Assembly (NCBI RefSeq): GCF_028583725.1
Contig: NZ_CP110680.1
Location: 2,914,001-2,978,000, forward strand
Direction of reading: 5' to 3'
DNA length: 64,000 bases
DNA from: Cellulomonas fimi
Lineage (GTDB): Bacteria > Actinomycetota > Actinomycetes > Actinomycetales > Cellulomonadaceae
Below the pieces are notes generated by a model, which saw only the letters and a list, made by a program, of their open reading frames with translations, was not told the origin of the DNA and ran no database searches. A program made the translations under genes and the position numbers. Positions 1 through 64,000 of this stretch are shown here, piece after piece; position 1 is the first letter of the stretch, and every line of letters begins with the position of its first letter.

Positions 1-504
1 AGGCTCGCGGCGCTCGTCGGGTTCCGCGCGGACCGCATCGACCTGTGGGCGTCCGCCGTGCAGCTGGTCGGCACGGTGCTGTTCAACGTCAGCACGTTCA
101 GCGCGACCCGGACCGGGCTCACCGTCGCGGGCGACAAGTCGCTCGTCTGGGCGCCGGACGTGCTGGGCTCGGTGTGCTTCCTGGTGGCGAGCTGGTTCGC
201 GTACGCGGAGGTGAACCGCGGCGTCCTCCCCCGCCCGGACCGGTCGGTCGGCTGGACGATCGCCGGGCTCAACCTCGCCGGGTCGGTCGCGTTCGGCGTC
301 GCCGCCGTCGCGGCCCGGTACCTGCGCGGCACCGACGACGTGGCGAACATCGCGGCCGTCAACGCCGGGACGTTCGTCGGGGCCGTCTGCTTCCTCGTCG
401 GGGCGGTCCTGCTGCCGGTCGAGTCCGCGCGCGACCGGGCGCCGACGACGCCCGCCGCGACAGCCGTCCCGCACGACGAAGGCCCCTCACCGACCGTGCG
501 GTGA
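1..504 (+). CDS. Membrane protein, C-terminal part (cut by window start)
   Basis: The frame is open from the first base, so the N-terminus lies outside the window; about 167 residues remain. Roughly four hydrophobic helices are visible (starting QLVGTVLFNVSTF, LGSVCFLVASWF, NLAGSVAFGVAA and FVGAVCFLVGAVLL), followed by a short polar tail. This looks like a small integral membrane protein of unknown function. I do not recognise the family; a YrhK-type membrane domain is possible but not established. Its TGA stop (502-504) sits inside the inverted repeat that forms the terminator between this gene and the tRNA on the other strand. Confidence 0.6.
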   Translation, partial: RLAALVGFRADRIDLWASAVQLVGTVLFNVSTFSATRTGLTVAGDKSLVWAPDVLGSVCFLVASWFAYAEVNRGVLPRPDRSVGWTIAGLNLAGSVAFGVAAVAARYLRGTDDVANIAAVNAGTFVGAVCFLVGAVLLPVESARDRAPTTPAATAVPHDEGPSPTVR

Positions 505-513
505 AGGGCCTTC
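478..513. terminator. Bidirectional hairpin terminator
   Basis: GAAGGCCCCTCACCG (478-492) pairs with CGGTGAAGGGCCTTC (499-513) around the six-base loop ACCGTG, with one mismatch. It overlaps the stop codon of the upstream plus-strand gene and lies just downstream of tRNA-Lys on the minus strand, so it can serve both. There is no long T-run, as is usual for this GC-rich group. Confidence 0.75.
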
Positions 514-520
514 GCGCTGG

Positions 521-593
<73 letters not shown>

Positions 594-647
594 GCGGTTG
601 AGAACGTTAGCAGCCGTCCGGCCTGCGAAGCCAATCGGATCGGGCCG

Positions 648-665
648 GCGTGACGACCGTCACGC
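648..665 (-). terminator. Short hairpin downstream of the 72-residue protein gene
   Basis: GCGTGAC (648-654), loop GACC and GTCACGC (659-665) form a perfect seven-pair stem. It lies five bases past the stop of the minus-strand gene ending at 670 and before the tRNA-Lys gene, where it would separate the two transcripts. Confidence 0.5.
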
Positions 666-669
666 GGGC

Positions 670-888
670 TCAGGGACGCGTGTCCCCGCTCGCCTGCGCG
701 GTGCCGTTCTCGGGGTCCCACCACGCCTCCTCCGGCAGCCCCTCCTTCTCGAGGATCTCCTGCGACGGCACGGCCTCGGCGGCCGTCAGGTCGGCGATGA
801 GGGTGAGGGGCACGTGGGCCTCGAGGAGCTCGCGGACACGCTCGGCGTCGGGCGCGGCAAGGGTCTCGGGCTGGTCGTCGCGAGGCAT
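670..888 (-). CDS. Small acidic hypothetical protein (72 aa)
   Basis: The ATG at 886-888 is preceded on the minus strand by AGGAG at good spacing, so I prefer it to longer readings that start further upstream. The product begins MPRDDQPETLAAPDAERVR, is rich in Asp and Glu, contains a predicted helix (RVRELLEAHVPLTLIADLTAAEAV) and ends with a Trp pair (EEAWWDPENG). There is no signal peptide or membrane segment. I do not recognise the family. It is read alone, ahead of a hairpin at 648-665. Confidence 0.6.
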   Translation of the reverse strand: MPRDDQPETLAAPDAERVRELLEAHVPLTLIADLTAAEAVPSQEILEKEGLPEEAWWDPENGTAQASGDTRP

Positions 889-986
889 CGTGCGCTCCTG
901 GTGGTCCTGGTCAGGCGTCCGGCTGATTCCATGGCACACCACCGCGACGCGACGTGCAAGGTGCCGGGCCCGGCTCCCCAGGATCG

Positions 987-1328
987 TCACAGGTACAGAC
1001 CGGTGCCCTCACCGGAGCCGCGGTCGGTCGCGACGGCGTGCACGTCCTTCTCGCGGAGCAGCAGGTACGTCGCGCCCGCGAGCTCGACCTCCGCGCGGTC
1101 CTCCGGGTCGAACAGCACGCGGTCCCCGAGCTCGACCTGCCGGACGTGCTGGCCGACCGCCACGACCGAGGCCCACGCGAGCCGCTTGCCGACCGCCGCG
1201 GTCGCCGGGATGACGATGCCCGCCGAGGACCGGCGCTCCGCCGGGTCGCCGTCGACGGAGACGAGCAGGCGGTCGTTGAGCATGCGGATCGGCAGCCCGG
1301 GACGGGTGTCGGGGGTGGGAGCGGTCAC
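987..1328 (-). CDS. GroES-like co-chaperonin (orphan, no groEL beside it)
   Basis: About 113 residues with the chaperonin-10 fold signature: RMLNDRLLV for the first strand, then SSAGIVIPATA matching the mobile loop with its hydrophobic IVI tripeptide that docks on GroEL, WASVVAVGQHV for the second strand, and LGDRVLFDPEDRAEVELAGATYLLLREKDVHAV for the end. The length is somewhat above the usual 95-100 residues because of extra N-terminal sequence. A GTG start at 1328 is chosen (GTG at 1334 is in frame too). TAGCGT lies six bases upstream of 1328, which would suit a leaderless start. No groEL is adjacent; the divergent neighbour is bcp. It may serve a chaperonin encoded elsewhere or have drifted in role. 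Confidence 0.75.
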   Translation of the reverse strand: MTAPTPDTRPGLPIRMLNDRLLVSVDGDPAERRSSAGIVIPATAAVGKRLAWASVVAVGQHVRQVELGDRVLFDPEDRAEVELAGATYLLLREKDVHAVATDRGSGEGTGLYL

Positions 1329-1414
1329 CCGCACGACGCTACCGTGCGCGCGACGTAGGCTGACCGCGGCGTCGACCGGCCGGCGCCTCCCCTGCGACCA
1401 CCCGGAGCGTCCTC

Positions 1415-1882
1415 GTGCCTCGTCTCGCCGTCGGCGACCTCGCCCCCGACTTCACGCTGCCCACCGCGGACGGCGGAAGCGTCACGCTGTCCGACCTGCG
1501 CGGCGAGCACGTCGTCGTCTACTTCTACCCGGCCGCGATGACGCCGGGCTGCACGACGCAGGCGTGCGACTTCCGCGACTCGCTCGCGTCGCTGCAGGGT
1601 GCCGGCTACAAGGTCGTCGGGGTCTCCCCCGACCCGGTCGACAAGCTCGCGCAGTTCGCGAAGGCCGAGCACCTGACGTTCCCGCTCGCGTCGGACACCG
1701 AGAAGTCGGTCCTCGAGGCGTGGGGCGCGTGGGGGGAGAAGTCGCTCTACGGCAAGACCGTGACCGGCGTGATCCGCTCGACGGTCGTCGTCGACCCCGA
1801 GGGCAAGGTCGAGCTCGCGCAGTACAACGTCAAGGCGACGGGGCACGTCGCGAAGCTGCGCCGGGACCTGAAGATCGCCTGA
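1415..1882 (+). CDS. bcp: Thioredoxin-dependent peroxiredoxin, BCP family
   Basis: A 155-residue AhpC/TSA-fold protein of normal BCP length. The active-site stretch MTPGCTTQACDFRD carries the peroxidatic Cys46 and, five residues on, Cys51, the arrangement of atypical 2-Cys BCP enzymes that reduce organic and hydrogen peroxides with electrons from thioredoxin. GDLAPDFTLPTADG is the typical start of the fold. The GTG start at 1415 follows CCGGAG at good spacing. It acts in the cytoplasm. It is divergent from the GroES-like gene, and a thioredoxin gene lies 3.5 kb away. Confidence 0.92.
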   Translation: MPRLAVGDLAPDFTLPTADGGSVTLSDLRGEHVVVYFYPAAMTPGCTTQACDFRDSLASLQGAGYKVVGVSPDPVDKLAQFAKAEHLTFPLASDTEKSVLEAWGAWGEKSLYGKTVTGVIRSTVVVDPEGKVELAQYNVKATGHVAKLRRDLKIA

Positions 1883-1950
1883 CGCGGGCCTGCCGTGGCG
1901 GCGTGCCCGCGGTCGCGTGGGGGTGCCGCCCGGTGTGCCACACTCGGCGC

Positions 1951-2036
1951 GCGGGAGTGGTGAAACGGTAGCCACGCCAGGTTTAGGTCCTGGTGCCCGA
2001 GAGGGCGTGCGGGTTCGAGTCCCGTCTCCCGCACCA
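1951..2036 (+). tRNA. tRNA-Leu (anticodon TAG)
   Basis: The acceptor stem GCGGGAG pairs with CTCCCGC. The anticodon stem CCAGG/CCTGG holds the loop TTTAGGT with TAG. The long class II variable arm TGCCCGAGAGGGCG is that of tRNA-Leu, and the T loop is TTCGAGT. CCA is encoded at 2034-2036. The hexamer CACACT (1939-1944) lies six bases before the mature 5' end and could be its -10 box. Confidence 0.96.
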
Positions 2037-2041
2037 CGACG

Positions 2042-2079
2042 ACGGGCCGGCACCGGGGACAGTCCCGGCGCCGGCCCGT
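2042..2079. terminator. Hairpin terminator between tRNA-Leu and the glucanase gene
   Basis: ACGGGCCGGC from 2042 pairs with GCCGGCCCGT ending at 2079, with inner CCGGG/CCCGG pairs around the loop. It lies five bases past tRNA-Leu and 13 bases past the stop of the converging minus-strand glucanase gene, so it can stop both. Confidence 0.8.
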
Positions 2080-2092
2080 GGTGCGTCCGCCG

Positions 2093-5059
2093 TCAGCTCG
2101 CCGCGCGCAGCGGGAGCCGGACGACGGAGTCGGCGAGCCGGACCGTCGACGGGCCCGACCCGATCGCGTTCCACACCGCGACACGGACCGTCCCGTTCGT
2201 CAGACGGCCGAGCGTGCCCGTCACGCGTTCCGCGCCCACGGCCTCGGTGTACCGCTCGACGCCTGGCACCGGGTCGGTCGCGAAGTAGCGGTAGACCTCG
2301 ACGCGGTCCCACGTGCCGTCGCCCGTGAGGTCGTACGAGACCGACACGCGCGTGCCGTTGCCCACGACGCCGCCCGCGTCGAGGGCCAGGTCGAACCGGG
2401 TGCCCGCGGTCGTCGGGGTGCCGCTGACCCCGTCGACGGTCGCGACGACCGCGTCGGCCGGCTCGGTCGCGGTGTCGATGCCCGCCGCCCGCGGCACGGT
2501 GAGCGTGGCCGGCGACGCGACCGGGCTCGTCACGAGGCCACCCTCGCCGTCGAGGTAGAGCGTCGAGGCGTCCGCCGGCGGCACGGTCGGCGTCGGGGAC
2601 GGCGTGGGCGTGGGCGTCGGCGTCGGGGTGGGCGTCGGCGTCGGCGTCGGAGTGGGTGTCGGCGTCGGGGTGGGCGTCGGGGTCGTCGTCGGCCCGCCCG
2701 GCCCGTTGCCACCGCTCCACGCGAACGCACCCGACGTCACCGTCCGCCCCGCCGGGACACGCAACGACGTGCCGTCGGAGAACCGCACGGTGAGGGTCGT
2801 CGCGGTGACGTTGGACGCGACGTAGGTCCGGCCGGACGCCCCGCGGAACACCGCCGCGAGCGGGTGGTCGGCGCGGACCGTCGCGTCGAGCGTGCCGAGC
2901 GCCGCGAGGTTCGCCACCCAGTGGTAGGTGTGCGCGCGCGACTCCCCCTCCTCGACCGTGTAGCCGGGGTGGGCCTGGAGCTCGCGGAGCGCGGCGGGAC
3001 CGTCGCCGAGCGCGAGGTAGCTCCACAGGACGTCCTGCCACACGGTCGGCGGGCCGCCGTTGGTGCGGACGAGCTCGGCGTAGTTGGCGCGGACGTCGTC
3101 GGGCCGCAGGCCCAGGTACAGGTGCCCGCCCGTGATCGGGAGGGTGTTGATGCCCTGGATCATCTCGGCCTCGCCGCTGAACCACGTGGCGTACGCCCCG
3201 CCGTCGCCCCAGATCATGCCGACGGTGCTGTGCCCGAACCCGTCGGGGATCGCCTCCGCCCGGTCGAACCAGTAGTCCTGGATCGCGGCCGCCTGCGTCG
3301 CGTACAGGTACGCGCCCGCGTCGCGGACGGCCTGTCGCCCGGTGGCCTCGCCCCACTGCACGAGCGCCGCGGCGAAGTTCATGCCCTCGGAGCTCGACTC
3401 CTGGTTGTTGCCGGCGGCGAAGGCACCGTGCCCGGACGCCCAGTCGTGCCCCGCGTAGGGGTCGAAGTCGCGCAGGAACGGGAACCGCGTCTCCGACCGG
3501 TCGTACCCGTTGGCGTCGCGCACCAGGACGTCGACCATGCCGCCGTAGTCGGCCGCCCACTGCGGGTCGAACCGCGCGAGGGTCGCGGCGGCCGCGACGT
3601 AGTAGCCGTAGTGGAAGTGGTGGTCGTTGAGCTCGGTGTCCGAGCCGTACGACGCGGGGTAGCCGATGAGCGTGCCCCAGCGGGCGTCGTAGGCGAAGAC
3701 GCGTTCGCGCTTGCCGCTGGACGCGGTGAACCACTCGGTGAGCGTCGCGCGCATCGCGCCGAGGGTGCGGTCGCGGACGTCCGTGCGGCCGAGCTGGTCG
3801 GCGATCTCGGCGATGCGGGCGGCGCGACCGAGTGCCTTGCCGGTCCAGTAGGTGTCGGCGCGCAGGACGGGCAGGGTGTCGGTCGCGGCCTCGTCGAGCA
3901 GCGCGTCGAGGCGGTCGCGCGCGGCGCCCGTCGAGGTCGCGACGGCCGGGACCTCGGGCAGGATCCCCGTGAACGGCGTGGTCGTGGTGAACGCGGTGGC
4001 ACCCGTGTACGCGGTCATGGTGCCGCGCGGCGAGACGTAGGTGCCGAGCCGGCTCGTCGCGGCGGGCCCGGTGGTGGAGGTGACGTAGCGCTCCTGGTGC
4101 GGGTAGAGCGCGACGACCGTGCCGCGGGACTGCCCCTGCAGCGGCGTCGTCGTCAGGGCGTACGTGGTCCGGACGCGCGACGCACCCTCGTCGTAGGCCC
4201 AGGAGACGCGCGCGTCGGTGACCTCGTCGAACGCGTACGGCGCGAGCGCACGCGCCTGGGCGGTGCGCTGCGTGTCGGTCGACCCGGCCGCGGTCGTGAG
4301 CGCGGCGACCGCGAGGAAGCCGCGCCCCGCGAGGCCGCTCGTCAGGGTCGTGCCGGAGACCTGCCACGACGCGCCCGTCGGTGCGTACGCGACGTAGTCG
4401 CTGCCGCCGGCCGTGAAGCCGAGGGTCGCGCCGTCGCGCAGCCAGACGCGCAGGTCGGCGGCGGCGGTGAGAACCGCGTCGCCGCCCGTCACGTGGTACC
4501 AGCTGATCGGCAGCCCGTGCCCGATCGTCGCGCGCAGCCGCGTGCTCCCGTTCTCCCACGACGGGGTGACGGTCCAGTCGCTCCAGCCCGCGACCTCGAC
4601 GACGGGCGCGCGCAGGCCGGCGACGCCGACGAGCACGTCCTGGCTGTACGGGTAGTGGAACTCACCGATGCCGCCGGGCGTGCCGGACAGCACGGTGTCA
4701 CGTGTCACCGAGAGCCCGAGACCGATCTCGGTCGGCTGGTACGACACCGGGTGGGCGTGCAGCGGCTCCGACGCCGTGCAGTTCCACCGCTTGAACAGCA
4801 GCGAGGACCACCAGTCGTTGGTCGGCAGCGGCCCCGTCGGCGCGTCGTCGGTCAGGTACACCCGAGGGTCGGCCTCCAGGGCGTCGCAGCCCTCCGGGGT
4901 CGGGCCGGGCGGCGTCGTCAGGTAGCTCCCCGACCCGACGGGCACCGTGTCCGCGGCGGTGGCGGTCGGTGCGACGACGACGGAGCCGGCCAGGAGGCCG
5001 GCGGCGATCAGGACCAGTGCGCTCGGTGCCGGACGACGCCGGCGTGGTGATGTGCTCAT
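2093..5059 (-). CDS. Secreted endo-1,3-beta-glucanase, GH81, with Pro/Thr linker and C-terminal accessory domain
   Basis: 988 residues. An Arg-rich Sec signal peptide ends near A36 (PTATAA). The GH81 domain follows (about 45-780): TNDWWSS at 80-86 is the family hallmark near the N-terminus, and GNNQESSSEGMNF carries E554 and E558, the conserved glutamates of the catalytic centre. A Thr-Pro repeat linker (about 790-825) leads to a C-terminal domain (about 829-988) containing YDLTGDGTWDRVEVYRYFATDP, a module I recall from other actinobacterial glucanases and take to bind glucan; its CBM family is uncertain. The enzyme would cleave laminarin or fungal cell-wall beta-1,3-glucan outside the cell. 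The ATG follows AGAGGGG. The gene stands alone, ending against a tRNA. Confidence 0.9.
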   Translation of the reverse strand: MSTSPRRRRPAPSALVLIAAGLLAGSVVVAPTATAADTVPVGSGSYLTTPPGPTPEGCDALEADPRVYLTDDAPTGPLPTNDWWSSLLFKRWNCTASEPLHAHPVSYQPTEIGLGLSVTRDTVLSGTPGGIGEFHYPYSQDVLVGVAGLRAPVVEVAGWSDWTVTPSWENGSTRLRATIGHGLPISWYHVTGGDAVLTAAADLRVWLRDGATLGFTAGGSDYVAYAPTGASWQVSGTTLTSGLAGRGFLAVAALTTAAGSTDTQRTAQARALAPYAFDEVTDARVSWAYDEGASRVRTTYALTTTPLQGQSRGTVVALYPHQERYVTSTTGPAATSRLGTYVSPRGTMTAYTGATAFTTTTPFTGILPEVPAVATSTGAARDRLDALLDEAATDTLPVLRADTYWTGKALGRAARIAEIADQLGRTDVRDRTLGAMRATLTEWFTASSGKRERVFAYDARWGTLIGYPASYGSDTELNDHHFHYGYYVAAAATLARFDPQWAADYGGMVDVLVRDANGYDRSETRFPFLRDFDPYAGHDWASGHGAFAAGNNQESSSEGMNFAAALVQWGEATGRQAVRDAGAYLYATQAAAIQDYWFDRAEAIPDGFGHSTVGMIWGDGGAYATWFSGEAEMIQGINTLPITGGHLYLGLRPDDVRANYAELVRTNGGPPTVWQDVLWSYLALGDGPAALRELQAHPGYTVEEGESRAHTYHWVANLAALGTLDATVRADHPLAAVFRGASGRTYVASNVTATTLTVRFSDGTSLRVPAGRTVTSGAFAWSGGNGPGGPTTTPTPTPTPTPTPTPTPTPTPTPTPTPTPSPTPTVPPADASTLYLDGEGGLVTSPVASPATLTVPRAAGIDTATEPADAVVATVDGVSGTPTTAGTRFDLALDAGGVVGNGTRVSVSYDLTGDGTWDRVEVYRYFATDPVPGVERYTEAVGAERVTGTLGRLTNGTVRVAVWNAIGSGPSTVRLADSVVRLPLRAAS
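2587..2690. repeat. Minisatellite coding for a Thr-Pro linker
   Basis: Imperfect six-base units (GGCGTC/GGGGTG/GGCGTG on the plus strand) run for about 100 bases and code for the (Thr-Pro)n linker of the GH81 protein. Such runs change length easily by slippage. They are not CRISPR or a regulatory array. Confidence 0.85.
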
Positions 5060-5247
5060 GTCAGCCCCTCTGGGCAGGGGTGACCGGCACGACGTCGTGC
5101 GGTGGCCCCCTGCGTCCCCGGCCGGTCGCGCCGTTGCGACCCACCGTGACCGCTCCCCGCGCGGCCCCCTCTGGACGCGCTCGGTGTGAGAGCGGTGTCA
5201 GGAAACCGTAACCCCGGGTCAGGGCACCGGCACGCCGGGCACGACGA

Positions 5248-5281
5248 CGGCCCGGCCCGGGGTCTCCCCCGGACCGGGCCG
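5248..5281 (-). terminator. Hairpin terminator after trxA
   Basis: CGGCCCGGCCCGGGG (5248-5262), loop TCTC and CCCCGGACCGGGCCG (5267-5281) form a 15-pair stem with one mismatch. It lies 57 bases past the trxA stop and upstream of the glucanase gene, so it insulates the latter. Confidence 0.8.
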
Positions 5282-5337
5282 CTCGTGTCCGTGCGGTCGC
5301 CGCGACCGCCCGAGGTTGTCGCGCGGCGACGCGGGCG

Positions 5338-5718
5338 TCAGGCCTCGGCGCCGGCCGACTGCTCGGCGGCGGCGATCTTCTCGCGCACCTCGTCCATGTC
5401 GAGGTCCTTCACCGCGGCCACGACCTTCTCCAGCAGCGGGCCCGGCAGGGCACCGGACTGCCGGTACACCGGCACGCCCTCGCGGAAGGCCATGATCGTC
5501 GGGATCGCGGAGATCTGGAGCTGCGCCGCGATGAGCTGCTCGGCCTCGGTGTCGACCTTGCCGAACACCACGTCCGGGTGCTCCTCCGACGACTTCTCGA
5601 AGATGGGGCCGAACATCTTGCACGGTCCGCACCACTCGGCCCAGAAGTCGATGAGCACGATGTCGTTCTCGTTGATGACCTGGCCGATCGTCTCGGCCGT
5701 CAGCGTGGTCGTCGCCAC
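5338..5718 (-). CDS. trxA: Thioredoxin
   Basis: 126 residues. FWAEWCGPCKMF carries the redox pair C30/C33, and SAIPTIMAF contains the cis-proline loop opposite the active site. The core is normal thioredoxin length plus an acidic, helical 20-residue C-terminal tail. The GTG start at 5718 follows a strong AGGAGGTG site. It is a cytoplasmic disulfide reductase that would feed, among others, the BCP peroxiredoxin at 1415. It is transcribed alone and stops at a strong hairpin. Confidence 0.95.
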   Translation of the reverse strand: MATTTLTAETIGQVINENDIVLIDFWAEWCGPCKMFGPIFEKSSEEHPDVVFGKVDTEAEQLIAAQLQISAIPTIMAFREGVPVYRQSGALPGPLLEKVVAAVKDLDMDEVREKIAAAEQSAGAEA

Positions 5719-5834
5719 GTGGCACCTCCTGGTTGTCAGGTCCGCCCGGTAGAGCGCGCGTCGCCCGGCCGATATTCCCGGGCCCCGCGTGACCGGCGGG
5801 CGCGCGCCTGGCGCGGTCGGCGCGCGGCACGGGG

Positions 5835-5840
5835 TAGAAC
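5835..5840 (+). promoter_or_regulatory. Putative -10 box of a leaderless promoter
   Basis: TAGAAC is followed by exactly six bases (TGCACC) and the GTG start at 5847. No Shine-Dalgarno sequence is present, which suits a leaderless transcript. No clear -35 box is visible. Confidence 0.45.
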
Positions 5841-5846
5841 TGCACC

Positions 5847-6401
5847 GTGACCGACACCGCCGAGTTCCCTCCCGGACCCGAGCGCCCCGCGGGCTGGCTC
5901 AGCCCCGAGCGCATCGCGAAGGTCCGCTCGCAGATCCCGATCCTGTACGTCGACGCGGTCCCCGTGCGCGTCGACGACTCCGGCGACGTGGTCGCGGTCG
6001 GGCTGCTGCTGCGGGTCACGCCCGAGGGCGTCATGTCGCGCGCGCTCGTGAGCGGCCGGGTGATGTACCACGAGCGCGTGCGCGACGCGCTCGTGCGGCA
6101 CGTCGAGAAGGACCTCGGGCCTGTCGCGCTGCCGCAGATCCCCGCGTCGCCGCAGCCGTTCACGGTCGCCGAGTACTTCCCCACGCCGGGCGTCACGCCG
6201 TACCACGACCCCCGCCAGCACGCGGTGTCGCTCGCCTACGTCGTGCCGGTGTCCGGTGACTGCCGGCCGCAGCAGGACGCGATCGACCTCGCGTGGCTCA
6301 CGCCCGAGGAGGCGTGCGCCGAGCAGGTCCAGGTCGAGATGAACGGCGGCCAGGGCTTGCTGCTGCGCCAGGCGATGGCGCACGTCGGCCGCCTGCCCTG
6401 A
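5847..6401 (+). CDS. DUF4916 / NUDIX-like protein
   Basis: 184 residues typical of an actinobacterial family: PILYVDAVPVRVDDSGDVVAVGLLLR, a central LVSGRVMYHERVRDALVRHVEKDLGP and QHAVSLAYVVPVSGDC. I recall the family as DUF4916, with a NUDIX-like fold. The canonical NUDIX box (GX5EX7REUXEEXGU) is not conserved, so hydrolase activity is uncertain; the helix ERVRDALVRHVEKDLG sits where the box would be. The GTG start at 5847 is probably leaderless. It is soluble and stands alone, convergent with the ABC-F gene. The family assignment is from memory. Confidence 0.75.
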   Translation: MTDTAEFPPGPERPAGWLSPERIAKVRSQIPILYVDAVPVRVDDSGDVVAVGLLLRVTPEGVMSRALVSGRVMYHERVRDALVRHVEKDLGPVALPQIPASPQPFTVAEYFPTPGVTPYHDPRQHAVSLAYVVPVSGDCRPQQDAIDLAWLTPEEACAEQVQVEMNGGQGLLLRQAMAHVGRLP

Positions 6402-6454
6402 CCTCGGCGACCCGCACCTGACGAACCTCGACGGACGCCCCGACCGCGCCACGC

Positions 6455-8160
<1,706 letters not shown>

Positions 8161-8164
<4 letters not shown>

Positions 8165-8787
8165 CCGCCCAGCACCCGCACCAGCGTCGGGGCGAGCGCG
8201 CGGAACGCCTGGCCGCGGTGGCTGATCGCGTTCTTCTCGGCCGGGTCGAGCTCGGCGCACGTGCGCTCCTCGCCGAGCGGCACGAGCACCGGGTCGTAGC
8301 CGAAGCCGTGCGTGCCGCGCGGCGCGTCGGCGAGCGTGCCGACGAGGGCTCCCGTCTCGACGTGCTCGAACCCGTCGGGCGTGACGAGCGCGGCCGCGCA
8401 CACGAACCGGGCGCCGCGGTGCTCCGCCCTGACGTCGCGCAGCTGCGCGAGCAGGAGGTCGAGGTTCGCCGCGTCGTCGCCGTGCCGGCCGGCCCAGCGG
8501 GCGGAGAAGATGCCGGGCGCGCCGCCGAGCACGTCGACCGCGAGGCCCGAGTCGTCGGCGACGGCGGGCAGGCCGGTGAACGCGGCGAGCGCGCGGGCCT
8601 TGAGCAGCGCGTTCTCGGCGAACGTGACGCCGTCCTCGACCGGCTCCGGCGCGCCTACGTCACCCGCGCCGACGACCGCGGCCGGGTCGAGGTCGGGCAG
8701 CGACGGCGTGAGGATCGCGCGGAGCTCGCCGATCTTGTGCGCGTTGTGGGTCGCGAGGACGAGCCGCGCCCCGGGGGGCACCGTCAC
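8161..8787 (-). CDS. rdgB: RdgB/HAM1 XTP/dITP diphosphatase
   Basis: 208 residues, normal length. [13 protein letters not shown] is the conserved nucleotide-binding start, [11 protein letters not shown] and [24 protein letters not shown] form the active-site core, and [12 protein letters not shown] and [12 protein letters not shown] complete the family signature. It hydrolyses dITP, XTP and ITP to monophosphates, cleaning the nucleotide pool. The GTG start at 8787 overlaps the rph stop (GTGA), the usual actinobacterial rph-rdgB pairing. Confidence 0.95.
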
Positions 8788-9575
8788 GCGTCCACCTCGG
8801 CCACGAGGCGGGTCGCGGATCCGTCGCCGGGCGCCGACGCGAGGGCCGCCTGCTGGAGTGCCGTGAGCTGCGCGCCACCGGCGACCGCGAGGTCGAGCAG
8901 CGCGTCGAGCTCGCGACGGTCGAACGGGGCGTGCTCGGCGGTGCCCTGCACCTCGACGAACGCGCCCGAGCCGGTGACGACGACGTTCATGTCCGTCTCG
9001 GCGCGCACGTCCTCGACGTACGGCAGGTCGAGCACGGGGACGCCGTCGACGATGCCGACGCTCACGGCCGCGACCGAGTCGCGCAGCACCGTGCGGCCTG
9101 CCTTGACGATCCGCTGCTCGGTCGCCCACGCGACCGCGTCGGCGAGCGCGACGTACGCGCCCGTGATGGCCGCGGTCCGGGTGCCGCCGTCGGCCTGGAG
9201 CACGTCGCAGTCGAGCACGATCGTGTTCTCGCCGAGCGCCGACACGTCGACGACGGCGCGCAGCGACCGGCCGATGAGGCGCGAGATCTCCTGCGTCCGG
9301 CCACCGACGCGGCCCTTGACCGACTCGCGGTCCGAGCGCGTGGTCGTGGCGCGCGGCAGCATCGCGTACTCCGCGGTGACCCAGCCCTCGCCCGAGCCCT
9401 TGCGCCAGCGCGGGACGCCCTCCGTGAACGACGCCACGCACAGCACCTTGGTCCCGCCGAACTCGACGAGGACGCTGCCCTCGCCGGCGTCGAGGAAGCG
9501 TCGGGTGAGCGTGACGGGGCGCAGCTCGTCGGGGCGTCGGCCGTCCGCGCGGAGCGCAGGGGTGGTGGCGGTCAT
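8784..9575 (-). CDS. rph: Ribonuclease PH
   Basis: 263 residues. [13 protein letters not shown] at the start, [14 protein letters not shown] and [20 protein letters not shown] form the phosphate- and tRNA-binding core, [20 protein letters not shown] is the PROSITE-type RNase PH signature and TDMNVVVTG follows. It is a phosphorolytic 3' exonuclease that trims tRNA 3' ends; the family forms hexamers. It is first of the rph-rdgB-ABC-F run. Just upstream lies an IS110 element that probably separates rph from murI and the MBL-fold gene, which neighbour it in many actinobacteria. Confidence 0.96.
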
Positions 9576-9669
9576 GCGGACGAGCCTAACCGCGCAGGCC
9601 GACGCGCCCGGCCGGGCGTCCGCCCCCCGCCCGCGTGCGGGCGCGCCGTCCGGACGCTCCTATGGATCG

Positions 9670-10720
9670 TCAAGCCGGTTGTGGGCCGTGTTCGAGCTGT
9701 CGAAACAGGTCGCGGGCGATGTAGCGCTTGAGGCAGCGGCGGATCTCGCGGTCGGTCTTGCCCTGCGCGCGGCGGCGTTCGATGTAGTCGCGTGTGGGCT
9801 GGTGGTAGCGGGTGCGGGACAGGGCGATGACGTGCAGGGCGCGGTTGAGCTGGCGGTCACCGGTCCGGTTGAGGCGGTGGCGGGTGCGCAGCCCGGAGGA
9901 GGCGGGGATGGGTGCGGTGCCGGCGAGCATCGCGAACGCGGCCTCGGATCGGATCCGGCCCGGGTGGGACCAGCTGGTCAGGACCTGGGCGGCGACGATC
10001 ACCCCGACGCCGGGCGCCTCGAGCAGGTCCGGGCGCCAGGCCCGCACGATCACGGCCATGGCCTGTTCGTGCCCGCGGGCCTCGGCTTGCAGCGTGATCA
10101 CGCGTCGGGCCAGGGCGCGCAGCACCGTGGCGGTCGTCGCGGTGTGGCCGTCCCAGGCGGGCCGTGCGCGCAGCCGTGCGGCGGTCGTGGTCATCGTTGC
10201 CGTCGACCGGCCGCGGAATGCCGCCCGCAGGACCTCCGGGGCGGCGACCACCAGCGCGTGCAGCTGACGTTGCGCGAGCGTGGCGGCCTCGACCGCGGAG
10301 CGACGCGCGGCCATCAACGCGGCCAGCTGGGCGCGCGGCCCGTCGGTCTTGACCTGTGCCAGGTGCTGGCGCCCCAACGCCTCCCGGGCCGCGCGGGCCG
10401 CGTCCAACGAGTCGGACTTCGCGCCATGGCGACGCGCCGCACGAGCCGGCCGGTCGAGGCTCGATGACCTGCTCACCAGCGGCGCACAGGTGGCGGGCCA
10501 GGCCAGCGCCATAGCCCCCGGCGCCTTCCAACGCCCACACCCGCGCGCCACCGTGGCCGCCAGCCCACCGCAGCAGCTGGTCGTAGCCGGCCGGGTCGGT
10601 CGCGACCGTGACCTCGGCCAACACCCCACCGGTGGTCGCGGCCACGACCGCGGCGGTGTGCGTGTGCTTGTGAGTGTCGACCCCGATGACGACGTCGACG
10701 AGTTCGGCAAGACTGGGCAT
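9670..10720 (-). pseudogene. IS110-family transposase, interrupted by a +1 frameshift
   Basis: Two overlapping frames together give a full-length protein of about 349 residues. Frame one starts at the ATG at 10720 (AAGGAG nine bases upstream) with VVIGVDTHKHTHTAAVV and VWALEGAGGYGAGLARHL. Frame two continues LDRPARAARRHGAKSDSLDAARAA, then the Tnp_20 part with GTAPIPASSGLRTRHRLNRTG containing the conserved Ser region. The D, E and DxxD residues of the RuvC-like domain are present. The switch is at an extra C near 10459 (GAG-C-CTC-GAC). IS110 elements are not known to need frameshifting, so this copy is probably dead unless the base is an error. Confidence 0.8.
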
Positions 10721-10729
10721 CGCGTTCAT

Positions 10730-10970
10730 CTCCTTGAACCGGGGGAACGTAGGTTCCGGTCCGGTCGGAGACGGCAGGACTGTGACGGGACACGCACCGC
10801 TGCAACGGTGCGGTCAAGCTCCTGATCAGGCCAGCAACTCCGGTCGGGCCGGGGCCGGCAACCACACGCGGACAAGTCCGCTCCAAGGCACGAGACCAGT
10901 CAGACGAAGGGTCACACGCGCAGTCACCGAGCCACAGCCCACCGCACCCATCAAGGCTGCGTCGAGATCC
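10730..10970 (-). ncRNA. Candidate IS110 bridge RNA region (upstream leader of the transposase)
   Basis: In the IS110 group the recombinase leader encodes a structured bridge RNA whose loops pair with target and donor DNA. This 240-base leader contains hairpins: CGCACCG/CGGTGCG (10793-10799 with 10806-10812), GCGGA/TCCGC (10868-10872 with 10877-10881) and GGAAC/GTTCC (10744-10748 with 10753-10757). It also carries CAGTCAGACGA (10897-10907), found again exactly at 10974-10984 in the flank. That match is where a left target guide might be expected. The assignment rests on position, hairpins and the match; no covariance search was possible. Confidence 0.4.
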
Positions 10971-10976
10971 TCACAG

Positions 10977-11549
10977 TCAGACGAGCGGGCCGGTGGGACC
11001 CGTCGCCGCGACCGCGGCGGCGACGCCGCGCGGCCGCACCGCCGTGTCGCCCAGCGCGACGTCGAGCACCGCCTGCTCGGGCGACGCACCGGCGGCCAGG
11101 CGCCCGCCGATCGCGTCGCGCACCCGCAGCGCGCGGCGCCAGCCCATGACGTCGGCGACCGCGACGGCGGCGGCGTCGTCGTCGCCTGCGGGCGTCACGG
11201 CGACGGCCCAGGGGCGGCGGAGCAGCAGGCGGCCGACGAACGCGAGCACGAGCACGACGACCACCACGAGGAGGTCGAGCACGACGAGCAGGAGAGGCAC
11301 GAGGAACAGCCAGACCAGCAGCACGCCGAGCACGAACGCGACCGCGCCGACGATCCACACGACGATCCCGCCGAGGTCGTCCAGGCCACCGGCGAGCTCG
11401 CCGACACCGTCGAGGGCGACGTCCGCCCCTTCCCGGTTGCGGCGGTGCGACCTGCGCAGCCGCCGGAACACGCGGGCCCACCGGGGTGCCCACTGCACGG
11501 CGACGTCGAAGGCCGGTCCGACGGGCGTGCGGACGGTACGGGTGCGCAT
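10977..11549 (-). CDS. Membrane protein of unknown function (190 aa)
   Basis: The ATG at 11549 starts MRTRTVRTPVGPAFDVAVQWAPRWARVFRRL, a basic cytoplasmic segment. A long hydrophobic block follows (IVVWIVGAVAFVLGVLLVWLFLVPLLLVVLDLLVVVVVLVLAF), likely two helices. The C-terminal soluble part ends GVAAAVAATGPTGPLV. I do not recognise the family. The stop lies inside the 11-bp sequence shared with the IS110 leader, so the last residues may have been changed by the insertion. It is read in the same direction as, and downstream of, the MBL-fold gene. Confidence 0.7.
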   Translation of the reverse strand: MRTRTVRTPVGPAFDVAVQWAPRWARVFRRLRRSHRRNREGADVALDGVGELAGGLDDLGGIVVWIVGAVAFVLGVLLVWLFLVPLLLVVLDLLVVVVVLVLAFVGRLLLRRPWAVAVTPAGDDDAAAVAVADVMGWRRALRVRDAIGGRLAAGASPEQAVLDVALGDTAVRPRGVAAAVAATGPTGPLV

Positions 11550-11607
11550 GACCGCACAGCGTGCCAGGTGCGGGCGCGTGCTGTGGGAGGTTCCCGGCGG
11601 GACCGGC

Positions 11608-12396
11608 TCAGAGGGTGTGCACGTCGCCCGGGCGGGCGAGCGCGACGGGCCCGTCGTAGACCGCCCGTGCCTCCGCGACGGCGACCTGCGGGTCGTTCCA
11701 CGCGGGAATGTGCGTGAGCACCAGCGAGGCCGCACCGCCGCGGGCCGCGGCCTCGCCCGCGCGCCGGCCGGTGAGGTGCACGCCGCGCACCGCGTCGTCA
11801 CGCCCCTCGACGAACGCGGCCTCGGCGAGCAGCAGGTCGGCCCCGTGCGCGAGCGTGTCGAGACCGGCGCACGCGTCTGTGTCCCCGGTGTAGGCGAGCG
11901 TCACGCGCCGCGACGGGTCCGCCTCGGACGGTCCCTCGACGCGGATGCCGAAGGCCGGCACCGGGTGCTCGACGGGCACGGGCGTCAGGGTCAGCGGGCC
12001 GACGACGACGGGCGCCGACGGGTCCCACGCGTGGAACGTGAACTGCCCGCCGACGTCGGTCGCCGGGTCGCCGCCCGCGATCTGCGTGAGCCGCTGCGCG
12101 GTGCCCTCGGGGCCGTGCACGTCGACGGGCGGCAGCGCTCCGTCGGGGTGGTACCGCCGCAGCACGTTGAGCACGACCATGTCCGCGACGTGGTCCGCGT
12201 GCAGGTGGGACAGGCCGATCGCGTCGAGCCGGGTCGGGTCGCCGAACCGCTGCAACGGGCCGAGCGCGCCGTTGCCGAGGTCGAGCAGGACGGTCCACGT
12301 GCGGCCGTCCGCGTCGTCGGCCTGCACGAGGTAGCCCGACGCGGCCGAGTCCGGCCCCGGGAACGACCCGGCGCACCCGACGACGACGAGCCTCAT
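11608..12396 (-). CDS. MBL-fold metal-dependent hydrolase
   Basis: 262 residues. [13 protein letters not shown] is the HxHxDH zinc-binding motif (H64, H66, D68, H69), and [30 protein letters not shown] and LVLTHIPAW supply the later His/Asp ligands. It resembles RNase Z-like and cyclic-nucleotide phosphodiesterase-like MBL proteins, but lacks a clear exosite arm, so the substrate is unknown. The ATG overlaps the murI stop (ATGA at 12393-12396), so it is coupled to murI, an arrangement common in actinobacteria, where rph usually follows. Confidence 0.85.
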
Positions 12397-13208
12397 CGCA
12401 GCGCCATCCGCGACTCGACCGACCCGACCTCCGGGCCGAGGAAGCGGCGCGCGAGCGCCTGGAACGAGTCGGGGTCGCCGGTCGCGAGGAAGCGGTGCGT
12501 CGGCGGGCCCGCCGCCGGGTCACGCTCCAGGCCGTGCGCGACGAGGGTCCGGTAGACGTCCTTCGCGGTCTCCTCCGCGCTCGACACGAGCGTCACCTCG
12601 TCGCCCATCACGTACGAGATCGCCCCGGTCAGCAGGGGGTAGTGCGTGCAGCCGAGCACGAGCGTGTCGACGCCCGCGTCCTTCACGGGCTCCAGGTACT
12701 CGCGCGCGACGGCCAGCACCTCGGGCCCCGACGTGATGCCGGCCTCGACGAGCTCGACGAACCGCGGGCACGCCTGCGTGGTGAGCGTCACGCCCGGCGC
12801 GACGGCGAACGCGTCGTCGTACGCCCGCGACTCGACGGTCGCGCGCGTCCCGATGACGCCGATCCGGCCCGTCCGCGTCGCGGCGACCGCGCGCCGGGCG
12901 GCGGGGAGGATGACCTCGACGACGGGGATGCCCCGCCGCAGCGTGTACCGCTCGCGCGCGTCCCGCAGCATCGCGGCCGACGCGGTGTTGCACGCGATGA
13001 CCAGCAGCTTCACGCCCGCGTCGACCAGGTCGTCCATGACCTCCAGCGCGTGCGCGCGCACCGCGGCGAGCGGCTTGGGGCCGTACGGCGTGTTCAGGGT
13101 GTCGCCGATGTAGAGCGTGGACTCGTGCGGCAGCTGGTCGAGGATGGACCGTGCCACCGTGAGACCGCCGACGCCGGAGTCGAAGATGCCGAGGGGGGCG
13201 TCGTTCAC
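12393..13208 (-). CDS. murI: Glutamate racemase
   Basis: 271 residues, normal length. [16 protein letters not shown] at the start, [10 protein letters not shown] with catalytic C73 and [10 protein letters not shown] with catalytic C187 are the two-Cys proton-transfer pair that interconverts L- and D-glutamate for peptidoglycan. [13 protein letters not shown] binds substrate. It is cytoplasmic and essential in most bacteria. It lies ten bases downstream of the DUF2017 gene and overlaps the MBL-fold gene by four bases, consistent with one clpS-DUF2017-murI-MBL transcript. Confidence 0.96.
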
Positions 13209-13218
13209 GGGCGAGAGC

Positions 13219-13848
13219 CTAACCCTCGTGCGACGGACGCCCGGACGCCCCGCCGCGCCGCGCGTGGTCGAGCATGAGCCCGACCAGCGACTCCTGCAGC
13301 CAGCTCAGCGCGCCGTACAGCGACACCAGGTAGCGGCGGACGTCGACGTCCTGTCCCTCGGCGTCGTCGGAGAGCACGTCGTACAGCGCCTCGGCGTCCT
13401 GGTCGGTCCGGACGTCGAGCCGTTCGGCGAGCACGAGGCGCAGGTCGGTGATGGCTGCCGCGAGCTCGGGGGCGTCGTTCGGCGCGACCGTCAGCAGGTC
13501 CTGGCGTCGCCCGTCGCCCGGGGTCGTCAGCAGCGTCCACATCGCCCCGAGCCGGGCCACCTTGCGCGCGCGCAGGTCGTCCTCCGTGAGCCGGCGGAAC
13601 TCGGCGGCCACCTCGGCGTCGTCCTGCGACGCGTCGGGCAGGAGGCGACGCACCGCGGGGTCCTGCGGCGGCGGGATCCGCTCGGCGCGCACGAGCGGCA
13701 CGTCGGGCGCGGCGGCCGGACCGGACTCCTCGAACCGCGGCGCGCCCAGCAGCTGCGCGACGTCGGCGACGAGCGCCGCGACGACCTCCCGCTCCGTGGC
13801 GTCGAGCCGTGCGACGAACGCGCCGTGCTTCTCCGTGAACGCGCGCAT
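13219..13848 (-). CDS. DUF2017 family protein
   Basis: 209 residues. The ATG (13846-13848) shares one base with the clpS stop (TGATG), so it is coupled to clpS. Readable parts are [43 protein letters not shown], and [21 protein letters not shown] near the end. I recognise this as the DUF2017 family that follows clpS in actinobacteria; its biochemical role is unknown. The conserved clpS linkage suggests, without proving, a link with Clp proteolysis. It is soluble, acidic and mostly helical. Confidence 0.85.
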
Positions 13849-14141
13849 CAGACCCCGCTGCGCTGCAGCGTCGCCCACAGGCCGAAGCCGTGCATGGCCT
13901 GCACGTCGACCTCCATGCCCTCGAGCGACCCGCTCGACACGACCGCCCGCCCCTCCTCGTGGACCTGGCGCATGAGCTTCTCGGCCTTCTCGTGCGGGTG
14001 GCCGAAGTACGTCTCGAACACGTAGGTCACGTAGGACATCAGGTTGACGGGGTCGTTCCACACGATGGTGACCCACGGGTCGGCGACGGCCGCCTGCTCG
14101 GCGGCCTCGACGCGCTCGTCGGGGGCGGTCTGCACGGGCAC
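13848..14141 (-). CDS. clpS: ATP-dependent Clp protease adaptor ClpS
   Basis: 97 residues. [25 protein letters not shown] contains the N-degron pocket residues (NDP-N-M). [43 protein letters not shown] is the rest of the ClpS core. ClpS delivers N-end-rule substrates to ClpC or ClpA. It is first in a minus-strand run with DUF2017, murI and the MBL-fold gene, divergent from pncB 67 bases away, the usual actinobacterial order. Confidence 0.95.
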
Positions 14142-14196
14142 CCGACCACTGTAGGTGCCCGTGCGCGCCGGGCGCGCCGCCCGGTCCCGGGCGCCC

Positions 14197-14202
14197 TACG
14201 TT
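14197..14202 (+). promoter_or_regulatory. Putative -10 box, leaderless start of pncB
   Basis: TACGTT followed by six bases (GGCGGC) and the ATG at 14209. No ribosome binding site is present, so a leaderless transcript is likely. The pncB-clpS gap is only 67 bases. Confidence 0.45.
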
Positions 14203-14208
14203 GGCGGC

Positions 14209-15567
14209 ATGACGCACCCGCAGCCCGCCGCCGTCCCCGTGACGTCGCTGCTCACCGACCGCTACGAGCTCACGATGCTGCAGGCGGCGCTCGCCGACGG
14301 CACCGCGCTCCGCCGCTGCGTGTTCGAGGTGTTCACGCGCCGGCTCCCGCCCGGCCGCCGGTACGGCGTCGTCGCCGGCACGGGCCGGCTGCTCGAGGCG
14401 CTGCCCGCGTTCCGGTTCACGTCGCGCGAGCTCGACTGGCTGTCCGACGAGGGCGTCGTCGACGACGCGACGCTCGCCTTCCTCGCGGACTACCGGTTCA
14501 CGGGCTCGGTCCGCGGGTACGCCGAGGGCGAGGTGTTCTTCCCGCAGTCGCCGCTGCTGGTCGTCGAGGGCACGTTCGCGGAGGCGGTGCTGCTCGAGAC
14601 GCTCGCGCTGTCGATCCTCAACTACGACTCGGCGGTCGCGTCCGCGGCGTCACGCATGACGAGCGCCGCGGTCGACCGCCCCGTGCTGGAGATGGGCGCG
14701 CGCCGCGCGCACGAGGAGGCGGCCGTGTCCGCGGCCCGCGCCGCGGTCGTCGCGGGGTTCGCGGCGACGTCGAACCTGGAGGCGGGACGGCGGTACGGGC
14801 TCGAGACGATCGGGACCGCGGCGCACGCGTTCACGCTCCTGCACGACGACGAGGAGGCCGCGTTCGCGGCGCAGGTGGCGGCCCAGGGGCCGGGCACGAC
14901 GCTGCTCGTCGACACGTACGACGTGCGGCGGGGCGTCGAGCGGGCGCTGGCGGCGGCCGGCACCGGGCTGGGCGCGGTGCGGCTGGACTCGGGCGACCTC
15001 GGGGTGCTCGCGACGGAGGTGCGGGCGCAGCTCGACGCGGCGGGGGCGCACGGCACGCGCATCGTCGTGACGTCGGACCTCGACGAGTACGCGATCGCGG
15101 CGCTCGCCGCGGCACCGGTCGACGTCTACGGGGTCGGGACGTCGGTCGTGACGGGCTCGGGTGCGCCGACGTGCGGCATGGTCTACAAGCTGGTCGCGCG
15201 CGAGGGGCGGGACGGGGCGCTCGCGCCGGTCGAGAAGAAGTCGTCGGCGAAGACGAGCGTCGGGGGCCGCAAGACCGCGGCGCGGCGGCGGGGGCCGGAC
15301 GGCCGGGCCGCGGAGGAGGTGCTGGTGACGGGTCCCGACGACGCCGTGGCGTCGTGGGAGCCGGAGGGCGCCGACCTGCGGGCCCTGCACGTGCCGCTCG
15401 TGACCGAGGGCGAGGTGGACGCGTCGTGGACGGGTCCGGAGGGGGTGCGCCGGGCACAGGAACGGCACCGCGCCTCGCGGGACGAGCTGCCGCGCGGTGC
15501 GCGACGGCTGTCGGCCGACGAGGCCGCGGTGCCGACCGTGACGCTGCGGCTGGCCGGACGGGACTGA
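14209..15567 (+). CDS. pncB: Nicotinate phosphoribosyltransferase
   Basis: 452 residues. SLLTDRYELTMLQAALADGTA and CVFEVFTRRLPPGRRYGVVAGTGRLLEAL are the family's N-terminal part. GAVRLDSGDLGVLATEVR and DVYGVGTSVVTGSGAPTCGMVYKLV form the phosphoribosyl-binding region. It converts nicotinate and PRPP to nicotinate mononucleotide for NAD salvage. A basic stretch, EKKSSAKTSVGGRKTAARRRG, looks like a surface insertion. The ATG at 14209 is preferred over upstream in-frame starts because the family's conserved start follows it directly and a -10-like box lies six bases ahead. Confidence 0.95.
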   Translation: MTHPQPAAVPVTSLLTDRYELTMLQAALADGTALRRCVFEVFTRRLPPGRRYGVVAGTGRLLEALPAFRFTSRELDWLSDEGVVDDATLAFLADYRFTGSVRGYAEGEVFFPQSPLLVVEGTFAEAVLLETLALSILNYDSAVASAASRMTSAAVDRPVLEMGARRAHEEAAVSAARAAVVAGFAATSNLEAGRRYGLETIGTAAHAFTLLHDDEEAAFAAQVAAQGPGTTLLVDTYDVRRGVERALAAAGTGLGAVRLDSGDLGVLATEVRAQLDAAGAHGTRIVVTSDLDEYAIAALAAAPVDVYGVGTSVVTGSGAPTCGMVYKLVAREGRDGALAPVEKKSSAKTSVGGRKTAARRRGPDGRAAEEVLVTGPDDAVASWEPEGADLRALHVPLVTEGEVDASWTGPEGVRRAQERHRASRDELPRGARRLSADEAAVPTVTLRLAGRD

Positions 15568-15602
15568 GGGACCGTCCGGCCAGACCGCTGCGCGGGGACC
15601 AG

Positions 15603-15659
15603 GCCGCGGGCGAGCGGCGGGGCGCAGGGGGCTAGGCCCTCGCCGCTCGCGCCCGCGGC
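15603..15659. terminator. Long hairpin, bidirectional terminator
   Basis: GCCGCGGGCGAGCGGCG (15603-15619) pairs with CGCCGCTCGC-GCCCGCGGC (15641-15659), with a small bulge. It lies between the converging pncB and the small membrane protein gene. Confidence 0.8.
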
Positions 15660-15663
15660 CGGG

Positions 15664-15822
15664 TCAGATCCGGGCTCGGCCGCGACCGCGGCCGACCAGC
15701 CCGAGGATCAGGCTGACGACCAGGACGGCGATACCGATCCACAGGAGGAACTCACCGACCCCGGCGAAGCCGAGGATGAGGAGAACCGCTCCGACGAGGA
15801 CGAGGATGAGCCAGCTGGGCAT
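15664..15822 (-). CDS. Very small membrane protein (52 aa)
   Basis: The ATG at 15822 follows GAAAGGGG at good spacing. The product MPSWLILVLVGAVLLILGF..WIGIAVLVVSLILGLVGRGRGRARI has two hydrophobic helices and a basic tail, so the C-terminus is probably cytoplasmic. Similar 50-60 residue hydrophobic proteins are common in actinobacteria and are often stress-induced, but I have no evidence of function here. The 240-base upstream region is long for this dense genome and holds a 6-bp inverted repeat at 16021-16044. Confidence 0.75.
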   Translation of the reverse strand: MPSWLILVLVGAVLLILGFAGVGEFLLWIGIAVLVVSLILGLVGRGRGRARI

Positions 15823-16064
15823 GGTGCGACCCCTTTCTTCGTGGTCACCGTGAGCGTCCGGGGGAACCCGGCGCCGTGAAGCACGGGGAAGACGTTGCCG
15901 AACGGGTGACGGGCCCGCACGTCGAGAGGACGAGTTGCGGGCGCGCCGGTCGCTGCTATGTGGTCGCGCGTCCAGCGCGCTGACCTGGGCTGATGAGAGG
16001 ATTGACACCGTTTCACATCGTGAGACAGGGGTTGCCTCGTCTCAACGTCGAGGCGTAACGGCCG
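15823..16064. other. Intergenic region with an inverted repeat
   Basis: This 242-base gap holds TGAGAC (16021-16026) and GTCTCA (16039-16044) around 12 bases, and TTGACA at 16002-16007 on the plus strand without a convincing -10 partner. It is upstream of the small membrane protein gene and downstream of the helicase gene. A regulated promoter for the small gene is likely, but I cannot place it. Confidence 0.35.
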
Positions 16065-17876
16065 TCACCGCTTGCCGACGAACCAGCCCCGGAGCATCTC
16101 CACGCGCGCCGTGAGCTGCGCCGGGTCCGCGAGCGCGACCTCCGGCCCACCGCACCGCCGACGCAGCTCCGCGTGCACGGCACCGTGCGGCTGCCCGCTG
16201 CGCCGCGACCACGCCCCGACGAGCTGCGCGAGCTCCTTGCGCAGCTCGGCCTGCTTGCGGTGGTCCATCTCCTCCACGGGCGCCGCCTGCGTCCGGCGCC
16301 GGCCCTTGAGCTGGTCCGCCTGCCGCTGGCGCAGCAGCGCCGACACCTGGTCGGCGTCCAGCAGGCCCGGCAGGCCGAGGAAGTCGAGCTCCTCGTCCGA
16401 GCCCACCGCGGCCTCGGTGCCGAACTCGCCGCCGTCGAACAGCACGCGGTCGAACGACGCCTGTGCCTCGAGCGCCACGAACGTGCCCTGCTTGCCGTCG
16501 GGCCCGACCGCGTCGGGACCGTTCTGCTCGGCGTTCGCGGCCGCGAGCAGCGCGTCCTCGGGGTTGTACTCCAGCCCTTGCTCCTCGGCCGTCTGCGGCC
16601 GGTCCAGGGCGTGGTCGCGCTCGAGCTCGAGGCTGCTCGCGAGGCCCAGGAGCTGCGGCACCGACGGCAGGAACACCGACGCCGTCTCGCCGCGCTTGCG
16701 GGCCCGCACGAACCGCCCGACGGCCTGCGCGAAGAACAGCGGCGTCGCGGTGCTGGTCGCGTAGACGCCGACCGCGAGGCGCGGCACGTCGACGCCCTCG
16801 GACACCATCCGGACCGCGACGAGCCAGCGCGAGTCGCCCGCGGAGAACTCGTCGATCCGGTCGCTCGCGCCGTCGTCGTCGGACAGCACGACCGTCGGCG
16901 ACTCCCCCGTGAGCCGCGCGAGGTGGCCGGCGTACGCGCGCGCGTCGGTCTGGTCGGTCGCGATGATCATCGCGCCCGCGTCCGGGACCGCCCGCCGCAC
17001 CTCGGTGAGCCGCCGGTCGGCGGCCGCGAGGACGCTGGGGATCCACTCGCCGTTCGGGTCCAGCGCGGTCCGCCACGCCTGCGCGGTCATGTCCTTGGTC
17101 AGCGGCTCGCCGAGGCGCGCGCTGACCTCGTCGCCCGCGCGCGTCCGCCAGCGCATCGAGCCGCTGTACGACAGGAAGATCACGGGCCGCACGACGTGGT
17201 CGCGCAGCGCGTCGCCGTAGCCGTAGGTGTAGTCGGCGACGCTGCGCCGGATCCCCTCGTGGTCGCGCGCGTACTCGACGAACGGGATCGCGGCCGTGTC
17301 GGAGCGGAACGGCGTCCCCGTGAGGCTCAGCCGCCGCGTTGCGTCCTCGAACGCCTCGCGCACCGCGTCGCCCCACGACAGCGCGTCGCCGCCGTGGTGC
17401 ACCTCGTCGAGGATGACGAGCGTCCGCTCGGCCGTCGTCCGCGCCGCGTGCAGCGCGGGCTTCGACGCGACCTGCGCGTACGTGACGGCGACACCGTCGA
17501 ACCCGTGGCCGTGCCGGCCCTGCGCGTTCGAGAAGTTCGGGTCGAGCCGGATCCCGACGCGCGCCGCGGCGTCGGCCCACTGCTTCTTCAGGTGCTCCGT
17601 CGGCGCCACGACCGTGACGCGACGCACGACGCGGGCCTCGAGCAGCTCGGTCGCGATGCGGAGCGCGAACGTCGTCTTGCCCGCCCCGGGCGTCGCGACC
17701 GCGAGGAAGTCACGCGGCGAGCGCTCCCGGTACAGGTCCAGCGCCTCGGCCTGCCACGCACGCAGCTTGCCCGCGGTCCCCCACGGCGCACGCCCGGGGA
17801 ACGCCGGCGGCAGGTGGGAGGCCGCCGACGTGGACGCGTGGGACGTGGTGGAGGACGGGCGTGCGGCCGCGCTCAC
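16065..17876 (-). CDS. SF2 DEAD/DEAH-box helicase
   Basis: 603 residues. LRAWQAEAL begins the helicase core, AVATPGAGKTTFALRIA is motif I, VVAPTEHLKKQW motif Ia, VILDEVHHGG motif II (DEVH), LSLTGTPFRSD motif III, and the C-terminal RecA domain ends with FFAQAVGRFVRARKRGE, motif VI. Layout and length suit the RapA/UvsW-like SF2 helicases found with DUF3039 in actinobacteria. The substrate (DNA or RNA) is unknown. An acidic, Gln-rich C-terminal part (KQAELRKELAQLVGAWSRRSG) follows. The GTG start overlaps the DUF3039 stop (GTGA), so the two are coupled. Confidence 0.85.
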   Translation of the reverse strand: MSAAARPSSTTSHASTSAASHLPPAFPGRAPWGTAGKLRAWQAEALDLYRERSPRDFLAVATPGAGKTTFALRIATELLEARVVRRVTVVAPTEHLKKQWADAAARVGIRLDPNFSNAQGRHGHGFDGVAVTYAQVASKPALHAARTTAERTLVILDEVHHGGDALSWGDAVREAFEDATRRLSLTGTPFRSDTAAIPFVEYARDHEGIRRSVADYTYGYGDALRDHVVRPVIFLSYSGSMRWRTRAGDEVSARLGEPLTKDMTAQAWRTALDPNGEWIPSVLAAADRRLTEVRRAVPDAGAMIIATDQTDARAYAGHLARLTGESPTVVLSDDDGASDRIDEFSAGDSRWLVAVRMVSEGVDVPRLAVGVYATSTATPLFFAQAVGRFVRARKRGETASVFLPSVPQLLGLASSLELERDHALDRPQTAEEQGLEYNPEDALLAAANAEQNGPDAVGPDGKQGTFVALEAQASFDRVLFDGGEFGTEAAVGSDEELDFLGLPGLLDADQVSALLRQRQADQLKGRRRTQAAPVEEMDHRKQAELRKELAQLVGAWSRRSGQPHGAVHAELRRRCGGPEVALADPAQLTARVEMLRGWFVGKR

Positions 17877-18241
17877 TTGCCGCCGCGGCCGAAGCCCCAG
17901 CGACGACCCCCGCCCGAGCCCTCGGAGCCGCCGTCGCCGGACGCACCCTCGCCGTCCTGCGGGTCACGCAGCCCCTCGTAGATCTCCTTGCAGACGGGGC
18001 ACACCGGGAACTTGTTCGGGTCCCGGCCCGGCACCCAGACCTTGCCGCAGAGCGCGATCACGGGCTTGCCGCTCATCGCGGACTCCATGATCTTCTCCTT
18101 GCGCACGTAGTGCGCGAAGCGCTCGTGGTCGCCGGGCTCGACCTGCTCGTGGGTCTCCTGGCGCTCCAGCACGCTCGTCGACGTGCCCTGGCCCGGGTCG
18201 TTCGGGTCGGCGGGGCCGGTCGGCGGGAGGGGCTCAGTCAT
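17873..18241 (-). CDS. DUF3039 family putative zinc-binding protein
   Basis: 122 residues. HERFAHYVRKEKIMESAMSGKPVIALCGKVWVP followed by PNKFPVCPVCKEIYEGL gives one Cys, then a CPVC pair, a plausible zinc knuckle. The C-terminus is a disordered Gly/Ser/Asp tail ending GRRWGFGRGGK. This is DUF3039, an actinobacterial family of unknown role. The four-base overlap with the helicase gene downstream suggests the two proteins act together, as an accessory or zinc-binding subunit; this is inference. It is divergent from the PadR regulator. Confidence 0.85.
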   Translation of the reverse strand: MTEPLPPTGPADPNDPGQGTSTSVLERQETHEQVEPGDHERFAHYVRKEKIMESAMSGKPVIALCGKVWVPGRDPNKFPVCPVCKEIYEGLRDPQDGEGASGDGGSEGSGGGRRWGFGRGGK

Positions 18242-18297
18242 GCGCAGGAGTCTACGTCGCAGCGCCCACGCGACCGTGAGCGACACCGGTCGGCGGA

Positions 18298-18338
18298 CTA
18301 GGTAGACAGCCTGCCTAGGTAGCCGTACTGTCTAGCGC
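18298..18338 (+). promoter_or_regulatory. padR promoter and repeated operator-like sites
   Basis: TAGACA (18303-18308, -35, 5 of 6 consensus), a 17-base spacer, TACTGT (18326-18331, -10), seven bases, then the GTG at 18339 with no Shine-Dalgarno site. Overlying it are CTAGGTAG twice (18298-18305, 18315-18322) and TAGACAG/CTGTCTA (18303-18309, 18328-18334), a perfect 7-bp inverted repeat. This is a good candidate for PadR autoregulation. Confidence 0.6.
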
Positions 18339-18704
18339 GTGACGACGACCCCCTGGCCCGGCGAGTGGCTGCGCGGCGTCCTCGACCTGTGCGTCCTCGC
18401 CGTCCTCGCCGAGGGCGAGACGTACGGCTACGCGCTGGCCGCCCGGCTCGACGCGCTGGGCCTCGGCACGATCAAGGGCGGCACCCTCTACCCCCTGCTC
18501 GCGCGGCTCGAGCAGGCCGGGCAGGTCACCACGCGGTGGGAGCCCGGCGAGGGCGGCCCCGGCCGGAAGTACTTCGCGCTCACGTCCGCGGGACGCACCG
18601 CGCTCGCCGCGCGCGCGGACGCGTGGCGGACGTTCGCTGCGCTCACCGTCGAGCTGACGTCCGCGGCCGACCGCCGCGACCGCACCGAGGAGGCACGCGC
18701 ATGA
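18339..18704 (+). CDS. PadR family transcriptional regulator
   Basis: 121 residues, the short PadR type. GVLDLCVLAVLAEGETYGYALAARL and IKGGTLYPLLARLEQAGQVTTRWEPGEGGPGRKYFALTSAGR form the winged helix-turn-helix with its beta-wing. A short C-terminal helix (ARADAWRTFAALTVELTSA) would dimerise. PadR proteins of this size usually repress their own operon and respond to membrane or drug stress. It overlaps the membrane-protein gene downstream by ATGA, the usual PadR-plus-membrane-protein pair. The GTG start is probably leaderless, with inverted repeats over the promoter. Confidence 0.92.
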   Translation: MTTTPWPGEWLRGVLDLCVLAVLAEGETYGYALAARLDALGLGTIKGGTLYPLLARLEQAGQVTTRWEPGEGGPGRKYFALTSAGRTALAARADAWRTFAALTVELTSAADRRDRTEEARA

Positions 18705-19414
18705 CCGACCCCGCCACCACGTCCACGCTGGTCCCGGAGCCGTGGCGCACCACGTTCGTGCTCGAGCTGCGCGAGCGCGGCGCCGACGGTCGTGTCGTCG
18801 GCGAGGCCCTCGCGGAGGTCGAGCAGTTCTGCAGCGACAGCGGGCAGTCCGCGGTCGACGCGTTCGGTGACGCCCGCGCCTACGCGGCGAGCCGGGTCGA
18901 CGCCCCCGCGCGGCGGTTCGGCGGAGTCGGGCGCGAGCTCGTCCCGACCGCGGTCGGCGTCGTCGGGATGCTCCTCGTGCTGTGGGCGGTCGGCGCCGAC
19001 GGCCCGACGCTCGACGTCACCGTCGGCCGCTCGCTCGTGCCGCCCCTGCTCGTCGGCGGGGCGGTCCTCGCGGTGCACGTCGCCGTCCGCAGCCGCCTGG
19101 CCCTCGCGGGGACCGTCGCCGCGCTGCTCGTCGCGGTCGTCGTCCTCGACCGCGTCGCGACCGCGTCGCTCGTCACGACGACGCCCGCCGTCGCGGCGCT
19201 CGTGGGCACCGCGCTCCTGCTCGGCGAGGCGGGCTGGCAGACGTGGACCGCGATGCGCCGGCCCGAGCCCGTCGTGGTCGTCGCACCGGGGTCGGACCCG
19301 CGCGACGAGCGCCGCCGCAACGTGCGCGCGGGGGTCGCGCTCGCGTGGCTGCTTCCGGCGATGACCACGGTCGCCTCGGCGTTCTCCGCGCTCGTCCGCG
19401 CGCTGCTGCCGTGA
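18701..19414 (+). CDS. Membrane protein paired with PadR (237 aa)
   Basis: The ATG at 18701 overlaps the padR stop. The N-terminal soluble part includes RTTFVLELRERGADGRVVGEALAEVEQFCSDSGQSAVDAFGDARAYA, the helical HAAS-like region common in PadR partner proteins. Six hydrophobic helices follow (LVPTAVGVVGMLLVLWAV, LVPPLLVGGAVLAVHVAV, LAGTVAALLVAVVVL and others). The PadR protein is expected to control it. Substrate and role are unknown. Confidence 0.8.
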   Translation: MTDPATTSTLVPEPWRTTFVLELRERGADGRVVGEALAEVEQFCSDSGQSAVDAFGDARAYAASRVDAPARRFGGVGRELVPTAVGVVGMLLVLWAVGADGPTLDVTVGRSLVPPLLVGGAVLAVHVAVRSRLALAGTVAALLVAVVVLDRVATASLVTTTPAVAALVGTALLLGEAGWQTWTAMRRPEPVVVVAPGSDPRDERRRNVRAGVALAWLLPAMTTVASAFSALVRALLP

Positions 19415-19433
19415 CGTCCGGCGCCCGAGCGCG

Positions 19434-20216
19434 TCAGAGCCCCTGCCAGCCCGGCTTCGCCGCGTACGTCTCGCGGTAGTAGTCCGCGAGCTGCAGGCGC
19501 GACGCGGCGGCGTCGTCGACGAGCACCGTGACGTGCGGGTGGTGCTGCAGGACCGTCGCCGGCCACATCGCGCTCACCGGCCCCTCGGCGAGCTGGTGCA
19601 CCGCCTCGGCCTTGCCCCGGCCGGTCGCCAGGAGCACCAGGTGCCGCGCCGCCATGATCGTCGCGAGCCCCTGCGTGAGGCAGTGCGTCGGGACCTGGTC
19701 GACGTCGCCGCCGAAGAACCGCGCGTTGTCCTCGCGGGTCTGCCGGGTGAGCGTCTTGATCCGCGTGCGCGACGCGAGCGACGAGCCCGGCTCGTTGAAC
19801 GCGACGTGCCCGTCCGTGCCGATGCCGAGGATCTGCAGGTCGACCCCGCCCGCGTCCGCGATCGCCTGCTCGTACGCCGCGCACGCGGCGGGCACGTCGG
19901 TCGCCAGGCCGTCGGGTCCCTGGACGGCGCCGTCCGCGAAGTCGACGCGGGACGCGATCTCCTTCTCGATGACGTTGCGGTACCGCTCCGGGTGGTCGGC
20001 GGGCAGGCCGACGTACTCGTCGAGCATGAACGCGCGCGCGTGCGCGAACGACAGCCCCTCCTCCGCGTGCCGGCGGGCGAGCTCGTCGTAGACGGCGAGC
20101 GGGCTCGACCCCGTCGCGAGCCCGAGCACGGCGGTCGGCCGTGCACGCAGCAGCCGCTCGACCGCGTCGGCCGCGATCCGCGCGAGCTGCGCCGCGGGCG
20201 CGATGACGACCTCCAT
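19434..20216 (-). CDS. nagB: Glucosamine-6-phosphate deaminase
   Basis: 260 residues, normal NagB length. VLGLATGSSPLAVYDELARRH is the phosphate-binding region, FMLDEYVGLP carries the catalytic Asp, and LGIGTDGHVAFNEPGSS holds the DGH active site. It converts glucosamine 6-phosphate to fructose 6-phosphate and ammonia. It is last in the ROK-repressor/ABC-uptake/ROK-kinase operon and gives that operon its likely substrate, an amino sugar. No nagA (GlcNAc-6-phosphate deacetylase) is in the window. The 40-base gap to the kinase gene suggests co-transcription. Confidence 0.93.
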   Translation of the reverse strand: MEVVIAPAAQLARIAADAVERLLRARPTAVLGLATGSSPLAVYDELARRHAEEGLSFAHARAFMLDEYVGLPADHPERYRNVIEKEIASRVDFADGAVQGPDGLATDVPAACAAYEQAIADAGGVDLQILGIGTDGHVAFNEPGSSLASRTRIKTLTRQTREDNARFFGGDVDQVPTHCLTQGLATIMAARHLVLLATGRGKAEAVHQLAEGPVSAMWPATVLQHHPHVTVLVDDAAASRLQLADYYRETYAAKPGWQGL

Positions 20217-20256
20217 CAGCGTTCCTCTCGTCGGGCCGCGACGGTACCGCGGCCGG

Positions 20257-21216
20257 TCATGCGTCGTACTCGCCGCGGCCGACGAGAGCGGCGCCGACGG
20301 CCCCGACGGGGACCCCGTCCGGCGCGAGCGTCACCCGGTCGGCCAGGCGCATCGACGCGAGGAACGGCGACGTCGCAGCGGCCGCGTCGAGGACGCCCCG
20401 CACCGCGTCGAGCAACGGCGGGCCGACGGCGCTCACGCCGCCGCCGATCACCACGTGCCGCACGTCGCACGTGAGCACGAGGACGCGCACCCCGGCGGCG
20501 ACGGCCGCGGCGAACTGGTCGCGCAGCGCGACCGCCTCCGGGTCGCCGTCCGCGGCCGCGGCGAACACCTCGGCCGGGGCCGGGGCTCCCGTGCGGCTGG
20601 ACCACGCCGCGTCGAGCGCGGACCCCGACGCGTACTGCTCGAGGCAGCCGGTCTGGCCGCACTTGCACGGCAGGCCGTCGGGCACGAACGTCAGGTGCCC
20701 GATCTCCCCCGCCGCGCCCTGCGACCCGCGCCGCAGCCGGCCGTCGAGCAGGAGCCCGGCGGCCAGGCCGGTGCCGAGCGCGAGGAACGCGAGGTCGTGG
20801 TGCGCGTCGTCCGCGCGCGGCTCGACGAACCGCGCCGCCCCGACGACGGCCGCGTTGAGGTCGTTCTCCAGGCGGACCGGCACCGTGCCGAGCCGGTCCG
20901 CGACCAGAGCCGCGAGCCCGACGCGCTCGTCGATCCCCAGGTTGACGGCGTGCTCGACCGTGCCCGCCGCGACGTCGACGACGCCCGGCAGGCCGAGCCC
21001 GACGCCGACCAGGTCGTCGACCGCGACGCCCGCGAGCGCCGCGAGCTCCTCGACGGCCGCGACCGCGCCGGCGACGACGCCGTCGAGACCGCGCACCGTC
21101 CCCGCCTTCACCTGGTGCCGGACCGCGCCCGACGGGTCGAGCACCACCCCCAGGACCTTGCTGCCCCCGATGTCCAGCCCGACGGACCAGCCGCCGGACC
21201 TCACCCGCACGTCCAC
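20257..21216 (-). CDS. ROK family sugar kinase
   Basis: 319 residues. SVGLDIGGSKVLGVVLD is the ATP-binding start, LENDLNAAVVGA holds the catalytic Asp, GAAGEIGHLTF the ROK motif with the zinc His, and CKCGQTGCLEQYASG the CxCGxxGCxE zinc motif. It phosphorylates a hexose or hexosamine. With nagB downstream and a permease upstream, glucosamine or N-acetylglucosamine is the likely substrate, though plain glucokinase activity is possible. The GTG start is one base from the permease stop, so the genes are tightly coupled. Confidence 0.9.
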   Translation of the reverse strand: MDVRVRSGGWSVGLDIGGSKVLGVVLDPSGAVRHQVKAGTVRGLDGVVAGAVAAVEELAALAGVAVDDLVGVGLGLPGVVDVAAGTVEHAVNLGIDERVGLAALVADRLGTVPVRLENDLNAAVVGAARFVEPRADDAHHDLAFLALGTGLAAGLLLDGRLRRGSQGAAGEIGHLTFVPDGLPCKCGQTGCLEQYASGSALDAAWSSRTGAPAPAEVFAAAADGDPEAVALRDQFAAAVAAGVRVLVLTCDVRHVVIGGGVSAVGPPLLDAVRGVLDAAAATSPFLASMRLADRVTLAPDGVPVGAVGAALVGRGEYDA

Positions 21217-21217
21217 G

Positions 21218-22165
21218 TCAGCCCTTCACCGCGCCCGCCACCAGGCCGGACGTCATCTTCCCCTGCACGAACAGGAAGAACACGATCACGGGGACCGCGA
21301 TGATCGCGGCACCCGCCATGACGACACCCCAGTCGGTCGCCCGGTTGGCCTCGACGAGCCCCTGGAGCCACAGCGGCAGGGTGCGCTGGGTCGGGTCCGT
21401 CATGACGACGAGGGCGAGGGTGTACTCGTTCCACGCCTGCAGGAACCCGTAGACGCCGGAGGCGACCAGGCCGGGGGCCAGCAGGGGGAACGTGATGCGG
21501 AAGAACGCGCCGGTGCGGGACAGCCCGTCGACCATCGCGGCCTCCTCGAGCTCGATCGGCACGCCCGCGACGAAGCCGCGCAGCATCCAGATCGTGAACG
21601 GCAGGATCGCGGCCGTGTAGACGAGCGCGAGGCCGCCGACGCGGTTCACGAGGTCCCAGCCGTCGAGCAGCTGGTACTGCGAGATGAACAGGCCCTCGGC
21701 GGGGATCATCTGCACCACGAGGATCGTGAGGATGAACGACTTGCGGCCCTTGAACCGGAACCGGCTCACCGCGAGCGCGGCGAGGAACGCGAAGACGAGC
21801 GCGGCGACCAGCACGATCACGACGACCGACAGGGACACGCGCATGGCGGCCCAGAACGAGTCGTCGTTCACGACGCGGCGGAAGTTCGACATGGTGCCGC
21901 CGAACGGCAGGAACGTCGGGTCGGGTGCCTGCAGCTTGTTGAGCGGCAGGAACGCGCTGTTGATCATCCAGTAGATCGGGAACACCCAGACGACCGCGAC
22001 GAGCACCGCGACGAGTCCCAGCACGCGGCGCGCGAGCGGGCTCTGCGTGCGGCCGGACTCCTTCGACGGCCGGCGGCGCGGCGCGCGGCGCGCGATCGCG
22101 TCGGTCGCGGCGGGGTCGGGCACCCCGTGGGGCGCGGGGGCGGGGGGCGTGGCGAGCGCGCTCAC
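21218..22165 (-). CDS. Sugar ABC transporter permease, MalG type
   Basis: 315 residues, six membrane helices, with the EAA loop VPIELEEAAMVDGLSRTGAFFRITFPLLAPGL that docks the ATPase. A Pro/Ala-rich cytoplasmic N-terminus precedes the first helix (VLGLVAVLVAVVWVFPIYWM). It is the second permease of a CUT1 uptake system. The GTG start at 22165 overlaps the other permease's stop (GTGA). No ATPase gene is present in this cluster, so a shared MsiK-type ATPase encoded elsewhere is likely, as in many actinobacteria. Confidence 0.92.
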   Translation of the reverse strand: MSALATPPAPAPHGVPDPAATDAIARRAPRRRPSKESGRTQSPLARRVLGLVAVLVAVVWVFPIYWMINSAFLPLNKLQAPDPTFLPFGGTMSNFRRVVNDDSFWAAMRVSLSVVVIVLVAALVFAFLAALAVSRFRFKGRKSFILTILVVQMIPAEGLFISQYQLLDGWDLVNRVGGLALVYTAAILPFTIWMLRGFVAGVPIELEEAAMVDGLSRTGAFFRITFPLLAPGLVASGVYGFLQAWNEYTLALVVMTDPTQRTLPLWLQGLVEANRATDWGVVMAGAAIIAVPVIVFFLFVQGKMTSGLVAGAVKG

Positions 22166-23103
22166 AGCTCGTCCTCCTTGAGCATCTGCCGGATGTAGAA
22201 CCCGGTCAGGGCGAGCGTGATGACGAGCATGATCGTGGCCAGCGCACCGGCCTTCGAGAACTCGTCGGAGTACGAGTAGATGAGGGTGCCGAGCAGGTTC
22301 GTCTCCCGCGTGGGCGCACCGGCGCGCTGCAGGACGTAGATCTGCGTGAACACCTTGAGGTCCCAGATCACCTGCAGCAGCAGCACGATCGACAGGACGG
22401 GCCGCATGATCGGGATCGTGATGCGCCAGAAGCGCTGCCGCGCGGAGGCGCCGTCGAGCTGGGCGGCCTCCATCGTCTCCTCGGGGACCTGCAGCAGGCC
22501 CGCGTAGACGGAGAACACGACGAACGGCACGGACATCCAGACGACGATCACGGTCGCGACGACGTAGAACGACAGCGGCTCGACGATCCAGGAGTGCCCG
22601 GCCATCGAGTCGACGCCGAAGACGTTGACCAGCACCCAGTTGATGACGCCGTACTGCGTGTCGAACAGCCACTGCCAGACGGTCATCGACGCGAGGACGG
22701 GCGTGCCCCACGCGAGCAGCAGGGACACCTGGAGCGTGGTGCGCGCGGCGCGGCCGACGCGGGCCATGAGCACCGCGAGCGCCATGCCGATCACCATCGT
22801 GAGCGCGGCGTTGACGAGGCAGAACGCGATGGACCGGGCGATGACCGTCCACACGTAGGGGTCGGACAGCAGGTCGGTGTAGTTCGCCAGGCCCACCCAC
22901 TCGGCGGGCTGGCCGAACTGCTGGCGCAGCCCGTACTCCTGGAAGGAGATGACGAACTGCCGGACGAGGGGGTAGCCGAGGGCGACGGCGATGACGGCGG
23001 CGGCGGGGACGAGCAGTCCGTAGACGCCGAGCCGGGGCCGGCGACGCCGGACGGGTGCGACCGGGGCGTCGGGCGCATCCGTCGCGAGGGCGGTGGCTGC
23101 CAT
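22162..23103 (-). CDS. Sugar ABC transporter permease, MalF type
   Basis: 313 residues, six membrane helices. The EAA loop is VPEETMEAAQLDGASARQRFWRITIPIMRPVLSIV. A basic N-terminus (APVRRRRPRLG) is cytoplasmic. It pairs with the MalG-type permease downstream, which it overlaps by four bases, and with the lipoprotein encoded upstream. The first helix and the periplasmic loop between the second and third helices (SDPYVWTVIARSIAF) match CUT1 family order. Confidence 0.92.
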   Translation of the reverse strand: MAATALATDAPDAPVAPVRRRRPRLGVYGLLVPAAAVIAVALGYPLVRQFVISFQEYGLRQQFGQPAEWVGLANYTDLLSDPYVWTVIARSIAFCLVNAALTMVIGMALAVLMARVGRAARTTLQVSLLLAWGTPVLASMTVWQWLFDTQYGVINWVLVNVFGVDSMAGHSWIVEPLSFYVVATVIVVWMSVPFVVFSVYAGLLQVPEETMEAAQLDGASARQRFWRITIPIMRPVLSIVLLLQVIWDLKVFTQIYVLQRAGAPTRETNLLGTLIYSYSDEFSKAGALATIMLVITLALTGFYIRQMLKEDEL

Positions 23104-23174
23104 GCGGGAGAGCTCCTTCGAGGGTGCGGCCGGGCCGGGGGCTGTGCGCCGGCGGCCCGGCCGCGCCTGACCGG

Positions 23175-23212
23175 GGCCGGCCGGGTCCGTCCGTGACGGG
23201 GCCCGGCCGGCC
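23175..23212 (-). terminator. Intercistronic hairpin between binding-protein and permease genes
   Basis: GGCCGGCCGGGTCC (23175-23188) pairs with GGGCCCGGCCGGCC (23199-23212), with one G-T pair. It lies seven bases past the binding-protein stop and inside the operon, so it is more likely an attenuator or mRNA-stabilising stem that raises binding-protein output over the permeases than a full stop. Confidence 0.65.
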
Positions 23213-23218
23213 GGTGGA

Positions 23219-24547
23219 TCAGTTGAGCGTGTCCTCGAGGAGCTGGTCCGCGTCCGCCGCGGCCTGCTCCACGGGGGTGCCCGTGGCGATCTTCTGGAAG
23301 AAGTCCTCCAGGATCCGGTCGCCCTCGACGTCGGCCCACTTCTCGGCGGCCGGGGTCAGCTTGGCGTTGATCGCGGCCGAGACGGCGGCCTGGGCGTAGA
23401 CGTCGTCACCCATCGACGACGTGTACTCGGTGTTGCCCGGGATGAGGCCGTTCTGGCCGAGCATCTCCTGGAACTCGGGCGAGTAGATGATGCGGATGAG
23501 GTTCTTCGCGAGCTCCTGGTTCTTCGACTTCGCGGCGACCGCGATGTTCGAACCGCCCGCGAAGGCCGTGGCGAACTCGCCCTCGGTGTTGCCGGGCATC
23601 GCGAAGATGCCGGTGTGCTCCTCGTTGCAGGCCTGCTGCTCGCCGCGGAGCGCCTTGGCCTCGTCGGACGTGTCGTCGGGGTCGACGCCCTTGTTGCACT
23701 GCGGCAGGTCGATGCTCCAGCGCGCCCAGGTCGGCGCGGAGAACATCGCGGCCTGGCCCGCGTTGAACGGGACCCACGGCTCGTTCGAGTCGGCGTCGGC
23801 CGGCGCGTTGGTGGCGTTCGCGAACAGGTCGGCGACCTGCTCGAGACCGTCGACCGACTTCGGGTCGGACAGCGCGCCCTTCCACTGGTCACCGTCCTGC
23901 ACCGCGAAGTCACCGCCCGCGGTGTAGAGCCACGTCGCGCCGTTGTACCAGTCCTGGCCCGGGAACCAGAACCCGGAGACCGTGTCCGACTGCAGCTTCT
24001 TCGCGGCCTCGCCGAACTCCTGGATCGTCGTGGGGACCTCGACGCCCGCGGCGGCGAACATGTCCTTGTTGTAGAACACGGCACGCGCGCCCGAGTAGTA
24101 CGGCAGGGCGTAGTTCTTGCCGTCCACCTTGCCCGCCTCGACGAAGCCGTCGAGCAGCTTGGCGCCACCGACCTCCTCGTAGAGGTCGCTGATGTCCGAG
24201 AACGCGCCCGCGTAGGTGAACGTCGCGGACTGGGTGTTGCCGATCTCGACGACGTCCGGCGTCTGCTCCTCGGAGGCGAGCGCGGTCTGCAGGCGCGGCA
24301 CGAGGCCGCTCCAGTCCTGCTCCTCGATGACGAGCTTCGAGCCGGGGTTCTCCTTCTCGAACGTCGTCACCAGGTACTCGCGGAGCGCGTCACCGGTGTC
24401 GGTGCCGTTCAGCCACAGCTTGATCGTGGCGGGCGCCGGGGTGCCACCGTCGGTCGTGTCGTCCGAACCGGTGTCGTCGCCGGAGCTGCACGCCGTGAGG
24501 GTGAGCGCGGCTGCCACGCCGACGGCCGCGAAACGTAGCATCTTCAC
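23219..24547 (-). CDS. Sugar ABC transporter solute-binding lipoprotein
   Basis: 442 residues. The start VKMLRFAAVGVAAALTLTACSSG has a lipobox (LTAC) with C20 as lipidated residue. The GTG at 24547 fits the GGGAGGAA site better than the ATG two codons on. The mature protein begins with a Ser/Asp/Thr linker, then TIKLWLNGTDTGDALREYLVTTFEKENPGSKL, the SBP_bac_1 (CUT1) fold, ending EQAAADADQLLEDTLN. It captures a sugar outside the membrane for the two permeases. Neighbours (nagB, ROK kinase) suggest amino sugar or chito-oligosaccharide. Confidence 0.93.
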   Translation of the reverse strand: MKMLRFAAVGVAAALTLTACSSGDDTGSDDTTDGGTPAPATIKLWLNGTDTGDALREYLVTTFEKENPGSKLVIEEQDWSGLVPRLQTALASEEQTPDVVEIGNTQSATFTYAGAFSDISDLYEEVGGAKLLDGFVEAGKVDGKNYALPYYSGARAVFYNKDMFAAAGVEVPTTIQEFGEAAKKLQSDTVSGFWFPGQDWYNGATWLYTAGGDFAVQDGDQWKGALSDPKSVDGLEQVADLFANATNAPADADSNEPWVPFNAGQAAMFSAPTWARWSIDLPQCNKGVDPDDTSDEAKALRGEQQACNEEHTGIFAMPGNTEGEFATAFAGGSNIAVAAKSKNQELAKNLIRIIYSPEFQEMLGQNGLIPGNTEYTSSMGDDVYAQAAVSAAINAKLTPAAEKWADVEGDRILEDFFQKIATGTPVEQAAADADQLLEDTLN

Positions 24548-24633
24548 GTTGGGGTTCCTCCCGTGAGCGAGGCGAGCGCCGAACGGCGTCGCCGGGGTGG
24601 TGATTCCGACTGCAACGGGTCGGCTCGGGGTCG

Positions 24634-25821
24634 TCACGTGACCCCGAGCTGACCTGACAGGACGAGGACCGTCGCGCCGGCGAGAGTCCCGTCCTCGTCG
24701 AGCGAGCCCATCCGCAGCGCCAGCCCGTCGCCGATGACGGGCATGGTGCGGGTGCGGAGGGTGGCGAGCGCCGACTCGCGGAGAGGGCCGTCCAGCAGCT
24801 CCGAGGGGCCGGAGAGCAGGACCTCCGCGAGGTCGAGCGCGCTGACGACGGGTGCGAGGGCGATGCCCAGCAGCCGTCCGACCGACGCCAGCTCGGCGTC
24901 GGAGTCCTGGGGGTCGCGTCCGGCGGTGCGGCGGCGCAGCGCGGGGACGGAGAGCACGGTCTCGAGGCAGCCCTCGCGCCCGCACGCGCAGGGCGCGGGA
25001 CGCTCGGGGGTGTCGGCGTCGAGGACCGTGACGTGGCCGATCTCGCCCGCCGCGTGGTGGCGGCCGAGGACGAGCGCGCCGTCGACGACGATGCCCGCGC
25101 CCACGCCCTGCCCGACCGTGACGACGATCGTGCCCTTGCCGCTCGCGTCGCCGTAGGTGAACTCCGCGAGCGCGCGCGTGTTGGCGTCGTTCGCGACGTG
25201 CACGGGGACGCCGAGCGACGCGGTGAGGCGCTGCGCGAGCGGCACGCCGTACCAGCCGCGGTTGGGCGCCTGGACGACGACGCCCGCGGGGTCGATGACG
25301 CCGGGCGACGCGATGCCGACACCGATGACGGTGCGCTGCGCGGCGCCGAGCAGGTCGCGGCACAGCGCGTCGAGCAGCTCGACCGCGTCCTCCCCCGTGC
25401 GGCCGTCGAGCGGGACCGACCGGCGGGCGACGACGCTGCCGTCGAGGTTCATGACCGCGCCGTGCAGGCGGGTGTCGTCGGTGAGGTCGACCGCGACGAC
25501 CTGGTACGCCTCGGTGCGCATCCCGACGAGCGTGGCCGGCTTGCCGACCTTGCCCTCGGCGCGGACCCCGAGCTCCTCGACCAGGCCCTCCCCGATGAGC
25601 TCGGCGACGAGGCCGGAGACGGTGACGCGGGTGAGCCCGGTGCTGCGCGCGAGGTCGGCGCGCGACGACGGGCCGACGTGGAAGAGGTGCGCGAGGACCA
25701 TCGACCGGTTGTGCGCGCGGCCGTGCTCGGGCAGCGCCTTGGCCGTGGGCCGCAGCGCGCGCCCGACCGGCCGGGCGGTCCCGCTGCCGGCCGCCGAGCC
25801 GGGCGTGGTGGTCGTCGTCAC
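24634..25821 (-). CDS. ROK family transcriptional repressor
   Basis: About 395 residues. LPEHGRAHNRSMVLAHLFHVGPSSRADLARSTGLTRVTVSGLVAELIGEGLVEEL is the winged helix N-terminus, followed by a ROK sugar-binding domain with GEIGHVTVL and CACGREGCLETVLS (zinc motif). An N-terminal Pro/Ala/Gly tail precedes the HTH. The GTG at 25821 lies five bases from the operator repeat TTAGTA/TACTAA, so self-repression is likely. It heads the amino-sugar operon and is divergent from the LLM-type oxidoreductase gene. An upstream in-frame GTG would run over the operator and is less likely. Confidence 0.88.
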   Translation of the reverse strand: MTTTTTPGSAAGSGTARPVGRALRPTAKALPEHGRAHNRSMVLAHLFHVGPSSRADLARSTGLTRVTVSGLVAELIGEGLVEELGVRAEGKVGKPATLVGMRTEAYQVVAVDLTDDTRLHGAVMNLDGSVVARRSVPLDGRTGEDAVELLDALCRDLLGAAQRTVIGVGIASPGVIDPAGVVVQAPNRGWYGVPLAQRLTASLGVPVHVANDANTRALAEFTYGDASGKGTIVVTVGQGVGAGIVVDGALVLGRHHAAGEIGHVTVLDADTPERPAPCACGREGCLETVLSVPALRRRTAGRDPQDSDAELASVGRLLGIALAPVVSALDLAEVLLSGPSELLDGPLRESALATLRTRTMPVIGDGLALRMGSLDEDGTLAGATVLVLSGQLGVT

Positions 25822-25826
25822 GTTTG

Positions 25827-25847
25827 TTAGTAGAGCGTCCTTACTAA
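25827..25847. promoter_or_regulatory. ROK-repressor operator candidate
   Basis: TTAGTA (25827-25832) and TACTAA (25842-25847) flank nine bases; over nine bases per half the sites agree at seven. AT-rich half-sites in this GC-rich genome are striking. The site lies between the ROK repressor start and the divergent oxidoreductase gene and could control both. Confidence 0.6.
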
Positions 25848-25941
25848 TCTCGGTCAAGTGTCCATCTGTGACCGTGACCACATCGTGACCGAGCGTTCAC
25901 ACGTCCGGAACACCGTCGCCGCCGGTCACGTTGGACGACGC

Positions 25942-26994
25942 ATGGAGCTCGGCCTCTACACCTTCGGCGACATTCACCCGGATCCCGTCTCCGGCGCGAC
26001 GACCTCTCCCGCTCAACGGCTGCGCGAGATCCTCGAGCGCATCCGCCTCGCCGAGGACGTCGGCCTCGACTACGTCGGCATCGGGGAGCACCACCGGCCC
26101 GACTACGCGATCTCCTCCCCCGCGACCGTGATCGCCGCGGCGCTCGCGCAGACGTCGCGCATCACCGTCGGCTCCGCCGTCACCGTGCTGTCCACCGAGG
26201 ACCCCGTCCGCGTGCACCAGCAGTTCTCGACCATGGACCTCTACTCCGGCGGCCGCGTCGAGCTGCTCGCCGGACGCGGCTCCTTCATCGAGTCCTACCC
26301 GCTGTTCGGTGCGTCCCTCGACGACTACGACGCGCTCTTCGACGAGAAGATCGGCCTGCTGCTGCGCCTCGACGAGGCCGAGCGCACGACGTGGTCGGGC
26401 CGGTTCCGCGCGCCGCTCGACGACGCGCTCGTCCTCCCCCGCCCGCTCGACAAGCCGGGCCTCGGCCCCCACCTGCGCATCGCGATCGCCACCGGCGGCA
26501 ACCCCCGCTCGTCGGCACGCGCGGGCATGCTCGGCCTGCCCGTCTCCTACGCGATCATCGGCGGGCAGCCCGCGTCGTTCGCGCCGCTCGTCGACCTCTA
26601 CCGCGAGTCGTACGCAGCCTCGACGCGGCCCGGCCGCCCCGAGCAGCCGTTCGTGTCCGTCGCCGGCATGGGCTTCGTCGCCGACGACCCGCGCGCCGCG
26701 CGGGACTTCTTCTACCCATACTGGCACGACTCCCTCCGTCGGATCGCGTCCGAGCGCGGGTTCGCGCAGCCCAACCGGATCGCGTTCGAGTCGCAAGCCG
26801 CGCGCGGCGGCGCGTACGTCGTCGGGCACCCCGGGGAGGTCGCCGAGCGGATCGTCGCGCTGCACGGCGTGCTGCACCACGACCGGCAGGCGTTCCAGAT
26901 GGACCTGTCCGGCGTCCCGCACGCCGAGTCGATGCACGCGATCGAGCTGCTCGGCACGCGCGTCGCGCCCTTGGTGCGGGACGCGGTCGGCTGA
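25942..26994 (+). CDS. LLM-class flavin-dependent oxidoreductase
   Basis: 350 residues of the bacterial-luciferase-like fold. MELGLYTFGDIHPD at the start, VGLDYVGIGEHHRPDYAISSPATVIAAALAQTSRITVGSAVTVLSTEDPVRV is the conserved core, and SGGRVELLAGRGSFIESYPLFG and AIATGGNPRSSARAGMLGLPVSYAIIGG bind flavin. Such enzymes use FMN or F420; the cofactor and substrate are unknown. The ATG at 25942 starts the canonical motif. It is divergent from the ROK repressor, and the shared operator region could bring it under sugar control. Confidence 0.9.
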   Translation: MELGLYTFGDIHPDPVSGATTSPAQRLREILERIRLAEDVGLDYVGIGEHHRPDYAISSPATVIAAALAQTSRITVGSAVTVLSTEDPVRVHQQFSTMDLYSGGRVELLAGRGSFIESYPLFGASLDDYDALFDEKIGLLLRLDEAERTTWSGRFRAPLDDALVLPRPLDKPGLGPHLRIAIATGGNPRSSARAGMLGLPVSYAIIGGQPASFAPLVDLYRESYAASTRPGRPEQPFVSVAGMGFVADDPRAARDFFYPYWHDSLRRIASERGFAQPNRIAFESQAARGGAYVVGHPGEVAERIVALHGVLHHDRQAFQMDLSGVPHAESMHAIELLGTRVAPLVRDAVG

Positions 26995-27014
26995 CGCCCT
27001 CGGGCCCCGCGCGG

Positions 27015-27335
27015 TCAGACCCGGGCGCGCGTGACCGACGGGCGGTCGACGAGCGCCCAGGTGACGGCCGCCAGCGCCACGGCCACGAGCGCGACGGACG
27101 GCCACGCGCCCAGGTGCGGCGCGAGCAGGTGCGAGACGACGAAGCACGAGGCCGCGACGACGAGCACCACCGCGGTCCGCAGGGATCCCGCCGGCCGCCA
27201 CGCCCGCACGGCGCACCACGCGCCGCCGGCCAGCAGCACCGCTCCCCCGAGCGCCCGGACGTCGGTGGCCTGCGCGACGGCGAACCCGACGACGAGCGTC
27301 AGGGCGGCGATCAGCGCCGTGGGGACCCGGTGCAC
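27015..27335 (-). CDS. Small membrane protein (106 aa)
   Basis: Four hydrophobic helices (LIAALTLVVGFAVA, LGGAVLLAGGAWCAV, TAVVLVVAASCFVVSHLL, SVALVAVALAAVTWAL) with short polar loops fill the 106 residues. It is probably an inner-membrane protein with little soluble part. I do not recognise the family. It converges with the LLM oxidoreductase gene, 20 bases apart, and lies downstream of the OmpA-like gene on the same strand after a gap of 35 bases. No function can be given. Confidence 0.65.
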   Translation of the reverse strand: MHRVPTALIAALTLVVGFAVAQATDVRALGGAVLLAGGAWCAVRAWRPAGSLRTAVVLVVAASCFVVSHLLAPHLGAWPSVALVAVALAAVTWALVDRPSVTRARV

Positions 27336-27370
27336 GCCGTCACCCTACGGCGCTCGCCACGGGCCTCGGG

Positions 27371-27907
27371 TCAGGCCGTCGCCCACCGGATCTCGACGCG
27401 CCGGTTGCGGGCCATCGCCTCCGGGTCGGGCGCTCCGCCGGCGTACTCCGACGCGAGCGGCTCGCTCGACCCCGCGCCGCCGACCGCGAGCACGAGGTCG
27501 GGCCGCGACGTCCGCAGGACCGCCGCGACGGCCTCCGCGCGGGCGCTCGACAGCGGCAGGTTGATCGCGTCGCCGCCGCGCGAGTCCGTGTGGCCGACCA
27601 CCGACACCTGCGCGCCCTGCGGCACCTGCGCGGCCTGGGCCTCGACCGCGGCGAGCGCGGCGGCGTCGAGGTCGGCGCTGCCGAACGCGAACAGCACGTC
27701 CGAGCCGATCGTCAGCACGGTCGTGGTGCCGTCCTGCTGCGGCGGCTCGACGGCCTCGACGGACCCGTCGGTCGAGTAGCGGTCGATCGACTTCTCGATC
27801 GTCGCCGCCGACGGCTCGGGGGCGTCCGAGCGGTCCGTGTAGCCCGCGGGGACGACGGCCAGCGGGAGCGCCAGACCGGCCGCGACGGCGAGGTGCAGGG
27901 CGCTCAC
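27371..27907 (-). CDS. OmpA-family peptidoglycan-binding domain protein
   Basis: 178 residues. The first 22 form a hydrophobic signal or anchor (VSALHLAVAAGLALPLAVVPAG). The OmpA-like domain spans about 80-177: VLFAFGSADLDAAALAAVEAQA, VSVVGHTDSRGGDAINLPLSSARAEAVAAVL and MARNRRVEIRWATA, with the conserved Asp/Arg pair that binds diaminopimelate. It would tether to cell wall. The GTG start overlaps the upstream lipoprotein's stop (GTGA), so they form a two-gene operon. Confidence 0.85.
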   Translation of the reverse strand: MSALHLAVAAGLALPLAVVPAGYTDRSDAPEPSAATIEKSIDRYSTDGSVEAVEPPQQDGTTTVLTIGSDVLFAFGSADLDAAALAAVEAQAAQVPQGAQVSVVGHTDSRGGDAINLPLSSARAEAVAAVLRTSRPDLVLAVGGAGSSEPLASEYAGGAPDPEAMARNRRVEIRWATA

Positions 27908-28473
27908 GACGCCACCGGGATCGCGGGCAGCTCGACCGACCACTCGTCGATCGTGAACGTCAGCTCGTCGACGTCGTCCTCGGGTGCCGCGTACACGAAC
28001 CACGACTCCATCGGCTCGCCGTCGCGCGTGACGGCGTCGTCGTTGGTCAGCCAGTCCTGCGCCCCCTCGCCCTCGATCACGGAGTAGCGCTTGAGGTTCT
28101 GCCGGTCGAGGAGCACCGGGTGCAGGAAGAAGAAGTCGTTCATCTCGGAGAGCGTGACCTCGTCGTCGGCCTTCGCCAGGTGCGGCGTGAACGCGACGCG
28201 CAGCGTCATCGTCGAGCCGTTGCCGTCGAGCGTGAGCGAGCGCACCGCGACGTCGACGGTGCCGATCCCGTTCGGGAGGGTCGCCTCCGCCTCCGCGACG
28301 GTCGTCAGGTCGCCACCCGCGCCCGCGTCCGCCGACGCGCTCGGGGACGCGCCCGTCGGACTCGGGTCGGGGTCCGAGCCGCCCGTGCAGGCGGCCAGCG
28401 GGGCGGCGAGCACGAGAAGGGCGGCGAGCGTCGCACGACGGCGCGCGGGATGAGGGCGGGTCGGCTGGGGCAT
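27904..28473 (-). CDS. Lipoprotein of unknown function (189 aa)
   Basis: MPQPTRPHPARRRATLAALLVLAAPLAACTGG is a type II signal sequence with lipobox LAAC and lipidated C29. A Ser/Pro/Ala linker follows, then a beta-rich domain (GTVDVAVRSLTLDGNGSTMTLRVAFTP, SWFVYAAPEDDVDELTFTIDEWSVELPAIPVAS). It is co-translated with the OmpA-like protein, and together they may form a cell-wall anchored pair. I do not recognise the domain. The ATG at 28473 is chosen as it starts the signal sequence. Confidence 0.75.
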   Translation of the reverse strand: MPQPTRPHPARRRATLAALLVLAAPLAACTGGSDPDPSPTGASPSASADAGAGGDLTTVAEAEATLPNGIGTVDVAVRSLTLDGNGSTMTLRVAFTPHLAKADDEVTLSEMNDFFFLHPVLLDRQNLKRYSVIEGEGAQDWLTNDDAVTRDGEPMESWFVYAAPEDDVDELTFTIDEWSVELPAIPVAS

Positions 28474-28622
28474 CCCGCGATGATGCCCGATCCGTCCGGT
28501 TCCCCCGCGGCCGTCCCACCGGCCGCCCGTCGCCGTCACCCGGACGGAGGACCCGCGACCGTACCCGGTCGGACCAGCGTCGGCACCGACGGACGTCCTG
28601 TGCGGCCTGGTGACCGGCCGGG

Positions 28623-28628
28623 CTAGGT
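28623..28628 (+). promoter_or_regulatory. Putative -10 box of pgi
   Basis: TAGGTT lies about 52 bases ahead of the GTG at 28681, giving an ordinary leader with GAGAGGGAGA as ribosome site. No clear -35 box is seen. Confidence 0.35.
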
Positions 28629-28680
28629 TGGGACGGCCAGCGCGGTCGCGCACCCATCACCCGCTCCGAGAGGGAGACCC

Positions 28681-30351
28681 GTGTCCTCGCACCCCATCGA
28701 CGCCACCAGCACGAGCGCGTGGCAGGACCTGTCCGCGCACGAGGCCGAGCTGCACGCCGACCTGCGCGGCTGGTTCGCCGCGGACCCGGCGCGTGCTGAG
28801 CGCCTGTCGTTCCCGCTCGCCGACCTGCACGTCGACCTGTCGAAGAACCTCGTCACGGACGAGACGCTCGCGCTGCTCGTGCGGCTCGCCGACGAGGTCG
28901 GCCTGAGCGACCGGCTCCAGGCGCAGCTGCGCGGCGACCACATCAACGTCACCGAGGACCGTGCGGTGCTGCACACCGCGCTGCGCCGGCCCGCGGGGGC
29001 GTCGCCCGCGCTGGTCGTCGACGGCCAGGACGTCGACGCGGACGTGCAGGCGGAGCTCACGAAGATGTACGCCTTCGCGGACCGCGTCCGTTCCGGCGCG
29101 TGGACCGGGGTGACCGGCGAGCGGGTGCGCACGGTCGTCAACATCGGCATCGGCGGCTCCGACCTCGGGCCCGTCATGGCGTACGAGGCGCTCAAGCCGT
29201 ACGTGCAGGACGGCCTCGAGGTGCGGTTCGTGTCGAACATCGACCCGACGGACCTGGCGGAGAAGGTCAAGGGCCTCGACCCCCGCACGACGCTGTTCAT
29301 CGTCGCGTCGAAGACGTTCGGGACCCTCGAGACGCTGACCAACGCGCGCCTCGCGCGCGACTGGCTGTGGCGCGAGCTCGGCACGGAGGACACCGACGAG
29401 GCCCGCAACGCCGCCGTCGCGCAGCACTTCGTCGCGGTGTCCACGGCGCTCGACAAGGTCGCGGCGTTCGGCATCGACCCCGCCAACGCGTTCGGCTTCT
29501 GGGACTGGGTCGGCGGCCGGTACTCGGTCGACTCGGTGATCGGCACGTCGCTCGCGATCGCGATCGGCCCCGACGCGTTCCGGGACTTCCTCGCGGGCTT
29601 CCACGCGGTCGACACCCACGTCGCCACGACGCCGTTCGCGCAGAACGTGCCCGTCCTCATGGGCCTGCTCAACGTCTGGTACGTCAACTTCCTCGGCGCG
29701 CACACGCACGCCGTCCTCCCCTACGCGCAGTACCTGCACCGCTTCCCGGCGTACCTGCAGCAGCTGACGATGGAGTCGAACGGCAAGTCGGTCCGCTGGG
29801 ACGGCACGCCCGTCTCGACGCAGACCGGCGAGGTGTTCTGGGGCGAGCCCGGCACGAACGGCCAGCACGCGTTCTACCAGCTCATCCACCAGGGCACGCG
29901 GCTGATCCCGTCGGACTTCATCGCGGTCGCCAACCCGGCGCACCCGCTGAAGGACGGCGAGACCGACGTGCACGGGCTGTTCCTCGCGAACTTCTTCGCG
30001 CAGACGAAGGCGCTCGCGTTCGGCAAGACCGCCGACGAGGTGCGCGCCGAGGGCACCGCCGAGGACATCGTCCCCGCGCGCGTGTTCTCCGGGAACCGGC
30101 CGACGACGTCGATCCTCGCGCCGTCGCTCACGCCGTCGGTGCTGGGCCAGCTCATCGCGCTCTACGAGCACATCACGTTCGTGCAGGGCGTGGTGTGGGG
30201 CATCGACTCGTTCGACCAGTGGGGCGTCGAGCTCGGCAAGAAGCTCGCGCTCGAGATCGCGCCCGCGGTCGAGGGTGACGCGTCCGCGCTCGACGCGCAG
30301 GACCCGTCGACGAAGGCGCTCATCGCGAAGTACCTCGAGCTGCGAGGCTGA
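28681..30351 (+). CDS. pgi: Glucose-6-phosphate isomerase
   Basis: 556 residues, the normal long form. [18 protein letters not shown] is the phosphate-binding turn, [20 protein letters not shown] the PGI signature 1, and [21 protein letters not shown] signature 2 with the catalytic Lys. It interconverts glucose 6-phosphate and fructose 6-phosphate in glycolysis. The GTG at 28681 has GAGAGGGAG upstream. It stands alone and ends at a strong hairpin. Confidence 0.97.
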
Positions 30352-30364
30352 CGCGACCGTCTGG

Positions 30365-30402
30365 CGAGGGGCGCCGTCCGGATCACCGGGCGGCGCCCCT
30401 CG
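30365..30402 (+). terminator. Hairpin terminator after pgi
   Basis: CGAGGGGCGCCGTCCGG (30365-30381), loop ATCA and CCGGGCGGCGCCCCTCG (30386-30402) form a 17-pair stem with one mismatch, 14 bases past the pgi stop. Confidence 0.85.
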
Positions 30403-30516
30403 GCGCGTACCGGCGACGTCGGTGCACGTCAGCGCCCGGCGCACCGTCGGCGTGGCGGCCCGGCACAGCCCGGGACGCAGTCGACGTGGGTATCGAAAGT
30501 CTGGACCGGTAGAGCC

Positions 30517-30542
30517 ATGAGAAACGTCTCATAGCGCTCCCG
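30517..30542 (+). promoter_or_regulatory. Candidate LacI-type operator ahead of the pectate lyase
   Basis: ATGAGA (30517-30522) and TCTCAT (30527-30532) flank AACG, a 6-bp palindrome. AGCGCTCCC (30534-30542) follows at once, a half-match to the TGGGAGCGCTCCCA operator of actinobacterial CelR/CebR repressors. A matching AGCGCTCC lies upstream of the SGNH-CBM2 gene, in the same orientation to the gene. Confidence 0.4.
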
Positions 30543-30600
30543 CTGGGCGATTTGCGGTGGTTGGGTGTCCCAGCAACCGCTTTCCAGACCGGAGGTCTCC

Positions 30601-31944
30601 ATGACATCCCGCCCGACCACGCGCCGCGCCCGCCAGGCCGTCGCGCTCGCCGTCGCCGGCGTGCTCGCCACCGCGACCGCCTTGGCCGTCGCCCCCGCCG
30701 CGTCCGCGGCGACGCCCGACGGCAGCGCGACGTACGTGCTCGTCAGCCGCAAGAGCGGCAAGGTCGTCGACGTGCAGGGCGCGTCGACGTCCGACGGCGC
30801 CGCGGCCGTGACCGCGAACCGCACGGACGCGACCTCGCAGCAGTGGCAGTTCGTCTCCGTCGGCAGCGGCTGGTACGAGCTGCACAACCGCGCGTCCGGC
30901 AAGGTGCTCGCCGTCGCGTCGGCCAGCACCTCCGACGGCGCCGCGCTCGTGCAGGCGACCGACCAGAGCAGCTGGTCCCAGCAGTTCTCGCTCGTCGACC
31001 AGAGCGACTACGTGCGCCTCGTCAACCGGAACTCCGGGAAGGTGGTCTCGATCGCGGGCGCCTCGACGTCCGCGGGCGCCCCGATCGTCCAGCTCACGGA
31101 CGGCAAGTCGTACCACCAGCAGTGGCAGCTCGTGAAGGTCGGCTCGGGCAGCACGCCGACCGCCACGTCCACGCCGAAGCCGACCGCCACCGCCACGTCG
31201 ACCCCGAAGCCGACGGCGACCGCGACGTCGACGCCGAAGCCGACGACCACCTCGAACCCCGGCTCGTTCCCGTCGTGGCCGACCGCGAAGGGCGAGAAGA
31301 AGGTCTCGTCGACCATCTCCGTGAGCGGCACGCTCGACGGCGGCCTGGTCCGCTACTACGGCATCTCGTCCGGCGGGCAGAGCGAGTCGCAGCCGCCGAT
31401 GTTCCTGCTCTCCGACGGCGCCGTCCTCAAGAACGTCATCCTCGGCTCGGGTGCGGGCGACGGCGTGCACTGCACCGGCACGTGCACGCTCGAGAACGTG
31501 TGGTGGGAGGACGTCGAGGAGGACGCCGCGACGCTCAAGGGCTCGTCGTCGTCGCAGGTCATGACGGTGAACGGCGGCGGCGCGCGCTCGGCGTCGGACA
31601 AGGTGTTCCAGCACAACGGGCCGGGGAAGTTCGTCATCAAGAACTTCCAGGTGTCCGACTTCGGCAAGCTCTACCGGTCGTGCGGCAACTGCTCCAAGCA
31701 GTACGCCCGCACGGTCGTCGTCGACAACGTGCAGGTCACCGCGCCGGGCAAGTCGCTCGTCGGGATCAACTCCAACCTCGGCGACAAGGCGACGCTCACG
31801 AACGTGACGATCGTCAACGACTCGTCGAAGAAGATCGCGATCTGCGAGGAGTACAAGGGCGTGACCTCGGGCGAGCCGTCCAAGATCGGCTCCGGCCCGT
31901 CCGCGGCCTGCGGCTACTCGACCTCGTCGATCACCTACCGCTGA
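30601..31944 (+). CDS. Secreted PL3-type pectate lyase with N-terminal ricin-B-type lectin domain
   Basis: 447 residues. A signal peptide ends near A36/A37 (AASAA). A beta-trefoil CBM13/ricin-type domain follows (about 40-183) with repeated QxW-like motifs (QQWQF, WSQQF, QQWQL). A Thr/Pro/Lys linker (184-220) leads to the lyase domain (221-447) with repeated GxxDGVHCTG and VWWEDVEEDA turns of the PL3 beta-helix. It cleaves pectate or pectin-related galacturonan outside the cell. The ATG at 30601 has GGAGG nine bases upstream. Operator-like repeats lie 60-85 bases upstream. Confidence 0.88.
   Translation: MTSRPTTRRARQAVALAVAGVLATATALAVAPAASAATPDGSATYVLVSRKSGKVVDVQGASTSDGAAAVTANRTDATSQQWQFVSVGSGWYELHNRASGKVLAVASASTSDGAALVQATDQSSWSQQFSLVDQSDYVRLVNRNSGKVVSIAGASTSAGAPIVQLTDGKSYHQQWQLVKVGSGSTPTATSTPKPTATATSTPKPTATATSTPKPTTTSNPGSFPSWPTAKGEKKVSSTISVSGTLDGGLVRYYGISSGGQSESQPPMFLLSDGAVLKNVILGSGAGDGVHCTGTCTLENVWWEDVEEDAATLKGSSSSQVMTVNGGGARSASDKVFQHNGPGKFVIKNFQVSDFGKLYRSCGNCSKQYARTVVVDNVQVTAPGKSLVGINSNLGDKATLTNVTIVNDSSKKIAICEEYKGVTSGEPSKIGSGPSAACGYSTSSITYR
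31159..31242. repeat. 30-base tandem repeats in the linker of the pectate lyase
   Basis: Near-identical units code for TATSTPKP and then TATATSTPKP twice, giving a Thr/Pro/Lys linker. The lysines are unusual compared with the Thr-Pro linkers of the two other secreted enzymes. Confidence 0.8.
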
Positions 31945-31992
31945 CGCGCTCGGGCGCGCCCGGGTGACCGGAGCCGCCCGACGCCACGCACC

Positions 31993-32034
31993 ACCGACGG
32001 CACCGTCCCACGCTCCCGGGACGGTGCCGTCGGT
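31993..32034. terminator. Strong hairpin terminator, bidirectional
   Basis: ACCGACGGCACCGTCCC (31993-32009) pairs perfectly over 17 bases with GGGACGGTGCCGTCGGT (32018-32034) around an eight-base loop. It lies between the converging pectate lyase and amidohydrolase genes. Confidence 0.9.
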
Positions 32035-32099
32035 CGTCGCACGCCGGACGTGAGCCGACGGCCGGCATCGCGCACGACGCGCCCCGCGCGCGGCCGGTG

Positions 32100-33359
32100 T
32101 CAGTGCGAGAAGCGCTCCGCGCGCTCGACGACGCGTCCCCGGTGGGCGGCGTCGTCCCAGGTGTAGACGGTGCGGCCGTCGATGAGCACGTGCTCGGCCC
32201 GCGCGTGCACGTCGAGCGGGTCACCCGACCACACGACGACGTCGCCGTCGCGGCCGGGCTCGAGCGCACCGACGCGACCGTCCAGCCCGAAGAACGACGC
32301 CGGGTTCGTCGTGAGCGCCTCGAGCGCGGTCTGGCGCGGCAGGCCCTCCTTCACGGCGAGCGTCGCCTGGTGCACGAGGAAGTGGATCGGCACGACGGGA
32401 TGGTCGGTCGTGATGGCGACCCGCACGCCGGCCGCCGCGATGGCCGCGAGGTTCTCGATCGCGCGGTCCCGCAGCTCGACCTTGGACCGGCTCGTGAGCA
32501 TGGGGCCGAAGATCACCGGCACGTCACGCTCCGCGAGCACGTCGGCGATCTTGTGCGCCTCGGTGCCGTGGTTCACGACCAGGCGGTAGCCGAACTCGTC
32601 CGCGAGGCGCAGCGCGGTGGCGATGTCGTCGTGCCGGTGCGTGTGCTGGTCCCAGACGAGCTCGCCGTCGAGCACGCGCGCCAGCGTCTCCATCGCGAGG
32701 TCGGCGGCGAACGGCTCGCCCTTGGTCGCCGCCGCGGCCCGCGCGGCCGCGTAGTGCCGGGCCTTCGTGAACGCCTCCCGGATGACCAGCGCCGTGCCGA
32801 GCCGCGTCGACGGGAGCTGCTTGCGCTCGCCGTACACGCGCTTCGGGTTCTCGCCGAGCGCCGAATTCACGCTCACCGACGCCGAGATCACCTGCTCGTC
32901 GACCGTGCGGCCGCCCCACGTCTTCATCGCGACCGACTGGCCGCCGATCGGGTTGCCCGAGCCGGGCTTCACGACGACCGACGTGATGCCGCCGACGAGC
33001 GCGTCGCGGAAGCCCTCGTCCTCGATGTTGACCGCGTCGACCGCGCGCACGCCCGCGGTGTTGGGCGTGACCATCTCGTTGGTGTCGTTCCCGGCGGCGC
33101 CCTCGCCCTCCTCGTGCAGGCCGACGTGCGCGTGCCCGTCGACGAACCCGGGCAGGACCCAGCGCCCGGTCGCGTCGATCGTGCGCGTGCCCTCGGGCAC
33201 CTCGACGTCCGCACCGACCGCCGCGATCCGGCCGTCGACCACGAGCACCGTGCCGCCCTCGACCGGCGGACCGGACACCGGGACGACGTACCCGCCGGTG
33301 ATCGCGACGGTGCGGTCCGGACGGTGCGCAGGGGACGGCGACGGGGTCGTGGAGGCCAT
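32100..33359 (-). CDS. Amidohydrolase, imidazolonepropionase-like
   Basis: 419 residues. LPGFVDGHAHVGLHEEGEG gives the HxH of the TIM-barrel metal site, VVNHGTEAHKI and the late TTDHPVVPIHF supply other ligands. The C-terminal NPASFFGLDGRVGALEPGRDGDVVVWSGDPLD is the composite beta-domain common to this superfamily. The closest relatives by eye are imidazolonepropionase-like amidohydrolases of unknown substrate. It is not NagA, so it does not fill the missing step of the amino-sugar operon. The ATG at 33359 is preferred over a GTG nine bases upstream. It is cytoplasmic. Confidence 0.85.
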   Translation of the reverse strand: MASTTPSPSPAHRPDRTVAITGGYVVPVSGPPVEGGTVLVVDGRIAAVGADVEVPEGTRTIDATGRWVLPGFVDGHAHVGLHEEGEGAAGNDTNEMVTPNTAGVRAVDAVNIEDEGFRDALVGGITSVVVKPGSGNPIGGQSVAMKTWGGRTVDEQVISASVSVNSALGENPKRVYGERKQLPSTRLGTALVIREAFTKARHYAAARAAAATKGEPFAADLAMETLARVLDGELVWDQHTHRHDDIATALRLADEFGYRLVVNHGTEAHKIADVLAERDVPVIFGPMLTSRSKVELRDRAIENLAAIAAAGVRVAITTDHPVVPIHFLVHQATLAVKEGLPRQTALEALTTNPASFFGLDGRVGALEPGRDGDVVVWSGDPLDVHARAEHVLIDGRTVYTWDDAAHRGRVVERAERFSH

Positions 33360-33413
33360 GCCGTCCACCGTACGTCGCCGCCGCCCGACTCCTCGGGTCG
33401 GGAGGCGGCGGGA

Positions 33414-33447
33414 CCCGGCGCCGGCCCGGGGGTGCGCCGGCGCCGGG
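33414..33447 (-). terminator. Hairpin terminator after the nitrite-reductase fusion
   Basis: CCCGGCGCCGGC (33414-33425) and GCCGGCGCCGGG (33436-33447) are a perfect 12-bp inverted repeat with a 10-base loop, two bases past the minus-strand stop at 33450. Confidence 0.85.
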
Positions 33448-33449
33448 CG

Positions 33450-36107
33450 TCAGGGAGCGGTGACGACGAGCCGGCCGGACGCGCCGGCCTCGGCGTCGCT
33501 CATCGCGTGCGACACGAACGGGTAGGTGCCGGGCTGCGGGATCGTCAGCTCGACGAAGCCGCCCTCGGCGGGGGCGAGCGACAGCACCTGGGCGCCGCCC
33601 GTGCCCGTCGAGCCGCCGTCGCGCAGCACCCAGTCACCCTCGCGGTACACCGTGTCGAACTGCGCCCCGACCACGTGGAACGCCGACGACAGGTTCGGTC
33701 CCGCGTCGAGCACCCAGAACCGCAGACGCTCGCCCTCGGTCACCTCCAGCGGGCGGTCGCGGTACTGGTGCGCGTAGCCGTTGAGCACGACGAGGTCGGG
33801 CACGCGCGTCGCGATGCGCGCCGGGTCCGCGACACCGCCCTGCGGCCCGAGGTAGAGCTCCGACTGCACGACGACGTACTCGTGGTCGACCGGCGGCAGC
33901 CCCGGCGGATCGATCACGACGGCCCCGAACATCCCGTTGGCGATGTGCAGGCTCATCGGCATCGTCGAGCAGTGGTACATCCAGATGCCGCTGCGTGTGG
34001 CCGTGAACGAGAACGTGAGCGACTCCCCCGGCGGGATCGTGCGCATCGTGTCGTCGGGGACGAGCTCGCCCGCGTGGAAGTCGATCGAGTGCCCGATCGA
34101 GCCGTCGTTGACGAGCGTGATCTCGAACCGGTCGCCGACCTGGCCGCGCAGCACCGGACCGGGTGCCGTGCCGTCGAACGTCCAGAGCGTCTGCGTGACG
34201 CCGGGCGCGACCTCACGCTCGACCTCGCGGACCGTGATCGTGCGGCGGTGCGTGCGGCCCGCGGGCTCGGACGGCGGTGCGGCCGCGTCGCGCGCGACGA
34301 AGCCGTCGGCGGGGGCGGCCATGAGGTCGAGGTCCTCGGCTGCGGACGGGCCGGTGGCGGCGTCCGTCGGGACGTGACCCGCGTGGCCCGCGTGCGCGCC
34401 GCCCGCCTCGTCGCCGCCCGTCGTGCCGTCCGCCGTGACCGTCCCGCCGACGGCGACGATGTCGAGCGTCATCCCCATGTAGCGGTGCCCGGCGACCGCG
34501 CACCACGCGTCGACCGAGCGGCCGACCACGCCGACGTCGAGCGTCGCCTGCTCCCCGGGGCCGATCCGGCCCGTCGTCGCGCCCGTCGCGAGCGTGAGGT
34601 CGTGCACGTCGTCGTCGGTGTTGACGAGCTCGATCACGAGCCGGTCGCCCGCGGGCACCTCGATGCGGTCGGGCGAGAAGCGCATGTCGCGCGCCTCGAC
34701 CTGGACGGTGGTCGTGCGGCCCGTGGGCGCGACGCCGTCCGCGCCGGCGGCGGACACGAGGCCGATCCCGGCGGCGGGCGGGTCGAGGGCGACGCCGACC
34801 GCGACGACGAGCGCGAGCACCCCGACGCCGACCGCGGCCGCACCCGAGCGGTGCCGGCGCGGCTCGACGACCGGCGCGGCACCGACGGCGGACCGCGGCA
34901 CGGGCGCGGGCGGCGTGGCGCGGCGTGTGACGAGCGCGGCGCGGACCGCGAGGACGAGGAAGGTCACGAGCGCGCCGAGCACGACGAACGAGCACACGAC
35001 CCGGACGGCCGCGGGCACGGGGGCGACGTAGACGAGCAGCCCGCCGTTGACGAGGACGAGCCGGACGAGCGCACCGCGGTCGAGCTCGGCCGCGGTCGCG
35101 CGGGCCGTCGACGGGCCGCCGCCCAGGACGACGGACAGCAGGTACGACAGCGACCCGACGAGCACCTGCGCCGCGAACCCGACCGCGAAGGGTGCGACGA
35201 GCACCTTCACGTCGTCGACCGCGGCGGCCCACGACGGCGCGGTCGCGACGATCGCGCCGTACGCGAGCGTGCAGCCCACGAGCCAGAGCACCGCGGCCCC
35301 GACGGTCCACGCCGCGTACGTGCGGGGCGCCGCCGTACGTGCCTGGTCCACCATGGACCGCGCGATGACGGCGACGCCCGCGACGACGACCAGGCAGCCG
35401 ACGCCGACGAGCGGGCGCCGCCCGGTCGCCGACCCGGCGCCGAGCACCGCGATCCCGGCGAGCACGACGGGCAGCGCGCGCGGCGCAGCCTTCTCCGCAC
35501 GCTCGTCGATCCGGGCGTGCAGCACGGTCGGCCACAGCACGACGAGCGTGCCGAGCACCGTCAGGCCGACCCAGCCCAGCAGGTTGAGCGCGACGTGCGC
35601 GACGTACGCGCGACCGTGCGCCTCGTCGGCCAGGTCGCCGCGCGCCATGAGCACGCCCAGCGTGACGCCGACCGGGAGCAGCGCGCTCGCCGCGACGTAG
35701 TACCGGACCATCGGCCCGAACCGCGAGGGCAGCGCGCCGCGACCCTGCCGCGCGAGGACGACGACGTGCGCGACCGCGCCGGCCGCGACCAGCACGCCGC
35801 CCGCGACGACCAGCGCCCAGACGGACGCGAGCAGCCCCGCGACGACGAGCACCGCGCCGAGCGTGTGCGCCGCCAGGCGGGCGGTGTGGCCGCGGCGGCC
35901 GCCCGGGGCGGGGCGGCGCAGCAGCGTGTCGGCGAAGTGCTGGCTCCACACGAGGATCGCCGTGCTCACCGCGCCGAGCAGCAGCAGGTGCACCATGAGC
36001 CACGGCGCCGCGGGGACGTTGCGGTGCACGAGCGTCGCGACGACCGCCGTGACGAGCCACGCGCCGACGAGCGCGTTGGCCCGCAGGTGCCACGACGCGC
36101 GGGTCAC
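33450..36107 (-). CDS. nirK: Membrane/cupredoxin/copper nitrite reductase fusion
   Basis: 885 residues in three parts. Residues 1-440 hold about 12 membrane helices. Residues 455-550 form a small cupredoxin with VHDLTL (H502) and WCAVAGHRYMGM (C536, H541, M546), a complete type 1 copper set. Residues 620-885 are a NirK core: HSIDFH (H673, D676, H678), YHCSTMPMSLHIANGM (H712, C713, H721, M726) and VSHAMSD (H867), giving type 1 and type 2 copper ligands and the catalytic Asp. It would reduce nitrite to NO. The built-in cupredoxin could pass electrons from the membrane part. It overlaps its upstream neighbour by four bases. Confidence 0.82.
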   Translation of the reverse strand: MTRASWHLRANALVGAWLVTAVVATLVHRNVPAAPWLMVHLLLLGAVSTAILVWSQHFADTLLRRPAPGGRRGHTARLAAHTLGAVLVVAGLLASVWALVVAGGVLVAAGAVAHVVVLARQGRGALPSRFGPMVRYYVAASALLPVGVTLGVLMARGDLADEAHGRAYVAHVALNLLGWVGLTVLGTLVVLWPTVLHARIDERAEKAAPRALPVVLAGIAVLGAGSATGRRPLVGVGCLVVVAGVAVIARSMVDQARTAAPRTYAAWTVGAAVLWLVGCTLAYGAIVATAPSWAAAVDDVKVLVAPFAVGFAAQVLVGSLSYLLSVVLGGGPSTARATAAELDRGALVRLVLVNGGLLVYVAPVPAAVRVVCSFVVLGALVTFLVLAVRAALVTRRATPPAPVPRSAVGAAPVVEPRRHRSGAAAVGVGVLALVVAVGVALDPPAAGIGLVSAAGADGVAPTGRTTTVQVEARDMRFSPDRIEVPAGDRLVIELVNTDDDVHDLTLATGATTGRIGPGEQATLDVGVVGRSVDAWCAVAGHRYMGMTLDIVAVGGTVTADGTTGGDEAGGAHAGHAGHVPTDAATGPSAAEDLDLMAAPADGFVARDAAAPPSEPAGRTHRRTITVREVEREVAPGVTQTLWTFDGTAPGPVLRGQVGDRFEITLVNDGSIGHSIDFHAGELVPDDTMRTIPPGESLTFSFTATRSGIWMYHCSTMPMSLHIANGMFGAVVIDPPGLPPVDHEYVVVQSELYLGPQGGVADPARIATRVPDLVVLNGYAHQYRDRPLEVTEGERLRFWVLDAGPNLSSAFHVVGAQFDTVYREGDWVLRDGGSTGTGGAQVLSLAPAEGGFVELTIPQPGTYPFVSHAMSDAEAGASGRLVVTAP

Positions 36108-37327
36108 GCCGTCACCTCCGCGGTCTCGTCCGCGGCCTCGTCCACGGTCTCGTCGACGCGGGAGGTCGTGGTCGGGAGCCCCGCCGCGCGGTCAGCGGGA
36201 ACGGCGACGGGGCGGTCGGGGTGGCCGACGTCGCGCGTCGGTCCGGGGCGGGGCCGTCGCGCCGCGCGGGCGGACAGCACCGCGACGACCGGGAACGCGA
36301 GGACGGCGAGGATGTTGCCGACGCCGCCGACCTGCACGACGACCGGCAGGTCGCGCGCGTCACCGACGGCGACCCGTAGCGCGAGCGTCAGGTGCAGCGC
36401 GACGAGCGGTCCGTACATCAGGGGGCGATACGGCAGCGCGCGGCGCAGCACGGCGGGCAGGATCACGGGCGCGTGCGCCATGACCATCGAGATCACGAAC
36501 CCGAGGAACACGGCGTGCAGCACCGCGTCGTACCCGGGCCCGGCGAGCTGCGGACCGCCCACGAGCCACAGCGCGCCCGCGACGGCGAGCCACGCGTACC
36601 CGGCGAGCATCGCGACGGCCATGAAGCGCGGCAGGCCGGTGGCCCGCACGGTGCGGCGCGCGACGTCGTACCGGACGAGGAAGGCGACGAGCACGAGCAG
36701 CACGACGCCCAGGGCCGCGTACCCGACGGCCGGCCACAGCAGCGCGAGCGCGGCCGCGACGGGGAACGCGAGGGACGCCCCCACGACGCCGCGCTCCGCG
36801 ACGGGCGGCGGTGCCGCGACGCGCATGAGCTCGAGCCGCTCGCCCGCGACGGTCAGCACGAGGAACCCCACCCACCACGGGACGAGCCGCGGGACGGGGA
36901 CGTCGCCGAGCCAGAGCACGGCCGACCCGACCGCCATCAGCGCGCCGAGGCCCTGCACGGCGACCGCGGCCGCGGCCTGGCGTCGCCACACCGCGCCGTA
37001 CAGGCCGACGAGCGCGACCGCCCCGCCGAGCTGCGCGGCACGTCCGGCGGCGAGCGGCAGCGGCGACAGCAGCAGGAGCCCGCCGACCCCCAGCAGCGCG
37101 GGGGCGGCGTAGCCGAGCAGGCGCCCGACCGCGACCGCGCGCTCGAGCGCGACGAGCGCACCGACGAAGCCGAGCACCATGAGCGCGCCGTGCACGTCGG
37201 GCAGCCGTTGCGTCGAGACGGGTGCCGGGAGCCCCAGCAGGACGAGCGCGGCGTCGAGACCCGCGAGCAGCGCGACCGCGACGGGGACCAGGAGGACGGT
37301 CCGTCCGCGCAGGCCAGGAGTATTCAC
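36104..37327 (-). CDS. Polytopic membrane protein partner of the nitrite reductase (NnrS-like)
   Basis: 407 residues with 11-12 helices and an acidic C-terminal tail. VHGALMVLGFVGALVALERAVAVG near the start and HAVFLGFVISMVMAHAPVILPAVL in the second half place conserved histidines in helices, as in the NnrS haem-copper proteins of nitric-oxide metabolism; I regard NnrS kinship as likely but not proven. It overlaps the nirK fusion by ATGA, so the two are made together. The GTG start at 37327 faces the regulator across an 86-base gap. Confidence 0.65.
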   Translation of the reverse strand: MNTPGLRGRTVLLVPVAVALLAGLDAALVLLGLPAPVSTQRLPDVHGALMVLGFVGALVALERAVAVGRLLGYAAPALLGVGGLLLLSPLPLAAGRAAQLGGAVALVGLYGAVWRRQAAAAVAVQGLGALMAVGSAVLWLGDVPVPRLVPWWVGFLVLTVAGERLELMRVAAPPPVAERGVVGASLAFPVAAALALLWPAVGYAALGVVLLVLVAFLVRYDVARRTVRATGLPRFMAVAMLAGYAWLAVAGALWLVGGPQLAGPGYDAVLHAVFLGFVISMVMAHAPVILPAVLRRALPYRPLMYGPLVALHLTLALRVAVGDARDLPVVVQVGGVGNILAVLAFPVVAVLSARAARRPRPGPTRDVGHPDRPVAVPADRAAGLPTTTSRVDETVDEAADETAEVTA

Positions 37328-37345
37328 GGCTCGACCGTAGATTTA

Positions 37346-37377
37346 CGTCCCTGGCCTGCGGATGGGACGGAGGTCCC
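37346..37377. promoter_or_regulatory. Divergent promoter region with GTCCC/GGGAC inverted repeats
   Basis: CGTCCC (37346-37351), 12 bases, GGGACG (37364-37369), then GTCCC (37373-37377): three copies in alternating orientation in the 86-base gap between the nitrite-reductase operon and the HTH regulator. This is a candidate binding site for that regulator. Confidence 0.45.
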
Positions 37378-37413
37378 GAGCCGGGTACGTCACTCCGCCT
37401 CGATGATCGGCGC

Positions 37414-38133
37414 ATGTCCCGACGCACCGCAGCGGCCCGCACGCTGGGCTCGGGCAGCCGCGTCGACCTGCTGCACCTGCTGCAGAGCGGCGGCCCGCAG
37501 ACGGTCGGCGAGCTCGCCGACCGCACCGGCCTGCACGAGAACACCGCACGCGAGCACCTGCAGCGCCTGGTCCTCGACGGGTTCGTGCACCGCGAGCCCG
37601 AGGTGCGCACGACGCGCGGCCGGCCGCGGATCGTCTACCGGGCCGTGACCTCGCAGGACGTGCGGACCGACCCGGTCGCCGCCCGCCGGCTGGAGGACGC
37701 GATCGCGGGCGCCGCGCTCAGCCGCGTGCTGCTCGCCGGGTACGGCAAGCCCGTCGCGTCGGTGCCCGAGACCGCCCGCGCCGCGGGCCGCGAGCTCGCG
37801 GCCCGCGCGGTCACCGCGGTGCACCCGCCGGCGCCGCGCACGTCGCCCGACGCGCCGCCCGAGCAGCGCCAGCTCGACGCACTGTCCGCGCACCTCGACC
37901 GGCTCGGCTTCGACCCCGACCTGGAGGACGACCCGCTGCGGTTCCACCTGTGGCGGTGCCCGTTCCTCGACCTCGCCCGCGAGCGCCCGGACGTCGTGTG
38001 CAGCGTGCACCTGGGCCTCGCGCAGGGCGTGCTCGACGCCGTCGGCGGCCCCGTCGAGGCGGCGGAGCTCCACCCGTTCGTCGAGCCCCACCACTGCGTC
38101 CTCAACCTCCGGTCGGCGACCTCCTCCTGCTGA
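37414..38133 (+). CDS. HTH regulator with C-terminal Cys cluster (SufR/ArnR-like)
   Basis: 239 residues. SRVDLLHLLQSGGPQTVGELADRTGLHENTAREHLQRLVLDGFVHREPEVRTTRGRPRIVYRAV is a winged helix. The C-terminal half has WRCPF (C182), VVCSVHLG (C196, H199) and HHCVLN (C228), a spacing like that of Fe-S binding SufR and of the ArnR repressor of corynebacterial nar genes, which I recall as Fe-S based. Position between the nirK pair and narK suggests it senses NO or redox state and controls both sides. The final Cys is at 239. The binding metal is inference. Confidence 0.8.
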   Translation: MSRRTAAARTLGSGSRVDLLHLLQSGGPQTVGELADRTGLHENTAREHLQRLVLDGFVHREPEVRTTRGRPRIVYRAVTSQDVRTDPVAARRLEDAIAGAALSRVLLAGYGKPVASVPETARAAGRELAARAVTAVHPPAPRTSPDAPPEQRQLDALSAHLDRLGFDPDLEDDPLRFHLWRCPFLDLARERPDVVCSVHLGLAQGVLDAVGGPVEAAELHPFVEPHHCVLNLRSATSSC

Positions 38134-38378
38134 CCGCGACGCCCCGTGCGCCGGCTCGCCGCCGCGACACGGTCGTCACCGCCGCCGAACGCACCATCAC
38201 ACGCGTCTCGCCCGCCCGGGACGCGCGTGACGTTGCGTTCGCGGTCCGTTCTCCGGCCGAGCGGCTTTTCCACGGCACTCCTGGTGGAGCGGCCGCCGGG
38301 TGGGTCGCGATGCTCACGCCGAGGGGACCGGCACCGGTGCCCGGCGCCACACCCCGGCGCACGCACGAGGAGGACCCT
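38134..38378 (+). promoter_or_regulatory. 245-base region ahead of narK
   Basis: This region holds the narK promoter. I see GGGACG once (38218-38223), the sequence of the regulator's candidate site but without the paired half, and the strong ribosome site GAGGAGGA just before the ATG. No FNR-like TTGAT-N4-ATCAA box and no attenuator hairpin is evident. Confidence 0.4.
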
Positions 38379-39686
38379 ATGGCGGCAACGACGGCGCTCG
38401 CGCCCGACCTGGCGAACTGGAACCCCGAGGACGAGTCCACGTGGGACAAGAAGCTCGCGTGGCGCACGCTCTGGATCACGACCTACAACCTGACGCTCGC
38501 GTTCTGCGTCTGGTACCTCGTGAGCGCGATCGCGCCCCGGCTCAACGTCATCGGGTACGACCTGTCGAAGGAGCAGCTGTACTGGCTGGTCGCGATCCCG
38601 GGGCTCGCGGGCGGGCTGTTCCGCATGGCGTACACGTTCCTGCCGCCGATGCTGGGGACGCGCACGCTGGTCGGTGGCACCGCGACGCTCATGCTGCTGC
38701 CGATGGCCGGCTGGACGATGGCGGTCCGCGACCCGTCCACCCCGTACGCCATGCTGCTGCTGCTCGCGGTCGCGGCGGGCATCGGCGGTGGGGCGTTCGC
38801 GGGGTTCATGCCCTCGACGAGCTACTTCTTCCCGAAGCGGATGGCGGGCACGGCGCTCGGCCTGCAGGCGGGCCTCGGCAACTTCGGCGTGAGCCTCATC
38901 CAGTTCCTCGTGCCGTGGGTCATCGGCTTCGGGCTGCTGGGCACGGCGGCGCTGACGCCGCAGCAGAAGGCCGAGGGCGGCCAGATGTGGCTGCACAACG
39001 CGGGCCTGGTGCTCGTGCCGTGGGTGCTGCTGGGCATCGGGCTCGCCGCGCTCTACCTCAAGCGCGTGCCGGTCACGGCGAACATCCGTGAGCAGCTCGA
39101 CATCTTCCGCGACAAGCACACGTGGTTCATGACGGCGATCTACGTCATGACGTTCGGCGCGTTCTCCGGGTTCGCCGCGCAGCTCGGCCTGCTGACGCTC
39201 AACCTGTTCGGCGGGTTCGAGCACGCGCCCGACCCGCTGAAGTTCGCGTTCCTCGGCCCGCTCCTCGGCTCGATCACGCGCGCCGCGTGGGGTCCGCTGT
39301 GCGACCGGTTCGGCGGCGCCGTGTGGACGCTCGTGTCGGGCATCGGCATGACCGTGAGCACCGTCTTCACGCTGTTCTTCCTGCGCCCGACGGACACGGC
39401 CTCGTTCGGCTGGTTCCTCGCGGGGATGCTGCTGATCTTCACGTTCGCGGGCATCGGCAACGCGGGCACGTTCAAGCAGATGCCGATGATCTTCGACCGC
39501 CGGCGTGCGGGCGGTGTCATCGGGTTCACGTCCGCGTGCGCGGCGTTCGGCCCGTTCCTCGTCGGCATGGCGCTGTCCGCGTGGTCGCCGACCGCGTTCT
39601 TCGTCGGCTGCGCCGTCTACTTCGCGGCCTGCACCGTCCTGACCTGGGTGCAGTACGCGCGTCCCGGCGCCCCGCGCCCCAGCTGA
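38379..39686 (+). CDS. narK: Nitrate/nitrite transporter NarK
   Basis: 435 residues, 12 helices of the MFS fold. GGTATLMLLPMAGW, GIGGGAFAGFMPSTSYFFPKRMAGTALGLQAGLGNFGVSLIQF is the conserved nitrate signature of the NarK family, and GIGNAGTFKQMPMIFDRRRAGGVIGFTSACAAFGPFLVG is the second. It brings in nitrate and/or expels nitrite at the membrane. The ATG follows GAGGAGGA. It is the first gene of narK-narGHJI-DUF2249 and the spacing to narG (31 bases) suggests one operon. Confidence 0.95.
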   Translation: MAATTALAPDLANWNPEDESTWDKKLAWRTLWITTYNLTLAFCVWYLVSAIAPRLNVIGYDLSKEQLYWLVAIPGLAGGLFRMAYTFLPPMLGTRTLVGGTATLMLLPMAGWTMAVRDPSTPYAMLLLLAVAAGIGGGAFAGFMPSTSYFFPKRMAGTALGLQAGLGNFGVSLIQFLVPWVIGFGLLGTAALTPQQKAEGGQMWLHNAGLVLVPWVLLGIGLAALYLKRVPVTANIREQLDIFRDKHTWFMTAIYVMTFGAFSGFAAQLGLLTLNLFGGFEHAPDPLKFAFLGPLLGSITRAAWGPLCDRFGGAVWTLVSGIGMTVSTVFTLFFLRPTDTASFGWFLAGMLLIFTFAGIGNAGTFKQMPMIFDRRRAGGVIGFTSACAAFGPFLVGMALSAWSPTAFFVGCAVYFAACTVLTWVQYARPGAPRPS

Positions 39687-39717
39687 CCCGGTCCGCCCTC
39701 GCCCCCCGGAGGTCCCC

Positions 39718-42700
39718 GTGCCCGCACGTCATCAGCCCACCGGTCCCGCCTCGTCCGCGGCCGGCACCGACAACCGCGCGATCGACGCGCTGCTCACGGT
39801 CGGGTCGCGCCTGCGGCCGGGCACCGTCTCGACGGACCTGCGCAGCCTGTTCCTCGAGGGCGGCCGGAAGGGCGACGCGTTCTACCGGGACCGCTGGTCG
39901 CACGACAAGGTGGTGCGGTCGACGCACGGCGTGAACTGCACGGGCTCGTGCTCGTGGCAGGTGTACGTCAAGGACGGCATCATCACGTGGGAGACGCAGC
40001 AGACCGACTACCCGACGGTCGGCCCGGACTCCCCCGAGTACGAGCCGCGGGGCTGCCCGCGGGGCGCGTCGTTCTCCTGGTACACGTACTCGCCGACACG
40101 CGTCCGGTACCCGTACGTGCGCGGCGTGCTGCTGCGGGCGTACCGCGAGGCGAAGGCCCGCACGGGCGACCCGGTCGCCGCGTGGGCGCAGGTGACGTCC
40201 GACCCGGAGACCGCGCGCGCGTACAAGGCGGCGCGCGGCAAGGGCGGGCTGGTCCGGGCGACGTGGGACGAGGCCGCCGAGATCGTCGCGGCCGCGCACG
40301 TGCACACGATCAAGGAGTACGGGCCGGACCGCGTCGCGGGCTTCTCCCCCATCCCGGCGATGTCGATGGTGTCGCACGGGTCGGGCGCGCGGTTCGTGTC
40401 GATGCTCGGCGGGACGATGCTGTCGTTCTACGACTGGTACGCCGACCTGCCCGTCGCGTCGCCGCAGGTGTTCGGCGACCAGACGGACGTCCCGGAGTCG
40501 GCGGACTGGTGGAACGCGTCGTACCTGGTCATGTGGGGCTCCAACGTCCCGGTGACCCGCACGCCCGACGCGCACTTCCTCGCCGAGGCGCGCTACCGCG
40601 GGCAGAAGGTCGTCGCGGTCTCCCCCGACTACGCGGCCAACACCAAGCTCGCCGACGAGTGGCTCGCCCCGCACCCGGGCACGGACGGCGCGCTCGCGTT
40701 CGCGATGGGGCACGTGGTGCTCCGCGAGTTCCTCGTCGAGAAGCGCACGGCGCGGTTCGTCGACTACCTGCAGAAGTACACCGACGCGCCGCACCTCATC
40801 ACGCTCAAGCAGCGCGGCGACGCGTGGGTGCCGGACAAGTTCCTCACGGCCGACGCGCTCGGTGCCGCCGCGGGTGACGACGCCGGCGCGCGCGACGCCG
40901 CGTTCATGACCGTCGTGCTCGACGCCGACGGCACGCCGCACGTCCCGAACGGCTCGCTCGGTCGCCGGTTCGACCCCGCGCAGGAGGGCCGCTGGAACCT
41001 CGACCTGGGCGACGTCGAGCCGGTGCTCTCGGTCCGCGACCTCGACCCGGCGACGGCCGGGACACCCGAGGCCGTCGCCGTCGACCTGCCCCGCTTCGAC
41101 CTCGCCCCCGAGGCGGGTGCCGAGCACCAGGGCGGTGCGGGCGTCGTGCGCCGCGGCGTCCCGGTGACGCGCGTCGGCGGCCGGGTCGTCACGACCGTGT
41201 TCGACCTGCTGCTCGCGCAGTACGGCGTCGGCCGCGACGGCCTGCCCGGCGAGTGGCCGACCGGCTACGACGACGCGTCCACGCCCGGCACGCCCGCGTG
41301 GCAGGAGGAGATCACGTCGGTGCCCGCCGCGACGGCGGCACGGATCGGGCGTGAGCTCGCGCAGAACGCCGAGGACTCGGGCGGCCGCTCGATGATCCTC
41401 ATGGGTGCGGGCACCAACCACTGGTTCCACTCGGACACGATCTACCGCACGTTCCTCGCGCTCATGTCGATGACCGGCTGCCAGGGCGTCAACGGCGGCG
41501 GCTGGGCGCACTACGTCGGCCAGGAGAAGTGCCGACCCGTGACCGGGTGGGCGCAGTACGCGTTCGGGCTCGACTGGGTGCGGCCGCCGCGGCAGATGAT
41601 CGGCACCGCGTTCTGGTACCTCGCGACCGACCAGTGGCGGTACGACGGGCTGCCCGCCGACGCGCTCGCGTCGCCGCTCGCCGAGGGCCGGTTCGCGGGC
41701 CGCACGACCGCGGACTGCCTGGTCGAGAGCGCGAAGCGCGGCTGGATGCCGTCGTACCCGACGTTCGACCGCAACCCGCTGGACCTCGTCGCGGAGGCAC
41801 GGACGAAGGGCGTCGACCCGGCGCAGCACGTCGTCGACGAGCTCGCAGCGGGGCGGCTGCACTACGCGTGCGAGGACCCCGACGACCCCGCGAACTTCCC
41901 GCGCGTCCTCACGGTGTGGCGCGCGAACCTGCTCGGGTCGTCGGGCAAGGGCAACGAGTACTTCCTGCGGCACCTGCTCGGCACGGACTCCGCGGTGCGC
42001 GCACCCGAGTCGGAGCCGGGACGCCGGCCGGAGTCGATGACGTGGCGCGACGAGGCGCCGCGCGGGAAGCTCGACCTGCTGGTCACGAGCGACTTCCGGA
42101 TGACGTCGACGACGCTGTTCAGCGACGTCGTGCTCCCCGCGGCGACCTGGTACGAGAAGCACGACCTGTCGACGACGGACATGCACCCGTACGTGCACTC
42201 GTTCAACCCGGCGATCGCGCCGCCGTGGCAGACGCGCACCGACTTCGACGTCTTCCACACGCTCGCCCGGGCGTTCCAGACGCTCGCCGCTGACCACCTC
42301 GGCACGCGCGAGGACCTCGTCGCCGTGCCGCTGCTGCACGACACCCCCGACGAGCTCGCGACGCCGCACGGCGCGGTGCCGGAGTCGATGGGCCTGGTCC
42401 CGGGCGTCTCGATGCCGAGACTCGTGGTCGTCGAGCGGGACTACGGCACGCTCGCCGACCGGTGGGCGGCGCTCGGGCCGCTCACCGCCCGCGCGGGGAT
42501 GGTGACCAAGGGCGTCGCGTTCTCGCCCGACGTCGAGGTCGCCGAGCTGGGCCGCGTCAACGGTCTCGTGCGATCGGGCGCGGCGGCAGGCCAGCCGCGC
42601 CTCGACGACGCGCGCCACGTGTGCGAGGCGATCCTCGCGCTGTCCGGCACGACGAACGGCCGGCTCGCGGTGCAGGGGTTCGAGCGCGTCGAGAAGCGCA

Positions 42701-43497
42701 CGGGCACCGAGCTCGCGTCGCTGGCCCGCGACCACGAGGGCAAGCGGATCACGTTCCCCGACGTGCAGGCGCGGCCCGTGCCGGTCGTGACGTCGCCCGA
42801 GTGGTCGGGGTCCGAGCACGGCGGTCGGCGGTACTCGGCGTTCACGATCAACGTCGAGCACCTCAAGCCGTGGCACACGCTCACGGGCCGCCAGCACTTC
42901 TTCCTCGACCACGACTGGATGAGCGAGCTCGGCGAGAACCTGCCGGTCTACCGGCCGCCGCTCGACCTGCACCGGCTGTTCGGCGACGCGCGCCCGGGGT
43001 CGACGGCCGCGTCCGGGGCGCCCGGGTCCGACGGGCACGCCGAGGTCGCCGTCCGCTACCTGACCCCGCACTCGAAGTGGTCGATCCACTCCGAGTACCA
43101 GGACAACCTCCACATGCTCACGCTGTCGCGCGGCGGCCCGACGATCTGGATGTCCCCGCAGGACGCGGCGACCATCGGCGTCACCGACAACGAGTGGGTC
43201 GAGGCGTACAACCGCAACGGCGTCGTCGTCGCGCGGGCCGTCGTCTCGCACCGCATGCCCGCCGGGACGGTGTTCATGTACCACGCCAAGGACCGCACGG
43301 TGGACGTCCCCCGCTCGGAGACGTCGGGCCTGCGTGGCGGGATCCACAACTCGCTGACGCGCGTGCTGCTCAAGCCGAGCCACCTCGTCGGCGGGTACGC
43401 GCAGTTGTCGTTCGCGTTCAACTACCTCGGCCCGACGGGCAACCAGCGCGACGAGGTCACCACCATCCGCCGCCGGTCCCAGGAGGTGACGTACTGA
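39718..43497 (+). CDS. narG: Respiratory nitrate reductase, alpha subunit
   Basis: 1259 residues, normal NarG length. STHGVNCTGSCSWQVYVK has the H70-C74-C78 cluster ligands and C113 completes the FS0 [4Fe-4S] set with the spacing of E. coli NarG. SFYDWYADLP gives the molybdenum ligand D239. It holds the bis-MGD cofactor and reduces nitrate to nitrite on the cytoplasmic face. The GTG at 39718 follows CCGGAGG. There is no twin-arginine signal, so the protein stays inside, as expected for NarG. It is followed by narH after one base. Confidence 0.97.
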   Translation: MPARHQPTGPASSAAGTDNRAIDALLTVGSRLRPGTVSTDLRSLFLEGGRKGDAFYRDRWSHDKVVRSTHGVNCTGSCSWQVYVKDGIITWETQQTDYPTVGPDSPEYEPRGCPRGASFSWYTYSPTRVRYPYVRGVLLRAYREAKARTGDPVAAWAQVTSDPETARAYKAARGKGGLVRATWDEAAEIVAAAHVHTIKEYGPDRVAGFSPIPAMSMVSHGSGARFVSMLGGTMLSFYDWYADLPVASPQVFGDQTDVPESADWWNASYLVMWGSNVPVTRTPDAHFLAEARYRGQKVVAVSPDYAANTKLADEWLAPHPGTDGALAFAMGHVVLREFLVEKRTARFVDYLQKYTDAPHLITLKQRGDAWVPDKFLTADALGAAAGDDAGARDAAFMTVVLDADGTPHVPNGSLGRRFDPAQEGRWNLDLGDVEPVLSVRDLDPATAGTPEAVAVDLPRFDLAPEAGAEHQGGAGVVRRGVPVTRVGGRVVTTVFDLLLAQYGVGRDGLPGEWPTGYDDASTPGTPAWQEEITSVPAATAARIGRELAQNAEDSGGRSMILMGAGTNHWFHSDTIYRTFLALMSMTGCQGVNGGGWAHYVGQEKCRPVTGWAQYAFGLDWVRPPRQMIGTAFWYLATDQWRYDGLPADALASPLAEGRFAGRTTADCLVESAKRGWMPSYPTFDRNPLDLVAEARTKGVDPAQHVVDELAAGRLHYACEDPDDPANFPRVLTVWRANLLGSSGKGNEYFLRHLLGTDSAVRAPESEPGRRPESMTWRDEAPRGKLDLLVTSDFRMTSTTLFSDVVLPAATWYEKHDLSTTDMHPYVHSFNPAIAPPWQTRTDFDVFHTLARAFQTLAADHLGTREDLVAVPLLHDTPDELATPHGAVPESMGLVPGVSMPRLVVVERDYGTLADRWAALGPLTARAGMVTKGVAFSPDVEVAELGRVNGLVRSGAAAGQPRLDDARHVCEAILALSGTTNGRLAVQGFERVEKRTGTELASLARDHEGKRITFPDVQARPVPVVTSPEWSGSEHGGRRYSAFTINVEHLKPWHTLTGRQHFFLDHDWMSELGENLPVYRPPLDLHRLFGDARPGSTAASGAPGSDGHAEVAVRYLTPHSKWSIHSEYQDNLHMLTLSRGGPTIWMSPQDAATIGVTDNEWVEAYNRNGVVVARAVVSHRMPAGTVFMYHAKDRTVDVPRSETSGLRGGIHNSLTRVLLKPSHLVGGYAQLSFAFNYLGPTGNQRDEVTTIRRRSQEVTY

Positions 43498-43498
43498 C

Positions 43499-45184
43499 AT
43501 GCGAGTCATGGCGCAGATGGCGATGGTCATGAACCTCGACAAGTGCATCGGGTGCCACACGTGCTCGGTGACCTGCAAGCAGGCGTGGACGAACCGCGCG
43601 GGCGTCGAGTACGTCTGGTTCAACAACGTCGAGACGCGGCCCGGCCAGGGCTACCCGCGCACGTACGAGGACCAGGACCGCTGGGGCGGCGGGTGGGTCC
43701 GCAACAAGAAGGGCCGGTTGCGCCTGCGCTCGGGCGGCCGGTTCACCAAGCTGTCGCACATCTTCGCCAACCCCCGGCTCCCCGAGGTGCGCGATTACTA
43801 CGAGCCATGGACGTACGACTACGACGTCCTGCTGTCGGCGCCGCAGGGCGAGCACACACCCGTCGCCCGGCCGAAGTCCCTGCTCACCGGCGAGGACACG
43901 AAGATCACGTGGTCGGCGAACTGGGACGACGACCTCGGCGGCTCCGCGGCGACGATGGAGAAGGACCCGGTCCTCGCGCAGATGAGCGACCGCGTGAAGG
44001 CCGAGCTCGAGAGCGCCTTCATGTTCTACCTGCCGCGCATCTGCGAGCACTGCCTCAACCCGTCGTGCGTCGCGTCGTGCCCGTCGGGCGCGATGTACAA
44101 GCGCGCGGAGGACGGCATCGTGCTCGTCGACCAGGACGCGTGCCGCGGCTGGCGCATGTGCGTGTCGGGCTGCCCGTACAAGAAGGTCTACTTCAACCAC
44201 GTCACCGGCAAGGCCGAGAAGTGCACGCTGTGCTACCCGCGCCTCGAGGTCGGGCTGCCGACGGTGTGCTCGGAGACGTGCGTCGGGCGCCTGCGGTACC
44301 TCGGGCTCGTGCTCTACGACGCCGACCGCGTGCTGGAGGCCGCGTCGGTCGAGGACCCGCACGAGCTCCTCGCGGCGCAGCGGTCCGTGCTGCTCGACCC
44401 GTCCGACCCCGAGGTGATGGCCGCCGCCGAGCGCGACGGGGTGCCGCACGACTGGGTCCTCGCCGCGCAGCGCTCGCCCGTGTGGGCGCTGATCTCGCGG
44501 TTCGAGGTCGCGCTGCCGCTGCACCCCGAGTACCGGACGCTCCCGATGGTCTGGTACGTGCCGCCGCTGTCGCCGGTGGTCGACGTCGTGTCGGGGTCGG
44601 GCAACGACGGCGAGGACGCGCGCACGCTGTTCGCCGCGATCGAGCGGCTGCGCATCCCCGTCGAGTACCTGGCCGGGCTGTTCACCGCGGGCGACACGCG
44701 TCCGGTGACGGCCGTGCTGCGGCGGCTCGCGGCGATGCGCGCGCACATGCGCAACGTCAACCTCGGCGTGGAGCAGGACCCGCGCATCGCCGCCGCCGTC
44801 GGGATGACCGGCGACGAGGTCGAGGCGATGTACCGCCTGCTCGCGATCGCGAAGTACGAGGACCGCTACGTCGTCCCGCCCGCGCACGCCGAGTCGGCCC
44901 GGGCGCTCGACGAGATCGCCGAGGGCGGCCTGGGGTGCTCGCTCGACGGCGCGGGCGGTCCTGGCATGGGCGGTCCGCGGGCGCGCGGCGAGCGGCCCGC
45001 CGCGCTCGCGCAGCCGGCCGTGGGCGTCGAGTCGTTCCACCCGTCGACGTCGGGGTCCGCGTCGGACCGCCCGGCACGCGTCAACCTGCTCAACTGGGGC
45101 GGCGACAAGCGCGAGGCAGGCCTCTTCCCGCCCACGCAGGGGCAGCCCGGCTACGGCGACGGCCCGACGGGAGCGCACGCATGA
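43499..45184 (+). CDS. narH: Respiratory nitrate reductase, beta subunit
   Basis: 561 residues. CIGCHTCSVTCKQAW (C16, C19, C22, C26) starts the Fe-S clusters; CEHCLNPSCVASCPSG, CRGWRMCVSGCP and CTLC/CSETC complete four clusters. The Trp in CRGW replaces a Cys, giving the [3Fe-4S] cluster of NarH. It passes electrons from NarI to NarG. The ATG lies one base past the narG stop, and the end overlaps narJ (ATGA). The acidic C-terminal tail contains a Gly-rich stretch of no known role. Confidence 0.97.
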   Translation: MRVMAQMAMVMNLDKCIGCHTCSVTCKQAWTNRAGVEYVWFNNVETRPGQGYPRTYEDQDRWGGGWVRNKKGRLRLRSGGRFTKLSHIFANPRLPEVRDYYEPWTYDYDVLLSAPQGEHTPVARPKSLLTGEDTKITWSANWDDDLGGSAATMEKDPVLAQMSDRVKAELESAFMFYLPRICEHCLNPSCVASCPSGAMYKRAEDGIVLVDQDACRGWRMCVSGCPYKKVYFNHVTGKAEKCTLCYPRLEVGLPTVCSETCVGRLRYLGLVLYDADRVLEAASVEDPHELLAAQRSVLLDPSDPEVMAAAERDGVPHDWVLAAQRSPVWALISRFEVALPLHPEYRTLPMVWYVPPLSPVVDVVSGSGNDGEDARTLFAAIERLRIPVEYLAGLFTAGDTRPVTAVLRRLAAMRAHMRNVNLGVEQDPRIAAAVGMTGDEVEAMYRLLAIAKYEDRYVVPPAHAESARALDEIAEGGLGCSLDGAGGPGMGGPRARGERPAALAQPAVGVESFHPSTSGSASDRPARVNLLNWGGDKREAGLFPPTQGQPGYGDGPTGAHA

Positions 45185-45855
45185 GCCGCCGCACGCTCCC
45201 GTTCCTCGACCCCGTGCGCGTCACGACGGGCGAGCGGTCGCTCGCGCACCTCGCCGCGGCGATGCTGCTCGACTACCCGACCGAGCACGTCCGGGCGCAC
45301 CACGACCTGCTGCGGTCGACGGTCGCGGGGCTGCCCCGGCCCGTCGCCGACGCGTTCCTCACGCACCTCGACGCCGTCGGCGCGATGGACCTCGCCGCGC
45401 AGCAGGGCCACTACGTCGCGACGTTCGACCTGCGCCGACGCTGCGCGCTCTACCTGTCGTACTACTCGGCGGGCGACACGCGGCGGCGCGGGATGGCGCT
45501 CGTGACGTTCCGCGAGGCCTACCGCGCGTGCGGGTTCGACGCGAGCGACGACGAGCTGCCCGATTTCCTGCCGGCCGTGCTGGAGCTGTCCGCGCGCGCG
45601 CCCGGACCCGTCGTCGACGTGCTGCTCGGCACGCACCGCGAGGGTCTGGAGATCCTCCGGTCCGCGCTGCACGACGTCGCCAGCCCGTACGCGCACGTCC
45701 TCGACGCCGTGTGCCGCACGCTGCCCGCGGTCGACGCCGCGACCGCCGAGCGGTTCGCCGACCTCGTCGCGTCCGGGCCGCCCGGCGAGACCGTCGGCCT
45801 GTCCGCGCCGCTGCTCCCCTTCCCGACCGTGCGCCCGCAGGAGGTGCCCGCATGA
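45181..45855 (+). CDS. narJ: Nitrate reductase chaperone NarJ
   Basis: 224 residues, a TorD-family protein. LAHLAAAMLLDYPTEHVRAHHDLL, HYVATFDLRRRCALYLSYYSAGDTRRRGMALVTFREAYRACGF is the conserved core, and DELPDFLPAVLELSARAPG follows. It helps insert the molybdenum cofactor into NarG and is not part of the mature complex. It overlaps narH and narI by four bases each (ATGA), so stoichiometric coupling is likely. Confidence 0.95.
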   Translation: MSRRTLPFLDPVRVTTGERSLAHLAAAMLLDYPTEHVRAHHDLLRSTVAGLPRPVADAFLTHLDAVGAMDLAAQQGHYVATFDLRRRCALYLSYYSAGDTRRRGMALVTFREAYRACGFDASDDELPDFLPAVLELSARAPGPVVDVLLGTHREGLEILRSALHDVASPYAHVLDAVCRTLPAVDAATAERFADLVASGPPGETVGLSAPLLPFPTVRPQEVPA

Positions 45856-46607
45856 CGTCCACCGCCGTGCTGCTGTGGGTCGTGGTCCCCTACGTCGCCG
45901 CGACGGTCTTCGTCGTCGGGCACGTGTGGCGGTACCGGCACGACCAGTTCGGCTGGACGACGCGCTCGTCGCAGGTGCACGAGAGCCGGCTGCTGCGCAT
46001 CGGGTCGCCGATGTTCCACCTGGGCATCCTCATGGTCATCGGCGGGCACGTCGTCGGCCTGCTGATCCCGCGCGCGTGGCTCGAGGCCGTCGGGATCCAC
46101 GAGCACGCGTACCACCTGGTCGCGACGTGGGCCGGCAGCATCGCGGCCGTCCTGACGATCGCCGGCCTGGCGATCCTCGTGTACCGCCGGCGGGTCGTCG
46201 CCGCCGTGCGCCGCGCGACGACCACGTCCGACAAGGTCATGTACGTCGTCCTGGGCGTCACGCTGTTCTGCGGCACCGCCGCGACGGTCCTGTTCCAGGT
46301 CCTCGGCGGCGGCTACGACTACCGCGGGTCGATCGCACCGTGGATCCGCGGGCTGCTGTCGCTGCGCCCGGACGCCGCGTCGATGGCCGAGGTCCCCGGG
46401 ATGTTCCAGGCGCACGTGCTCTCGGCCATGGTCCTGTTCGCGATCTGGCCGTTCACGCGGCTCGTGCACGTGCTGTCCGCGCCCGTCGGCTACCTCGTGC
46501 GCCCGTACGTCGTCTACCGCACCCGCGACGCCCAACGTGGGACGCGTGTCACACGCCCCGGCTGGGAACGGGCCGAACGTCCCGGGGCACCGGCCGAGCA
46601 CCGATGA
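45852..46607 (+). CDS. narI: Respiratory nitrate reductase, gamma subunit
   Basis: 251 residues, five helices. VHESRLLRIGSPMFHLGILMVIGGHVVGLL gives haem-ligand histidines in helices two and three, HEHAYHLVATW follows, and the later MFQAHVLSAMVLFAIWPFTRLVHVLSAPVGYL carries the others. It binds two haems b, oxidises menaquinol and anchors NarGH. The C-terminus (GTRVTRPGWERAERPGAPAEHR) is a basic cytoplasmic tail. It overlaps narJ by four bases. Confidence 0.95.
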   Translation: MTSTAVLLWVVVPYVAATVFVVGHVWRYRHDQFGWTTRSSQVHESRLLRIGSPMFHLGILMVIGGHVVGLLIPRAWLEAVGIHEHAYHLVATWAGSIAAVLTIAGLAILVYRRRVVAAVRRATTTSDKVMYVVLGVTLFCGTAATVLFQVLGGGYDYRGSIAPWIRGLLSLRPDAASMAEVPGMFQAHVLSAMVLFAIWPFTRLVHVLSAPVGYLVRPYVVYRTRDAQRGTRVTRPGWERAERPGAPAEHR

Positions 46608-46689
46608 CACGCTGACGACGGCCGTCCCGGCCCCACGACCCGCACCACCTGTCCCACCTGCACGACACGCACCGACCAAGGAGAACCCC

Positions 46690-46998
46690 ATGGCTGCCGA
46701 GAACGTCGAGATCCTCACCACCGCGCCCGTCGCGGAGCCCGCCGGCCACACGTGCGGCTGCGGCGGCCACGACGAGGCCGACCCGGTGCTCGACGTCCGC
46801 ACCATCCCGCACGCCATCCGCCACGCGACCGTCTTCGGCGCGTTCGAGGCGATCGCCCCCGGGAAGTCCCTGATCCTCGTCGCGCCGCACCTGCCGCGGC
46901 CCCTGCTCGCGCAGCTCGCCGAGCGCGCGCCGATCGAGTCCGAGGTGCTCGTCGACGGTCCCGACGCCTGGCACGTGAAGATCACGCGCACCGCCTGA
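46690..46998 (+). CDS. DUF2249 domain protein
   Basis: 102 residues. VLDVRTIPHAIRHATVFGAFEAIAPGKSLILVAPHLPRPLLAQL is the DUF2249 domain, a TusA-like alpha/beta fold. The N-terminus has GHTCGCGGHDEADP, a small Cys/His cluster that could bind metal or a haem. DUF2249 genes often sit with nitrogen-oxide or hemerythrin genes. The ATG at 46690 follows AAGGAG at ideal spacing. As the last gene of the nar run it probably serves the pathway, perhaps in cofactor or NO handling; this is inference. Confidence 0.82.
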   Translation: MAAENVEILTTAPVAEPAGHTCGCGGHDEADPVLDVRTIPHAIRHATVFGAFEAIAPGKSLILVAPHLPRPLLAQLAERAPIESEVLVDGPDAWHVKITRTA

Positions 46999-47013
46999 CG
47001 GTCGGCTCGACCA

Positions 47014-47049
47014 CCGCCCCGACGCCGCGATCGCACGGCGTCGGGGCGG
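47014..47049. terminator. Hairpin terminator, end of nar operon
   Basis: CCGCCCCGACGCCG (47014-47027) and CGGCGTCGGGGCGG (47036-47049) are a perfect 14-bp inverted repeat with an eight-base loop. It is shared with the converging SGNH gene. Confidence 0.88.
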
Positions 47050-47076
47050 CGGTATGTCGGCGTCACACGTCGGTGG

Positions 47077-48216
47077 TCAGCGCGGGGTCGCCGTGCAGGT
47101 GACCGTCGACGGCTCGCCCGAGCCCGTGCCCTGGAAGCCGATCTCGGTGGCCTGGCCGGCCGCGAGCGTCCCGTTCCACGGCGCGTTCGTGAAGGTCCAC
47201 GTCTTCCCGCTCACGGAGCTCTGCGAGCTCCACGCGTTCGCCACCGTGCCGTTCGGCAGCGTGACCGCCACCGTCCACCCCGCGATCGGCTGGGTCGCGG
47301 TGACCCGCACGCTCGTCACGAACCCGCCCGGCCAGGTGCTCGCGAGCGTGTAGCGCGCGGTGCAACCGGCGCCCGACGTCGGGGTCGGGGTCGGGGTGAC
47401 GGTCGGCGTCGGCGACGGGGTCACCGTGGGCGTGGGTGTCGGGGTCACGGTGGGGGTCGGCGTGACCGTCGGGGTCGGCGTGACGGTCGGGGTCGGCGTC
47501 GCGCCCGACAGGACCGCCGCGAGCGCCGGATACCACCGGTCGGCCATCTTGACGATGCCCGCGTCACCGGGGTGCACGCCGTCGTAGGTGTCGGTCGCGG
47601 GCACCCACCCAGTCGCCTGGTCGACGACCACGATCGGTGACTGCGCGGTCGACAGGCCCGCCGCCCACGCGGGGATCGCGGCGTTCAGCGCGGCGGTCCG
47701 GCCGGGGCAGTCGGCGCAGGTCGGCGGCGCGACGGGGATGATCTGCGCGACGAGGACCACCATCTGCGGGTTGCTCGCACGCATCTGCTGCACGAGCGTC
47801 GTGTACGCGTCGAGGATCTGCTGCGTGCTGCGCGCGCTCCACACGTCGTTGGTGCCGAAGTGCATGAGGACGACGTCCGGGTCGGTCGCGGCGAGCCACG
47901 GCACGAGCTGGTTCTGCGCCGCGACGTTCGTGACGAGGAAGCCGCCGTGCCCCTCGTTGTCGCCGTCGTGCGCGATGCCGCAGCCCTGCGGGCCCTGCGT
48001 GCCGACCATGTCGATGTTCGTGTACCCGTTCTGCTGGAGCTTCTGCCACAGCAGCGCACGCCAGCAGCCGGGGTTGCCGGTGATCGAGTCACCGAGCGCC
48101 ATGATGCGCACCGGGTCCGCGGCCTGCGTCGGGCCGGCCAGCGCGAGCGCGCCGGCGAGCAGCAGCAGCACGGCGGTCAGGGCGCCCGCGAGCCGCCGCG
48201 AGAGCGTCGTCGTCAT
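47077..48216 (-). CDS. Secreted SGNH hydrolase with CBM2 cellulose-binding module
   Basis: 379 residues. A signal peptide ends near A33 (PTQAA). The SGNH/GDSL domain has IMALGDSITG (S44 nucleophile), HFGTNDVWS and DTYDGVHPGDAG (Asp/His). A Thr/Pro/Val linker (about 237-280) leads to a CBM2 (284-379) with GCTARYTL and FTNAPWNGTLAAGQATEIGFQG, whose aromatic residues bind cellulose or xylan. It probably deacetylates polysaccharide, such as acetyl-xylan, next to plant cell walls. It is a single gene with operator-like sequences about 110 bases upstream. Confidence 0.9.
   Translation of the reverse strand: MTTTLSRRLAGALTAVLLLLAGALALAGPTQAADPVRIMALGDSITGNPGCWRALLWQKLQQNGYTNIDMVGTQGPQGCGIAHDGDNEGHGGFLVTNVAAQNQLVPWLAATDPDVVLMHFGTNDVWSARSTQQILDAYTTLVQQMRASNPQMVVLVAQIIPVAPPTCADCPGRTAALNAAIPAWAAGLSTAQSPIVVVDQATGWVPATDTYDGVHPGDAGIVKMADRWYPALAAVLSGATPTPTVTPTPTVTPTPTVTPTPTPTVTPSPTPTVTPTPTPTSGAGCTARYTLASTWPGGFVTSVRVTATQPIAGWTVAVTLPNGTVANAWSSQSSVSGKTWTFTNAPWNGTLAAGQATEIGFQGTGSGEPSTVTCTATPR
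47382..47507. repeat. Linker-coding repeats of the SGNH-CBM2 gene
   Basis: Units coding TPTV and TPTP (GTCGGGGTCGGCGTGACG-like on the plus strand) run for about 125 bases. The valine every fourth to sixth residue differs from the glucanase linker. Confidence 0.8.
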
Positions 48217-48322
48217 GCGTGGTCCTCCCGTGGGGACGGCGCGCGGGCACGTCCCGCGCGTCGGCGGAGCACCTGCGGCCCGCCTCGTCGCAGCGTGGTG
48301 GGCGGCACACGCCCAGGGCCAG

Positions 48323-48343
48323 TTGGAGCGCTTCGACGAAGCG
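48323..48343 (-). promoter_or_regulatory. Candidate LacI/CelR-type operator ahead of the SGNH gene
   Basis: On the minus strand TCGAAGCGCTCCAA matches TGGGAGCGCTCCCA at 11 of 14 positions, and CGCTTCG-A-CGAAGCG (48329-48343) is a perfect palindrome with a central base. Both lie 107-127 bases upstream of the ATG at 48216. Confidence 0.45.
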
Positions 48344-48391
48344 TTTAGCCGCCGCGATCCGCGGCGCGTCGGGCCGTGAGAGAGTCGTGGC

Positions 48392-48763
48392 ATGCCCGAG
48401 GTGACCCGAGCCCGCGTCGACGCGTGGACCTGGTCGGTGCGACTCTTCCCGACCCGGTCCGCCGCGGGAGCCGCGTGCCGCGCGGGCCACGTGCGCGTCA
48501 ACGGCGAGCGCGCCAAGCCCGCGACGCAGGTCGTCCCCGGCGACGAGGTGCACGTCCGCGGCGGTGCGCGCGAGCGCGTCGTGATCGTGCAGCGGCTCGT
48601 CGTCAAGCGCGTCGGCGCCGACGTCGCCGTCGCGTGCTACCTCGACCGCTCCCCCGCGGTCCCGCCCAAGGAGCACGTCGCCGTCGCCGGCCAGCGCGAC
48701 CGCGGCGCGGGCCGCCCGACGAAGCGCGACCGCCGCCTCATCGAACGCCTCCGCGGCCACTAG
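48392..48763 (+). CDS. S4-domain RNA-binding protein (Hsp15-like)
   Basis: 123 residues. VDAWTWSVRLFPTRSAAGAACRAGHVRVNGERAKPATQVVPGDEVHVRG is the S4 RNA-binding fold. The basic tail GRPTKRDRRLIERLRGH would bind RNA, as in Hsp15, which binds stalled 50S subunits with nascent tRNA. It acts in the cytoplasm. The ATG at 48392 is used. The gene is single and divergent from the SGNH gene across a 175-base gap. Confidence 0.88.
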   Translation: MPEVTRARVDAWTWSVRLFPTRSAAGAACRAGHVRVNGERAKPATQVVPGDEVHVRGGARERVVIVQRLVVKRVGADVAVACYLDRSPAVPPKEHVAVAGQRDRGAGRPTKRDRRLIERLRGH

Positions 48764-48823
48764 GTCGACGCGCCGGCGCGACGGCCCGGGCGTGAGGGCC
48801 GGCGGGCCGGTCCGGCTCGACGG

Positions 48824-49144
48824 CTAGACGCCTTCGACGCCCTGGGCGCGCATCCACGCGTCGACGCCGGTGACGGCGAGGATCTCGGTCACCGGGCGCG
48901 GCGCGCCGTGGAGGCGCACGCGGCGGCCGGACTCGGTCGCGTCGCGGACCAGGCGCACCAGGAGCGAGAGGCCGGTCGAGTCGACGAACGTCACGTCCGC
49001 ACAGTCGACGACCACGTCCTGGTCACCCGTGGCGAGCGCCGCCCACACGGGTGCGGCGGACTCGCGCACGGCGAGGTCGACGGCGCCGGCCAGGGTGACA
49101 CGCAGGACGGACCCCTCCGTCGACACCGCGATGCCGCCGCTCAC
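48824..49144 (-). CDS. STAS-domain anti-sigma factor antagonist
   Basis: 106 residues. VVDCADVTFVDSTGLSLLVRLVRDATESGRRVRLHGAPRPVTEILAVTGV is the STAS fold with the phosphorylatable Ser in FVDSTG. Such proteins bind an anti-sigma kinase (RsbW/SpoIIAB type) and release a sigma factor. No partner kinase is near, so the target is unknown. The GTG overlaps the DUF72 stop (GTGA), which suggests co-expression but not a shared role. Confidence 0.9.
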   Translation of the reverse strand: MSGGIAVSTEGSVLRVTLAGAVDLAVRESAAPVWAALATGDQDVVVDCADVTFVDSTGLSLLVRLVRDATESGRRVRLHGAPRPVTEILAVTGVDAWMRAQGVEGV

Positions 49145-50022
49145 GCGCCCACCTCCGTCCGCAGCCCGAGCCGTGCCGACAGGGCCATCGCGTCGACGGG
49201 CGCGCGGACCTTCACGTCGTTGTCGAAGTAGACGAACACGTCGCGGCCGTCCGACGCGGGCGCCGCGCCGCGCAGCCGTCGCGCGTCGACGGGGTCGCTG
49301 CCGTCCGCCCAGGCCCGGACCTTCGCGGCCCACCGGTCGAGCGCGTCGTCCTCGTAGCCGCTGGTGTAGAGCTCGGTGTCGCCGTGCAGCCGCACGTACA
49401 CGACGTCGGACGTGACGTCCTCGATGACCGGCCAGCGGCCCGCGGTGTCCGCCACGACGAGACCGACGTCGTGCGCGCGCAGGAGGTCGACCAGCTCGGG
49501 TGTCTCGAACGACGTGTGCCGGACCTCGAGGACGTGCCGCAACGGCCGGTCCGCGTCGGTCGTCGTCCACGACCGGTCGTCGAGCCGCTCGTCGTGCCGC
49601 GTCGCCATGTCCGCGGCGGCGGCCGTCGAACGCGGCAGGAGCCCGAAGAACGTGGCGAGCCGGTCGGGGTGGAAGCCGAGGTTCGGGGGCAGCTGCCAGA
49701 GGATCGGGCCGAGCTTCGCGCCGAGGGCCAGCACACCGCTCGCGAGGAAGTTCGCGACGGGCGTCTCGACGTCGGCGAGCTTGCGCATGTGCGTGACGAA
49801 CCGCGGCCCCTTCACGGAGAAGACGAAGTCGTCGGGCGTCTGCTCGGCCCACGCGCGGTAGCTCTCGGGCCGTTGCAGCGAGTAGAAGGAGCCGTTGATC
49901 TCGATGCTCGTCAACCGCTCGGACGCGTACGCGAGCTCGAGCCGCTGGGGCAGGCCGCGCGGGTAGAAGACGCCACGCCAGGGGGCGTAGCGCCAGCCGC
50001 TGATGCCGACCCGGATGGTCAC
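49141..50022 (-). CDS. DUF72 family protein
   Basis: 293 residues. VGISGWRYAPWRGVFYPRGLPQRLELAYASERLTSIEINGSFYSLQRPESYRAWAEQTPDDFVFSVKGPR is the DUF72 (YecE-like) TIM-barrel start, followed by GPILWQLPPNLGF and LEVRHTSFETPEL. A late FVYFDNDVKVRAPVDA closes the family pattern. Function is unknown; some workers link it to DNA repair or nuclease-like activity, without proof. The GTG at 50022 is chosen because the family start follows it directly. It is upstream of the STAS gene and divergent from the AlkA-like gene. Confidence 0.9.
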   Translation of the reverse strand: MTIRVGISGWRYAPWRGVFYPRGLPQRLELAYASERLTSIEINGSFYSLQRPESYRAWAEQTPDDFVFSVKGPRFVTHMRKLADVETPVANFLASGVLALGAKLGPILWQLPPNLGFHPDRLATFFGLLPRSTAAAADMATRHDERLDDRSWTTTDADRPLRHVLEVRHTSFETPELVDLLRAHDVGLVVADTAGRWPVIEDVTSDVVYVRLHGDTELYTSGYEDDALDRWAAKVRAWADGSDPVDARRLRGAAPASDGRDVFVYFDNDVKVRAPVDAMALSARLGLRTEVGA

Positions 50023-50068
50023 CGGCACAGCCTGCACGGCGCACGCCGGACCGGCATCCGGAAGGGCG

Positions 50069-50074
50069 CACACT
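50069..50074 (+). promoter_or_regulatory. Putative -10 box, leaderless start
   Basis: CACACT lies six bases ahead of the GTG at 50081. No ribosome binding site is present. The same hexamer sits six bases ahead of tRNA-Leu. Confidence 0.4.
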
Positions 50075-50080
50075 GGTCGG

Positions 50081-51040
50081 GTGACCGTCGAGACCTCCCC
50101 CGCGCCCGGCCCCGAGGGCGACGCGACGGCTCCGGTCCTGGTCGACGTGTACCGCCCGGCACAGCGCGTCGACGTCCGGCGCACGGTCGCGCCGCACCGC
50201 CGCGGGGCGGCCGACCCGTGCTGGTGGGCGGCGCCCGACGGGGCGCTGTGGCACGCGGTCGCGACGCCCGACGGACCCGCGACCCGGCGGCTCGCGGTCC
50301 ACCGCGACGGCGTGCACGTCGCCGCGTGGGGTCCCGGTGCGGAGCGGGCCGTCGCGGCCGTGCCGCGCCTGCTGGGCGCGCACGACGACCCCACGGGATT
50401 CGACCCGGGCCTGCATCCCGTGGTCCGCGACGCGTACCGGCAGCTGCCGGGCCTGCGGGTGGGCGCGAGCGGTGACGTGCTCGCCGCGTTGGTGGCCGGG
50501 ATCCTCGAGCAGCGCGTCGTCGGCGCCGACGCGCGCGCGGCGTGGCGGCGGCTCGTCACGCGGCACGGCACGCCCGCCCCCGGTCCGGTGCCCGCGTCGG
50601 TGCGGGTGCCCCCGCCGTGGCCGGTGTGGCGGGACCTGCCGGTGTGGGAGTGGCGGCAGGCCGGCGTCGACGACCAGCGCTCGTCGGCGGTCCGGCGGGC
50701 GGCCGAGGTGGGTCGTCGCCTCGACGAGACGGTGGACCTCCCGCTGGGAGAGGCGCGGCGACGCCTCCTCACGGTGCGTGGCATCGGGCCGTGGACGGTC
50801 GCCGAGACGACGTCGCGCGCGCTGGGCGACGCGGACGCGGTCTCGGTCGGCGACTTCCACCTCGCGCACCTCGTGGGCTGGGCGCTCACGGGCCGGCGCA
50901 CCGACGACGCCGGGATGCTCGAGCTCCTCGAACCCTGGCGGGGGCATCGCCAGCGCGTGATCCGGCTGCTCGAGACGACGCTCGCGGGACGTGCCCCGAA
51001 GTTCGGGCCGCGCTCCCCGCGCGCGCTCCCCCTGCGCTGA
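50081..51040 (+). CDS. DNA-3-methyladenine glycosylase-like HhH-GPD protein
   Basis: 319 residues. LLTVRGIGPWTVAETTSRALGDADAVSVGDFHLAHLVGWAL is the helix-hairpin-helix with the catalytic Asp in GDFHL, where AlkA has its D238. An N-terminal beta domain (WWAAPDGALWHAVATPDGPATRRLAVHRDGVHVAAWG) fits AlkA. It would remove alkylated bases from DNA. GTG at 50081 is chosen, with a -10-like hexamer six bases upstream. Confidence 0.88.
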   Translation: MTVETSPAPGPEGDATAPVLVDVYRPAQRVDVRRTVAPHRRGAADPCWWAAPDGALWHAVATPDGPATRRLAVHRDGVHVAAWGPGAERAVAAVPRLLGAHDDPTGFDPGLHPVVRDAYRQLPGLRVGASGDVLAALVAGILEQRVVGADARAAWRRLVTRHGTPAPGPVPASVRVPPPWPVWRDLPVWEWRQAGVDDQRSSAVRRAAEVGRRLDETVDLPLGEARRRLLTVRGIGPWTVAETTSRALGDADAVSVGDFHLAHLVGWALTGRRTDDAGMLELLEPWRGHRQRVIRLLETTLAGRAPKFGPRSPRALPLR

Positions 51041-51116
51041 CGGCGCGGCGGCGCCGGGCCCGCCTGGCCTTCGCGCGCCGCGCGGGGCAGGATCGACGCG
51101 ACGAAAGGTGGGTCCC

Positions 51117-51344
51117 ATGAGCTATCCGGTCATCGCACCGCGTGACGACGAACGGTCGGAGTCGGCCGGGCGCGTCGTCGGCGCGTTCTTCGCGTTCCTC
51201 CTCTTCGCGGCGGGGATCGTGCTGTTCGCGCTGTCGTTCCAGGGTCCCGACTGGAGCCTCTGGACGTTCGTCGGCGCGATCCTCGCGATCACGCTCGCCT
51301 TCATGATCCCGACGACGATCCTGCCCGCGCTCGAGGGCGACTGA
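51117..51344 (+). CDS. Small membrane protein (75 aa)
   Basis: MSYPVIAPRDDERSESAGRVVGAFFAFLLFAAGIVLFALSF and GAILAITLAFMIPTTIL give two helices with a polar start, so both ends are probably inside. The ATG follows GAAAGGTGGG. I do not recognise the family. It converges with the response regulator gene, five bases apart, so it is not part of that operon. Confidence 0.75.
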   Translation: MSYPVIAPRDDERSESAGRVVGAFFAFLLFAAGIVLFALSFQGPDWSLWTFVGAILAITLAFMIPTTILPALEGD

Positions 51345-51348
51345 CCGG

Positions 51349-52017
51349 TCAGGCGCGCTCGTCGCCCGCCTCGTGGACCCAGCGGGCGATCTGCACGCGG
51401 TTCGTCGCGTCGAGCTTCGTGAGGACGTTGCCGACGTGCGTCTTCACGGTCGCGACGCCGAGGTGCAGCTCGCGCGCGATCTCGGCGTTCGACATGCCGG
51501 CGCCGACCGCCTCGGCGACCTCGCGCTCGCGCTCGGTGAGCGTCGCGAGGAGCGCCCGCGCGCGGGCACGGGGCGGGTCACCGGCCGGTGCCGCCGTGAC
51601 GGCCGCGATGAGCTGCGACGTGACGCTCGGGGACAGCATCGGCTCGCCCTGCGCGACGCGCCGGACGGCCGCGACCAGGTCGGGCGGCGGCGTGTCCTTG
51701 AGCAGGAACCCCGCGGCCCCCTGCCGCAGCGCGGTGAGGACGAGGTCGTCGGCGTCGAACGTCGTGAGCACGAGCACGCGCGCACGGGAGCCGAGGTCGC
51801 GCAGCCGGCGGTGCGCGGCGAGGCCGTCCATGCGCGGCATCCGGACGTCCATGAGGACGACGTCGGGCGCGGTCCGGACCACGACGTCGACACCCGCCTG
51901 CCCGTCGGCCGCCTCGCCGACGAGCTCGACGTCGGGCGCGCCGCCGAGGATCAGCCGCAGGCCCGTGCGCACCAGCGGGTCGTCGTCGACCACGACGACG
52001 CGGACGGGCGCGGTCAT
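51349..52017 (-). CDS. Two-component response regulator, NarL/FixJ family
   Basis: 222 residues. VVVVDDDPLVRTGL and DVVLMDVRMPRMDG with phosphoacceptor D57, then VLTTFDADDLVL and LLKDTPPPDL make the receiver. LTEREREVAEAVGAGMSNAEIARELHLGVATVKTHVGNVLTKL is a LuxR-type HTH. The ATG at 52017 overlaps the kinase stop (ATGA) and is preferred over a start three codons upstream. The cognate signal is unknown; despite the family name there is no sign it serves the nar genes 5 kb away. Confidence 0.93.
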   Translation of the reverse strand: MTAPVRVVVVDDDPLVRTGLRLILGGAPDVELVGEAADGQAGVDVVVRTAPDVVLMDVRMPRMDGLAAHRRLRDLGSRARVLVLTTFDADDLVLTALRQGAAGFLLKDTPPPDLVAAVRRVAQGEPMLSPSVTSQLIAAVTAAPAGDPPRARARALLATLTEREREVAEAVGAGMSNAEIARELHLGVATVKTHVGNVLTKLDATNRVQIARWVHEAGDERA

Positions 52018-53267
52018 GCCGGCCACGGCAGGCGCGCCCGCACGACGAACGTGCCGTCGCCCTGGTAGCCGTGCTCGAGCTCGCCCCCCGCGAGCGTCGC
52101 ACGCTCGGTCAGCCCGACGAGCCCGACGCCGGGACGGTGACCGCTGCTCGCGGTGAGGAACGCGCGGTTGCGGACCTCGACCGCGAGGTCACCCCCGGGC
52201 GCGCCGGCGAGCACGACCTCGACGGGCTGCCGCGGGGCGTGCTTGCGCGCGTTGGTGAGCGCCTCCTGGACGACGCGGAACGCGGTGCGGGACACCGACG
52301 CGCCGAGCTCGCGGACGGCGTCGGGCGCGAGGCCCGCGGTGTCGAGGCTGACCTCCGCACCCGCCTCGCGCGCCTCCGCGACGAGCGCGGGGATCTCCTG
52401 GAGGGTCGGCTGCGGCCGCTCGACGGCGTCCGGCTGGGCCGGGTCGCGCAGGACGCCGAGCACGTCGCGCAGCTCGGCGAGCGCGGCGTGCGCGGCACCC
52501 GCGATCGTCTCCGCGGTCTCGACGACCTGCTCGCGCGAGAGGTCGTCGCGGTACGCGAGCGCCCCGGCGTGCAGCGCCACGAGCGAGATCCGGTGCGCGA
52601 GGACGTCGTGCATCTCGCGGGCGATCCGCGTGCGCTCCGCCTCGCGCGCGACCTCGGCCGCGAGCGCGCGCTCCCGCTCGGCGGCCTGGGCGCGGGCGTG
52701 AAGCGACGCGACGAGCTCGCGTCGCGTCGCGATGCCCTGGCCGGTGCCGACCGCGAGCGCGAGGACGGCGAGCCCGATGAGGACGTCGGTGATGTGCGTG
52801 GCGGGCGAGGTGTCGGCCAGCCAGACGCGCGGCACGTGCACGAACGTCGAGTACAGGGTCGTGGCGAGCCAGGTGAGGCCGACGACGACGAGCCACCGGC
52901 CGCGACGCCACGTCGACATCGACACGATGGCGAACGTCGCGGGGCCGATCGCGACGACGGACACCGCGGTCGCGGCGGTCGTCGCGACCGCCACGGCGAG
53001 CGGGAACCGGCGGCGCAGCGGCAGGAGCGACAGAGCGACGACGCCGAGCACGAGGTCGAGGACGATCGCACCGCCGACGACCTCCTCGGACGGCGCGACG
53101 GCGGTCTCGCCGGCGGCGTCCGGCATGGTGAGGGCGACGACCTGGGCCATCCAGAGCGCGACGCCGAGCCCGCCGGCCAGGAGGTAGCGCCAGGCCCGGG
53201 ACCACCCGCGCCACCGGGGGTGCAGCCAGACGTCGGGCGTCGGCGGGGCGACGACGACGGAGGACAT
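52014..53267 (-). CDS. Sensor histidine kinase, HisKA_3 type
   Basis: 417 residues. Four to six N-terminal helices (WRYLLAGGLGVALWMAQVVAL, GAIVLDLVLGVVALSLLPL and others) with short extracytoplasmic loops, then ERTRIAREMHDVLAHRISLVALHAGAL with phosphoacceptor H220, and a GHKL ATPase (VSRTAFRVVQEALTNARKHAP, GVGLVGLTERATLAGGEL). It is the partner of the response regulator downstream. With its many helices and little external domain it may sense the membrane or cell envelope. Confidence 0.92.
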   Translation of the reverse strand: MSSVVVAPPTPDVWLHPRWRGWSRAWRYLLAGGLGVALWMAQVVALTMPDAAGETAVAPSEEVVGGAIVLDLVLGVVALSLLPLRRRFPLAVAVATTAATAVSVVAIGPATFAIVSMSTWRRGRWLVVVGLTWLATTLYSTFVHVPRVWLADTSPATHITDVLIGLAVLALAVGTGQGIATRRELVASLHARAQAAERERALAAEVAREAERTRIAREMHDVLAHRISLVALHAGALAYRDDLSREQVVETAETIAGAAHAALAELRDVLGVLRDPAQPDAVERPQPTLQEIPALVAEAREAGAEVSLDTAGLAPDAVRELGASVSRTAFRVVQEALTNARKHAPRQPVEVVLAGAPGGDLAVEVRNRAFLTASSGHRPGVGLVGLTERATLAGGELEHGYQGDGTFVVRARLPWPA

Positions 53268-53364
53268 GCCGCCAGCGTAGGGGCGCGGGGCCGCGTGGCA
53301 GGTCAGCCGTCGGGCGGGTCCGTCTCCACCCTTGTGCGGAGGGCCGCGGCCGGGCGCCGGACGG

Positions 53365-53790
53365 TCAGCGGAGGGCGGCGCGCGAGCGGCGGTCGTTCTC
53401 CCGCCGGATCGCGTCGACGAGCTCGGCCTTCGTCATGCGGGAGCGCCCCCGCACACCGAGCTCGGTCGCGACGTCGTACAGGTGGGCCTTCGACGCGTTC
53501 GCGTCGACGCCGCCGGCCGTCGGGGCGTCGCTGTCGAGGCCGCCCTCCTCGGCGCGCGCGTCGGACGGCCCGTACTCCTCCTTCGGGCGCCAGCTGTCGC
53601 CGACCTTCTCGTGCGTGTGCTTGAGCGCCGCGAACGCGACGCGGTAGGCCCGTTCCTCGTCCCCGTCGTACTGCTCGAGGGCGGCGTCGTGGGCGTGCGC
53701 GAACGTGCGCTGCGCCTTGTCGCCGGACCGTTGCAGGGTGCTGGGCAGCTCGTCCGGGATCGGGTCGCCGTCGCGCCTCGTCTTCGGCAC
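53365..53790 (-). CDS. ChaB-family protein with C-terminal Rho-N/SAP-like domain
   Basis: 141 residues. The N-terminal half [56 protein letters not shown] is ChaB, a small helical domain. A flexible acidic middle links to [33 protein letters not shown], a helix-extended-loop-helix like Rho-N or SAP domains that bind nucleic acid. Role unknown; the ChaB link to calcium/proton transport in E. coli is not established here. Confidence 0.85.
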
Positions 53791-53921
53791 GGTGCGCCTC
53801 CTTCCGTGGGCGGGTCGCTCCCCTCATCGTGCGGCCGGTCCCCCTCGCGCGCACCGCGACGGCGGTGACGGCCGCGACGGGGGTCGCGAGTAGGCTCACG
53901 CGGTCGGCGGGAGGAGGCGGC

Positions 53922-54773
53922 ATGGCGGGGACGTCACCCGACGGCAGGCCCGTCCTCGACCTCCGGGCGGACTGCGCGCGGTGCGCCGCGCTGTGCTGCG
54001 TCGCCCTGCCGTTCCAGCGGTCGGCGGACTTCGCGTTCGACAAGCCCGGCGGCGTCCCGTGCCGGAACCTGCGCGACGACCTGCGCTGCGGCGTGCACGC
54101 GCACCTGCGCGACCGCGGGTTCGCGGGGTGCACGGTGTTCGACTGCTTCGGGGCCGGTCAGCGCGTGACCGCCGCGTTCGCCGGTCGGGACTGGCGCGAC
54201 GGCGCGGACGTCGCGGGGCCGATGTTCGCCGCGTTCGGGGTGCAGCGGCGGCTGCACGAGCTCGCGTGGTACCTCGTCGACGCCGCCGGGCGCCCGGTGC
54301 CCGCCGCCCTGGCGGACGAGGCGCAGTCGCTGCTCGCGCGCGTCGCTGCGCTCGCGGACGCCGCGCCGGACGACCCCGCCCGGGGCGGCGTCGACGCTCT
54401 GCACGCGACGGTCGACGGCCTGCTCGCACGCGTGAGCGCGGCGGTGCGCGGTGCCGCGCGGCGGTCCCTGCCCGGGCGACGGCGCGACCGGCGACGGGCC
54501 GACCTCGTGGGCGCGCGGCTGCGGGACGCGGACCTGCGCACGGTCGACCTGCGCGGCGCGTGGCTCATGGGGGCGGACCTGCGGGGCGCCGACCTGCGGA
54601 TCGCGGACCTCGTGGGCGCCGACCTGCGCGGTGCGGACCTGCGCGGCGCGGACCTGACGGACGCCCTGTTCGTCACGGGCCCGCAGGCCGCCGCGGCGCG
54701 CGGCGACGCCGTCACCCGGCTGCCCGGACGCGTCCCGCGTCCCACCCACTGGACGGCGTCGGTCGCCCGCTGA
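53922..54773 (+). CDS. Cys-cluster and pentapeptide-repeat protein
   Basis: 283 residues. The N-terminus has [31 protein letters not shown] and [15 protein letters not shown], a YkgJ-like cluster of eight Cys that could hold Fe-S or zinc. The C-terminus is a run of A(D/N)Lxx repeats: [38 protein letters not shown] and on, about 12 pentapeptides, a right-handed helix. This fusion recurs in actinobacteria. Pentapeptide proteins can mimic DNA, as quinolone-resistance Qnr does, but that is only a possibility here. The ATG has GGGAGGAGG upstream. Confidence 0.85.
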
Positions 54774-54885
54774 CCTGCGGGAACGGCGTGTCCGCCCCGA
54801 CACGCCGGACGAACCGGTCCGTGCTCCCCCGCGCGGGCGAGCGCCCGGGACTGAGGTCACACGTGCGCCAAGTGCCCCCGCTCTA

Positions 54886-54898
54886 CGTTCGAAGAACG
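54886..54898 (+). promoter_or_regulatory. Small palindrome ahead of the pyrophosphatase gene
   Basis: CGTTC (54886-54890), GAA and GAACG (54894-54898) form an interrupted palindrome 28-40 bases upstream of the ATG at 54926. It could be an operator. It does not match the actinobacterial LexA consensus CGAAC-N4-GTTCG. Confidence 0.3.
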
Positions 54899-54925
54899 AG
54901 CAAAGGGTTTCCGCACGAGCCGAGG

Positions 54926-57595
54926 ATGACCGTGTCCACAACACCGTCGCGCGAGAGCGCGACCACCACCCGTTCCGTCGCACGTCCCGCAGCACGACAC
55001 ACCCCCGTCCCGGCTCGCACCGCCGGTCGCACCCGCACCGCCACGACGACCGCCGGCTGGCTCGCCCTCGCCGCCGTCGTCGCCCTCCTGTCGGGATGCG
55101 CCAGCACCACCTCCACCGACACCTCCGAGGGGGCGCCGCACGGCGGCGAGGCCGGCCTGGCCCTCCCCGACCTGTCGTCCGTCACGATCGCGGGCCTGCC
55201 CGGGCGGGTCTGGCTCGGCGTCGGGCTCGTCGTGTGCGCGCTCGGCCTCGCGTTCGGCGTGACCGTCGTCGCGCAGCTCAAGCGCCTGCCCGTGCACGGC
55301 TCGATGCGGTCCGTGTCCGAGCTCATCTACACGACCTGCAAGGCGTACCTCGTGCAGCAGGGGCGCTTCCTGCTCGTGCTGTGGGGCTTCATCGCCGCGG
55401 TGATCGTCGTCTACTACCGCGTCCTCGTCGGGTTCGACTGGGGACGCGTCGCCGTCGTCATCGCGTTCAGCCTCGTCGGGATGGCGGGGTCGTACTCCGT
55501 CGCGTGGTTCGGCATCCGCGTCAACACCTACGCGAACTCGCGCACGGCGTTCGCGGCGCTGCGCGGCCGGGCGCTGCCGCTGCACCGCATCCCGCTGCGC
55601 TCGGGCATGGCGATCGGCATGGTGCTCATCAGCCTCGAGCTCGCGATCATGCTGGTCATCCTGCTGTTCCTGCCGGGCGACCTCGCGGGCGCGTGCTTCA
55701 TCGGGTTCGCCGTCGGCGAGTCCCTGGGCGCGGCCGCGCTGCGCATCGCGGGTGGCATCTTCACGAAGATCGCCGACATCGGCTCCGACCTCATGAAGAT
55801 CGCGTTCAAGATCAAGGAGGACGACGCCCGCAACCCCGGCGTCATCGCCGACTGCACCGGTGACAACGCGGGTGACTCCGTCGGCCCGAGCGCGGACGGC
55901 TTCGAGACGTACGGCGTCACCGGCGTCGCGCTCGTGACGTTCGTGCTGCTCGGCGTGCCCGACCCGGGGGTGCAGGCCGCGCTCCTCGTCTGGATCTTCG
56001 TCGTGCGCGCCGTGATGATCGCCGCGTCCGGCGTCTCCTACACGGTCAACGACCTGTGGGCGTCGCGCCGGTACGCCTCGGCCGAGCGCATGGACTTCGA
56101 GAAGCCGCTCACGTCGCTCGTCTGGCTGACGTCGGCGGTCTGCATCGCCGCGACCTACGCGACCACGTGGCTCGTCCTGGCCGACGGCACGCCGGGCCTG
56201 TGGTGGAAGCTCGCGACGATCATCTCGTGCGGCACCCTGGCCGGCGCTCTCATCCCCGAGCTCGTCAAGGTGTTCACGAGCACCGGCAGCCGGCACACCC
56301 GCGAGGTCGTCGCGTCGTCCCGCGAGGGCGGCCCGTCGCTCAACATCCTGTCCGGCCTGGTCGCAGGGAACTTCTCCGCCTACTGGCTCGGCATGGCGAT
56401 CGTCGTGCTCATGGGCGCGGCGTACCTGGTCAGCGAGCTCGGCCTCGCGGACGTCATGCACGCGCCCGCCGTGTTCGCGTTCGGGCTCGTCGCGTTCGGC
56501 TTCCTCGGCATGGGCCCCGTGACCATCGCCGTCGACTCCTACGGTCCCGTCACCGACAACGCGCAGAGCGTCTACGAGCTGTCGGGCGTCGAGCAGGTCG
56601 ACGACGCCGAGCTGCAGGACGCCCTGGGCACGACGCCGCGGTGGGAGCACGCCAAGCAGCTCCTCGAGGAGAACGACGGCGCCGGCAACACCTTCAAGGC
56701 GACCGCCAAGCCGGTCCTCATCGGCACGGCCGTCGTCGGCGCCACGACGATGATCTTCTCGATCATCATGGGCCTCACCGACGGCCTCACGACCGGGCTC
56801 GAGAACCTGTCCCTGCTGCACCCGCCGTTCCTGCTCGGCCTGGTCGCGGGCGGCTCGATCATCTACTGGTTCACGGGCGCCTCTACGCAGGCCGTCACGA
56901 CCGGCGCCTACCGGGCCGTCGAGTTCATCCGCACGCACATCCGCCTCGACGGGACGGCCGCGGCCAGCGAGGCCGACTCGCGTCGGGTCGTCGAGATCTG
57001 CACGCAGTACGCGCAGCGCGGCATGCTCACGATGTTCCTCGGCGTGTTCTTCGCGACGCTCGCGTTCGCGTTCGTCGAGCCGTACCTGTTCGTCGGCTAC
57101 CTCATGTCGATCGCGCTGTTCGGCCTCTACCAGGCGATCTTCATGGCCAACGCGGGCGGCGCCTGGGACAACGCGAAGAAGATCGTCGAGACCGAGCTGC
57201 ACGCCAACGGCACCCCGCTGCACGACGCGACCGTCGTCGGCGACACCGTCGGCGACCCGTTCAAGGACACCTCGTCCGTCGCGCTCAACCCGGTCATCAA
57301 GTTCACGACGCTGTTCGGCCTGCTCGCCGTCGACCTCGCCGTGCAGCTCTCCGGGCAGGGGCGCCACGCGCTGGTGCTCGTGCTCGCCGGGGTGTTCTTC
57401 CTCGCCTCGACGTACTTCGTGCACCGGTCCTTCTACGGCATGCGCATCGAGTCCCACGCCGCCCCCTCGGAGCCGGAGGCACCGACCGACGCCGAGCCGG
57501 TCGCGCGGGACGAGGTCGTGCCCGACGACGAGCCGGGCGCCCTGCTCCCGCAGCAGCCGACGCCCGCCGACGACGCGGTCCCGAGCCGCGTCTGA
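54926..57595 (+). CDS. hppA: Divergent H+-translocating membrane pyrophosphatase with N-terminal lipobox
   Basis: 889 residues with 16 or so helices. TKIADIGSDLMKIAFKIKEDDARNPGVIADCTGDNAGDSVGPSADGFETYG (about 283-332) is the pyrophosphate site in the wording of the divergent Na+-regulated H+-PPase branch, not the usual GADLVGKVE form; I recall a Cellulomonas fimi member having been shown to pump protons. GNTFKAT holds K591, the Lys that marks K+-independent enzymes. The N-terminus has a basic stretch then WLALAAVVALLSGCASTT, a clear lipobox with C58, before the first usual helix. A Pro/Glu tail ends the protein. It conserves PPi energy as a proton gradient. Confidence 0.9.
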   Translation: MTVSTTPSRESATTTRSVARPAARHTPVPARTAGRTRTATTTAGWLALAAVVALLSGCASTTSTDTSEGAPHGGEAGLALPDLSSVTIAGLPGRVWLGVGLVVCALGLAFGVTVVAQLKRLPVHGSMRSVSELIYTTCKAYLVQQGRFLLVLWGFIAAVIVVYYRVLVGFDWGRVAVVIAFSLVGMAGSYSVAWFGIRVNTYANSRTAFAALRGRALPLHRIPLRSGMAIGMVLISLELAIMLVILLFLPGDLAGACFIGFAVGESLGAAALRIAGGIFTKIADIGSDLMKIAFKIKEDDARNPGVIADCTGDNAGDSVGPSADGFETYGVTGVALVTFVLLGVPDPGVQAALLVWIFVVRAVMIAASGVSYTVNDLWASRRYASAERMDFEKPLTSLVWLTSAVCIAATYATTWLVLADGTPGLWWKLATIISCGTLAGALIPELVKVFTSTGSRHTREVVASSREGGPSLNILSGLVAGNFSAYWLGMAIVVLMGAAYLVSELGLADVMHAPAVFAFGLVAFGFLGMGPVTIAVDSYGPVTDNAQSVYELSGVEQVDDAELQDALGTTPRWEHAKQLLEENDGAGNTFKATAKPVLIGTAVVGATTMIFSIIMGLTDGLTTGLENLSLLHPPFLLGLVAGGSIIYWFTGASTQAVTTGAYRAVEFIRTHIRLDGTAAASEADSRRVVEICTQYAQRGMLTMFLGVFFATLAFAFVEPYLFVGYLMSIALFGLYQAIFMANAGGAWDNAKKIVETELHANGTPLHDATVVGDTVGDPFKDTSSVALNPVIKFTTLFGLLAVDLAVQLSGQGRHALVLVLAGVFFLASTYFVHRSFYGMRIESHAAPSEPEAPTDAEPVARDEVVPDDEPGALLPQQPTPADDAVPSRV

Positions 57596-57604
57596 CCCCA
57601 CGCC

Positions 57605-57644
57605 CCCGGACCGGACGCGGAAGCCGACCCCCGTCCGGTCCGGG
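57605..57644 (+). terminator. Hairpin terminator after the pyrophosphatase gene
   Basis: CCCGGACCGGACG (57605-57617) and CGTCCGGTCCGGG (57632-57644) are a perfect 13-bp inverted repeat with a 14-base loop, nine bases past the stop. Confidence 0.85.
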
Positions 57645-57688
57645 CCTCGGGTCGCCCCGAGCCGCGCGGGCGTCCCGCGACCGCGGGC

Positions 57689-58177
57689 TCAGCGCGGCTC
57701 GACGCGCAGGACCGGGTAGTCGGCCGCGACCTCGGCGAACCGTGCGAGCGGTGCGTGGCGGTCGACGGCGACGTGCGGACGCGCGCCGGGCGCGATCGCG
57801 AGGTACCGGCGCAGCACCGGCGCGCGCTCCTCGACGGGGACTTCGACCAGGCGCACGGGCTCCGGCCGGGGTGCGTGCAGGACGGCGCGGCCCTCGTCGG
57901 CGCGCACGTTGCGGACCCACTGGGCGTCGGTGCCGAGCATCGAGACGAGGTACCGCTCGCCCTGCTGGCGCACCAGCACGAGCGGCACGCGCACGGGCCG
58001 GCCGGACGCGCGGCCGCGCACCTCGAGCGTCACGCCGCGACCGCCGACGGTGAGGACGCCGTGGGCGTACTGCCATGCCGCGACCGCGTTCATCGCGCGC
58101 GCGAGCGGGCCTGGTCGTCCGCCGCGGTACATCCGCTGCTTGAGCCGGTGCCAGGGCCGGACCCGGGTGGTGCTCAT
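57689..58177 (-). CDS. DUF385 / deazaflavin-dependent nitroreductase-type protein
   Basis: 162 residues. GGRGVTLEVRGRASGRPVRVPLVLVRQQGERYLVSMLGTDAQWVRNVRADEGRAVLHAPRPEPVRLVEVPVEERAPVLRRYL is the DUF385 split-barrel of Ddn-like proteins. In mycobacteria Ddn uses F420 to reduce quinones and nitroimidazoles; that function here is likely but unproven. The ATG overlaps the upstream membrane-protein stop (ATGA), so the two are coupled. Confidence 0.85.
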   Translation of the reverse strand: MSTTRVRPWHRLKQRMYRGGRPGPLARAMNAVAAWQYAHGVLTVGGRGVTLEVRGRASGRPVRVPLVLVRQQGERYLVSMLGTDAQWVRNVRADEGRAVLHAPRPEPVRLVEVPVEERAPVLRRYLAIAPGARPHVAVDRHAPLARFAEVAADYPVLRVEPR

Positions 58178-58644
58178 GCGGACCACAGCCCGTGCGTCGC
58201 CCAGACGGCGCCCATCGCCTCGGTGAGAACGGTCGCGGTGGTCACGAGCACGGCGACCGCCGCGACGGCGACGACTCCGGCCGCGATGCGCGCGCCCGTG
58301 GTCGCGGGTCGCCGCGGCCGCAGGACGCCCCACACGGTGGCGAGCACCGCGACGCCGAGCACGACGACGGCGACGGTCAGCGCGTCGGACCCCTTGGCGT
58401 GCGCTCGGACCTCGGCGGGCAGCGGCTGCCCGGTGGCGGCGGCTGCGGACTCGAGCTGGTCGAGCAGGTCTCCCCCGGCTGCGCCCGCCCAGAGCGCGAG
58501 CGCGAACGTCACGGCGCCGACGGCGACGAGCGGGACGCGCAGGGCTGTGCGCGTGCGCGGCGCGGCGGCGTAGACGAGCGCGAGCAGCGCGGTCAGGGGT
58601 GCCACGATGACCACGAGGTGGCCGGCGACGGCGTGCGCAGGCAT
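58174..58644 (-). CDS. Membrane protein (156 aa)
   Basis: MPAHAVAGHLVVIVAPLTALLALVYAAAPRTRTALRVPLVAVGAVTFALALWAGA, a loop with charged residues, then LTVAVVVLGVAVLATVWGVL and IAAGVVAVAAVAVLVTTATVLTEAMGAVW give four helices. It resembles DUF2231-like membrane proteins but I am unsure. It sits opposite the TetR gene, with a palindromic operator in the 63-base gap, so TetR probably controls it and the DUF385 gene. Confidence 0.7.
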   Translation of the reverse strand: MPAHAVAGHLVVIVAPLTALLALVYAAAPRTRTALRVPLVAVGAVTFALALWAGAAGGDLLDQLESAAAATGQPLPAEVRAHAKGSDALTVAVVVLGVAVLATVWGVLRPRRPATTGARIAAGVVAVAAVAVLVTTATVLTEAMGAVWATHGLWSA

Positions 58645-58670
58645 GGCAGCCCTCCGGACGGTAGTTTGGT

Positions 58671-58686
58671 ACTTGGAGTTCCAAGT
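58671..58686. promoter_or_regulatory. TetR operator candidate
   Basis: ACTTGGA (58671-58677), GT, TCCAAGT (58680-58686) is a perfect 7-bp inverted repeat in the 63-base gap between the TetR gene and the membrane-protein/DUF385 pair. Its AT-rich arms stand out in this genome. Confidence 0.65.
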
Positions 58687-58707
58687 TCCACAAGCGAAGG
58701 TAGGACG

Positions 58708-59574
58708 ATGGCGAGCGTGCGTCAACCACCCCGTGCCCGTCCGCGGCTGTCCGACGCGGAGACCGAGCGGCGCGTGGTCGACGCCGCCCTGCGGCTGCTC
58801 GCGGAGCAGGGCATCACCGTGGGCCTCGACGGGCTGCGCTTCGAGGACGTCGTGCGCGCCGCCGACGTCTCCCGGACGTCGGCCTACCGGCGCTGGCCGT
58901 CCCGCGACACGTTCGTCGCCGACGTGCTCGTCGCGCTCGCGCGCGGCACCGAGCTCACCGGCATCGGCGACCGCATCGGGGACGAGGTCGGCGCGCTCCT
59001 CGCGGCGGACACCGTCGACCTGCGCAGCCCGCAGGGGCGGCACGACCTCTTCGTCCAGCTCCTGCGCCTGTCGTTCCAGACCGACGTCGAGGGCACGCTC
59101 TCGTCCCCCGAGTTCCACACCTACCTCGCGCTGCGCGCGGCCTTCGTCGGCGTGCCCGACGACGACCTGCGCGACGAGATCGCGGCCGCCCTCGCCCACA
59201 GCGAGCGCCGCGCCGTCGCGCGCGGTCGTGTCGTCGTCGCGGGCGCCGCCCGTCTGCTCGGCATGCGCCTCGTCCCGCCGCTCGCCGGTGACGACGGGTA
59301 CACCCTCGTCGCCCGCGCCGTGAGCGCCGCGAGCACCGGGTTCGCCGTGTCCGCGCTCGCCGACCCCGGGCTGGTGCGCACGACGCGGCCGCTCGCACCG
59401 TTCGGCTCGACGCGCACCGCGCCCTGGTCCGTCCCCGCGCTCACGCTCGCCGGGATCGTGCTCACGCACCTCGAACCGGACCCCGACGCGCCCGTGCCCA
59501 CCCTCGACGACCTCACGACAGGGCTGCGCGCGCTGATCGACGCGGGCGCGCACGCCGCCGCGACCGCCGAGTAG
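58708..59574 (+). CDS. TetR family transcriptional regulator
   Basis: 288 residues. RLSDAETERRVVDAALRLLAEQGITVGLDGLRFEDVVRAADVSRTSAYRRWPSRDTFVADVLVALARG is the TetR HTH. The ligand domain is larger than the family's usual 190-210 residues in total, with extra helical sequence to 288. The ATG at 58708 has GAAGG upstream. It probably represses the divergent membrane-protein/DUF385 operon through the palindrome in the gap. Confidence 0.9.
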   Translation: MASVRQPPRARPRLSDAETERRVVDAALRLLAEQGITVGLDGLRFEDVVRAADVSRTSAYRRWPSRDTFVADVLVALARGTELTGIGDRIGDEVGALLAADTVDLRSPQGRHDLFVQLLRLSFQTDVEGTLSSPEFHTYLALRAAFVGVPDDDLRDEIAAALAHSERRAVARGRVVVAGAARLLGMRLVPPLAGDDGYTLVARAVSAASTGFAVSALADPGLVRTTRPLAPFGSTRTAPWSVPALTLAGIVLTHLEPDPDAPVPTLDDLTTGLRALIDAGAHAAATAE

Positions 59575-59580
59575 CCGCCC

Positions 59581-59641
59581 GGGTCAGGACGCGGGCAGGA
59601 CCACGCGCGCAGGTCCCGGGTCAGGACGCGGGCAGGACCAC
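59581..59641. repeat. 24-base direct repeat at the end of the histidine kinase gene
   Basis: GGGTCAGGACGCGGGCAGGA plus CCAC occurs at 59581-59604 and again at 59618-59641, offset 37 bases. The second copy holds the stop and last codons of the kinase gene; the first is in the intergenic space. It looks like a recent tandem duplication of the 3' end. Confidence 0.85.
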
Positions 59642-60973
59642 CCGCGCACGCAGGCCGCCGAGGTCGGCGTCGGCGAGGACGACGTCGCCCCCCTGCTCGC
59701 GGGCCATCTCACGCGCGATCGCGAGCCCCAGGCCGCTGCCGCCGGCCTCGCGCTCGCGCGCGTCGTCGAGGCGCACGAACCGCTCGAAGACGCGCTCGCG
59801 GTCGGCCGCGGGGATGCCGGCGCCGTCGTCCTCGACCACGACGGACCCCTCCGTGACGGTCACGACGACGCGCGACGCGGCGTGCCGCAGCGCGTTGCCG
59901 ACGAGGTTGCGCACCACCCGGCCGGTCGCGACGGCGTCGCAGCGCGCCCGGCCGTCGCCGCGCACGTCGACCGTGACCGCCCGGACCGCGCCGTTCTCCC
60001 CGTCGACCACGTCCCGCACGAGCGCGGCCAGGTCCACGTCCTCGGCGCGCAGCGGAGCCGACCCGACGCGTGCGAGGAGCAGCAGGTCGTCGACGAGCGA
60101 CTGCATGCGCGACGCCTCGCGCTCGGCGTCGGCGACGACCTCCTCCTGCGGGTACGCGTCGGGGTGGGCGCGGGCGACGTCGAGGGTCGCGCGCAGCGAC
60201 GCGAGCGGTGACCGGAGCTCGTGGGCGGCGTCGGCGACGAAGGACCGCTGCCGGGCGGCGCTCGTCTCCAGGCGGTCGAGCATGTCGTTGAGCGTGCGCG
60301 CCAGGGCGGCGAGCTCGTCGTCGACGGGCGGCACGGGCAGCGAGCCGGAGCCGCCGGTGCGCGCCACGTCCGCCGCCGCACGGCGCAGCTCGTCGACGGG
60401 CCGCAGCGCGCGGCCGATGACGGCCCAGATCGTGGCCGCGAGCAACGCGGTCAGCACCGGCACGACGACGACCAGCGCGAGCCTCAGGGCGCCGACGAGC
60501 CCGCGCACCTCGTCGAGCGGCACGGTCGCGACGGCCACGACGGGCTCGCCGCGGTAGGTGGCGTTGCGCAGCGCGACGCGCGCGTCGGGGTCGTAGCCGC
60601 TGTCCGTCGTGGTCGACACGATCACCTCGTCGCCGTCCGGCCGCAGCGCCGCGAGCGTGTCCTCGGGCAGCAGCGGCAGGGTGCGCGACGCGTTGGCGGA
60701 CGACGCCAGGACACGACCGTCGGCGTCGAGGAGCTGCGCGATCTCGCCGCGCTCGGCGACGGGCAGCGGGTCGGGCACCCGGTCGGCCTCGGCGAGGTCC
60801 GCGACCGTGTCGACACGGTCGCGGACGACCTCGTCGAGCGCCGAGACGCGCCCCGCTGACAGGACGGACGTCAGCACGAGCGCCCCGACCGCGAGCGTCA
60901 CCATGAGCAGCCCGGCGGTGAGCGCGGTCAGGCGCAGCCGCAGCGACCCGCGCCAGACCCGACGGTGCGCCAC
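59621..60973 (-). CDS. Sensor histidine kinase, HAMP-HisKA type
   Basis: 450 residues. LTALTAGLLMVTLAVGALVLTSVL is the first helix, an extracytoplasmic domain follows to about 160, then LRLALVVVVPVLTALLAATIWAVIG, a HAMP domain, FVADAAHELRSPLASLRATLDVARAHPDAY with phosphoacceptor H251, and a GHKL ATPase ending GGSGLGLAIAREMAREQGGDVVL. It pairs with the OmpR-type regulator four bases upstream. The external domain is of unknown ligand. Confidence 0.93.
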   Translation of the reverse strand: MAHRRVWRGSLRLRLTALTAGLLMVTLAVGALVLTSVLSAGRVSALDEVVRDRVDTVADLAEADRVPDPLPVAERGEIAQLLDADGRVLASSANASRTLPLLPEDTLAALRPDGDEVIVSTTTDSGYDPDARVALRNATYRGEPVVAVATVPLDEVRGLVGALRLALVVVVPVLTALLAATIWAVIGRALRPVDELRRAAADVARTGGSGSLPVPPVDDELAALARTLNDMLDRLETSAARQRSFVADAAHELRSPLASLRATLDVARAHPDAYPQEEVVADAEREASRMQSLVDDLLLLARVGSAPLRAEDVDLAALVRDVVDGENGAVRAVTVDVRGDGRARCDAVATGRVVRNLVGNALRHAASRVVVTVTEGSVVVEDDGAGIPAADRERVFERFVRLDDAREREAGGSGLGLAIAREMAREQGGDVVLADADLGGLRARVVLPAS

Positions 60974-60977
60974 GGCG

Positions 60978-61631
60978 TCAGCCGGCCACGCGGTAGCCGG
61001 CGCCGCGGACCGTCGCGACCGTGTCCCGGCCGAGCTTGCGCCGCAGGTAGCCGACGTACACCTCGACGACGTTCACGTCCTCGCCCGTGCCCTCCCACAC
61101 GTGGTCGCGCAGCTCGACCTTCCCGACGACGCGGTCGGCGTGCCGCATGAGGTACTCGAGCAGGGCCAGCTCGCGGACCGTGAGCACGACCTCCTCGCCC
61201 GCGCGTGTCACCGTCCGGGCGGACGGGTCGAGCACCAGGTCGCCGACCCTGAGGACCGCGGGGCGCACCTGCGGCGGGCGGCGCAGCAGGGCCCGCAGCC
61301 GCGCGACGAGCACGACGAACGCGAACGGCTTCGTCAGGTAGTCGTCGGCGCCCACGTCGAGCCCGTCCGCCACGTCGTACTCGCCGTCCTTCGCCGACAG
61401 CAGCAGCACGGGCGTGAACACGTCCTGCGCGCGCAGGGCCGTCACGACGTCGTACCCGTTGCGGCGCGGCAGCATGATGTCGAGCACGATCGCGTCGTAC
61501 TCGTGGTCGAGCGCCATGCGCAGGCCGGTCTCGCCGTCGTGCGCGACGTCCACCGCGAAGCCCTCCGCGGACAGCCCGCGGTGCAGCGCGCTCGTCAGCC
61601 CTCGCTCGTCGTCCACCACGAGTACCCGCAC
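60978..61631 (-). CDS. Two-component response regulator, OmpR family
   Basis: 217 residues. VRVLVVDDERGLTSALHRGLSAEGFAVDVAHDGETGL, DAIVLDIMLPRRNGYDVV with D51, LLLSAKDGEYDVADGLDVGADDYLTKPF, then a winged helix TVRELALLEYLMRHADRVVGKVELRDHVWEGTGEDVNVVEVYVGYLRRKLG. The GTG at 61631 is chosen because the family start follows it. It is divergent from the LolA-like/ABC exporter operon 83 bases away, which it may control. Confidence 0.93.
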   Translation of the reverse strand: MRVLVVDDERGLTSALHRGLSAEGFAVDVAHDGETGLRMALDHEYDAIVLDIMLPRRNGYDVVTALRAQDVFTPVLLLSAKDGEYDVADGLDVGADDYLTKPFAFVVLVARLRALLRRPPQVRPAVLRVGDLVLDPSARTVTRAGEEVVLTVRELALLEYLMRHADRVVGKVELRDHVWEGTGEDVNVVEVYVGYLRRKLGRDTVATVRGAGYRVAG

Positions 61632-61702
61632 GTCGGCAGCATGCCACCCGTCGCCACCGGGACGGCGCACCGCGTCTCAGGATGCCCACAGGGGCCGTGG
61701 CG

Positions 61703-61708
61703 CACAGT
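61703..61708 (+). promoter_or_regulatory. Putative -10 box, leaderless start
   Basis: CACAGT lies six bases ahead of the ATG at 61715, with no Shine-Dalgarno site. Same geometry as at 5847, 14209 and 50081. Confidence 0.4.
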
Positions 61709-61714
61709 GGTCTC

Positions 61715-62974
61715 ATGACCGAGACACAGCCCACCCCGCAACCGGCGGCCCCGGCACGCCGGTCCCTGTCCCCCCGAGCCCGGTGGGCGGTGCCCGCCGT
61801 GGCCGCCGTCGCCGTCGGTGCCGCCGTCATGGGCCCGCCGCTGTTCGCGAGCGCGGGCGACGAGGGCCTGCCGCCCGTGACGCCCGAGGAGCTCGTCGCG
61901 AAGGTCGTCGAGAAGGACGCCCCCGCGCTCTCGGGCACCGTCGTCTACACCGCGCGCCTCGGCCTGCCGTCGCTGCCGTTCGGGCCTGGCGGTGCGAGCG
62001 CCGACCCGGTGAACCTCATGTCCGGCTCCTCGACGCTTCGCCTGTGGTCCGACGGCGAGCAGCGGTCGCGCGTCGCGCTGCTCGGCGCCGCCTCCGAGTA
62101 CTCGGTGGTGCACGACGGCACGCAGGCGTGGACCTACTCGAGCGACGACGACGAGGTCGTGCACTACACGGTCGACCCCGCCGACGCCGCGACGCTCGAG
62201 AAGCTCGCGACCGAGGGGCCCGCCGTGCAGGGCGACCTGCCGACGCCGCAGGACGCCGCCGAGCAGGCCCTCGCGCACGCGAAGGAGCTCTCGACCGTGT
62301 CCGTCGACGGCCAGACGACGGTCGCCGGCCGCGACGCCTACCAGCTCGTCGTGACGCCCAAGAGCACGACGACGCTCGTCGGGCGCGTCGTGCTCGCGGT
62401 CGACGCGACCGAGTGGACGCCGCTGCGCGTGCAGGTGTGGAGCGCGTCCGACGACACCGAGCCCGCGCTCGAGGTCGGCTTCACCGACGTGTCCTTCGCG
62501 ACCCCGTCCGACTCCGTCCTCACGTTCTCGCCGCCCGCCGGGGCGCAGGTCCGCGAGGTCGTCGTGCCGCTGCCGACCGACGCCGAGATGGCCGCGGCGG
62601 AGAAGCACGCCGACGGCGAGCTGCCGCAGGGCGTCACCGTGCACGGCGAGGGCTGGGACACGGTGGTCGAGGTCAGCGGTGTCGACGTGACCGGCGCCCT
62701 GGCGGGCGACCCGGAGGCGCTGGCCGAGCTGCAGGAGCACGAGCCGACCATCGGGTCCGACAGCGCGCAGGCGCTGCTCGAGGACTTCGGCGGCGACCCG
62801 TCGGACAAGGCCGACATGGGCGAGATCGACCCGTCGGCGCTGCTCGACTCGATCGCGAAGCCCGTCCCGGGCGGGCGCGTCGTGAGCTCCGACCTGTTCA
62901 GCGTCCTGCTGACCGACGACGGCCGGGTGCTGGTCGGCGCGGTCTCCCCCGAGACGCTGCAAGGGCTGGCGTGA
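61715..62974 (+). CDS. LolA-like exported protein
   Basis: 419 residues. A basic start then WAVPAVAAVAVGAAVMGPPLFASAG is a signal or single anchor. TPEELVAKVVEKDAPALSGTVVYTARLGLPSLP starts a LolA/RseB-like beta half-barrel, with the repeated HYTVDPADAATLEKLA and YQLVVTPKSTTTLVGRVVLAVDATEWTPLRVQVWSASDD. Such proteins bind lipid or sense outer-layer stress; here they precede an ABC exporter and face a two-component system. The ATG at 61715 is preferred. It overlaps the ABC gene (GTGA). Confidence 0.8.
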   Translation: MTETQPTPQPAAPARRSLSPRARWAVPAVAAVAVGAAVMGPPLFASAGDEGLPPVTPEELVAKVVEKDAPALSGTVVYTARLGLPSLPFGPGGASADPVNLMSGSSTLRLWSDGEQRSRVALLGAASEYSVVHDGTQAWTYSSDDDEVVHYTVDPADAATLEKLATEGPAVQGDLPTPQDAAEQALAHAKELSTVSVDGQTTVAGRDAYQLVVTPKSTTTLVGRVVLAVDATEWTPLRVQVWSASDDTEPALEVGFTDVSFATPSDSVLTFSPPAGAQVREVVVPLPTDAEMAAAEKHADGELPQGVTVHGEGWDTVVEVSGVDVTGALAGDPEALAELQEHEPTIGSDSAQALLEDFGGDPSDKADMGEIDPSALLDSIAKPVPGGRVVSSDLFSVLLTDDGRVLVGAVSPETLQGLA

Positions 62975-63966
62975 GCACCTCGGTGCTCGACCCCGCGCGG
63001 GTCGGTCGGGGGTCCGGTGACGACACCGGGCCCCTGGCCGTGCGCACGGAGGGGCTGACGAAGCGGTTCCGCGGCGGGCAGGTCGCGGTCGACGACCTGG
63101 CGCTGCGCGTGCCGCGCGGGGCGGTCTACGGGTTCCTCGGGCCCAACGGGTCGGGCAAGACGACGACGATCCGCATGCTGCTCGGCCTCGTGCGGCCCAC
63201 CGCGGGCGCGGCGTGGTTGCTGGACGCGCCCGTGCCGGAGGCGTCGGCGTCGGTGCTCCCGCGCGTCGGGGCGCTCGTCGAGGGGCCGGCGTTCCACCCC
63301 TACCTGTCCGGCCGGGACAACCTGGCCCGGCTGGAGGCGGCGGACGCGACCGCCGACCCGCGCACCGCCGACCGGCGCGCGGCGGAGGCGCTCGACCGCG
63401 TCGGGCTGTCCGCTGCCGCGGAGAAGCGGTACCGGCAGTACTCGCTCGGCATGAAGCAGCGGCTCGGGCTGGCCGCGGCTCTCCTGCGCCCGCGGGACCT
63501 GCTGGTGCTCGACGAGCCGACGAACGGGCTCGACCCGCAGGGCACGCGCGAGGTCCGGCACCTCGTGCGCGAGCTCGCCGACGGGGGCACGACCGTGCTC
63601 GTCTCGTCGCACCTGCTCGCCGAGATCGAGCAGGTCTGCACGCACGTCGGGATCATGCGCGCGGGGCGGATGGTCCTCCAGGGCGACCGGTCGGTGCTCG
63701 TCGCGCGCGGCGTGTCGCGGCTGCGGGTGACGACGACCACCGGGCTCGCGGGAGCGGCCGCGCGCGTGCTCGACACGCTGGGTCTCGACGAGGTCGCCGT
63801 CGACGGGCTCCAGGTCGACGCGCTGCTCGGCGACGTGCCGCCCGAGAAGGCGTCGGCCGCGCTCGTCGCGGCCGGGGTCGACCTCGTCGGGTTCGAGGTG
63901 CGGCACCCGAGCCTGGAGGAGATCTTCGTCGAGCTCACCGGGGAGGGCTTCGATGTCGCACGCTGA
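62971..63966 (+). CDS. ABC exporter ATPase
   Basis: 331 residues. GFLGPNGSGKTTTIRMLLGLVRPTAG is Walker A, YSLGMKQRLGLAAALLRPRDLLVLDEPTNGLDPQGTREV holds the signature and Walker B, and VLVSSHLLAEIEQ the switch His. It belongs to the ABC-2 drug/lipid exporter type (DrrA/CcmA-like). The GTG overlaps the LolA-like stop. The permease starts inside this gene's last codons. Confidence 0.93.
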   Translation: MSTSVLDPARVGRGSGDDTGPLAVRTEGLTKRFRGGQVAVDDLALRVPRGAVYGFLGPNGSGKTTTIRMLLGLVRPTAGAAWLLDAPVPEASASVLPRVGALVEGPAFHPYLSGRDNLARLEAADATADPRTADRRAAEALDRVGLSAAAEKRYRQYSLGMKQRLGLAAALLRPRDLLVLDEPTNGLDPQGTREVRHLVRELADGGTTVLVSSHLLAEIEQVCTHVGIMRAGRMVLQGDRSVLVARGVSRLRVTTTTGLAGAAARVLDTLGLDEVAVDGLQVDALLGDVPPEKASAALVAAGVDLVGFEVRHPSLEEIFVELTGEGFDVAR

Positions 63967-64000
63967 TGCCATGACCCAGACGGTCGCGACCGCCGCGCCG
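63953..64000 (+). CDS. ABC exporter permease, N-terminal start (cut by window end)
   Basis: The ATG at 63953 follows GGGAGGG and overlaps the last 14 bases of the ATPase gene; another ATG in frame is at 63971. Only 16 codons (MSHADAMTQTVATAAP) are visible. Position after the ATPase makes an ABC-2 type permease likely. Confidence 0.6.
   Translation, partial: MSHADAMTQTVATAAP

Follow-up and report, generated by a model that had tools for sequence, protein, structure and literature searches.

An IS110-group element of Cellulomonas fimi very probably recombines under the guidance of an RNA encoded in its own leader, by the mechanism proposed below. The element was studied in a 64,000-nucleotide stretch of contig NZ_CP110680.1 (positions 2,914,001 to 2,978,000), here called the window, whose numbering is used throughout. 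In the element and its relatives the ends were located, two guides covary with the DNA on either flank, the leader folds with covarying pairs, and bases of the RNA show crossed complementarity to target and donor. The features are listed in Table 1.

Table 1. Features of the element and its surroundings (window coordinates)
Feature	Position	Strand	Sequence or basis
IS110-group element	9653..10975	minus	left end 10975, right end 9653; three-copy comparison and empty sites of copies B and C
Core base C	9653 and 10976		present at both element ends
Transposase (recombinase) gene	9670..10729	minus	frameshifted here; two ORFs, 9857-10729 and 9670-10710
Frameshift stretch of the window copy	10452..10468	minus	alignment of copies
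Putative bridge RNA region, target-binding then donor-binding loop	10773..10975	minus	alignment of 20 leaders, consensus fold, pair counts
Left target guide (LTG)	10899..10907	minus	RNA UCGUCUGAC; flank covariation
Left target, positions 1-9, host stop codon within	10976..10984	minus	TCGTCTGAC
Right target guide (RTG)	10878..10880	minus	CGG, complementary to top-strand positions 9-11
Right target, positions 10-11	9651..9652	minus	CG
Candidate handshake guide of target-binding loop	10876..10877	minus	AC, complementary to donor GT
Candidate handshake guide of donor-binding loop	10778..10779	minus	UC, complementary to target GA
Putative left donor guide (LDG)	10815..10823	minus	AGGAGC and partly matching bases; matches right end AGGAGC
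Putative right donor guide (RDG)	10780..10785	minus	UCACAG, complementary to C+TGTGA of left end
Left donor (element right end)	9653..9661	minus	AGGAGCGTC
Right donor (element left end)	10969..10975	minus	TGTGAGG
TGA stop codon of upstream host ORF, kept intact	10977..10979	minus	ORF 10977-11801
-35-like motif, right end	9668..9673	minus	TTGACG; in the circle 18 bp before GAGGAT
-10-like motif, left end	10967..10972	minus	GAGGAT; second and sixth bases invariant in 20/20

The element, its copies and its ends

The host genome (4.49 Mb, one contig) contains three copies of the element with 99-100% identity. The two other copies have a single open frame of 380 codons, which is absent from the window copy. 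Both DEDD_Tnp_IS110 and Transposase_20 were found by Pfam search in the window copy, each in a different frame, and the DEDD domain scores above cut-off within one open frame in the other two. These domains, the DEDD one being RuvC-like, confirm the IS110 identity given in a preliminary description of this DNA. With its recombinase frameshifted, the window copy would probably depend on an intact copy for any further move. Outside the three full copies, at G000:C1:205229-205261 (L004), a 33-bp stretch matches part of the transposase (91%).

The left junction (GAC/TGTGAGGATC) and the right junction (AGGAGCGTC/N) are identical across the three copies. The empty site of copy C reads ATGCTCGACTGACCGACCCACC in genomes G023, G055 and G037, and that of copy B reads CTGGCTCGACTGACCGGGCG in G023 and CTGGCTCGACTGACCGCGCG in G055. 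Filled and empty sites reconcile if a single base, C, is common to both junctions, and the ends in Table 1 were assigned because they agree with this one shared base. For the window copy five loci were inspected and none gave a clean empty site; among relatives the host gene differs at its 3' end. Between these ends the noncoding left part comprises 246 bases (10730-10975) and the right part 17 bases (9653-9669).

The neighbours of the element are an ORF without a Pfam match (10977-11801) and, beyond the right end, RNase PH (8784-9575). The row at 8161-13208 also holds ORFs of the Ham1 family, the beta-lactamase superfamily and the Asp/Glu racemase family.

The repeat and the leader

The window contains CAGTCAGACGA at two places and no others, 10897-10907 in the leader and 10974-10984, and two occurrences were seen in 0/100 shuffles of the window. 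Exact search of the window thus agrees with the 11-bp repeat of the preliminary description at both positions. The estimate made there, that a chance match of this kind would arise about once in 100, was too generous. Random 343-nt stretches of the window were divided into 100 nt taken as outside and 243 nt taken as inside, and in 612/5000 of them, about 1 in 8, the two parts had at least one direct 11-mer in common. The 11-bp repeat alone is therefore weak evidence, because random stretches of this GC-rich window do likewise. On the minus strand the outer repeat is made up of TCGTCTGAC (10984-10976), which is flanking DNA including the shared C, and TG (10975-10974), the start of the element. 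The idea that it lies beyond the end of the element therefore holds for nine bases, the shared C counted, and fails for the other two; with just 2/11 bases inside, the repeat is not enclosed by the element.

The leader had also been described as noncoding, with several hairpins, and this was borne out. The fold of 10733-10976 has an energy of -117.1 kcal/mol and is more stable than most shuffles (z -2.95; 2/200 shuffles equally good). In Rfam the stretch 9300-11400 matched no bridge RNA family. Its four matches, spread over three microRNA families and a single snoRNA family, all fell far short of the gathering score.

Covariation of target guides and flanking DNA

Relatives were collected by genome searches and selected by their conserved donor loop. 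Extraction gave 41 rows; five from viral contigs without element ends were dropped, leaving 36, own copies included. The flank pattern for this set demanded AC before TGTGAG. The left flank was compared in 32 rows (L017, L031, L114 and L128 have no usable flank) and the right flank in 33 (L016, L017 and L128 have no right flank or RTG under the patterns), L016 dropping out of the right count solely through its TTC right end, as the pattern wanted GTC-like ends. In a recount of 48 loci anchored on TGTGAG alone, duplicates and own copies included, GAC was found in 38 and the left end was missing in 10. The right ends in this recount were GTC in 42/47, TTC in 2, CTC in 2 and GGC in 1. The Cellulomonas avistercoris locus seems to be the same as one in G024, a genome of the same genus (L029 and L012 have identical match figures).

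A protein search of viral contigs gave no relative. A pattern search of viral contigs gave seven stretches, and the five entered as rows without element ends look like coding sequence unrelated to the IS. Plasmids gave no match at E 1e-80. In a phylum-wide pattern search 2/396 genomes were positive, the window's own included.

With each of the 17 unique guides represented by its first row, the LTG and the flank agree at 88/102 variable positions. Random re-pairings of guides and flanks agreed at 41.8 on average and at 69 at most, and 0/20000 reached 88; the relatives share ancestry, and this figure and the other permutation and shuffle figures given here are a strong indication but inexact as probabilities. 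Counting leftward from the constant GAC, positions -1 to -6 agree in 30, 31, 21, 28, 26 and 28 of 32 rows, and positions -7 to -9, past the edge of the LTG, in 3, 7 and 10. The edge is sharp, falling from 28/32 at the sixth base before GAC to 3/32 at the seventh.

The RTG, taken as the bases between GCCTT and GAC, agrees in reverse complement with the right flank at +1 in 32/33 rows and at +2 in 30/33. Farther out, at +3 to +5, agreement was seen in 12, 9 and 20 of 33. Over 18 unique guides the RTG agreement is 44/54 against 21.4 expected, with 0/20000 permutations as high. Because the matches are confined to six bases left of GAC and two right of it, the target is N6-G-A-C-N-N, or 11 bp.

Copies B and C have one mismatch to the guide in nine positions, at the third base before GAC, where 21/32 rows match. 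L157, L159 and L160 have an 8/9 left match. The worst row is L117, in which 2/9 compared bases left of GAC match. The Billgrantia relative L017 has no left match in register, its best being 6/9 at an implausible place.

In the preliminary description the inner repeat was taken for the left target guide, and an alignment of relatives across other sites was proposed as the check. The alignment was made and guide and flank were found to covary. The guide also sits in a hairpin loop and is followed by the RTG, but it is 9 nt long and not 11. Nor was the same guide found beside unrelated DNA, as the other two copies are flanked by TCGACTGAC, which matches it at 8/9 positions. The reading of this stretch as a bridge RNA guide is supported. 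For the recombinase and RNA of an intact copy, the predicted target would be TCGTCTGACCG, with recombination at C.

Fold of the leader RNA

The consensus fold of 20 aligned leaders has a long stem and an internal loop with the LTG on its 5' side and the RTG on its 3' side. A second internal loop contains the LDG and RDG. Over 44 pairs 97.8% of cells are paired against 33-46% in slid controls, a comparison biased towards the counted structure, since this was derived from the same alignment. Fourteen pairs changed on both sides compared with 5.8 in shuffles (0/500 as high). What looks like a further stem, joining the 5' end to the RDG, arises because the RDG is complementary to the left end, and it was not counted among the 44 pairs. 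As judged from aligned sequences, the leader of the window element appears to encode a bridge RNA with target and donor loops. In L157 about 50 left-end bases are present twice in tandem, upstream of the transposase.

Donor guides, handshake and core base

The LDG matches just 6-7/9 donor bases, and the RDG covers C+TGTGA. Divergent relatives with the left end AGTGA have an RDG for AGTGA. The right ends AGCAGC (L161), AGAAGC (L159), ACAGGGGC (L163) and ATAGGAGC (L158) each recur, by eye, in their own RNA. LDG and RDG change together with the element ends across divergent subclades.

In the divergent set the dinucleotide following the RDG is complementary to target positions 7-8 in 11/11 rows (GA in 6, AA in 3, AT in 2). 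The dinucleotide following the RTG is complementary to donor positions 7-8 in 8/8 rows whose right end could be anchored (GT in 4, AT in 3, CT in 1). For both counts loci and anchors were chosen by eye, the right end was anchored in 8/11 rows, and the independent changes are few. L156 gave no left end, L151, L152 and L154 have no left end or RNA, and L153 is the L161 insertion. When the handshake was counted by pattern in the 36 closer rows, 32/32 agreed for the target and 33/34 for the donor, L017 and L128 having no RNA match. The lone donor exception is L016 (same DNA as L107), whose right end is TTC and whose RNA would pair with GTC.

The compensatory changes are crossed, with GA/UC, AA/UU and AT/AU for target/RNA and GT/AC, CT/AG and AT/AU for donor/RNA. 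The handshake was proposed earlier from IS621 structures and covariation at position 7. Here natural elements show the crossed compensation itself, with few independent changes and one exception. The crossed changes suggest that the handshake can extend into the core.

In the window lineage positions 8-9 are AC for the target and TC for the donor; in L017 and L159 they are TC for both. A CT core dinucleotide common to target and donor, like that of IS621, is absent from the window lineage. With C at position 9, the core common to target and donor is in most cases a single base, C, and the handshake covers positions 7-8.

The same bridge RNA mechanism could also operate in another register, although we consider this unlikely. 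The shared C would then be position 8, the donor core CT and the target core C plus any base. The top strand would be cut one base earlier than in IS621, and the handshake would fall on positions 6-7, the same as in IS621 (PMC11208158). In this register the donor junction would read GT-CT-GTGAG, and a constant U follows the LTG in the 20 aligned leaders as if the RNA were writing CU. However, the base after GAC in copies B and C is T in the filled site and C in the empty site and hence is derived from the donor, whereas the IS621 cut after position 9 would leave the target's base there. The 38 left ends with GAC also carry T after it, although the TGTGAG anchor required this T. Furthermore, it is solely with C at position 9 that a 9-nt LTG and two bases on the right agree with the footprint of IS621. 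We prefer to place C at position 9.

Two readings of the repeat without a guide are far weaker. A direct repeat near the end of an element is the usual mark of a target-site duplication or of part of a terminal repeat, but such an origin is very improbable here: the inner repeat is found 68 bases in from the left end and not at the right end, the empty sites show one duplicated base (C), and all three copies of the element have the same inner repeat although their flanks differ at one base. A chance match beside an ordinary untranslated region, though matches of this sort are common in the GC-rich window, is scarcely credible in view of the position-specific covariation across differing guides that no permutation equalled, the sharp 9-nt edge, the second guide fitting the other flank and the covarying RNA fold.

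Stop codons in the target

Insertions with a CTGAC flank sit one base after the TGA of a gene in 14/14 rows (10 distinct leaders), the coding frame being judged by open length and GC by codon position. At unoccupied TCGTCTGACC sites in the window genome the coding frame ends in TGA at 6/13 (Fisher 0.0019 against 14/14), a comparison of sets that differ in genomes and guides, in which the occupied rows are partly copies and survivors of harmful insertions alone are visible. The unoccupied TCGTCTGACC sites of G000 lie on one strand in 11/13 cases. When ORFs before CTGAC were sent to Pfam, 5/6 had a domain; the upstream ORF of the window is without a match.

In the ATGAC rows L018, L022 and L120 the frame before the TGA is open for 20, 3 and 161 codons, respectively, and thus the TGA of the flank is not always a stop codon. 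Because other lineages of the element family read TGTCGAGAC and CGGTATGAC, the reading of stop codons is a trait of one branch's guides and not of the mechanism. Genome G641 has five relative copies (L119, L123-L126) with TGTCGAGAC as both guide and flank. Similar stretches near these copies were noticed by eye, and the guide of this lineage may be directed at a dispersed repeat instead of the ends of genes. By reading stop codons, a guide would give a transposon an easy means of sparing its host.

Putative junction promoter and proposed mechanism

Across the circle junction TTGAC stands 18 bp before GAGNNT in 47/47 loci with a right end, duplicates included. As motif and spacing suggest, circularisation would join TTGACG to GAGGAT and create a promoter that transcribes the leader. 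The RNA would fold into two hairpins with internal loops. In the donor-binding loop the LDG would match the right end of the element and the RDG the left end. The recombinase would cut the top strands of target and donor after C (position 9) and exchange them. Each loop would then gain pairs with the strand that enters it, UC of the donor loop with target GA and AC of the target loop with donor GT. The steps of transcription, cutting and exchange are modelled here on homology with IS621.

A broader proposal can be made, which we offer tentatively and with somewhat less than even confidence. The lineage may have reduced the shared core to one base, with target and donor differing just before it. 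The RNA would write the crossed complements of these bases, so that pairing is gained only after exchange. In one branch the guide would have become adapted to gene 3' ends (N5-T-GA-C containing the TGA stop), so that the element lands harmlessly one base behind the coding sequence. The mechanism itself is of a known kind. Its new parts would be the one-base core with crossed bases, subject to the ambiguity of register, and the stop-codon guide, which is open to survivorship. Our literature search covered titles and the beginnings of abstracts of freely accessible journal papers, and among the matches listed none reported a stop-codon guide or a one-base core for IS110.

Comparison with known systems

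IS900 of mycobacteria, an element of the IS110 type, prefers a certain position with respect to host genes, on the start-codon side. In contrast, the guide of the window element covers a stop codon. Two passages on IS900 in PMC8141618 give no target rule.

The seekRNAs of ISEc21 (IS110 family) and of IS1111 elements resemble the RNA proposed here, in that an RNA from a noncoding end picks a short target and can be reprogrammed (PMC11187229). In IS1111 elements the RNA usually lies downstream of the transposase gene, and subterminal inverted repeats are present (PMC11187229), whereas in the window element the RNA lies upstream, as in the IS110 type. An RNA of the IS1111 type is absent from the right end of the window element, which has just 17 bases.

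In a recombinase sequence search against solved structures, ISCro4 (PDB 9t56) was matched at E 1e-08 and IS621 at 1.3e-06. ISCro4 is the closest solved recombinase, a distant one, compared by recombinase sequence alone.

IS621 has an 11-bp target and a junction promoter has been described for it (PMC11208160); its handshake guides make crossed pairs at positions 6-7 and its target and donor share a CT core (PMC11208158). Like IS621, the window element has a recombinase with DEDD and Transposase_20 domains and a long left end with an RNA that would form two internal loops (PMC11208160, PMC11208158). The 9-nt LTG, short RTG, putative donor guides, handshake pairing and junction promoter motifs are also alike. 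The core differs. According to the same sources, IS621 has CT in both target and donor and position 9 is an almost invariant T, whereas position 9 is C in the window lineage. Position 8 is A in the target and T in the donor in most rows, unlike IS621. Cores other than CT, with a donor that differs from the target, would widen the choice of targets for programmable recombinases.
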